From contig CALENB010000375.1 in assembly GCA_937910235.1 (NCBI GenBank), positions 1 to 34,234 on the forward strand: a DNA stretch of 34,234 bases, given 5' to 3'. How positions within the stretch are numbered: position 1 is the stretch's first letter; the number at the start of each line of letters is the position of its first letter. This document shows positions 1 through 34,234 of this stretch, piece by piece. Origin of the DNA: an uncultured Myxococcales bacterium (GTDB taxonomy: Bacteria; Myxococcota_A; UBA9042). A program made the position numbers and the translations under genes. Under the pieces are notes generated by a model. It did not search any database, was not told the origin of the DNA, and saw nothing but the letters and a program-made list of their open reading frames with translations.

Positions 1-30
1 TGTTCGCGAGACTGCCTGGTCTACCGTCAT
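1..30 (-). CDS. Possible 5' end of an unknown gene, cut by the window edge
   Basis: An ATG at 30-28 on the minus strand opens a frame (M-T-V-D-Q-A-V-S-R-T) that runs without a stop to position 1. It lies 34 nt downstream of the rpe stop on the same strand, so it could be the next gene of an rpe operon. No clear Shine-Dalgarno precedes it and ten codons are too few to identify anything. It may also be chance. Confidence 0.22.
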   Translation of the reverse strand, partial: MTVDQAVSRT

Positions 31-64
31 GGACGAAACGATGATCGAGGCCGCTTCGGGCACC

Positions 65-733
65 CTACTGGGCAGCCTCGCGCAGGGCCGTGATCGCCTT
101 GGCATAATCCGGTGCGCCAAACACGGCGTTGCCCGCCACGAACCAGTCCACACCGGCTGCCCGGGCGGCGCGGATGGTGCTGGGTTTGATGCCGCCGTCG
201 ATCTGGATCTTCAAGGCCGGGTTGTGAGTCTTGCGCCACACGTCGATAGCGCGGACCTTGTCGAGCACGCCTGGAATGAACGATTGGCCCCCAAATCCGG
301 GGTTTACGCTCATCACCAGCACAAAATCGAGGTGAGGCAGAATCGGCTCCAGCTGGCAGAAGGCGGTGTGGGGGTTCAGGGCGACGCCGGCCTCCATCCC
401 CAGCGCGCGGATGCGCTGCACCGTGCGATGCAGGTGCGGGCAGGCCTCGATGTGCACGCTGAGCTTCTGCGCCCCAGCGGCGGCGAAGGCGTCCAGCAGG
501 GTGTCTGGGTTGGTCACCATCAGGTGGCAATCGAGCGGCAACGGCGTCGCGGCGGCGAGGCTGCTGACGATCGGCGCGCCGAGGGTCAAGTTGGGTACAA
601 AGTGACCGTCCATGACGTCGACGTGCAGAAAATCAGCGCCCGCGGCCGCCACGGCGGTCGCCTCTTCAGCGAGACGGGCGAAATCCGCCGACAAGATCGA
701 GGGACAAATCGCGATGGGGCGTGGCGCAGACAT
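65..733 (-). CDS. rpe: Ribulose-phosphate 3-epimerase
   Basis: Interconverts D-ribulose 5-phosphate and D-xylulose 5-phosphate in the pentose phosphate pathway; cytoplasmic, metal-dependent TIM barrel. The 222-residue length is normal for the family. Visible signatures are CPSILSADF at the N-terminus (residues 10-18), HVDVMDGHFVPN (37-48), the MSVNPGFGGQSF loop (141-152) and IDGGI (178-182). Expected metal ligands are H37, D39, H70 and D179. The frame is open upstream to 844, but I place the start at 733 because the family begins at this point and an AGGAG lies 5 nt before this ATG. The gene is divergent from the adenylate cyclase to its right. Identification is firm. Confidence 0.96.
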   Translation of the reverse strand: MSAPRPIAICPSILSADFARLAEEATAVAAAGADFLHVDVMDGHFVPNLTLGAPIVSSLAAATPLPLDCHLMVTNPDTLLDAFAAAGAQKLSVHIEACPHLHRTVQRIRALGMEAGVALNPHTAFCQLEPILPHLDFVLVMSVNPGFGGQSFIPGVLDKVRAIDVWRKTHNPALKIQIDGGIKPSTIRAARAAGVDWFVAGNAVFGAPDYAKAITALREAAQ

Positions 734-880
734 GGGCACTCCTGGATGCGAGCCGAACCCAACCAGCTGGGCGACGCCACGCCTGCCTAGCGCACAGAAC
801 GGCTCCTGCCAAGGGCGCACTTGACCGACGTCGGGCTCCTCCATGACCCTGGCGGCGTGCGACCCACGCCGGACCGGAGA

Positions 881-2119
881 ATGACCCTGCCAAGCTCACT
901 GCACCGCTGCTTCGCTTGGTGGATGTCAGCGCCGCCGCCCGAGGGCGCGACGTTGCCGGAGTCACGGCATTTCGGCATCGCGCTGATCGGCTCGCCCATG
1001 ACGGTGGTGGTGCATCTGATCTTGTTGGTGACGTTCGCGACGCTCGGCGTGTGGCCGATGGTGGTCTTCAACATCGGCAGCGTCCTCTGTTGGGTTGGCG
1101 TCGCCATCGCGTGCCGAGCTGGCGCGCTGCGGTTCGGCCTCGGTCTGGGTGTCATCGAGGTGATCGCACACGCTGTGGTCGCCACCAACGTGCTGGGCTG
1201 GGAGTCCGGTTTCCACCTCTTCCCGCTGACGGTCGCCATCCTGCTCGCCAACGCGCCCGATCGGGTGTTTGGCGTCGGGCAGCTCGCTGCGCAGTTCGGG
1301 AGTTGGGCGGCGCTGTTCGTGCTGATGCCGCACATGCATGAGCCCTGGAGCCCGGTCGACGCCAACCTCACGGTGGCGCTCAACGCGGCCAACCACCTCA
1401 TCGCTTTTACGTCCGTGGGCATCGTCATGCGGTCGGTCTTGGAGCTCGCGAACACCAAAGAAGCCGAGCTCGCGGCGCAACACGCGGAGTCTGAGCGGCT
1501 GCTGCACAACATCTTGCCCGTCCAGATCGCCGATCGCCTCAAACGCGGTGAGGAGATCATCGCCGACGGCTTCGACGAGGCGTCTGTGCTGTTCTCGGAC
1601 ATCGTGGGCTTCACGGCGATGAGCGCCAAGATCGCGCCCGACGCGCTGGTCTGTTTGCTCAACGACGTGTTCAGCGCGGTGGACGATCTCGTCGCCGAAC
1701 ACGGGTTGGAGAAGATCAAGACGATCGGTGACGCCTACATGATCGCCGCCGGGCTGCCGCTGCCACGCGCCGATCACGCGGAGGCGCTGGCGCGGTTCGC
1801 CCTGGCGATGCTGCAGATCATCGATGGGTTTGAGTTCGAGCCTGGGCAGCCGCTGCAGATGCGCATCGGCATTCACAGCGGCCCAGTCGTCGCCGGGGTC
1901 ATCGGCAAGCGCAAGTTCGCCTATGATCTGTGGGGCGACACGGTCAATACGGCCGCCCGCATGGAGTCACACGGCCTCCCCGGGCGGGTTCACATCAGCG
2001 AAGCGACACGCGACCTGCTCGGCCCACAATTCATCGTCGAAGCGCGCGACACGATGGCCATCAAGGGCAAAGGCGACATGGCGACGTTTCTGCTCGTGGA
2101 CATCCGCGCGGGCAGTTGA
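881..2119 (+). CDS. Membrane class III adenylate cyclase
   Basis: Predicted to make cAMP from ATP. The first ~165 residues are hydrophobic and hold several membrane segments. A short helical linker follows, then a class III cyclase catalytic domain from about residue 230. Numbering from the ATG at 881: metal-binding D240 (in FSDIVGFT) and D284 (in KTIGDAYM); the substrate-specifying pair K280 and D349 (in YDLWGD); and transition-state residues N356 and R360. The K/D pair is the adenine-selective combination; guanylate cyclases carry E/C there. All catalytic positions are intact, so an active homodimer is expected. Start is uncertain: a TTG at 821 would add 20 residues, and neither start has an ideally spaced ribosome-binding site. 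The ligand sensed by the membrane part is unknown. Confidence 0.9.
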   Translation: MTLPSSLHRCFAWWMSAPPPEGATLPESRHFGIALIGSPMTVVVHLILLVTFATLGVWPMVVFNIGSVLCWVGVAIACRAGALRFGLGLGVIEVIAHAVVATNVLGWESGFHLFPLTVAILLANAPDRVFGVGQLAAQFGSWAALFVLMPHMHEPWSPVDANLTVALNAANHLIAFTSVGIVMRSVLELANTKEAELAAQHAESERLLHNILPVQIADRLKRGEEIIADGFDEASVLFSDIVGFTAMSAKIAPDALVCLLNDVFSAVDDLVAEHGLEKIKTIGDAYMIAAGLPLPRADHAEALARFALAMLQIIDGFEFEPGQPLQMRIGIHSGPVVAGVIGKRKFAYDLWGDTVNTAARMESHGLPGRVHISEATRDLLGPQFIVEARDTMAIKGKGDMATFLLVDIRAGS

Positions 2120-2142
2120 TCCGGGTTCGGCCTCGCCGTCCC

Positions 2143-2781
2143 TCAAGGGTTAGCGGCGTTCGGGCTCGGCTTGTCGAAGGTCTTGGTGATCTCGCTGCCG
2201 TCCGGCGTGCGGCCCCAGCTCTTGCCTTCGGGGGCGTCGCCCTCTTTCCAGTCGACCAAGTCCTGCAGCACGCCGTCCGGTGAGAACAGCGACAGCGCCT
2301 CGGTCGCGCTCAACCCCTTGGCGATCGTCGGCGACCCAGCGCCGTCCTTGTTGAAGTAGATGAGCAGGTAGCCCTTGGCCGGAATGGTGGTGCCCGGCGG
2401 CAACGCGATCGCCTCGGCGAAGGGTTTGCTCTTGCTGTCGATGATCCGCCACTTCGCCAAATCAATCTTTTCGCTGCTGCTGTTGTAGAGCTCGACCCAG
2501 TCCGACGCCGTCGGATTGTACTTGGCGTCGGGCACAGCCTTGGCCACGACCTCGTTGATGAAGACCGTACGATCAGCCGGGAAGCCCGTGTCCGCGCCGC
2601 CACCCGTGTCGGTGCCGCCGCTATCGGCCGCGCCCGCGTCAGACCCGCCAGCGTCCGCGCCGTTGGACGTACTGCAAGCCGGCAAGCCAAGTGTGAACGT
2701 CAGGGCCAGCGCGGTCAGGGTCCGCGTTGGGGACGAAGCGATGAACGACAGGCGGGCCGAATCTGTACCAAGACGATGCAT
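2143..2781 (-). CDS. Lipoprotein with lamin-tail (LTD) domain
   Basis: A 212-residue exported protein of unknown function. It has a positively charged start, a hydrophobic stretch (about residues 20-34) ending in LPAC, a plausible lipobox, and then a Gly/Ala/Asp/Ser/Thr-rich linker (GGADTG-type). The rest matches the lamin-tail fold: VFINEVVAKA, DWVELYN, a KWRIIDSK strand, TIPAKGYLLIYF and a SWGRTPDG motif. In bacteria such domains are found on secreted or surface proteins and are thought to mediate binding; no catalysis is expected. The ATG at 2781 is chosen because GAGGAG lies 7 nt upstream (2789-2794). The gene follows the methyltransferase lipoprotein by 19 nt on the same strand, so the two are probably co-transcribed. 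Confidence 0.8.
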   Translation of the reverse strand: MHRLGTDSARLSFIASSPTRTLTALALTFTLGLPACSTSNGADAGGSDAGAADSGGTDTGGGADTGFPADRTVFINEVVAKAVPDAKYNPTASDWVELYNSSSEKIDLAKWRIIDSKSKPFAEAIALPPGTTIPAKGYLLIYFNKDGAGSPTIAKGLSATEALSLFSPDGVLQDLVDWKEGDAPEGKSWGRTPDGSEITKTFDKPSPNAANP

Positions 2782-2800
2782 GAGCGTGCTCCTCGGAACG

Positions 2801-3622
2801 TCACCCGGCAGCTGCCGGGCTGTTCGCGACGGTTGGCGTTGTTGTTGCGGTCGGCGCGCTTGCGTCGGTCGGCGTAGGCGCATCGGGGCCGTCGAGCGCG
2901 TCCCCGCTCGCGGCCTCTTCATGATTGATGAACAAGGCGAAATACTGCCGAGGCAGGACGTTGAACTGCAGCGACTCCACAAAACCCGCGCCGCGCGCCT
3001 CGGCGATGATGGTCTCCAAGCTGAGACGCTCCTCCGGCGGCGGGCCCGCCACGAGCGGATCGGCCTTATAATCAATGATCACGAGGCGACCGGTCGGTTT
3101 GAGCCGCTGCCGCATGGCCTTCAGCATGGCGACGGGCCGCTCGAGCTCCGGGTAGGTGTTCAGCAGCAAGACACGGTCGACCAGCGTGGTGAGCGGCAGG
3201 TCTTCGACGGCGCCGGTGACGACGACGACGTTGCGCAGCTTGGCCTTGGCGATGCGGCGTTTGAGCGCGACGACGAGCGTTTTGTCGATCTCGACGGCGT
3301 AGACGCGGCCCTTGGCGCCCACCGCGCGAGAGAGATGCGGCAGCATGTAGCCGGAGCCGGAGCCGATATCCGCGACGCTCATGCCGGGCAGCAGCCCCAT
3401 CTTCGCGGCGACGAGGCTGGGTTTCTGCCAGACGTCGCGACGCGTCTCGGCGCTGGCGGTGGCGGCGGCGACGGGGGTGGTGCGTTTGCGCCCGCGACGG
3501 CCGCCACAACCTGGCAGGACCATCGCCGCGACGAGCGTCGTCATCAACGTCGTCAGCGCCAGCAGCGACGTGCGTCGCGCGGCGATGGAGCGGCGGGTGG
3601 GGGCTGGGCGAACACATGACAT
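2801..3622 (-). CDS. Putative lipid-anchored class I SAM-dependent methyltransferase
   Basis: A 273-residue protein with a Rossmann-type methyltransferase domain. Motif I is VADIGSGSGYM; the acidic SAM-ribose strand is VYAVEID, followed by a VVVTGAVEDLPL segment and LVIIDYKAD. The substrate is not evident. The N-terminus is unusual for this enzyme class: an Arg-rich start, a hydrophobic stretch (about residues 19-36) and VLPGC with C39 as a possible lipidated cysteine, which predicts export and anchoring. The C-terminal ~40 residues are a low-complexity Pro/Thr/Ala/Asp tail. The start at 3622 is chosen by a weak AAGAGA upstream and by the signal-like segment it yields; the frame stays open further upstream. 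It is likely first in an operon with the lamin-tail lipoprotein. Confidence 0.75.
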   Translation of the reverse strand: MSCVRPAPTRRSIAARRTSLLALTTLMTTLVAAMVLPGCGGRRGRKRTTPVAAATASAETRRDVWQKPSLVAAKMGLLPGMSVADIGSGSGYMLPHLSRAVGAKGRVYAVEIDKTLVVALKRRIAKAKLRNVVVVTGAVEDLPLTTLVDRVLLLNTYPELERPVAMLKAMRQRLKPTGRLVIIDYKADPLVAGPPPEERLSLETIIAEARGAGFVESLQFNVLPRQYFALFINHEEAASGDALDGPDAPTPTDASAPTATTTPTVANSPAAAG

Positions 3623-3816
3623 GACGGATCTCTTGTAGATTGCAGCGCCAAAGCATGCCCGACGCCAGGGAGCCGCGGCAAGGGGCGCCGCGACGGTTGG
3701 CGGCGGCGGCGGCGGCCCCAATTTCGGCGGAGGCTTGCGCCGATGGGCCCCGACTGGCAGAAACCGCCATCTCGGTCCAGCCCTACCTCAATCCGCCGAT
3801 GTTATTGGAGCGCCCC

Positions 3817-4614
3817 ATGAGCGACGCCGCCACCGCTAGCCGTAACCCTATCCGCCGTCTCTATGAGTGGGTGTTGGGCTGGGCGGATACGCCGTACGGC
3901 GTGCTCGCGATGGTCCTCGTCAGCTTCGGTGACTCGTCGTGTTTCCCGCTGCCGCCCGACCCGCTGCTCATGGCGCTGGTCCTCGGCAACCGCAAGAAGG
4001 CCTGGAAGTTTGCGGCCTACTGCACCGTCGCGTCCGTCGCTGGCGCCGCGGTCGGCTACGTGATTGGCCACAACTTCTGGCAGGCGGCGGAGTCCGTCTT
4101 CATCCCGACCCTGTTCAAGTGCCACCACTTCCTCGAGGTCGGCAATCGGTATGCCGACAACGCCTTTCTCGCCGTATTCACGGCCGCGTTCACGCCGATC
4201 CCGTTCAAGGTCTTCACCGTCAGCGCGGGTGTGTACAGCGATCTCGTCAGCTTCGGCACGCTGATCGGCGCGTCGGTGGTCGGTCGCGGCGCGCGCTTTT
4301 TCCTCGTCGCTGGGCTGCTGTTTTTCTTCGGCCCGCCCATGCGACGCTTCATTGAGAAACATCTGGAGTGGTTGACGCTCGCGTTCACCGCGTTGCTGGT
4401 CGGCGGCATCGTGATCATCAAGAGCGCAGGACCGCACCTCAGCCGCGACGGCCTGTGCCCGGACGGCAAGGTCGTCTCGACGACGCACTGCGCCTGTGTG
4501 CTGCCGATTGAGAACGAGATCAACAAGCCGCAGCTGCGGGCCCCGGGCGCCAACGCCGCGGTGCCGCCCGGGACCACCGTGCCAGGCACACCGACGGCGC
4601 CAACCGCGCCGTAG
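3817..4614 (+). CDS. YqaA/DedA-like (VTT domain) membrane protein
   Basis: A 265-residue integral membrane protein of the SNARE-associated/VTT superfamily. DedA relatives are linked to lipid flipping and membrane homeostasis; the cargo here is unknown. Signatures are the re-entrant GDSSCFPLPPDPLLMALVLG segment, a second half-site FTPIPFKVFTVSAGV, and several hydrophobic helices up to about residue 205. The C-terminal ~60 residues are non-membrane, with three cysteines and a Pro/Thr/Ala-rich tail, which is longer than in typical YqaA. The ATG at 3817 has GGAG 6 nt upstream (3807-3810); the frame is open upstream but that part is low-complexity and unlike the family. It is divergent from the methyltransferase lipoprotein, with a 194-bp gap. 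Confidence 0.82.
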   Translation: MSDAATASRNPIRRLYEWVLGWADTPYGVLAMVLVSFGDSSCFPLPPDPLLMALVLGNRKKAWKFAAYCTVASVAGAAVGYVIGHNFWQAAESVFIPTLFKCHHFLEVGNRYADNAFLAVFTAAFTPIPFKVFTVSAGVYSDLVSFGTLIGASVVGRGARFFLVAGLLFFFGPPMRRFIEKHLEWLTLAFTALLVGGIVIIKSAGPHLSRDGLCPDGKVVSTTHCACVLPIENEINKPQLRAPGANAAVPPGTTVPGTPTAPTAP

Positions 4615-4691
4615 CGCCGGATCGCCTGTCCGCACGCGTGCGTGCACCGCCGCGGCTTGACGCGCAACAGGCTCAAGCGGACGCTGCTACC

Positions 4692-7142
4692 ATGAGCGCC
4701 GCCTCCACACACGCGAAGTCTGCCGATTCGACGACGACGCTCGTGGCCTCTCCCGCCCAACAATATCCGCCAAAACCCGGCCTCTCCGTCGCCTTCGTCT
4801 ACTTTCGCGCCCAGGCCGGCGGGGATTTTTTTGCCGATGTGCCGTTCGCCTGGTCCGCCGGTGAGCTGCGTCGCGACGGCGTGCGCGCCGACCTGTTTGA
4901 GGTGCGCTACGAGCGCGGCGAACCGGGCTACAACGACCTGCTCGACGCGGACCTGATGCGCCGGCTGCGCGCCGGGCGATACGGGCTGGTGGTGGTGGAG
5001 TCGTGCTGGCAGCCGAGCTTCATCGACGCGGTGCACGACCTCGGCGCGTGGATCTGCGAGACGGCGCCAGCGGCGGTGCATCCCGGCCGACGTGTGGACT
5101 TCACGCTGCGCCACTACACCCGAGACCGCCAGCCGCTGCGGACGCTCGTGCAGCGACTGCGGACGGGCGCTGACCTGCGTGGCGTGCCGAACCTGCGCGG
5201 CTGGCTGACAGACGTGGTCGCCCCCGTGGCCCTCGGTGAGGAGCGGCCCGTTCCGCCGACCCCGGCGGCGCGGCTGCCTTTTTGCCCGGTCGTCGAAGCC
5301 ATCCGCATCGGCGTCGCCATGGATCTGCGCGGCGAGCCGCCGGTCGTGCGCAAGACGCTCGACACCAACGACGGCTGCCCGTTCTCCAAGCCAGTGCGCG
5401 ACAATCCGGCCTTCGCGGGTGTGGAGCTCGATGCAGAGGGCGTCACGCTGGCCGGATGCAGCTTCTGCTTCATGGGTGGCGACTACGACGCGTTGCCGTG
5501 GCGCGAGACGGTCTCTGTGCATCTCGATCAGATCGCGACCTGGCAGGCTGGGCTCGAGCGGCTCGACGAGGTGGTGCTGCGCGATCAGCACGCCATCCGC
5601 TACCTGCCACACCTGCTGCGCGCCGCGATCGCACGCGGGCTGCCGCCGGTCGGCGTGCTGGTGCCCGGGCGCGGCGACGCGATCTTGCGGTACGGCGACG
5701 CGCTGCGTGAGGCGGCGGAGATCGCCGCGGGGAGTGGGTTCTGGTTCAGCCTGTACCTGATCGGGTTCGAGTCATTCAGCGAGTCGCAGCTGCAGCGCTA
5801 CAACAAGGGCGTGTCGCCGGCGGAGTACGCGGCCGCGCTGCGTGAGCTGCGCGCGCTGCATCGCGCGCATCCCGACACCTTTCGGCTGTTCGCCTACGGT
5901 TCGAGCTCCTTCATCTTATGGGAGCCGTGGGCCTCGCTGGATGACCTCGACGCCAACGTGCGCTTCATCGAAGAGCACGGCGTGGCGCGGCTCTCTAGCG
6001 GGTTGGCGGCGACGCGCCTGCGGCTCTATCCAAACCTGCCGCTGTACTGGCGAGCGAAACGAGATGGGCTGCTGGTCGCCAGTGAGGCGGCGACCGATCG
6101 CGGCGCGGCGCAGACCGGCTACGCTGCGGAGGCGCGCTGGTGTTACGTGGACGGTCGCGTCGCCGCGGTGGAGGAGCTGGTGCGGCGGCTGCTGCTTCAC
6201 ACCCGCGCCGAGGCCCAGGTCGGCGTGCTGAAGGCCGCGGTGGCGTGGGGTCGCCGTGTGTGGCCGACGGCCCTGCCAGCCGTGGACGCAGGCGAGCTCG
6301 GCGAGGCGTCAAGTGGCGCTGCGAGCGCAGAGATTCAGGCGATCCGCGCTGCCATCGCCCGCGCCGAAGCAGGCTGGCGCGGCGTGCGCAGCTTCTGGCG
6401 TCAGGCGCCCGCGGAGACCCATGCGGCGGACGCAGAGCCAGCCGTAAATTGGCAGGCGCAGGCGCAGATCTGGCGCCACGAGCGACGGGCGCAGGCCGCG
6501 CGCGCGGGCGTTCGTGCCGCTCAGACCGTGCGGCTCGGCGCCGCGTGCAACAACCGCTGCCCCACCTGCGTCGGTCGGCACGACCAGCGCGAGACCGATC
6601 CAATGCGGCTCCAGGCCAAGGCAGGCGCCGCGGGTGCGAGCGGCGGCACGATGACGATCACCGGTCGCGAACCCACGCTTGTTCCGAGCCTGTTGCGGGT
6701 CTTGCGCAGCGGTCGAGGCGCAGGAGCGACGGGCGCTGAGGTGGTCAGCAACGGCCGCAGCCTCGCGACACCCGGCGTGGTGGGGCAGCTACTGCGAAGC
6801 GGCGCGACCAGCGTGCTGCTGAAGCGGCACCGCATCGCAGACGACGATGAGGACCGCTACGTGCGCGCGGCGGGCGCGGCGGCGCAGCAGGGCCAGGGTA
6901 TTGCGTTCGCCAACGCCGCCGGCCTGCGCTGGCGCGCGCTGCTCGTCCCGACCGGCGAGGCGCCCGAAGAGCTCGCCGCGCTGGTGTCGTGGGCGCACCA
7001 ACGCGGCGCCCGAGGGGTGCAGTTGGAGGTGCGAATCGACGAGGTCGCGCTCGAACAGCCGGAGCGCTGGGCCAGCGCGCTGCGGGAGGCGCGCCGTGTG
7101 GCCGAAGAGCTCGGGGTGCCGCTGCACATCGAGGGCGACTGA
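4692..7142 (+). CDS. Protein with two radical-SAM-like halves (split and canonical cysteine motifs)
   Basis: An 816-residue protein of unknown reaction. Residues about 30-165 resemble a B12-binding-type Rossmann domain without an obvious DxHxxG. Residues about 205-430 look like a radical SAM core of the B12-associated type, including GFESFSESQLQRYNKG. Its cluster cysteines are spread out as C229-x26-C256-x2-C259 instead of CxxxCxxC. Residues about 612-816 hold a second core with a textbook CNNRCPTC (C619, C623, C626) and a TGREPTL segment where GGEPT normally binds SAM; this half is short for a complete barrel. An Ala/Arg-rich linker joins the halves. The ATG at 4692 is the likely start; a GTG at 4638 would add 18 low-complexity residues. 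There is no clear ribosome-binding site. The gene ends inside a 16-bp tandem repeat. Confidence 0.8.
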   Translation: MSAASTHAKSADSTTTLVASPAQQYPPKPGLSVAFVYFRAQAGGDFFADVPFAWSAGELRRDGVRADLFEVRYERGEPGYNDLLDADLMRRLRAGRYGLVVVESCWQPSFIDAVHDLGAWICETAPAAVHPGRRVDFTLRHYTRDRQPLRTLVQRLRTGADLRGVPNLRGWLTDVVAPVALGEERPVPPTPAARLPFCPVVEAIRIGVAMDLRGEPPVVRKTLDTNDGCPFSKPVRDNPAFAGVELDAEGVTLAGCSFCFMGGDYDALPWRETVSVHLDQIATWQAGLERLDEVVLRDQHAIRYLPHLLRAAIARGLPPVGVLVPGRGDAILRYGDALREAAEIAAGSGFWFSLYLIGFESFSESQLQRYNKGVSPAEYAAALRELRALHRAHPDTFRLFAYGSSSFILWEPWASLDDLDANVRFIEEHGVARLSSGLAATRLRLYPNLPLYWRAKRDGLLVASEAATDRGAAQTGYAAEARWCYVDGRVAAVEELVRRLLLHTRAEAQVGVLKAAVAWGRRVWPTALPAVDAGELGEASSGAASAEIQAIRAAIARAEAGWRGVRSFWRQAPAETHAADAEPAVNWQAQAQIWRHERRAQAARAGVRAAQTVRLGAACNNRCPTCVGRHDQRETDPMRLQAKAGAAGASGGTMTITGREPTLVPSLLRVLRSGRGAGATGAEVVSNGRSLATPGVVGQLLRSGATSVLLKRHRIADDDEDRYVRAAGAAAQQGQGIAFANAAGLRWRALLVPTGEAPEELAALVSWAHQRGARGVQLEVRIDEVALEQPERWASALREARRVAEELGVPLHIEGD

Positions 7143-7196
7143 CACCTCGGGCGACTGACACCTCGGGCGACTGACACCTCGGGCGTCTGGCCTCTC
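7133..7196. repeat. 16-bp direct tandem repeat across a stop codon
   Basis: Three perfect head-to-tail copies of GGGCGACTGACACCTC lie at 7133-7148, 7149-7164 and 7165-7180, followed by a degenerate fourth copy to 7196. The first copy contains the last sense codons (Gly-Asp) and the TGA of the radical SAM gene. Because 16 is not a multiple of 3, the extra copies shift frame and remain outside the gene. The origin is probably slippage duplication of the gene's 3' end. Confidence 0.92.
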
Positions 7197-7221
7197 GGAC
7201 AGTGCCCGCGCTCGGTTGGAC

Positions 7222-7770
7222 TCAGGTCCGGGCAGTTCGCGCCTGATTCAGCCAGCTCAGGGCGATCAGGGCGACCCCCACCACGAGCCACGCATCCGCG
7301 ACGTTGAACGTCGGCCAGCTGCCACCCCAGGGGTAGTTCACCTTGACGAAATCGACGACGCCGGTGCCGCCGCCCGGCGCCTGGCGCAGCACCCGGTCGT
7401 AGCCATTGCCGACCGCGCCGGCCGCGAGCAGCGCAAACGCGCCGGCCTCCAGGCGTGTCATCGGATTGCGCCAGACGGTCCAGCCGAGACCGACAACGAC
7501 GAGCAACGCGCCGATGCCGAGGAAGATGCGCACGCCCTCGCCGAGGTCGAAGATCGCGCTGAACGCGGTGCCGCGGTTATAGCTGAGCGCCATCTCCAGC
7601 CACGGCTCTGCGACCATCACGGCCTGCCCGGGCAGATCGCTCAGCGCATCCACAGCCCAAGCTTTGGTGCCCAGATCAAGCGCCGCGCCGAGCGCGGTGA
7701 TCGCGACGAACCACATCAACGCGGCGTTCGACTGCCGCCGGACGCCGACGTCACCCGTGCTGCCGCTCAT
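7222..7770 (-). CDS. lspA: Lipoprotein signal peptidase (signal peptidase II)
   Basis: Inner-membrane aspartyl protease that cleaves prolipoprotein signal peptides just before the lipid-modified cysteine; it would process the many lipoproteins predicted in this window. The 182 residues contain four hydrophobic segments, the conserved NRGTAF (N65) and the two catalytic motifs GNGYDR (D125) and FNVADAW (D159), with VVDFV between them. Family length is normal, with a slightly longer hydrophilic N-terminus. The start codon overlaps the stop of the upstream glutaredoxin-like gene (ATGA, 4 nt), indicating translational coupling and one operon. Confidence 0.95.
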   Translation of the reverse strand: MSGSTGDVGVRRQSNAALMWFVAITALGAALDLGTKAWAVDALSDLPGQAVMVAEPWLEMALSYNRGTAFSAIFDLGEGVRIFLGIGALLVVVGLGWTVWRNPMTRLEAGAFALLAAGAVGNGYDRVLRQAPGGGTGVVDFVKVNYPWGGSWPTFNVADAWLVVGVALIALSWLNQARTART

Positions 7771-8183
7771 TGGACGCCTGCGTCGGAGGTGTCACAACGG
7801 GGCGCGGCGAGCAGCGCGGTGAGCTCGCCGCTGGCATCGAGCGCGGCGAGATCGCTGGCGCCGCCGATGAGCGCGCCCTGGACGAAGATCATGGGAAACG
7901 TCGGCCAACCGGTCCACATCTTCAGCGCGTTCCGGCGGCGCCACTGCGTCAAATACGAGCCATACGTCAGGTAGACATGGCTGATGCCGCGGGCGTTCAG
8001 GAGCCGACGCGCCGTCATAGGGTTGGGGTTCATCGCCATCCCGACGACCACCACCGCGTTGTTGGCGACGGCGTCGCGCACCTCGTCGACGATGGCGCTG
8101 TGTCGTGCGGCGATCTTGTCGCGGATGGTCGAATGCACGTGCGCGTCTGCGAGCACGTGGCGACGCTGCGTGAGAGCTGGCAT
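7767..8183 (-). CDS. Glutaredoxin-fold protein lacking the active-site cysteines
   Basis: A 138-residue protein. Residues about 42-125 align with glutaredoxins: a VVVVGMAM strand, RRLLNARGI helix, and the conserved substrate-binding WPTFPMIFVQGALIGGASDL with its cis-proline and GG motif. Where glutaredoxins have CPYC or CGFS, this protein reads N52-P53-N54-P55, so both redox cysteines are gone; the only Cys is C130 near the C-terminus. It therefore cannot act as a standard thiol oxidoreductase and might serve as a binding or scaffold protein. The ATG at 8183 has AGGAG 7 nt upstream. It is translationally coupled to lspA by a 4-nt overlap. Confidence 0.82.
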   Translation of the reverse strand: MPALTQRRHVLADAHVHSTIRDKIAARHSAIVDEVRDAVANNAVVVVGMAMNPNPMTARRLLNARGISHVYLTYGSYLTQWRRRNALKMWTGWPTFPMIFVQGALIGGASDLAALDASGELTALLAAPRCDTSDAGVQ

Positions 8184-8369
8184 GGGTCGTCTCCTCAAAC
8201 CTTCGCCAAATCGACGAGAGGACCCTACGAAAGTCCAAAACCCGCAGTGCGCAAGGGTCGACGCCGCAAGTGGGTGGCGGTCCCGCGCAGACAACCTATG
8301 CTGCTGCCTCAGCGCGATCGCCACCCGCCCTCATTCGACGGCTAGGTTTCCCCGCGCGGCAGAGGCTCG

Positions 8370-11102
8370 ATGAACACTTCCTCCTCCGTTGCTTCCACCT
8401 CAGACGCCGGCGATTCAGTCTCGCGCGTCGTCCTCGACAGTGGGCTGACGCTCATTACGCAAGCGGTCCACGCCGCCCCCGTCGTCGCCTTTCAGGTCTG
8501 GATTCACGCGGGCGGCTTCGATGAGCTCGAGGCTGAGCGCGGCCTCGCCCACCTGCACGAGCACATGTTGTTCAAGGGCACGCCGACGCGCGGGGTTGGC
8601 GAGGTCGCGGCGGCCGTCGAAGCGGCGGGCGGGCATATCAACGCCTGGACCAGCCACGATCAGACCGTCTACCACGTCGTCATGCCCGCGAGCGCGTGGA
8701 AAACCGGGCTCGATGTGCTGAGTGACGCGGTCTGCCATAGCCTGTTTGACCCGGAGGAGCTGAGCCGAGAGATCGAGGTGGTGGTCGAGGAGATCAACCG
8801 GGCGGAAGACAGCCCGAGCCGCATCGCTTGGCGGCAGATGTTCGCGCAGCTCTTTGCTGGCCACCCATACGCGCTGCCGGTGCTCGGCACGATCGAGTCC
8901 GTGCGGTCGATGACCTCTGAGCGGATGAAGGCGTTTTGGGGCAAACACTACGTCGCCAAGAACACGACCGTGGTCGCCGCGGGCGATCTCGATCCGGCAG
9001 AGGTCGCCGTCGAGGTCGCGAAGCGATTTGGCGACTATGGGTTGCGGCAAGCCCAAGCCAAGCCAGCTGTGGTCGCGCCGAAAGCGATGGCGAGCGCGAC
9101 GGTGACGCAGTCGCAGTTCAGCGAGACACGCGCGTTGCTGGCATTTCCGGCGCCCGATCTGGCTCACGCAGACGTCGCGCCGTTGGACGTGTTTGCCCTC
9201 GTGCTCGGCCAAGGCGAGAGCTCGCGCCTCAGTCGCGTCGTTCGCCGCGACCTGCAGCTCGCCAATGACATCAGCGCCTCGTGCTACACGCCGCGCTACG
9301 CGGGCGCCTTCTCGGTGGGTTTGCTGACGGACGCGATCCGGGTGGAGGCGGCGTTCGACGCGGGCTTGGCGGAGCTGGCCAACGCCTTGGGCCACGGCAT
9401 CACCGGCGACGAGCTCGCGAAGGCGAAGAACCTGATTTTGGCAGAGGCCACCTACAAGCGCGAGACGGTGCAAGGCTTGGCGAACTCGGTGGGCTATTTT
9501 GCTGTAGCCTGCGGCGATCCGGCCGCTGAGCAGCGCTACTTCGACGCGGTCGCGGCGGTGACCCAGGCCGATGTGCTGCGTGCGGCGCGCGCCTGGCTGC
9601 GGCCGGAGCACGCTCAGATCGTGGTCTTGCTCGGCAAGGACGCCGAGGTCACCGACAGCGCGGACGCCGCTGACGCCGCCGCCAGCGCGGACTCAGCGGT
9701 CAGCGCGACCGAAGCTGACGCCTCGGCGACGAAGCGCCGCGCCGTACCTGACCTCCCCGACGCCGCCGCCTGGCTGGCGAAGGTCGTGACGGCGCTCGCC
9801 CCGATCTTTGGCGGCGTGGGGAGCGTGGCGGTCCACACCAAGCGTGATGTGGTGGACCACATCGAGCGCATCGTGCTGCCGTCGGGTGACGTCTTGCTGG
9901 TGCGCCCTGACGGCGACGACGTGCCGGTCATGTCATTGCGCGTCGCGGCGTTAGCGGGGGTGCGCACGGAGACCCACGCCAATGGTGGCCACGGTCGGCT
10001 GATGGCAGAGCTGTTGACGCGAGGCACCTCGACTCGCAGCGCCGACGACATCGCGCTGGCGGCAGAGGCGATGGCCACCGATTTGTCGGGATTCTCGGGC
10101 CGCAACAGCATCGGCATGACGCTGCACAGCCTCAGCCGCAACGCCGACGCCGGCATGGCACTATTTTTCGATTGCCTCACGGACGCGACGTTGCCGGAGG
10201 CTGAGCTCGACATCGCGCGCAAGGCGCAGCTGCAGGACATTCACCACGCCAGCGACGCACCGGCCCGCACCGCCTTCCGTGCCGCGCTGGAGGCGCTGTA
10301 CGGCGACCACCCCTATGGCTTGGACGCCCTCGGCACCACCGAGAGCGTCTCTGCGCTCGACCGCAACAGCCTGCTCGGCCTGCTGCGCGGCCGTTTGGCC
10401 TCGGGGAGCGCCGGCAGCGACCAGCCGCGCTTGGTCTGGGCCGCGGCTGGCGACGTCAACGCAGACCACCTCGCCATGCGCATCGCCGACGCCTGCCCGG
10501 CCGTGGAGGGCGCGTTGCGGCCGCCACAGCGCCGCGATCCGATCTTCCCTACCGAGAAAGTGGTGATCCAGAAGCAGGCGGACAAGGCCCAAGCCCACGT
10601 CGTCCTCGCCTTTCCCGGCACGCGGCTCGACCATATCGATCGCTTCCCGCTCGCTATCCTCTCGACGGTGCTCAGCGGTCAGGCCGGTCGTCTGTTTCTG
10701 CAGCTGCGTGACAAGCAATCTCTCGCCTACACCGTGAGCTCCATGGGCGCCGAGGGCATCGACGCGGGCCACTTCGCGTTCTACATCGGCACCTCGCCCG
10801 ACAAGGTCCCCGAGGCGCTGGCTGGCCTCTACAGCGAGATCGACAAGGTGTTGCAGGCGCCGATCACGGCCGAAGAGCTCGATCGCGCCAAGCAGCTCCT
10901 CGCCGGGGGCCACGCCATCGGCTTGCAGCGCTCGGGCGCGCGCTCAGCGACGATCGGGTTCAACGAGCTGTATGGCCTGCCGCGCGACGCGTACAGCACC
11001 TGGGTCGACCAGATGCGCGCGGTCACAACCCAGGATGTGCGCGCCGCAGCCCAGCGCTACCTCACGGTCGGCAAACACGTCGAGGCCATCCTCGCGCCGT
11101 AA
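8370..11102 (+). CDS. Two-domain M16 (pitrilysin/insulinase-like) zinc peptidase
   Basis: A 910-residue M16 family metallopeptidase carrying an active and a degenerate M16 unit in one chain. The inverted zinc motif HLHEH is at residues 61-65 (ligands H61 and H65, general base E64), followed by LFKGT, and the third ligand lies in EVVVEEINR (E140/E141). After an M16C domain and an Ala/Asp/Ser-rich linker (about residues 428-455), a second unit starts near residue 495 and has no HxxEH, as in the non-catalytic half of such proteins. The C-terminal segment with AGRLFLQLRDKQSLAY is the usual substrate-cavity Arg/Tyr region. No signal peptide is visible, so a cytoplasmic peptide-degrading role is likeliest. 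The start is supported by GAGG upstream. Confidence 0.93.
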   Translation: MNTSSSVASTSDAGDSVSRVVLDSGLTLITQAVHAAPVVAFQVWIHAGGFDELEAERGLAHLHEHMLFKGTPTRGVGEVAAAVEAAGGHINAWTSHDQTVYHVVMPASAWKTGLDVLSDAVCHSLFDPEELSREIEVVVEEINRAEDSPSRIAWRQMFAQLFAGHPYALPVLGTIESVRSMTSERMKAFWGKHYVAKNTTVVAAGDLDPAEVAVEVAKRFGDYGLRQAQAKPAVVAPKAMASATVTQSQFSETRALLAFPAPDLAHADVAPLDVFALVLGQGESSRLSRVVRRDLQLANDISASCYTPRYAGAFSVGLLTDAIRVEAAFDAGLAELANALGHGITGDELAKAKNLILAEATYKRETVQGLANSVGYFAVACGDPAAEQRYFDAVAAVTQADVLRAARAWLRPEHAQIVVLLGKDAEVTDSADAADAAASADSAVSATEADASATKRRAVPDLPDAAAWLAKVVTALAPIFGGVGSVAVHTKRDVVDHIERIVLPSGDVLLVRPDGDDVPVMSLRVAALAGVRTETHANGGHGRLMAELLTRGTSTRSADDIALAAEAMATDLSGFSGRNSIGMTLHSLSRNADAGMALFFDCLTDATLPEAELDIARKAQLQDIHHASDAPARTAFRAALEALYGDHPYGLDALGTTESVSALDRNSLLGLLRGRLASGSAGSDQPRLVWAAAGDVNADHLAMRIADACPAVEGALRPPQRRDPIFPTEKVVIQKQADKAQAHVVLAFPGTRLDHIDRFPLAILSTVLSGQAGRLFLQLRDKQSLAYTVSSMGAEGIDAGHFAFYIGTSPDKVPEALAGLYSEIDKVLQAPITAEELDRAKQLLAGGHAIGLQRSGARSATIGFNELYGLPRDAYSTWVDQMRAVTTQDVRAAAQRYLTVGKHVEAILAP

Positions 11103-11256
11103 AATCAGCCTGCTAGCTGTGTGACGGACCACGCTGCCGCCACGGCACGATGCGGTGGCGAGCCGGAGAGCGCTTGGCGCCGTGCTGAGTCAATAAGCCC
11201 TAGACGACGTGGAACGGACGCTGTATCCGGTGTTCCAACGTCGCTGGAGTGACTCT

Positions 11257-13197
11257 ATGGTGCATCGGGTTCGCGAAGCCATCCGACAGCGGCTCCCTGT
11301 CACTGCGCCACGCGGATGGCGCGCCTCAGGCTGGATCGTCGCGCTCACGGCCGTCGCCGCGCTGGCGCTCTGCCTGATCTACGGTTTTGTCGGCTACCGC
11401 TCGCTCACCGAGACGGACGTGCTCCGATGGGCGTGGCTACCCGCCCTGATGAACGGCGTCATCCTGGACGTCGCCCTCGGCGGCGCGGTGTTGACGTTGC
11501 TGTGGTGGCCCGGCCGATTCAGTCGTGCGCTCACGGCGGCGATCTTGCTCGGTCTGGCGATCATCGAGACGGTCCAGGTGCTGAGCGTGTATTTCAGCAG
11601 CGGCTTCTTGAGCGTACAGGCCCTCGCCCACGTGGAGCTGGCCTGGCAGCTGGCGACACCCGCCTCCGTCGCGATCGCGGTGGTGATCCCCGTCGGGCTG
11701 ATGGTCACCTCGGGGTTGCTCGTGCGGGCGACGGGGTTGACCAAGGCGCACGTCTTGCCGCGCACCGTCGCCGCGGTGACGCTGCTGACCCTCGCCTGGT
11801 TTAGCGCGGACAGCGCCCGGGTCGACGCGCTAGCGCGCGGTCTGTTGGACACGGACACAGCCGGCGCACGCAAGGAGCTGACGCAGCGGTACGGGATGGT
11901 CGCCGGTTCGCCCGTCGCCGCGCTGGTGGGGACGCTGCGCGAGGCGGGCGAACGCGAGGTGATTCGCGTCACGCCGCCGACGGCCACGCAGCTAGCGGTC
12001 GCCGCGAAATACGGACTTCAGCTCGACCCAGCCGCGGCGTTCCCGTTGGTGCACCCACGCATCTACCGACAGCCGTTCGCTCACCCGTCGGCCACGACGG
12101 CGCCGGCCAAGGCGAACGTGATCGTGATCTTCGCGGAGAGCCTGTCGTCGCACCTGCTGGAGTCCTATGGCGGCCAACACCGTGGGTTGACTCCAAACCT
12201 GAGCGCGATGGCGGCGCGATCGCTGCAGGTGGACGACTGGTTCAACCACGTCACACCGACGGTGACAGGCCTGCGCGGCCAGCTCTGCGGGCTCTGGCCG
12301 CGGCTGTCGTATACGCCGTGGCACGACGCGACTCAGAAGCTGCGCACCGCCAAGGTCTTCTGCCTGCCGCACCTGCTCGCGGAGCAGGGCTGGCACACGA
12401 TGTATTGGAGCCACAGTCGACCGCACGACACCTACATCAAAGCGCAGGCTATCGATTGGGGATTTCAGGAGCTGTACTTCCACGGCGAACTCAGTCAACG
12501 GATGCTCGGCGAGACGGTCAACAGCAGGCAGTACGGCGTCACCGATCGGCAGATGATGCGGGCCCTGACCAAGCTCGTGGCGACGCCGCGGAGCGCGACG
12601 GCGCCGCCGTTTTTTCTGGCGGTGTCGACGATCGAGACCCACACCGGTTTCGATGTCGGCAAGGACGGCAAGCGCTACCGGCGCGGCAAGAAACGCAGCA
12701 CGATCCTCGACACGTTTCACAACCTCGACGACGCGTTTGGCGACTTCTGGCGCGCTTTTCTGGCCTCTCCGCGCGCCAAGGACACCATCGTCATCGTCAC
12801 GGCCGACCACGCCTTGTACCCGAGCGACGGCCACCGCGCGGTGGCGGGGCGTTCTTACCTGAACCACAAGTTCGGTCGCGCCGCGCTGCTGATCTACGAT
12901 CCGACGCACACGCTGCCAAGCCGGCTGGACGCCAACACCACGTCGGTCGACTTCGCGCCGACGATCGCGCATCTGCTCGGCGCGCAGCAGCGCGAGACGC
13001 CGTGGTTGGGTCACTCCATCTTCGGCGATCGGCAGGCGTTCAGCGGGGCGCTCGGCTTCATCTACAGCAAACATCTGCTGACGATCGACGCGGCCGGTCC
13101 CCACATCGACAGCCAACCCAAAGAGGAGGCCGCCGCGCTGCGTGCGGTGCTGGCGTACACCCAGGGTCTCGAGGCGCAGGGCCGCATCTGGCGCTGA
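11257..13197 (+). CDS. LTA synthase/sulfatase-family membrane phosphotransferase
   Basis: A 646-residue protein with about five N-terminal membrane helices (residues ~25-195) and a C-terminal extracytoplasmic domain of the alkaline phosphatase superfamily, as in LtaS, OpgB and EptA relatives. Metal and catalytic positions: E294 in VIFAESLSSHL; the likely Thr nucleophile T335 (or T337) in NHVTPTVTGLRG; and D517-H518 in VIVTADHALY. Gram-negative members transfer phosphoglycerol or phosphoethanolamine to glycans, or act as sulfatases; the substrate here cannot be assigned. The start at 11257 has GGAG 8 nt upstream; a GTG at 11209 would extend it. It ends 15 nt from the converging cytochrome gene and no terminator hairpin is apparent. 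Confidence 0.85.
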   Translation: MVHRVREAIRQRLPVTAPRGWRASGWIVALTAVAALALCLIYGFVGYRSLTETDVLRWAWLPALMNGVILDVALGGAVLTLLWWPGRFSRALTAAILLGLAIIETVQVLSVYFSSGFLSVQALAHVELAWQLATPASVAIAVVIPVGLMVTSGLLVRATGLTKAHVLPRTVAAVTLLTLAWFSADSARVDALARGLLDTDTAGARKELTQRYGMVAGSPVAALVGTLREAGEREVIRVTPPTATQLAVAAKYGLQLDPAAAFPLVHPRIYRQPFAHPSATTAPAKANVIVIFAESLSSHLLESYGGQHRGLTPNLSAMAARSLQVDDWFNHVTPTVTGLRGQLCGLWPRLSYTPWHDATQKLRTAKVFCLPHLLAEQGWHTMYWSHSRPHDTYIKAQAIDWGFQELYFHGELSQRMLGETVNSRQYGVTDRQMMRALTKLVATPRSATAPPFFLAVSTIETHTGFDVGKDGKRYRRGKKRSTILDTFHNLDDAFGDFWRAFLASPRAKDTIVIVTADHALYPSDGHRAVAGRSYLNHKFGRAALLIYDPTHTLPSRLDANTTSVDFAPTIAHLLGAQQRETPWLGHSIFGDRQAFSGALGFIYSKHLLTIDAAGPHIDSQPKEEAAALRAVLAYTQGLEAQGRIWR

Positions 13198-13212
13198 GGC
13201 GACCGCGGGTGT

Positions 13213-15450
13213 TCACAGGGTCTTGAGGTAGTCCACCAGATCATCGAGCTGGGCCTCGCTGAGGTGGGAGGTGTGGCCCATCGTGTCGGCGGTCATCTTC
13301 AGGGCCTGCTTCAGCGTCGCGGCGCGGCCGTTGTGGAAATACGGCGCGGTGTGCCAGACGCCGCGCAGGCTGGGGGTGTCATAGGGCAGCTGGATCGTCT
13401 GCCACGCGACGGGGGCCTTCTCCGTGTTCGCGATGCGCTGGGCCACCAACTTGCGCTCGGCGTTGTCGGCGACACCGACGTCATAGCTGCTGCCGTTGGT
13501 CCCGGTACCCGCGCTGTGGCAGCCGCCGCAGCCCACCTTGGCGTCGAAAAAGAGCGCCTTGCCACGTTGCGCAGCGGCGCTGAGGTCCTTGGTCTGGCGA
13601 TTGGGGTTGGGCGGCGGCACCAAGCCGTGGGTCAGAAACGCCTCCAGCGCATCCAGGTCGTCGGCGTTGAGGCCTTTGCCACCCATGCGTGTGATGGTCT
13701 CGTTCATGTTGTTCTGTAGGGCGTGCTCCGTGCCCTTCCAGTTGAACGGTGCCGTACCCAGCAGTCGGCCCGCCAGCGCGGGAGTCTGCCGCGGCTCGCC
13801 GTTGACGAACCAGATCTTCTTATCCTCGCCGCCCTCAAAGTGGCAGCTGGCGCAGGCGAAACGGGCGGCCACCGAGATCCCAGCGTTGGGCGTGTGGTGG
13901 AAGATGCGGCGACCACGACGCAACAGCGGCGACAGCGGATCTGTGCCATAGGCGCTCTGCGTGGACTGCGCGAGCAGCAGCGGTTTGGCGATGCGGCTGC
14001 CGAACTTGAGCGCGTCGGCCGGCGTGGCGACCACCGTGTTGAGCAAAGTTGTGAGCACGACGCGGCTGACCGTGAAGTCGTGGCCATTGAGCACGTAGGC
14101 GACGTCCCCGCTCTCCGAGAGGGCGATCCCGCGCGGGCCTTCGCCGACGTTGATGGCGGCGATCGGCGCGGAGATCGGGTCGTACACCGCGGTGTTCAGC
14201 ACCAGCACGTTGTCTGTGCCCGTGGCGACCAGAAAGGCGAGGCTGGCTTTCGGGTGATGCACAAGATCAACGGGTTGATCGAAGCGGCTCAGAAAATCAC
14301 GCTCGGTCTCGGGGTCCCGAACGGGCGAGAAGGCGGTGTGACTGACCAGCCCGAGGCTCACGAAGCGCGGCGTCGCGCTGACCTGCATGGGTCGCTGCGG
14401 GATCTCCGAGCACGCGCTGCCGCCCCCATAGCCGCTCGTAGGCTGCTGTGTCGGCCCGCTGGCCGCGCCGCGGTTCTGCAGGTTGTGGCCGACGAGATAG
14501 CCGCCACCGGGCGTCCCAGCTAGCGCGACCGAGCGGCTCGCCCTGTCGACGTTCGCCTCCGTGCTCTGCGCCTGGTTCGAGCTGGACTTCGACGCGAACG
14601 CGCCCGGCTCGGTGGGGTTGTGCGCCCGCAGGCTATGCAGCGAGGCGGTGCCCACCGTCGGCACGACGCCGGTGGCCGCGCTGATCGGCACCTCCGTGAC
14701 ACGTCCCCACTCATGACTGACGGCCAGCGTCGGACCGGTCGACTCCGTGCCCGCGACCACCAGGACCCGCCGCGGGCGCGGCGCGACGGGTACGGAGCGC
14801 AGCAGCGCGCCCGTCTTGGCGTCGAGCGCCACGACACGGTCTTCGCCCGAGAGCGCCACCCACACCAGCTGCTCGTCCGCGCTCAACGCCACGCCCACTG
14901 GCGCGGTGCCGACGTGCCAGACGTCCGCCGTCGTCGCGCCGGCGGCGATTCGAGCCAGCGCGCCGGCATGGCGGAGCGAGACGTAGGCGGTGCCGTTCGC
15001 CGTCATCACCATCAACTCAGGACGCCCAGCGAGCGCCACCGACCGCTTCTGCAGGAGCGTGGTCGCGTCCAGCACCACGAGCCGATCGTTGTCCCGATCG
15101 ACCACCAGCACCTCCGCACCGTGGACGGCGATCGCGTGGCCAGCGTGGCGGGCGGGCGTCGGCAGGTGCGCGGGCAGCAGCGCAATGGGCGCCGGGAGCG
15201 CCTGTTTGCCCATTCCTGGCGGCAGCGCGTCCTTCGGCAAGCCCGGAAACTCGGGCGGTTTGCACAGATCTGCGGCCCCGATCGGCATCGGCAGTGGCTC
15301 GATGACGCCTGGGTCTTCCAAGACGCAGCCGGGCACGTTCAACAGCAACGCCAGCGTCACCGCGGCGCGTCTGAACCCAAGCGGTCGCGCCATGAGACGA
15401 GGTTGAGACGGGGCGTCGATGGCTACAGCGGTACGGGTTGGTGTCTGCAT
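13213..15450 (-). CDS. Beta-propeller/di-haem cytochrome c peroxidase-like lipoprotein
   Basis: A 745-residue exported protein. A hydrophobic segment ending in NVPGC is a candidate lipobox. The N-terminal half has YVTN/NHL-type propeller blades (VLVVDRDNDRLVVLDATT, LSADEQLVWVALSGEDRV, VGEGPRGIALSESGDVAYVL). The C-terminal part carries two covalent haem sites, CASCH (residues 533-537) and CGGCH (641-645), and the di-haem peroxidase/MauG-type segment YDTPSLRGVWHTAPYFHNGR. The predicted role is periplasmic or surface electron transfer or peroxide reduction. The start at 15450 has GGAGA 6 nt upstream but yields a long n-region; an ATG at 15393 fits a shorter signal peptide with a poor ribosome-binding site. 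It is divergent from the SelP-like gene. Confidence 0.88.
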   Translation of the reverse strand: MQTPTRTAVAIDAPSQPRLMARPLGFRRAAVTLALLLNVPGCVLEDPGVIEPLPMPIGAADLCKPPEFPGLPKDALPPGMGKQALPAPIALLPAHLPTPARHAGHAIAVHGAEVLVVDRDNDRLVVLDATTLLQKRSVALAGRPELMVMTANGTAYVSLRHAGALARIAAGATTADVWHVGTAPVGVALSADEQLVWVALSGEDRVVALDAKTGALLRSVPVAPRPRRVLVVAGTESTGPTLAVSHEWGRVTEVPISAATGVVPTVGTASLHSLRAHNPTEPGAFASKSSSNQAQSTEANVDRASRSVALAGTPGGGYLVGHNLQNRGAASGPTQQPTSGYGGGSACSEIPQRPMQVSATPRFVSLGLVSHTAFSPVRDPETERDFLSRFDQPVDLVHHPKASLAFLVATGTDNVLVLNTAVYDPISAPIAAINVGEGPRGIALSESGDVAYVLNGHDFTVSRVVLTTLLNTVVATPADALKFGSRIAKPLLLAQSTQSAYGTDPLSPLLRRGRRIFHHTPNAGISVAARFACASCHFEGGEDKKIWFVNGEPRQTPALAGRLLGTAPFNWKGTEHALQNNMNETITRMGGKGLNADDLDALEAFLTHGLVPPPNPNRQTKDLSAAAQRGKALFFDAKVGCGGCHSAGTGTNGSSYDVGVADNAERKLVAQRIANTEKAPVAWQTIQLPYDTPSLRGVWHTAPYFHNGRAATLKQALKMTADTMGHTSHLSEAQLDDLVDYLKTL

Positions 15451-15746
15451 GGCGGCTCTCCAGGTTGGCCTGATTCGGTCCCAGCCACTCAGAGCAAGGT
15501 CCGTGCCAGCCCCGCGCACAAAGCTACCAACAGCGCAATATTCATGTAATTACCGACGATATTTTCGGGATCGTGTCGTTGACCAACGCTGCGCGCATCA
15601 CCACGCACGTCGCCACGCGCCACCCAACTGTTGAAATATTACGCATCGGTGTTGATTTTTTCGTGCCTGGCGATGATCTCACGGCTGGCCACATCGCTGG
15701 CGACAACACTATTGACGCGTCCCGACCACATCAGCAGGCTATCGGC
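15451..15746. promoter_or_regulatory. Divergent intergenic region, locally AT-rich
   Basis: A 296-bp region between the cytochrome (-) and the SelP-like gene (+), clearly richer in A and T than its surroundings at about 15537-15570 and 15629-15663. It probably holds both promoters. A TTGAAA at 15631 with a weak GATTTT 17 nt later is a possible promoter for the + gene. Small inverted repeats are present: ACGAT/ATCGT (15556-15560, 15570-15574), overlapping CCGA/TCGG (15553-15556, 15565-15568), and GCGATG/CATCGC (15670-15675, 15692-15697). None is long enough to name a regulator. Confidence 0.35.
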
Positions 15747-16709
15747 ATGAAACAAAGCACACTCTTATGGTTAGTTCTGATCCCAATCGCCCTCAGCTGC
15801 GAACCTAACCGCGCAGCCCCCTCCGTCTCCTGCACCACCACCGCGCACTGCCCGGCGGACGGCAATCACTACTGTGATTTAACGACCGAGACGTGCAAGA
15901 CCTGCGCGGGGACCGCGTGCGGCACGGTCGTCGCCGATGCAGCGGCCGCGACGGACGGGACCACCGCGACCGATACAGCCCCAGACACCGCGACGGCTGC
16001 GGACACCGCGACGGCTGCGGACACCGCCACGGCTGCGGACACCGCCACGGCTGCGGACACCGCCACGGCGCCAGACACCGCGACGGCTGCGGACGCGCTC
16101 GCTGTCGCGGACTCGGTCGCGGCAACCGACTCGACCCCATCGAGCGACAGCGGCGGCGCGACGGATGCGCTGGGCGCGACGGATTCGGCGGCCGTGGATG
16201 GTGGCGCGAGCGACGCACAGGTCAGCTGCGCGCACCCGGCCCAGTGCGTCGGCGCCGCCATGCCGACTTGGAAGTTAGCGGACGTTCAGCCGAAGAGCGC
16301 CAAGTTCAAGCAGGTCTATGGACCGACGGCGTTCATCGGAAAAGTCACCGTATTGGCCTTATTATCGGGCTGGTGAAGCTACTGCATTTCCCAGGCTGGG
16401 AAACTAGACGACCTCAAGAAAGAACTCGACGCGACAGGCGCCGACATCAACTTCGCCGTCATGAACTCGATCGATGCGGACTCGGAAGGCCACAAGACGA
16501 ATCTAACTGACGTGTTCACGTACCCATTATTTCAGGACGTCGACGCCGTGAAGGCCAAGGAGGCGATGGGCGGTACGAAGGATGACATCTTCATCTACGA
16601 CAGCAGCGGCAAGCTCGCCCACTACTTGTCGGCCAGCGGCCCGATCGATACGAACTTGGCGGGCGCCGGCTATGCGACGTTGAAGAAGCTGATTCTGGCC
16701 ACCAAGTAG
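15747..16709 (+). CDS. SelP-like lipoprotein, probable selenoprotein with Sec at in-frame TGA
   Basis: Reads as 320 residues if the TGA at 16374-16376 is selenocysteine (U210). Order: lipoprotein signal peptide ending in IALSC (C18); a six-cysteine knot-like segment (C29-C58); an Asp/Thr/Ala linker with six 18-bp repeats; then from about C161 a thioredoxin-fold domain. There, GKVTVLALLSGW is followed by U-S-Y-C (U210, C213), the position of a thioredoxin WCxxC, then ISQAGKLDDLKKEL and GTKDDIFIYDSSGKLAHYL. These match the selenoprotein P N-terminal domain as I recall it (VTVVALLQAS-U-x-x-C and GSKDDFLIYD), including PTWKLAD against PAWSIRD. The same frame continues 111 sense codons past TGA to TAG. 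It would be periplasmic or surface-anchored, redox-active. The start has AGG 8 nt upstream. A nonsense mutation or read error is the main alternative. Confidence 0.8.
15984..16091 (+). repeat. Six 18-bp tandem repeats encoding Asp-Thr-Ala-Thr-Ala-Ala
   Basis: Head-to-tail copies of an 18-bp unit (GACACCGCGACGGCTGCG, with minor variants) encode DTATAA from residue 80 onward in the linker of the SelP-like lipoprotein. The length keeps frame, so copy number can vary without breaking the gene. It is likely a flexible spacer between the lipid anchor and the redox domain. Confidence 0.9.
16374..16407 (+). promoter_or_regulatory. Candidate bacterial SECIS element for UGA recoding
   Basis: The TGA (16374-16376) is followed by 16 nt and then the loop of a hairpin: TTTCCC (16387-16392) pairs perfectly with GGGAAA (16398-16403) around AGGCT (16393-16397). 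CTA (16379-16381) can pair with TAG (16405-16407) as a lower stem. Known bacterial SECIS elements lie in the coding sequence directly after UGA, with an apical loop about 16-37 nt away and a G near the loop start; the E. coli fdhF element has an AGGUCU loop at a similar distance. The layout fits SelB binding. Folding was done by eye. Confidence 0.72.
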
Positions 16710-16754
16710 GGCGACCATCATCTGAGGCAGGTATCCTTGCGGTCGCGCTGGCGG

Positions 16755-17879
16755 TCAGTTGGACTGGACGCCGACTAGGCCTTTGTCGAGATTATCGTAA
16801 AAGATCGCGACGTTATTGGCCCGCAGCAGGCCGATGGCGCGGAGCTGTACGTCGCGGGTTCGCACGCCGGTCAGGATGCCGTGGGCGATCTCATCGCGGA
16901 CCTCTGGATCGGTGACGGCGCCGTTCTTTTGAGGGTCGATCTTGTTGAGCCGCACGATGTGCCAACCGTAGGGCGTGCGGATGGGTTCTCCGATGACCCC
17001 GACGGTGAGCTTGCTGATGCCGACGACGTACGACTCCTGCATGAGGTCGAAGTCGCCCTGCTCCTTGTAGGGCTTGGTCTCGTCATAGAAGTAGTTGAGA
17101 TGGTCGCAGGTGACGAGCGGATAGTCGGCTTTCAGGGCCAAAACACGGGCGCACATGTGATCGGGCGAATCCGGCGGATCCATCATCAGCTTGCCATACA
17201 GCTCGTAGGCGGTGGGTTGCAGACGGGTGATGCAGGCCTTAGCGGCATCGTCGATCTCGCACTTGTGCCAGTCGCCGCTGCAACAGATGAGCTGGGCGTC
17301 GGTGACCCACCACGCCTTCTCGTGGGCGTAGCGAATGCGAATGCTGCCGCGCAACCAGGTGCGGTCGATGTCGGCCGGGCGTACGTCCTTGGCTTGGTAC
17401 TTCTCCTCGAACTCGTGGGTCAGAAAGCGGCGGACCAGCGCGCGTTTGTAGGACGTCACGAGCCAGGCGGACCACAGCCCCTGGCGTTTGGCCTCCCCTG
17501 CGAGCACCTCGGCGCGGACCAGGGCCTCGACGATTGCGCGGTTGGCGATGTGGGCGGCGTAGGCCGGGCGGACGCGATCAAAATCTGCGCGCGTGATCGC
17601 GACGCCGCCGACACAAGCGAGCTGGCCCGGGGCTGGCCGACCGGGGACGCAGCCGACCTTGGCCCATGGCGCCTCCGGCACGACGCCGACGTCGGGCAGC
17701 TGCCATTGCGCGCCGAGCGTCGCGCCGACTTGATCGGGCTCGGCGGCGCATCCCAGCAGCGCTAGGCAACCGCAGATCACGCCGACCGACGCGAGGCGAG
17801 CCCGGCCTGGATGTCCCATGGCAAGCCGCCGTGACGTCCGTCGTTCTCGTTGCCACGGCGTCGTCGCCTCACGAATCAT
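16755..17879 (-). CDS. Parvulin-type peptidyl-prolyl isomerase lipoprotein
   Basis: A 374-residue exported protein. The signal region ends in LALLGC (C44), a good lipobox. A SurA/PrsA-like helical part follows (ITRADFDRVRPAYAAHIANR, then a long helix), and the C-terminal domain closes with the parvulin signature GEPIRTPYGWHIVRL. Eight cysteines lie between the lipid cysteine and the C-terminus, several within the isomerase domain (ICCSGDWHKC, HMCARV, VTCDH), suggesting disulfide-stabilised insertions not usual in PrsA. The predicted job is assisting folding of exported proteins. The start at 17879 is preferred for GAGAGG 6 nt upstream; an ATG at 17819 gives a more typical signal peptide but has no ribosome-binding site. 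It overlaps the upstream small membrane gene by 11 nt. Confidence 0.82.
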   Translation of the reverse strand: MIREATTPWQRERRTSRRLAMGHPGRARLASVGVICGCLALLGCAAEPDQVGATLGAQWQLPDVGVVPEAPWAKVGCVPGRPAPGQLACVGGVAITRADFDRVRPAYAAHIANRAIVEALVRAEVLAGEAKRQGLWSAWLVTSYKRALVRRFLTHEFEEKYQAKDVRPADIDRTWLRGSIRIRYAHEKAWWVTDAQLICCSGDWHKCEIDDAAKACITRLQPTAYELYGKLMMDPPDSPDHMCARVLALKADYPLVTCDHLNYFYDETKPYKEQGDFDLMQESYVVGISKLTVGVIGEPIRTPYGWHIVRLNKIDPQKNGAVTDPEVRDEIAHGILTGVRTRDVQLRAIGLLRANNVAIFYDNLDKGLVGVQSN

Positions 17880-18078
17880 GGGGTCCCTCTCTGTAGGGCA
17901 GTGCGCCACCCTGCGCCGCGGTCGTCAACTCCACACCAGCGCGGGCGAGCACCCAGGCGAGAAAGAACGCGAGCACGGCGCTCAGATGGTCGCCGCTGTC
18001 CAGCGCCACCAGCCCACGCCACACGGGCACACAGGAGCCGATCGCGAGGAGGAGGCCCGCAGCCTTGATCAGATTCAC
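17869..18078 (-). CDS. Small two-helix membrane protein, unknown function
   Basis: A 69-residue protein starting at a GTG whose last two bases begin the TGA of the upstream gene (GTGA overlap), with a GGTGGT-like weak ribosome-binding sequence just before it. Two hydrophobic helices are evident: IKAAGLLLAIGSCVPVWRGL and LSAVLAFFLAWVLARAGVEL, followed by a short polar tail. No family was recognised. The tight overlaps on both sides place it in a three-gene operon with the polytopic membrane protein and the parvulin lipoprotein. Confidence 0.7.
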   Translation of the reverse strand: MNLIKAAGLLLAIGSCVPVWRGLVALDSGDHLSAVLAFFLAWVLARAGVELTTAAQGGALPYREGPHDS

Positions 18079-18734
18079 GACCACCACCCCCACACGGCCA
18101 GCAACGCCGCGACGATGCCCCCGCGCTGCAACCACCACGCCGGTGTCGGCTGCCGCAGGGGGCGCGGGCCCAAGGGCACGAGCTGTACGACGATCCACGT
18201 CGTCGCGACGACCGCAAGGCGGGGGGTGCGATCATCGCCTCCGAACCAGGCCAGCGCCAGCCACGCTAGGCCGAGCGCCGGGACCAACCAATCGCCGCCT
18301 GGGCGCAAAATAGCCCGTAAACGCTCGCCGGCAGCGGGATCTGAGCGCTCGGCATCCAACGCCGAGGCGATGAAGCTGACGAGCAATCCGGCGACCGCCA
18401 GCCCCTGCACCGCCCCGGTCACGCGCTCGGCGAGCAGCTCGGGGCAAGCCACCAGGGGCGGCACGAGCCCACCCAGCCCTGTCGCTAGCAGCGTGCGGGC
18501 CTGGCCGGACGACGCCACCACCAGGCTGGCCAGCGGCGGCAAGAAGACGAGGGTCACGCAGACCGGCCGGCTGAGGCGCTCACCTGGGTAAAGCCACAGG
18601 TAAGGCAGCGCCACCACGACGAACCAGAGCGCCCACGCCCAAGCCAGCGGCCGGGTGAGGTCGCTGAGCGCTTCAAAACGCGCGCGCAGAGCATCGCGGA
18701 CGGGCTTGAGTCGAATGGGGCGGGACGGCACCAT
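18075..18734 (-). CDS. Polytopic membrane protein, unknown function
   Basis: About 219 residues. After a basic amphipathic start (RPIRLKPVRDALRARF) come five or six hydrophobic segments, such as AWALWFVVVALPYLWLYPG, VCVTLVFLPPLASLVVA, GLAVAGLLVSFIASAL and WLVPALGLAWLALAWFGG. I did not recognise a family. The start is uncertain: ATGs at 18734 and 18743 both lack a Shine-Dalgarno. It is the first gene of the operon that continues with the small membrane protein and the parvulin. Its start region overlaps the start of the divergent outer-membrane candidate. Confidence 0.7.
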   Translation of the reverse strand: MVPSRPIRLKPVRDALRARFEALSDLTRPLAWAWALWFVVVALPYLWLYPGERLSRPVCVTLVFLPPLASLVVASSGQARTLLATGLGGLVPPLVACPELLAERVTGAVQGLAVAGLLVSFIASALDAERSDPAAGERLRAILRPGGDWLVPALGLAWLALAWFGGDDRTPRLAVVATTWIVVQLVPLGPRPLRQPTPAWWLQRGGIVAALLAVWGWWS

Positions 18735-19542
18735 GGCGGCCATGATAGCGGCGGAACAAGTCCTGACCAGGGCGACCAGCATCAAAGCGCAGCCCCGACG
18801 TCGTACCCGCGTGCGTCGGGCCGTCGCGTCACTGGTGATCGGGCTGGGAGTCGTCGCGCTGACGGTCACACCGCTGGCGGTCAGCGCGCGCGATATGACC
18901 GGCAAGGGCGGGCTAGGCCTACTGCAATCGAGCCACCCGCAGATGAGCCGCCTGCCGACGCTGCTGTTTCGCTACTGGGGTGCCAAGAGCTGCTGGGAGC
19001 TGCTGGTGGGGTTCGACTTGGTTCGGGACCGCAGCACCACGGCGGTCTACTTCAAGACAGCGCCGACGACGCAGGTCTTCATGCTGGACACCGCGGTACC
19101 CGACGGCGGCGCAGCCAACCCCACGGTGGACCACGTCGAGCCCTGGTTCTTCGACACGGCGCACATCTTCGTCGGTCTTGGCGTGCATCGGATGGTTCAC
19201 AGCAGCAGCAACCTGTCGGTGACGCTGGGCGCGCGGGCGGTGGCGCAGTTCACGTCGACCGAGAACAAGGCGCGGACGGATACGACCGTGGGCAAACTGA
19301 CCAGCGCGCTGGCGCTGCTCGCCGAGGTGCCTCTGCAAGCGGAGTACTTCCTGTCCGATCACAGCAGCATCAGCGCGAGCGTGGCGATCACCGCGTCGAT
19401 CTCAAGCAGCTTCGATGCGACGAGCGACAAGGACGGCGGGCTCGTCGAGCTGCTCGGGAGCTCGGGCGCAGACCGCGGCGGCGCGGCCGTGCAGCTAGGT
19501 GGGCGCTACTCCGGCGGGCTGGGGTTCACCTACTACTTCTAG
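18733..19542 (+). CDS. Putative outer-membrane beta-barrel protein
   Basis: About 269 residues. An Arg-rich start and hydrophobic segment (ASLVIGLGVVALTVTPLAVSA) form a long signal peptide with probable cleavage after VSA. The mature part alternates hydrophobic and polar residues in strand-like runs (CWELLVGFDLV, AHIFVGLGVHRMVHSSS, SVTLGARAVAQF, SISASVAITASIS) and ends in FTYYF, the C-terminal aromatic signal used by the BAM machinery. The function is unknown. Start uncertain: ATGs at 18715, 18733 and 18742 are all in frame and none has a strong ribosome-binding site. It is divergent from the membrane protein to the left, with overlapping start codons. Confidence 0.68.
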   Translation: MAAMIAAEQVLTRATSIKAQPRRRTRVRRAVASLVIGLGVVALTVTPLAVSARDMTGKGGLGLLQSSHPQMSRLPTLLFRYWGAKSCWELLVGFDLVRDRSTTAVYFKTAPTTQVFMLDTAVPDGGAANPTVDHVEPWFFDTAHIFVGLGVHRMVHSSSNLSVTLGARAVAQFTSTENKARTDTTVGKLTSALALLAEVPLQAEYFLSDHSSISASVAITASISSSFDATSDKDGGLVELLGSSGADRGGAAVQLGGRYSGGLGFTYYF

Positions 19543-19660
19543 ACGGCGCGTCGACGCTGACCCACCGTTCCGAGCCAGGGCGGTAGCGAGACAACACGGC
19601 GACGAGACAGCGCGTCAGCGCGGCTATGTCGGCACAGCGACGTGGCGTTGGAGCTTCAGG

Positions 19661-20146
19661 ATGGACATCGCCCTCATCGAACCCGAGATCCCCGGCAACA
19701 CCGGCTCCATCGGTCGTGTCTGTGTCGGCACCGGCTGCGGACTGCATCTCGTTGGCACCCTGGGCTTCGACATCTCGGAGCGCGCGGTGCGGCGTGCCGG
19801 TCTCGACTACTGGAAGGACGTAGATCTGCACGTACAGCCCGATCGCGATGCCTGGGAGGCGAGCGTCGCGGGGCGGCGGCTGTGGCTGTTTTCGACGCAG
19901 GGGACCCAGCGCTACGATCAGGTCGCCTACGAGCCAGACGACGTGTTGGTGTTTGGTCGAGAGACCAAGGGGCTGCCTGCCGAACTGGTGGCGCGCTACC
20001 CGGACCGGTTAGTCTATCTTCCGACGACCGACAAGATCAGAAGCCTCAACCTCGCCAATGTGGTGACAGCTGTGGTCTACGAGGCGCTGCGGCAGCAGGA
20101 TTTTCGCGGCATCGTTGAGGCAGACGGCGCAAAGTCGGGCGTCTAG
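19661..20146 (+). CDS. trmL: tRNA (cytidine/uridine-34 2'-O)-methyltransferase
   Basis: SPOUT-class enzyme that methylates the ribose of the wobble base in certain leucine tRNAs, using SAM; cytoplasmic homodimer. The 161 residues match the family length. Signatures: MDIALIEPEIPGNTGSIGR at the N-terminus, GFDISERAVRRAGLDYW, and the trefoil-knot motifs VFGRETKGLP and DKIRSLNLANVV. The ATG at 19661 has GGAG 7 nt upstream (19650-19653). It stands 118 bp after the outer-membrane candidate on the same strand and converges with the FAD oxidase. Confidence 0.94.
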   Translation: MDIALIEPEIPGNTGSIGRVCVGTGCGLHLVGTLGFDISERAVRRAGLDYWKDVDLHVQPDRDAWEASVAGRRLWLFSTQGTQRYDQVAYEPDDVLVFGRETKGLPAELVARYPDRLVYLPTTDKIRSLNLANVVTAVVYEALRQQDFRGIVEADGAKSGV

Positions 20147-20223
20147 CTGACCTTAACGCGGGCCGCGCTGGGGGCAGGTCATTCCAACTAGATCACGTCG
20201 GCGCAGGCCGCCACCACCGGCGC

Positions 20224-21558
20224 TCAGACGAGGCCAGACGGGTTGCCCAAGACGCCGTCCGGATCCCAGGCGCGCGACAACCCGGTCAGCAGCACCTTGC
20301 TCGTCGGTCCCATGCGCTCGCGGCCGATCGTCCGCAGCGCGCCGCCGAGCCCAACCGGCACGGCGCCGGCGTCGAACAGGTGGCGAACTCCGGTGATCAG
20401 CGGGTGCCGCTCGCTGCCGGGCCCCTTGAAGCGGTGGCGAACACTCACGTAGTCGGCACCGAACGCCCAGCTCCGACTGACGCGCGACGCCGGTCCCTCT
20501 GCGGACGCGAGCAAGGCGTCCGAGACGTCCAGCACCTTCAAGGCATCCGGCCACGAACAGCGCAGCTCAAATGTAGCGCCACGGCTCGCGCCGGCCTCTG
20601 GCCAGTCACCCTGCGCGTGCCCCAAGCGAACCCGCCGATCTTCTGCGCTCCACTCGCCCAGCGTCACGCGATGGCGCGCGAAGGCCTCCGTGGCTAGCGC
20701 CGTGACCGCGGCGACATCGGCCTCGCCGCGCCACGTGGCAGCACGCACCGCGACTCGCCCGCGCGCGCCTTCCTCGACGAGCACCGTGTCGACGGCGCGC
20801 TTTGAGATCGCGAGTCGCGCCGCGCTCATCACCATCAACACCTGCTCGCGCCCCGTTTTTCCGGTGCGAACGCTCCACGCCACCCAAGGCGCGGCGTGCA
20901 GACGCAGGGTCACCTCGCAGAGGATCGCCAGTCGGCCCGCGGCACCTATCAACAACCCAGCCGGGTCGGGCAGGCCTTCGCTGCGCCACGGCACCGACGT
21001 CAGCAAGGCGGCGTGGCCGACCTGCAAATCACGGCCGTTGCCCGCGACAACCTGCGCGCTGACCAGATCGGCCAACAAGGATCCATCGCCGAGCCCGATC
21101 TCGCCGGACACGCCAGCGCCTAGCAGCGCGCCGATCGTCTCGTCGCCGCGCAGCGCAGGCACTCCGCGGAGGCAGAGCCGCGCCTGGCGGGCTGCGCGGT
21201 CGATGGCCTGCACCGGCACACCAGCGCCAACGGTCACCAAACGACGGCTGATGTCGGTCGCTGGCGGTCGATCCAAGCCGCGTGTATCGACGACGACCGT
21301 GCCCACCAGCTCATCGGGGAGCACGGCCGGCAGACCACTGCGCGCAACGACGGGCAAATGGCGGGAGCGCGCGATCTTGAGGAGGAGGCGAACCTGGGCG
21401 GTGTTGGTAGGACGAACGACCGCGATGGGATCGCGATCTTCGGGCAGACCACAGAGGTCACGCGCCGCGGCGCCGATCCAAACCCGGTCGGCGCCGACGC
21501 GGTCGATCAAGTCCCCGCGGGCGGCGTTGGCAACTGCGACAGCCCGTCGATCCATCAT
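20224..21558 (-). CDS. FAD-binding (PCMH/GlcD-type) oxidoreductase
   Basis: A 444-residue flavoprotein of the vanillyl-alcohol oxidase/glycolate oxidase family. The FAD-binding region includes IAVVRPTNTAQVRLLLKIAR, LVTVGAGVPVQAIDRAARQA and GALLGAGVSGEIGLGDGSL. The C-terminus ends in SRAWDPDGVLGNPSGLV, close to the family's DPxGxLNPG. No iron-sulfur motif and no obvious flavinylated His/Cys are seen. The substrate is unknown; a 2-hydroxy acid is a family-based guess. The start is one of two adjacent ATGs (21558 or 21555); no clear ribosome-binding site. It is third in a probable - strand unit after the PilZ protein and the CPBP protease (73-bp gap). Confidence 0.82.
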   Translation of the reverse strand: MMDRRAVAVANAARGDLIDRVGADRVWIGAAARDLCGLPEDRDPIAVVRPTNTAQVRLLLKIARSRHLPVVARSGLPAVLPDELVGTVVVDTRGLDRPPATDISRRLVTVGAGVPVQAIDRAARQARLCLRGVPALRGDETIGALLGAGVSGEIGLGDGSLLADLVSAQVVAGNGRDLQVGHAALLTSVPWRSEGLPDPAGLLIGAAGRLAILCEVTLRLHAAPWVAWSVRTGKTGREQVLMVMSAARLAISKRAVDTVLVEEGARGRVAVRAATWRGEADVAAVTALATEAFARHRVTLGEWSAEDRRVRLGHAQGDWPEAGASRGATFELRCSWPDALKVLDVSDALLASAEGPASRVSRSWAFGADYVSVRHRFKGPGSERHPLITGVRHLFDAGAVPVGLGGALRTIGRERMGPTSKVLLTGLSRAWDPDGVLGNPSGLV

Positions 21559-21631
21559 GGCGACACGATACCAGCGCAAGGGCGGCGGCGGAAGGAGGCG
21601 CCGACAGGCAGACAGCGGGCGCAGTCGCCGA

Positions 21632-22732
21632 TCATAGGTACGTCCGGATCGCGACGCGCAGCAGTGCGTTGCTGAAGGCGTGATGCACCACCGGCGCGAC
21701 GATCGCGCGACTTCGCTCACCCAACCACGCAAAAAGTAGGCCCGGAAAAAACACCAGGAGCCGGTGCGGCGAGGGCGTCACCACGAGATGAATGAGCGCA
21801 AAGAGGAGCGCGCTCAGCACATGCGCGGCGCCAAATGGGACGCCGAACAGGCGGCGCCGTGGCTCTAGCAGACCTGCGCGCAACCGGCCGAGCACCCAAC
21901 CGCGAAAAAACGCCTCTTCAGGCAACGCGACGACGAGCAGCTGGCTGAGCAGATACCAGAGCAACCAGCTGCGGCCGCGGGTGTGATGGAAGGTGTAGAC
22001 ACGCTCGCCTGCCGGGGTCGTCGTCACGAGGTCTCGCGCCACGAGCGGAGACAGGGCGGCGCCCGTTCGCACCTCGGGCAGCGCCCCGCCATGGACGCGG
22101 TGGAGCCGCCACGAGGCCGCCTCCTGGGACGAGAGCAGATGACGCGCGTGGGGACGCAGGATGACGCGAGTCGCTCCGCCGTCAGCTCTGGTCGCAAGGA
22201 CGACGACCGGCGACGCGGTGTGGTTGGCGACAGCGAGGCCGTGACCTTCCTCGTAGAGGAGCACAAAGCCGGGCGTCGCTGCGGGGATGCCCTGGTACGC
22301 TTCGCCATAGGACAACAAGCCGGGGCCCGCGAATCGTGTCTGCTTGAACACCTGCGTCGCGAGCAGGTCGTAGCCCACGATGAACGGCACCGCGATCACC
22401 AAAGCGGCCAACAGACCGAGCTTGAGCCCCGGCAAGATGGGCGCGCGACCGATGCCGAGCGGGTCACCGGAGAACCCGCGCAGACGCGCCATGAGCAAGG
22501 GTAAGCCGAGGAAGATCGCCGCCACAGCTGCGCCCGCCCACACGCCAACCGCCGGCACCGCGGTGGCCGCGAGCTCGACCGCGGCGATTCCGAGTCCTGC
22601 CAGCGCCGTGCCACCGACGACTTCGAGGAGCACAGCGCCGGGTGCGGGCGGCGCGCCGGGTGCGGGCGGCGCGCCGGGTGCGGGCGGCGCACCGGATGCG
22701 GGCGGTGCCCGTGAGTCAGGGGCTGCTGGCAT
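21632..22732 (-). CDS. CPBP-family intramembrane metalloprotease with large soluble insert
   Basis: A 366-residue membrane protein with the Abi/CAAX-like protease motifs: EEAFFR (E272, E273, R277), FALIH (H315) and HHAFSN (H351, N355). The N-terminus has GAPPAP repeats before the first helix. Between the second group of helices (ending near residue 122) and the catalytic core (from about 255) is a soluble segment of about 110 residues rich in strand-like sequence (TPGFVLLYEEGHGLAVANH), which common CPBP proteins lack. The substrate is unknown. The start overlaps the PilZ gene's stop by 17 nt, suggesting coupled translation; no good ribosome-binding site is visible. Confidence 0.85.
   Translation of the reverse strand: MPAAPDSRAPPASGAPPAPGAPPAPGAPPAPGAVLLEVVGGTALAGLGIAAVELAATAVPAVGVWAGAAVAAIFLGLPLLMARLRGFSGDPLGIGRAPILPGLKLGLLAALVIAVPFIVGYDLLATQVFKQTRFAGPGLLSYGEAYQGIPAATPGFVLLYEEGHGLAVANHTASPVVVLATRADGGATRVILRPHARHLLSSQEAASWRLHRVHGGALPEVRTGAALSPLVARDLVTTTPAGERVYTFHHTRGRSWLLWYLLSQLLVVALPEEAFFRGWVLGRLRAGLLEPRRRLFGVPFGAAHVLSALLFALIHLVVTPSPHRLLVFFPGLLFAWLGERSRAIVAPVVHHAFSNALLRVAIRTYL
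22633..22704 (-). repeat. 18-bp tandem repeats encoding Gly-Ala-Pro-Pro-Ala-Pro
   Basis: Four consecutive 18-bp units, the middle two identical and the outer ones slightly changed, encode GAPPAP in the cytoplasmic N-terminal tail of the CPBP protease. It is an in-frame slippage-prone linker. Confidence 0.88.
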
Positions 22733-24644
22733 GATCGCTGGTCAGAAAGCGATTGTACGCGCCGGCGATTTCACCTTCTTGGACCCGCTCGATGTGCAGC
22801 ACAAACGACTGGCCACCGTCGCGCCGCTCTGGCAAGCGAAGCAGCTTTCCGACCAGAAAGATGGTCCGCCAGCGGTCCTCGTGCCGGACCGGCAGATTGA
22901 CGATCAGCGCTTGGTCGAGCTGCGGGACTTGATCGGTGCTGTGGATCTCGAGGGCCAGCGGCGCCGCGCTCACCAGCATCCCCGGCACAAAGCGGCCGTC
23001 GAGCTCGTACGTCACCGGCGTCTGCACGGCGACGGTCGTATTCTCGGGTAGGCCGGGCGAAGCCGACATCCCGGTCAGCATGGGTCCGCCGATCGACGAC
23101 GTCGCGCCATTGCGGGCGAAGATCATGGACCGCTCGCCGCCGTCGCCATCCACACCGAACGTGGCGCCGCTGGGGCCGGTTTCACGGCGTCGCAGGTCCA
23201 ACTTCGCGCGCAGCAGCTCACGCTCGTGTTCCCGATCACTTCGACGCTGATCGCGCTCTTGTTCGGCCTTCTCGCGAAACCGTGCCGCCATTTTGCGGGC
23301 GCCGGTTGCGAAGGGGTCGTCCTGAATGACCGCCTCAGAGGTGCGACGCGCGGACGAGCGTTGCTGCGTATCCGGCTCATACACGGACCAACTAGACGCC
23401 GTCGATCGGCGACGCGTGGTCGGGGAGCTCTGGTTGGTGAACGGCGCGACGATCCGGGAGGTTTCTGGGCGTTTGCCACCAAAACTGCGGCTGACTTCGG
23501 GCTGCTCTAGATCGAAAGAGGCTTCGGCAGCAGGCCGCTTCGCCGCGGCGATCGTCGGAGGAAGGCGCGTCGTCGCCGAGGGCGCGCTCGGTGCTTTGTC
23601 CGAGTTCGACGACAACGCTGGCTTCGGTGCGAACGTTGGGTTCGCCGAGAAGGCTGGCGTCGGCTGGATCGCCGGCGGCCTGGCGGCCGGGTGGCCGGTC
23701 GGCTGTGCGCTAACGGAGTGCGCACTGCCCGGTTGCGCACTGCCCGGTTGCGCACTGCCCGGTTGCGCACTGCCCGGTTGCGCACTGCCCGGCGGCAAGA
23801 AGATGCCGCTGTCGCCATCTGGTCGGGTCGGGCGAGCGTGGCTAAAGGCGTTGTACTGCGCCGCGCTGACCCGGCGTCCGGTGGTCTGTGCCCCAGCCGC
23901 GCGATGCGCCGCCGACGTCGGCATGGGAGGCGCAGGCAACTCGGTCGGCTCGCGCGCGATCTGAGGCGCGGTGGGTAGCTCCGTGGATTCGCCGTGGCTC
24001 GTGTCACCGGCGCGCGGCCGCGACAGCTCGCTGCTGCGCCGCAACCGCGGGTCCGAGGGCCGGTGGCGCGGGTCGTCGCGCCGCGACGGGGGCGGCGACG
24101 CGGGTGATTTCATCGGTTTTCCGCGACGATCGCGCGGCATGGCGTCCTCGATGGGGGTGAGCGGGCGCCCAGTCAAACGGGGCCCCGAATCCGCGTTGGT
24201 CACCGACCTGCGGCGCCTCGCGGACTGCAGGTTCATCTGCTCGCCGATCTCAGGAAAACGAAACACGATGACGCTGTCGTCCGGCAGATGCTCCGGCGAG
24301 ATCTCTGTCAACTGCAGCACGTGGCGCAACACGTGAAAGATCGGACCGCGGCCGGAGTCGCCATGGGCTGTCAGAAAACGCACCGCGAATCCGGGCTGCG
24401 AGCCGCCTCCAACTGCATTGACCCGCACGATCTGGGCGTTCAAGCGCACGGGCGGGATCTTGACCCCGGTCGGTCGAACGATGATGTCGACGGTGGTGTC
24501 GATGGGCGGACTGTTCCGAGCCACGAAAAACGCGCCGGTCGGCGACACGTCGATCGCGACGCAGTTGAGTTCAGCGTCGCCAAAAAGCACCTTGAGCGAG
24601 AGCATGGCCTTGTGGCGCGGGTAGCTGCGACGGTCCTGAAACAT
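22716..24644 (-). CDS. PilZ-domain protein with long disordered linker
   Basis: A 642-residue cytoplasmic protein. The N-terminal PilZ domain (residues 1-~120) carries both cyclic-di-GMP-binding motifs: RRSYPR (5-10) and D32-x-S34-x-x-G37. Residues about 135-430 are a Pro/Ser/Arg-rich linker with five GSAQP repeats. A charged, probably coiled-coil helix follows (REKAEQERDQRRSDREHERE), then a C-terminal globular domain from about residue 535 (YELDGRFVPGMLVSAAPLAL) that resembles a degenerate PilZ fold without the RxxxR motif. It is likely a c-di-GMP effector, perhaps for motility or surface behaviour. GGAG lies 5 nt before the start. The stop overlaps the CPBP protease start by 17 nt. Confidence 0.85.
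   Translation of the reverse strand: MFQDRRSYPRHKAMLSLKVLFGDAELNCVAIDVSPTGAFFVARNSPPIDTTVDIIVRPTGVKIPPVRLNAQIVRVNAVGGGSQPGFAVRFLTAHGDSGRGPIFHVLRHVLQLTEISPEHLPDDSVIVFRFPEIGEQMNLQSARRRRSVTNADSGPRLTGRPLTPIEDAMPRDRRGKPMKSPASPPPSRRDDPRHRPSDPRLRRSSELSRPRAGDTSHGESTELPTAPQIAREPTELPAPPMPTSAAHRAAGAQTTGRRVSAAQYNAFSHARPTRPDGDSGIFLPPGSAQPGSAQPGSAQPGSAQPGSAHSVSAQPTGHPAARPPAIQPTPAFSANPTFAPKPALSSNSDKAPSAPSATTRLPPTIAAAKRPAAEASFDLEQPEVSRSFGGKRPETSRIVAPFTNQSSPTTRRRSTASSWSVYEPDTQQRSSARRTSEAVIQDDPFATGARKMAARFREKAEQERDQRRSDREHERELLRAKLDLRRRETGPSGATFGVDGDGGERSMIFARNGATSSIGGPMLTGMSASPGLPENTTVAVQTPVTYELDGRFVPGMLVSAAPLALEIHSTDQVPQLDQALIVNLPVRHEDRWRTIFLVGKLLRLPERRDGGQSFVLHIERVQEGEIAGAYNRFLTSDHASSP
23719..23793 (-). repeat. 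Five 15-bp tandem repeats encoding Gly-Ser-Ala-Gln-Pro
   Basis: Five head-to-tail 15-bp units, TGCGCACTGCCCGGT on the plus strand, nearly identical at nucleotide level, lie in the linker of the PilZ protein. The low divergence implies recent expansion. Confidence 0.92.
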
Positions 24645-24760
24645 CGGGCTCCATTCATGCCGGAAAGGGGGGCGTAGGAACCAGGGTATCGCTCCGCGAC
24701 CAACCGCAAAAGCCGTCGACGCCGAACGGGCTGATTTAGCGGCCCATCAGCGACCAGGTC

Positions 24761-25915
24761 CTAGCCTTGCGGTCGTTCAAACAGCCCCGCGGCGCCCATG
24801 CCGCCACCCACGCACATCGTCACCATCCCGTAGCGACCACCGGTGCGCTTGAGGCTGTGCAACACGGTCGCCGTCAGCTTCGCGCCGGTCGCACCCAATG
24901 GGTGCCCGAGGGCGATCGCGCCACCGTGCGGGTTGACCTTGGCGACGTCGAGTCCCAGCTCGCGGATCACCGCCAGGGACTGCGCGGCGAAGGCCTCGTT
25001 GAGCTCGATATGGTCGATCTGGTCGAGGCGGACGCCCGTCCGCTCAAGCAACTTTGGGATGGCCGCGACGGGGCCGATACCCATGATCTCAGGGGCGACG
25101 CCTGCCGCCACGAAACCGCGGTAGATGCCGAGAATCTCGACGCCCAGCTCGCGCGCCTTGGCTTCGCTCATCACCACCACGGCGGCGGCGCCATCGCTCA
25201 GCGGGCTCGCGTTGCCGGCGGTGACGGTGCCACCACGCTGCTGGAAGACAGGGCGCAGCTTGGCCAGCCCTTCGAGGGTGGTGTTGGGCCGCGGCAGCTC
25301 ATCGGCCTCCAGGCTCCCCATGGGCGTGTCGACCGGAACGAGCTCGTCGGCAAACACACCGTCGCGCAGCGCCTGGGTCGCGCGGCGCTGGCTCTCGACG
25401 GCGAACGCGTCCTGGTCGTCCCGGCTGATGTTGTACTTCTTCGCCACGCGCTCAGCGGTGTGCCCCATCGGCATGTAGACCTCAGGCCATTCGGTGATGA
25501 ACTCCGGATGCGGCGACAGCTTGAAGCCGGTCATCGGCACGCTGCTCATGCTCTCCACACCACCCGCGATGATCACGTCGGCGCCGCCCGCCATGATGCG
25601 CTCTGCGGCCTGTGCGATGGTCTGTAGGCCGCTGCTGCAGAACCGATTCACGGTGACTCCGGGCACATCAACCCCGAGCCCAGCGCGAAGGGCGGCGATG
25701 CGGGCCACGTTCATGCCCTGCGGACCTTCAGGCATGGCGCAGCCGAAGATCACGTCCTCGACGTCACTGGCGTCCAAGCCCGGCACGGCCTCCAACGCGG
25801 CGCGGATCGCGATGGCGGCGAGGTCTTCGGGTCGAACCGTGGCGAGGGTGCCTTTGCCGCCACGACCACAGGGGGTGCGGACGGCCGAGACGATGACGGC
25901 GTTGCGGATGCTCAT
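24761..25915 (-). CDS. fadA: Acetyl-CoA acyltransferase (3-ketoacyl-CoA thiolase)
   Basis: Catalyses the last step of fatty-acid beta-oxidation, thiolytic cleavage of 3-ketoacyl-CoA to acetyl-CoA and a shortened acyl-CoA. The 384 residues are typical. The catalytic triad is visible: nucleophile C93 in [12 protein letters not shown]338 in [14 protein letters not shown] and C368 in [16 protein letters not shown] is also present. GGAG lies 6 nt upstream of the ATG at 25915. It follows fadN by 75 bp on the same strand, the same order as fadN-fadA of Bacillus, so the two products probably act as a complex. Confidence 0.95.
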
Positions 25916-25990
25916 GTCGTTCTCCTTGCTGGTGCGGGGTCGCCGCGTCCAGGGTCACTGGCGATGGCTGAGATCTGGTCTAGTTGCGGA

Positions 25991-28381
25991 CTAATTGCGA
26001 AGCGGCTTGCCCGTCTTGAGCATGTGCACGATGCGTTGCTGTGTCTTCTCGAGACCACAGAGGTGCAAGAAGCCCTCGCGCTCAATGTCGAGCAGCTGCT
26101 GCTCCGTCACCGCGCCGCCCTTCTCTCCGCCACAGAGCACTCGCGCGATCTGGTGGCCGAGGACACAGTCGTGTTCGCTCGCCATGGCGCTCCATTTGAA
26201 CGCGTTGAGCGCCATGTCGAACACCGCGATGCCATCGGCGCCCGGCAGCTTGAGCACCGGCGCTTGGGGCGGCCGATAGTTGTTCGCCACAAGCTGCAGC
26301 GCGGTGCGCTTGGCGTCGCCGATGCGCGCGTCCGTGTCGATGGACCACGCGTCGATGTCACGCAGAAAGCCCATCTCGGCCATCTCGCCGGCGCCCGTCG
26401 CGACCTTAGCCAGCGCCATCGTCTCAAAACTCTTCTGCAAGAACGGCACGACGTCAGCCTTCACGCCCGTCGGTACGGCAGTCGCTGCGCGCACCGTCAT
26501 CTCTTTGGTGCCGCCCGCCCCCGGGATCAGTCCCACACCGACCTCGACGAGGCCCATGTAGGTCTCCGCGCCGGCCTGCATCCGACTCGAATGAATCGCG
26601 ACCTCGCAGCCGCCACCCAGCGTCATGCCGTGCGGCGCGCTGACGACGGGTCGACTCGCGTACTTCAGCGCGTGGGTGAACTGCTGGAACGTGTGGACCG
26701 CCTGCTCCAGCTCCTTCCACTTGCCGGCCTGAATCAAGCCGCCGATGAACATCAGATTGGCGCCGACTGAGAAGTTCTTGCCGTCGTTGCCGATCACCAG
26801 CGCGTCGTAGGTGCCGCCGTGCAGCAGCTCGAGGGCCTCGTTCCCCATCGCGACGATGTCGCCGTCGAGCGCGTTCATCTTCGTGATGAACCGTAGGCAG
26901 GCGACGCCGTCACCGAGATCGAGCAGCTGCGCGCCCTTGTTCTCGCGGATGAGGTTGTCGCCGGCGAGCACGGTGTCGAGGTGGATCCCTGGCAGCGCCG
27001 GCACCTTTAGAGGCTTGAGGTCAGCGGTGAGACCCGTCTGATCGCCTGCGTTTCCGCCGTAGAAGCTGGTCTGACCAGCGGCGAGCATCTTCACGACGAG
27101 CGGCGGCACTGCGCGCCCCTCCGCCGTGAGGCGACTCGCGACGTGCTGCACGCCGATGGCGTCCCAGATCTCAAATGGCCCCAGATCCCAGTTGAATCCC
27201 CAGCGCATGCCTCGGTCGATGCTGACGACGTCGTCGGCGATCTCGCCCAGGCAGTTGGCGGCGTAGACCAGCGAGGCCGACGTCGCTTTCCAGGCAAACG
27301 CGCCAGCGCGATCGTCTGCGGCGACCAGGCCCGCCACCCGCGCGCCGACATCGGCAGTGTTCTTCGCCGCGCCCAGGCTGTCGGTGCGGAACTTCTCACG
27401 GGCGACGTAGTCCCCGCTGGCGGCATCGAACACCAGGATGTCGCGGCCCACCTTTTTGTAGAACCCAGCGCCAGCCTTGCGGCCCGTCGCACCGGACGCG
27501 ATCAGCTTGGCGACGGGATCAGGCAGCACAAACACCGCGCGCTCAGGGTCTTCGGTGAGGTTGTCGTAGCAGTTCTGCGCGACGTGACCAAACGTGTCGA
27601 GCCCGACCACATCGGCGGTCTTGAAGATCGCGGACGACGGGCGGCCCATCGCCGGCCCCATGATCGTGTCGATCTCATCGATGCGATAGCCGTCCTCCAG
27701 CCACACCTGCAGCGCCGTCATCATGCCGTGCACGCCGATGCGATTGGCGATGAAGTTGATGGTGTCCTTGGCGTAGACCACCCCTTTGCCGAGATCCAAC
27801 TCGCAAAACCGGTGCATTTGCGCCGTAACAGCCGGATCGGTGGCCGCGCCAGGCACGATCTCCAGCAGCTTCATGTAGCGCACTGGGTTGAAGAAGTGGG
27901 TGATGAGGAAGTGCGCCTTGAATGCGTCACTGCGGCCTTCAACCATGGCGGCCAGCGGGATGCCGGAGGTGTTGGAGGAGACGATGGTCTCCGGGCCGCG
28001 CACGCCGTCGAGCTTGCTGAAGACCGACTGCTTGATGTCGAGGCGCTCGATCACGGCCTCCACGATCCAATCACAGCTGCCAAGGTCGACGAGATCGTCT
28101 TCCAGGTTGCCGACGGCGATACGGCGAAGATCAGCGCGCTTCTGAAACGGCGACGGCTTCTGCTGAAGCATCTTCGCCAGCGCGTCCGTACCGATGGCGT
28201 TTCGGCGGGCGCGAACGTGATCGTACGCGGCGTCATAGGCATCGACAGCCGCGGGCGCGTCGCGCGGCACAATGTCGACCAGCAACACATCGACGCCGGC
28301 TGAGGCAAGGTGGGCCGCGATGCCCGAACCCATCACGCCGGCACCGATCACTCCGACACGCTCGATACGCTTCCTGGCCAT
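25991..28381 (-). CDS. fadN: FadN-type 3-hydroxyacyl-CoA dehydrogenase/enoyl-CoA hydratase
   Basis: Bifunctional beta-oxidation enzyme of 796 residues. Dehydrogenase comes first and hydratase last, the order found in FadN and opposite to E. coli FadB. The NAD-binding GVIGAGVMGSGIAAHLASAG is at residues 10-29; HFFNPVRYMKLLEIV and NFIANRIG complete the dehydrogenase signature. The C-terminal crotonase domain has the oxyanion segment NFSVGANL and both catalytic glutamates expected of a hydratase, in LGGGCEVAIHS and LVEVGVGLIPGAGGT. A strong ribosome-binding site (GAGGTGA) precedes the ATG at 28381. It is first in a fadN-fadA unit; the ~190 bp upstream are low-complexity and show no operator I can name. 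Confidence 0.93.
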   Translation of the reverse strand: MARKRIERVGVIGAGVMGSGIAAHLASAGVDVLLVDIVPRDAPAAVDAYDAAYDHVRARRNAIGTDALAKMLQQKPSPFQKRADLRRIAVGNLEDDLVDLGSCDWIVEAVIERLDIKQSVFSKLDGVRGPETIVSSNTSGIPLAAMVEGRSDAFKAHFLITHFFNPVRYMKLLEIVPGAATDPAVTAQMHRFCELDLGKGVVYAKDTINFIANRIGVHGMMTALQVWLEDGYRIDEIDTIMGPAMGRPSSAIFKTADVVGLDTFGHVAQNCYDNLTEDPERAVFVLPDPVAKLIASGATGRKAGAGFYKKVGRDILVFDAASGDYVAREKFRTDSLGAAKNTADVGARVAGLVAADDRAGAFAWKATSASLVYAANCLGEIADDVVSIDRGMRWGFNWDLGPFEIWDAIGVQHVASRLTAEGRAVPPLVVKMLAAGQTSFYGGNAGDQTGLTADLKPLKVPALPGIHLDTVLAGDNLIRENKGAQLLDLGDGVACLRFITKMNALDGDIVAMGNEALELLHGGTYDALVIGNDGKNFSVGANLMFIGGLIQAGKWKELEQAVHTFQQFTHALKYASRPVVSAPHGMTLGGGCEVAIHSSRMQAGAETYMGLVEVGVGLIPGAGGTKEMTVRAATAVPTGVKADVVPFLQKSFETMALAKVATGAGEMAEMGFLRDIDAWSIDTDARIGDAKRTALQLVANNYRPPQAPVLKLPGADGIAVFDMALNAFKWSAMASEHDCVLGHQIARVLCGGEKGGAVTEQQLLDIEREGFLHLCGLEKTQQRIVHMLKTGKPLRN

Positions 28382-28570
28382 GTTCTCACCTCTCTTGTTG
28401 GTTCATCCGACACGGTCTCAGCGGCCGAGTCGCGGGTTCGATTTGAGGGCTGGTCGCGCAGTCGCCGCGGCGAAACGAGGCGGCGGCAGCGACGGCAGCG
28501 GCGGCAAGCTAGCGCGCGAGCAGGGGGCCGACAAGGCCGATCGAGCGGTCCGCGGCGGCCACGCCAGCCG

Positions 28571-30382
28571 TCAGCTGCGGTCGACGGGTTCCACTGCGGG
28601 GCCCGATAAGTGCTGTGCGGCCTGCTTCAAAAGTGCCGATGCAGCCGCGATCGCACCCGACTGCCGCGACGCAGCCTTGCGCAGGTCGCCGACCTGGCTC
28701 TTCAATTCGTCAGCGCGGGCCTCAGCGGCCACGGCGCGGGCCTCGCTCGCCTCAATCTGGCCCTGAGCCTCAGCGAGCGCAGCTTCAGCGACGACCGTCT
28801 TCGCCTGGGCGTCGATCGTCGCGGTGTGCGCCACGGCGAGCGCTGCTTCACCGGCGGCGATGCGCAAGGCGCTCTCGTTGGCGCCGCCGGCGGCCTCCAA
28901 AGCCTCAATCTGGTCCTGCAGGTCGAGATTCTCGCCCTCCAGACGGCTGATTTCATCGGTCGCCGCCTGCAGCGTCGTCAGCATCTTGCCGAGCTCAGAC
29001 AGGTTCTCCGCCATGAACTGGGCGCTCGATTGATGGCGCGCGCGGCGCCGAGCCGACGTGGTGTCGCCGGCCGGAGAGCCCTCCCCTCCGACCGGATCAG
29101 CCGCGGCGCTGACGACGGCAGCGGCCTGGTCTGTGGCGGCCTGATCCGCGGCGGCCTGATCTGCGGCGGCCTTGTCTGCGGCGGCGTTATCCGCGGCGGC
29201 CTTGTCTGCGGCGGCCTGATCTGCAGCGGCCTTGTCTGCAGCGGCCTTGTCTGCGGCGGCCTGCTCTGCAGCGGCCTGTTCTGCAGCGGCCTGTGCTGCG
29301 GCGGCCTGATCTGCGGCGGCCTGTTCTGCGGCGGTGTCAGCTTCCGCCACATCGTCGCCGTCTAGCAGCTCGACCTCGCCCGTGACGATCTCTTCCAGGT
29401 CGTCCAGCGCGAGCTCCTCCAACTCGACCTCCTCCAGCTCCTCCAACTCTCCGACCTCAACCTCCTCCAGCTCCTCCAACTCGGCCATGTCGATCTCTTC
29501 GATCTCGTCGTCGGCGCCGTCGCCGGTTGTGCTGCTCAGATCGAGGACCTCCTCGGACGCGATGTCATGGATCAAGGTCGACGACAGCTGGTCGAGGTCC
29601 GTCTCGGTCTCTCCCTCAAAAGCGCCGATCTCTTCGAGGTCGTCGCCCTGCAGCATCTCACTGGGGAGCACGTCCTCCTCCAGCAGGTCCCCGTCGATCT
29701 CCATCAGCTCGTCGTCGATCTCCATCAGCTCGTCGTCGATCTCGATAAGATCACCGTCATCCAGCGCGGCTTCGATGTCGCTCAGGTCCAGCACCTGCGT
29801 CGCCGAATCGCCGTCGTCCGGGCCATCGTCCTCGACGAGCTCGATGTCGGCGACGTCGATCACGCCCAGCTCCTCAAGGTCTTCGACGCGCGCGGTCGCA
29901 TCGGAGGCGCTCGCGGCAGCCGCGGCCAGCATCGAGACGTCGCCGGTCATTGGCGACAGCGCCTCCATCGGCAGCTCTTCAAGCAGCTCACTCACCACGC
30001 CAAGCCCACTCTCCACGCGTGCGAGCGTCATCGTCACCGCGCCACCCAACTCTCGGCTGGCTTTGCTCTGCATGATGTACGCATCAGCGACCTTGTCGCC
30101 CTCGGCGTGGCGCTGCACATCGGCGCGCTGATCGTCCCGATAGACCACGATGAGCCCAACGCCGAGCCGCGCCCTGTCGCGTCGGAGCGTACCGACCATG
30201 GCCAGGCCGCGACGCATCGTCGGCCCGAAAACCAGCAGCTGCACGGGGTGTTGGTCCATTCTGCGCATGGCCTGTTCCATGGAGCGCAGGACGACGACTT
30301 CCACGTCCGCGGGCACCGACGACCGCAGGTGTCGCTCGACCATCTTGGTTCCGCCGATAAGCAGGCAGTGGCGCTTGGACAT
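28571..30382 (-). CDS. AglZ/FrzS-like pseudo-receiver, acidic and coiled-coil protein
   Basis: A 603-residue protein. Residues 1-~125 resemble a response-regulator receiver, but the phospho-acceptor strand reads LLVFGPTM with no Asp, so it should not be phosphorylated. Next is a very acidic Glu/Asp/Leu segment, including three EIDDELM-type 7-residue repeats and ELEELEEVE runs. Then come 14 AAADQ-type pentapeptides (about residues 350-420), a basic patch (ARRRARHQS) and a C-terminal coiled coil. The same order of pseudo-receiver plus long coiled coil is known in AglZ and FrzS, polarity/motility proteins of Myxococcus. The true start is the ATG at 30382, 6 nt after GGAGAG; the ATG at 30388 touches that site. 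Motility function is an inference from architecture. Confidence 0.78.
   Translation of the reverse strand: MSKRHCLLIGGTKMVERHLRSSVPADVEVVVLRSMEQAMRRMDQHPVQLLVFGPTMRRGLAMVGTLRRDRARLGVGLIVVYRDDQRADVQRHAEGDKVADAYIMQSKASRELGGAVTMTLARVESGLGVVSELLEELPMEALSPMTGDVSMLAAAAASASDATARVEDLEELGVIDVADIELVEDDGPDDGDSATQVLDLSDIEAALDDGDLIEIDDELMEIDDELMEIDGDLLEEDVLPSEMLQGDDLEEIGAFEGETETDLDQLSSTLIHDIASEEVLDLSSTTGDGADDEIEEIDMAELEELEEVEVGELEELEEVELEELALDDLEEIVTGEVELLDGDDVAEADTAAEQAAADQAAAAQAAAEQAAAEQAAADKAAADKAAADQAAADKAAADNAAADKAAADQAAADQAATDQAAAVVSAAADPVGGEGSPAGDTTSARRRARHQSSAQFMAENLSELGKMLTTLQAATDEISRLEGENLDLQDQIEALEAAGGANESALRIAAGEAALAVAHTATIDAQAKTVVAEAALAEAQGQIEASEARAVAAEARADELKSQVGDLRKAASRQSGAIAAASALLKQAAQHLSGPAVEPVDRS
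29126..29332 (-). repeat. About fourteen 15-bp repeats encoding Ala-Ala-Ala-Asp-Gln/Lys
   Basis: A run of 15-bp units (GGCGGCCTGATCTGC-like on the plus strand) encodes AAADQ, AAADK and AAAEQ pentapeptides in the pseudo-receiver protein. Ala-rich with one charge every five residues, it should form a long stiff helix. On the opposite strand it generates a spurious Cys/Gly-rich open frame. Confidence 0.9.
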
Positions 30383-30641
30383 GAGCATCTCTCCAAAAGT
30401 ACGGTCGCGCCGGGGCGCGCGCTAAAACGGCGGGCCGGGAGTGTCCCGCGCGCGTATAGGTGCGGTCAAGGGCAGACGGTGAGGCAAGATCGGTGATCGC
30501 TGAGGCCCTAGTTGAAAAAGCTACCCCGCCACCTTAGCCTCCGCCGCCGCGCGGGAGCGATTCACCGTCGACCGCCGCTGCACCCGCCAGAAGCAGCGCC
30601 AGACAAAAGCGCTGCCTCCCCGCGACCTCAAGGACGCCGTC

Positions 30642-32186
30642 ATGCTCGAGACCATCACCAAAGGCTTTAGGGCCGCACGCCACCGCCTCCAGGGCTACCG
30701 CGAGATCGACGAGGAGACGCTCGACGAGGTCTTGGTCGACATCCGCCAGAGCTTGCTCGAGGCCGACGTTGAGTTTGGCGTCGTCAAGCACTTCATCAGC
30801 CATGTGAAGGACAAAGCGCTCGGCGAGGTCGTCCAGCTCAAGGCCACGACCGACGACGGCGAGACGCTGAAGGTGTCGCCGCAAGATCACTTCATCAAGA
30901 TCTGCCACGACGAGCTCGAAGCGCTCATGGGCCCCGTCGATACGGGCTTGGATCTCAAGAAGAAGGGCATCACCACCATCATGATGGTCGGTCTGCAGGG
31001 CTCCGGTAAGACCACCACCGCCGCCAAGCTCGCCAAGCTCTACATGGACCAGGGCATGCGGCCGATGCTCGTCGCGGCGGACATCTACCGCCCTGCCGCT
31101 ATCGATCAGCTCAAGGTCCTCGGCGCGAGCCTCGACATCCCGGTCTTCTCGGAGCCCGGGATGAAGCCGCCGCAGCTCTGCGCCGAGGGGTATCAGTGGG
31201 CGCGGAAGAACGGCCGCAACCTCGTGATCTTCGATACAGCCGGCCGTTTGACCATCGACGCCCAGCTCATGGACGAGCTCAGCGAGATCCGGCGTTTGCA
31301 GCCGCCCGACAACACCCTGCTCGTCATCGACGCGATGATTGGACAGGACTCGGTGAAGACGGCGAAGGCCTTCAACGAGCAGGTCGGCATCGACGGCGTG
31401 GTGCTCACCAAGCTCGACGGTGACGCGCGTGGCGGTGCGGCCATCAGCGTCAAGATGGTCACCGGCGCGCCGATCAAGTACGTCGGCATGGGCGAGGGCC
31501 TCGACAAGCTCGAAGAGTTCCGCCCCGAAGGCATGGCCAGTCGCATCCTCGGCATGGGCGACATCGTCGGCCTGATGGCGGACTTCGAGAAGGTCATCGA
31601 CGAGGAGAAGGCCGAGAAAGACGCGCAGAAGATGCTCTCGGGTGACTTCTCGCTCAGCGATTTCCTCGAGCAGATCAAGACGCTAAAGAAGATGGGCTCC
31701 CTCCGCGACGTGATGGAGAAGCTGCCCTTCTTCGCCGACGCTATGGCTGACGGCGCCTCGTTTGACGACAAGGAGCTGCAGCGCATCGAGGCGATCATCC
31801 AGTCCATGACCAAGGCCGAGCGCAACCGACCCGAGCTGATCGATCTGAGCCGCGCCAAGCGGATCGCCAAGGGTTGCGGGCGAAAAGCCAACGACGTGCA
31901 GGACCTGCTCAAGCGTTACGACGTGATGCGCCAGATGATGAGCCGCATCGGTCAGAGCCCGGGGCTGCTGAGCAAGCTGCCGGGCTTCTCGCAGATGGGT
32001 CAGATGGCGCGGATGAAGAACATGGACGTTGGCGAGTTCTTCGACGAGCTCGACACGCTGCCGAGCCCCGATCACAACGGCGCCGCGCCAGCCTACTACG
32101 AGGAGCGCCGGGTCTTTGACCGCCAGAAGCGCAAGACGAAGAACAAGTCGGCGAAGAAAGCGCGGGCGAAGAACCGCAAGAAGTGA
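30642..32186 (+). CDS. ffh: Signal recognition particle GTPase Ffh
   Basis: The SRP protein that binds 4.5S RNA and signal sequences and delivers ribosome-nascent chains to FtsY. The 514 residues follow the order N domain (1-~95), G domain with P-loop GLQGSGKT (117-124), the DTAGR region, TKLDGDARGG and FRPEGMASRILGMGD, then the Met-rich M domain (MRQMMSRIG, SQMGQMARMKNM) and a Lys/Arg-rich tail. It is somewhat longer than E. coli Ffh because of the C-terminal extension. AAGGA lies 8 nt upstream of the ATG. About 260 bp separate it from the divergent pseudo-receiver gene; a TTGAAA 17 nt before TAGCCT at 30511-30539 is a weak promoter candidate. Confidence 0.97.
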   Translation: MLETITKGFRAARHRLQGYREIDEETLDEVLVDIRQSLLEADVEFGVVKHFISHVKDKALGEVVQLKATTDDGETLKVSPQDHFIKICHDELEALMGPVDTGLDLKKKGITTIMMVGLQGSGKTTTAAKLAKLYMDQGMRPMLVAADIYRPAAIDQLKVLGASLDIPVFSEPGMKPPQLCAEGYQWARKNGRNLVIFDTAGRLTIDAQLMDELSEIRRLQPPDNTLLVIDAMIGQDSVKTAKAFNEQVGIDGVVLTKLDGDARGGAAISVKMVTGAPIKYVGMGEGLDKLEEFRPEGMASRILGMGDIVGLMADFEKVIDEEKAEKDAQKMLSGDFSLSDFLEQIKTLKKMGSLRDVMEKLPFFADAMADGASFDDKELQRIEAIIQSMTKAERNRPELIDLSRAKRIAKGCGRKANDVQDLLKRYDVMRQMMSRIGQSPGLLSKLPGFSQMGQMARMKNMDVGEFFDELDTLPSPDHNGAAPAYYEERRVFDRQKRKTKNKSAKKARAKNRKK

Positions 32187-32189
32187 GGG

Positions 32190-32810
32190 CTAGTCCAGGA
32201 GTTGCTGGAGCGCTTTGAGCGGCAATGAGAGATCTCCCTCAATACGCACACCTTTCGCCTTGAGCAGCTGCTTAGGCGAGACGCGATTGACGATCCATTC
32301 AATGGCCTCGTCCGCGTCGATGGTCAGGGTCGTCGTCGCGGTGTCGTAGTCCGGCGCGCCCGTCCCGAACGTGATGACGTAGCGATAGGTGTCGCCAAGC
32401 GCCCGGTCGTGGACGTTGATCGCGACGCTGCCGACCAGATCGGCGCACCTCACCGCTTTGACGGGATCGAACGCCAGCCGGCTCAGGTCCGGCAGCTGGC
32501 GAGCGCGGCCGAGTCGCGCCATGATCGTCAGGCCACGATCGCGCAGGGCGCCGCCAACGATCTCGCGTAGATGCCGCTTGTCGAAGGCGACTTGGCAGAT
32601 GGCGTTGGACGCCGAGCCAGGCGTGACGTGGGTGCGGCCATCGACAAGCTGCGTGGCCCACACGCCGCCGCCTGCGCCGAGGATGTGCACATTCACCGGC
32701 CGCGCCACAGTCAGCGACGGGAGCTTGACCGGCAGCGTTGGCACGATGGTCTCGAAGACGACCTGTGGCGCAGTGGTGCGCTTGAGGGACCAGAATGCTT
32801 CGGCGTCCAT
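32190..32810 (-). CDS. SCP2-like (sterol carrier/lipid-binding) domain protein
   Basis: A 206-residue soluble protein with no signal peptide. The C-terminal part reads TTTLTIDADEAIEWIVN, SPKQLLKAKGVRIEGDLSLP and then a short Leu-rich helix, the pattern of the SCP2 fold (strand, acidic helix, then the GxxKxxGD-type strand before the last helix). The N-terminal ~100 residues (LPVKLPSLTVARPVNVHILG, THVTPGSASNAICQV) are unfamiliar. It could bind a hydrophobic ligand; no partner is evident. AGGAG lies 4 nt before the start. It converges with ffh, only 3 nt between stops, and follows the pseudokinase gene by 17 nt, so the two may be co-transcribed. Confidence 0.68.
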   Translation of the reverse strand: MDAEAFWSLKRTTAPQVVFETIVPTLPVKLPSLTVARPVNVHILGAGGGVWATQLVDGRTHVTPGSASNAICQVAFDKRHLREIVGGALRDRGLTIMARLGRARQLPDLSRLAFDPVKAVRCADLVGSVAINVHDRALGDTYRYVITFGTGAPDYDTATTTLTIDADEAIEWIVNRVSPKQLLKAKGVRIEGDLSLPLKALQQLLD

Positions 32811-32827
32811 GACACTCCTGATTGTAC

Positions 32828-34234
32828 CTAGAACACCACGGGTCCGCCCGTTGGCTTAGTCGGCGCCGGTTTCGGATCTGGTTTGGGCTTGGCTCGCGGC
32901 TTGTGGCGCCGCGGCGCTTTGCCCTTGTGCTTGCCCGCGTCGACCGGACCCGTATCGGTCTCACCTGTGTCGGCGGCACCTGTGTCTGCGGTGCCGGAGT
33001 CGACCGCGCCAGTGTCGACCGCGCCGGTGTCGGCCGTACCGGTGTCGACCGCGCCCGTGTCGGCCGTGCCGGTGTCGACTTCGCCCGTATCGGCGGCCTC
33101 AGTCGATCCAGCGTCGGTCGTGACGACCGGCGCCGGCGCTGACCTGCCGAAGAGGAAGAAGGCGCCGATAGCGCCGCCGACGAGCAGCAGCGCGAGCACA
33201 CCCATGATCAGGCCGGTTTTGCCTTTGGATTCGGCCTCCTCGACGGCTTCGCGGGCTTGGTTCGCGGCCACGGCGGCGCGCTCGGTCTGAACGGCGGCCA
33301 CCTGCCGTTCGGCGTCGGCTTGCGCGGTCCGCTCCGCGGCGCGGGCCTTGGCCTCCGCAGCGATCTGACGCTCCGCCTCCAGGCGTTGCCTTTGCTCCTC
33401 GAGCTCCTTCCCAGCCTGCAGATTCGCGGTTTTACTCGCGATCAGCTCCTGCAACAGCTCGGTCTGCTCGGCGCCGAGGGCCATGGTTGAGCGATCGTCG
33501 ACGATGTTGGCCGAGCGGAGCCCAGCAGCGAACGCGCCGGCGTCGTGGTGTCGTTCGCCCGAGTTGCGTTTCAGCGCCTTCTGAATCTGCACTTCGACCG
33601 CAGGCAACAGCTCCGCGTCGGCCGCGACCTGTCGCGCGGCGGGCACGGCGAAGCGAGAACGGCGATTGCGGATGTCCGCGGGCGACGCGCCGACAAAGGG
33701 CGCGCGGCCGGTGAAGATCTCAAAGCCGATGCAACCGAGGGCGTAGACGTCTTCGAGCTGAGGCGAGCGCTTGCGCACCTTGATCAGACCACCGGCTTCC
33801 GGCGACTCGTAGAGCACGTCGTAGCCGAGATCGACCGGCACGGCGGCTGCGGCGAGCAGCTGAACAGCGCCGGCGGCGTTAGGAACCAACCGCACGTGCC
33901 GTGGCGTGAGTCGCCCCGCGCACTGGTTGGCCGCGTGCAGCTTCTGGACGGCGTCGCAGATCTTGGTCAGCAACGCGACGGAGCCGTCCGCGTCGAGCGT
34001 GGCCGCGTCGATGATCTCGGCGAGGGCGACGCCAGGCAAGTCGTCGCCTCGACCCGCCAGGGGCGCCCGGGCGGCGAGCGAGGTCTGGCGCATGCGATCG
34101 GGGAAACTCGCGACGTCGGACACGGTCGGCAGCGGCGCCCCAGTCTCCTGGTAGTTCATCGTCGCCATATGTCGATGCGAGGGCGGCGACATGAGATCGG
34201 GGGTGCCGACGTTGGCGCGATTCGAGACAGCGCT
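32828..34234 (-). CDS. Membrane-anchored pseudokinase with DTG-rich exported tail (5' end off window)
   Basis: A kinase-fold protein of at least 454 residues from the ATG at 34192; the frame stays open through the window edge and no internal ATG has a ribosome-binding site, so the true start may lie beyond 34234. Residues about 65-225 (from 34192) resemble the C-lobe of a Ser/Thr kinase: ICDAVQKLHAANQ, then GRLTPRHVRLVPN where HRDLKPxN should be, YESPEAGG for the SPE motif, and DVYALGCIGFEIFTGRAPF. The HRD Asp and DFG are missing, so it is probably catalytically dead. A coiled coil, one membrane helix (TGLIMGVLALLLVGGAIGAF), a DTG-repeat linker and a Lys/Pro-rich tail follow. The tail should be periplasmic. 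Confidence 0.75.
   Translation of the reverse strand, partial: SAVSNRANVGTPDLMSPPSHRHMATMNYQETGAPLPTVSDVASFPDRMRQTSLAARAPLAGRGDDLPGVALAEIIDAATLDADGSVALLTKICDAVQKLHAANQCAGRLTPRHVRLVPNAAGAVQLLAAAAVPVDLGYDVLYESPEAGGLIKVRKRSPQLEDVYALGCIGFEIFTGRAPFVGASPADIRNRRSRFAVPAARQVAADAELLPAVEVQIQKALKRNSGERHHDAGAFAAGLRSANIVDDRSTMALGAEQTELLQELIASKTANLQAGKELEEQRQRLEAERQIAAEAKARAAERTAQADAERQVAAVQTERAAVAANQAREAVEEAESKGKTGLIMGVLALLLVGGAIGAFFLFGRSAPAPVVTTDAGSTEAADTGEVDTGTADTGAVDTGTADTGAVDTGAVDSGTADTGAADTGETDTGPVDAGKHKGKAPRRHKPRAKPKPDPKPAPTKPTGGPVVF
32940..33092 (-). repeat. 15-bp repeats encoding Asp-Thr-Gly-Ala-Val/Thr-Ala
   Basis: About ten DTGxx pentapeptides (DTGAV, DTGTA, DTGAA, DTGET) are encoded by imperfect 15-bp units just after the membrane helix of the pseudokinase. 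Similar Asp/Thr/Gly linkers occur in other exported proteins of this window. Confidence 0.85.

Follow-up and report, generated by a model that had tools for sequence, protein, structure and literature searches.

Selenoprotein P (SelP; SELENOP in humans) is a selenium carrier of animals, characterized by a His-rich region and a C-terminal tail rich in selenocysteine (Sec). Its redox domain was related, distantly, to TlpA and ResA in a 2008 study (PMC2397514), and a 2026 catalogue (PMC13188914), which covers 119 prokaryotic selenoprotein families, lists broad UxxC families of the same redoxin-fold class as the protein described here, namely Prx-like thiol:disulfide oxidoreductases (PF00578) and Redoxin (PF08534). 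A term search of the catalogue text returned no PF04592, SelP or SelP_N family, and the family considered here is not described in the open-licence papers found on TUGYCR proteins or bacterial SelP homologues. Closer at hand is the NCBIfam entry NF053656 (redoxin_TUGYCR, the TUGYCR motif redoxin selenoproteins), which shares the fold and the Sec position and forms a sister clade within the same phylum. The window, that is the whole 34,234-nucleotide stretch of Myxococcales DNA that was analysed, carries a gene that can be assigned from its sequence, with a probability of roughly 0.95, as a selenoprotein gene whose UGA at 16374 is decoded as Sec and whose product has the identity of a SelP-type domain.

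An earlier note on this DNA had described a 320-codon frame with a single TGA at 16374 and a TAG at 16707, had placed the TGA at the first Cys position of a G-W-U-S-Y-C motif, and had assigned both of its flanks to a single domain. Translation with TGA read as Sec (U) reproduces the frame, with one TGA only (16374-16376) and the terminal TAG at 16707-16709, and likewise the motif, while the Pfam SelP_N match (residues 173-295) covers both flanks. The layout of the gene and its surroundings is given in Table 1. The lipobox rule is satisfied by the window protein and by 42 of 56 homologues, and in the congeneric proteins L029, L030 and L031 the lipobox Cys stands in the contexts ^CEPNR, ^CEPDR and ^CEPVR; the window protein is probably an exported lipoprotein, anchored by lipid in the cell envelope.

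Table 1. Features of the SelP-like gene and its neighbours (window coordinates)
Feature	Position	Strand	Details and basis
Whole selenoprotein gene, ATG to TAG	15747..16709	+	320 residues, Sec at 210; translation, homologue search and codon column
Signal peptide and lipobox MKQSTLLWLVLIPIALS^C	15747..15800	+	Predicted lipidated Cys18; PROSITE-like lipobox rule
Cys-containing stretch, then low-complexity D/T/A/S-rich linker	15801..16241	+	Tandem DTATAA units; translation, sequence reading
Thioredoxin-fold SelP_N-type redox domain	16242..16706	+	C-terminal, about 155 residues; Pfam SelP_N, AF2 model, Foldseek, alignment
TGA codon read as Sec210	16374..16376	+	First UxxC position; codon column of 56 homologues
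Resolving Cys213 of UxxC	16383..16385	+	Invariant; family alignment
Bacterial SECIS hairpin	16387..16403	+	Arms 16387-16393 / 16397-16403, apical loop GGC 16394-16396
KDDxxIYD motif	16578..16601	+	KDD invariant in 30/30; family alignment, KDD masking, SELENOP comparison
Beta-propeller/diheme c-type cytochrome	13213..15519	-	Head-to-head neighbour, CCP/MauG-like region, two CxxCH; domain matches; also adjoins the gene in congeners G001, G003
Probable parvulin-like peptidylprolyl isomerase lipoprotein	16755..17909	-	Convergent neighbour; weak NCBIfam match PRK00059; synteny, near the gene in G001, G002

The reading of the TGA rests first on its homologues, for which 90 related genomes were searched; 40 of these gave a match, and 56 homologous domains were taken from them. 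In the codon column aligned to residue 210, where the earlier note had proposed to look for Cys or Sec, TGA occurs 41 times, TGC 13 times and TGT twice, and no other codon is present. Translation as Trp or another residue was ruled out, since the column alternates with Cys only. The Sec and Cys labels switch at least six times on the homologue tree, as is expected where one site alternates between the two residues. The frame beyond the TGA is conserved as protein, with 10 invariant residues in 30 sequences, and comparison with three orthologues from congeners puts pN/pS after the TGA at 0.40, 0.40 and 0.74; these values, obtained by simple counting where synonymous sites are almost saturated, point to mostly purifying selection. 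The earlier note had predicted that standard gene calling would split or truncate the gene; a mechanical open reading frame stops at the TGA, and mechanical callers cut genes of this kind at the UGA. That behaviour, together with a general prior, is what speaks for a true stop or an assembly error, in which case the lipoprotein would be truncated and the sequence beyond the TGA a remnant on its own, but this reading deserves next to no credence: 41 homologues from many separate assemblies carry TGA in the same column, which served to rule it out, purifying selection persists downstream, and the RNA that follows the codon covaries as a SECIS.

The genome itself encodes three further copies of the domain. 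A second Sec copy on contig 246 has the motif HGYUPTC, and two Cys copies, on contigs 322 and 530, have the motif SDWCNSC. The contig-246 copy (L002, G000:C246:41269-42150) is long, with repeated Cys-rich units, a similar domain at its end and a SECIS match of its own.

The hairpin that follows the TGA begins 10 nt past it, at a distance from the UGA that is fixed in the 41 Sec copies, and their consensus is an 8-pair stem with a three-base loop, mostly GGC. In the Sec copies 89.7% of cells are paired, as compared to 67% after shuffling, and double-change cells number 60 as compared to 14 in shuffles, with six pairs changed on both sides; sliding the partner arm abolishes the pairing signal, and RNAalifold recovers the identical stem unaided. 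At least six consensus pairs are formed in 39/41 Sec copies and in 0/15 Cys copies. Resampling of synonymous codons (1000 rounds) yields the stem in a mean of 5.7/41 copies and a maximum of 16/41, and thus the protein sequence alone cannot account for the hairpin. The window's own hairpin has 7/8 consensus pairs, with a probability of 0.004 under the same resampling, and the only confident matches to a covariance model of the hairpin in the genome are the window gene and the contig-246 copy. An Rfam scan of the downstream region gave no SECIS match, returning only a weak chance match to a human lncRNA model. Judged by its position and pairing pattern, the hairpin is a bacterial SECIS. Variants occur among relatives: one Sec copy (L048:1666-1707, in G024) lacks the common stem and has a different hairpin slightly further downstream, in the CAGGCCTCTAGGCTAGAGG region, and the TUGYCR proteins L055, L056 and L072 have a TGA followed by a variant SECIS loop, AGTT instead of AGGC.

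The machinery for reading UGA in this manner, which the earlier note had named as selA, selB, selC and selD, is complete in the 593-contig assembly to which the window belongs: selA, selB and selD each exceed their model cutoffs, and a tRNA-Sec with anticodon tca (ARAGORN) scores 80.5 bits, above cutoff. On the comparative evidence, the UGA at 16374 is read as Sec by the host's SelA, SelB, SelD and tRNA-Sec under the guidance of the SECIS hairpin. The selD gene, encoding selenophosphate synthetase (L025, G000:C411:7749-8687), has an in-frame TGA and is itself probably a selenoprotein gene.

Kinship with SelP was claimed in the earlier note from resemblance, and the Pfam search that it proposed returned SelP_N (PF04592) at E 8.4e-15. 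SelP_N scores are 55-58 bits against a gathering cutoff of 23.2; every one of the 30 family members gives a match, the window gene is the only gene of its own genome to pass, and 0/14 control genomes match. The human domain sequence used for direct comparison is a working version set down without a database record, and Pfam scores it at 317 bits as SelP_N. Against this working sequence the window domain has 36% identity over 101 residues (BLASTP 4e-17), and hhalign gives 99.2%. In the working sequence, human SELENOP reads KDDFLIYD where the family has KDDxxIYD. Among the homologues, the working sequence scores 42-73 bits with the window's clade and 28-45 bits with most Cys paralogues, and it finds no match in the TUGYCR clade or in one generic TlpA-like protein. 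In a tree that includes it, the working SELENOP sequence sits on a long branch (2.02) with no starred set, so that its placement is not firm.

The same domain is also matched by the AhpC-TSA, Redoxin and Thioredoxin models, and an AlphaFold (AF2) model from three sequences has a thioredoxin fold at modest confidence (pLDDT 64.6), whose top Foldseek matches are TlpA, ResA and CcmG/DsbE, with low TM-scores of 0.35-0.47; a search of the PDB with a single sequence gave no match. The combination that defines TlpA and ResA, a thioredoxin fold with a redox-active UxxC or CxxC, is found in the sequence and the model. These matches would suit an ordinary envelope thiol-disulfide reductase of TlpA, ResA or Redoxin type that happens to carry Sec, its likeness to SelP being the general likeness of thioredoxin folds, and it fits such a reading that TlpA/ResA were found to be what the domain of SelP itself resembles most (PMC2397514) and that broad UxxC families of PF00578 and PF08534 stand in the 2026 catalogue (PMC13188914). 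The reading is nevertheless unlikely. SelP_N outscores AhpC-TSA (57.6 versus 32.7 bits) and is not matched in the control genomes, the SelP_N match drops by 12 bits once the KDD of KDDIFIYD is masked, while the AhpC-TSA match loses none, and the working SELENOP sequence prefers the window clade, leaving the TUGYCR clade and the generic TlpA-like protein unmatched. The KDD presumably occupies the place of the cis-proline in TlpA-type proteins. TlpA, ResA and CcmG (DsbE) resemble the window protein in fold, in cytochrome context, in being anchored to the envelope and probably in chemistry, and they are its best Foldseek matches; they have CxxC where the window protein has Sec, and the window protein is a lipoprotein with a long linker.

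Membership in NF053656 is a narrower placement and much less probable still. That model is matched by each of the 30 family members at E <= 0.01, with the Sec position identical and the same redoxin branch, but the window protein scores 70.8 bits against a curated cutoff of 100 and was for this reason not filed there. The true TUGYCR proteins tested from the phylum (L055, L056 and L072) reach 170-214 bits; they make up a clade of their own, and SelP_N matches none of them. By sequence and clade, the family is of SelP_N type and separate from TUGYCR.

The SelP-type placement has bounds of its own. The window protein and the N-terminal domain of SelP have in common a thioredoxin fold, Sec as the first residue of UxxC, predicted export, and, judged by the working SELENOP sequence, KDDxxIYD; the match, however, covers only positions 10-126 of the 234 of the SelP_N model, and the window protein has a single Sec, a lipobox and a TAG directly after the domain, without a His-rich region or Sec-rich tail. 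The bacterial SECIS is itself coding sequence and follows the UGA immediately, in contrast to the eukaryotic SECIS in the 3' UTR. The exported, lipid-anchored, SelP-like oxidoreductase that had been proposed at the outset is supported, with export and lipid anchoring as predictions and the likeness to SelP confined to the thioredoxin-fold domain; the window protein is, on the evidence of its domain matches, a homologue of the SelP N-terminal domain and not selenoprotein P itself. This bacterial family shares with SelP a Sec site, KDDxxIYD and 36% identity (to the working sequence). A tentative suggestion, somewhat less likely than not, is that it is the closest bacterial kin of the redox domain of animal SelP, and that the Sec-bearing domain entered eukaryotes from a bacterial, cytochrome c-linked envelope protein or shares with one a direct Sec-bearing ancestor. 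If so, the later selenium-transport role of SelP was built upon an old electron-transfer domain.

Within Myxococcota, the protein family occurs in the taxonomic family of the window and in others related to it. Its profile has matches in 113/379 genomes of the phylum, a number to which the TUGYCR clade and the clades of Cys paralogues also contribute. Among the carriers that have a name, Plesiocystis pacifica SIR-1 (Nannocystaceae, Myxococcota) has a Cys form; the other is an assembly from uncultured Myxococcales. A contig-database search with a single protein query found no relative, and one with an alignment found two, both Cys forms, as follows from search patterns that were back-translated with Cys codons.

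What such a protein might do is suggested by its active site and its neighbours. It has one domain of thioredoxin fold, a homologue of the N-terminal SelP domain of animals, and UxxC is the active site. The Sec210 selenolate would be the attacking nucleophile and form a selenenylsulfide with Cys213 in the manner of thioredoxin and TlpA, and the protein would probably act as a thiol-disulfide oxidoreductase of the envelope; a partnership with the diheme c-type cytochromes encoded alongside is a weaker suggestion. By analogy with TlpA, ResA and CcmG, the protein may reduce cysteines in cytochrome maturation, for which the odds are only a little short of even. It is less likely that the protein and a cytochrome-rhodanese partner exchange electrons or sulfane sulfur, and peroxide reduction is improbable.

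The putative partner comes from relatives of the window's genome. In 11 genomes (G002, G006, G008, G012, G013, G015, G016, G020, G026, G031 and G039) the next downstream gene on the same strand is related to one for a lipoprotein with the domain order cytochrome c, cytochrome c, rhodanese, with the domains confirmed by Pfam in three of the 11 and with the cytochrome and rhodanese parts in two separate genes in G002; in Plesiocystis pacifica the lipoprotein gene is divergent from the SelP-like gene. This lipoprotein, adjacent in 12 genomes, is possibly an undescribed partner of the SelP-like protein. Its rhodanese part has the motif YC(A/G)CPH (YCACPH or YCGCPH) and gives a weak match to NF041203, which the catalogue (PMC13188914) lists as a family that has Sec within a CxU motif.

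From this association a different function may be drawn for the family, in which a rhodanese persulfide is taken up or reduced by the Sec/Cys protein and the electrons pass to the diheme cytochrome. Such envelope sulfur chemistry competes with cytochrome maturation only, and leaves the selenoprotein identity untouched. The lipoprotein adjoins the gene in 11/16 genomes that have its relative, in P. pacifica it lies divergently beside the gene, and its rhodanese resembles a family known with Sec; the partner is, however, missing beside the window gene and was not found in its genome at E<=1e-40, so that the case for a functional link draws on related genomes and on another cytochrome next to the window gene. 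Sulfur chemistry is a candidate for the family's function that is less likely than not. The combined context of diheme cytochromes and rhodanese suggests a function that can be put to the test. Lipoprotein loci with two cytochrome c domains and a rhodanese domain lie at L104:3655-4707, L101:5090-6247, L108:6111-7157, L103:6366-7394 and L078:4204-5385. Elsewhere in the window, an 834-residue frame on the plus strand (4638-7142) contains Cys clusters of radical-SAM-like appearance (CPTC).
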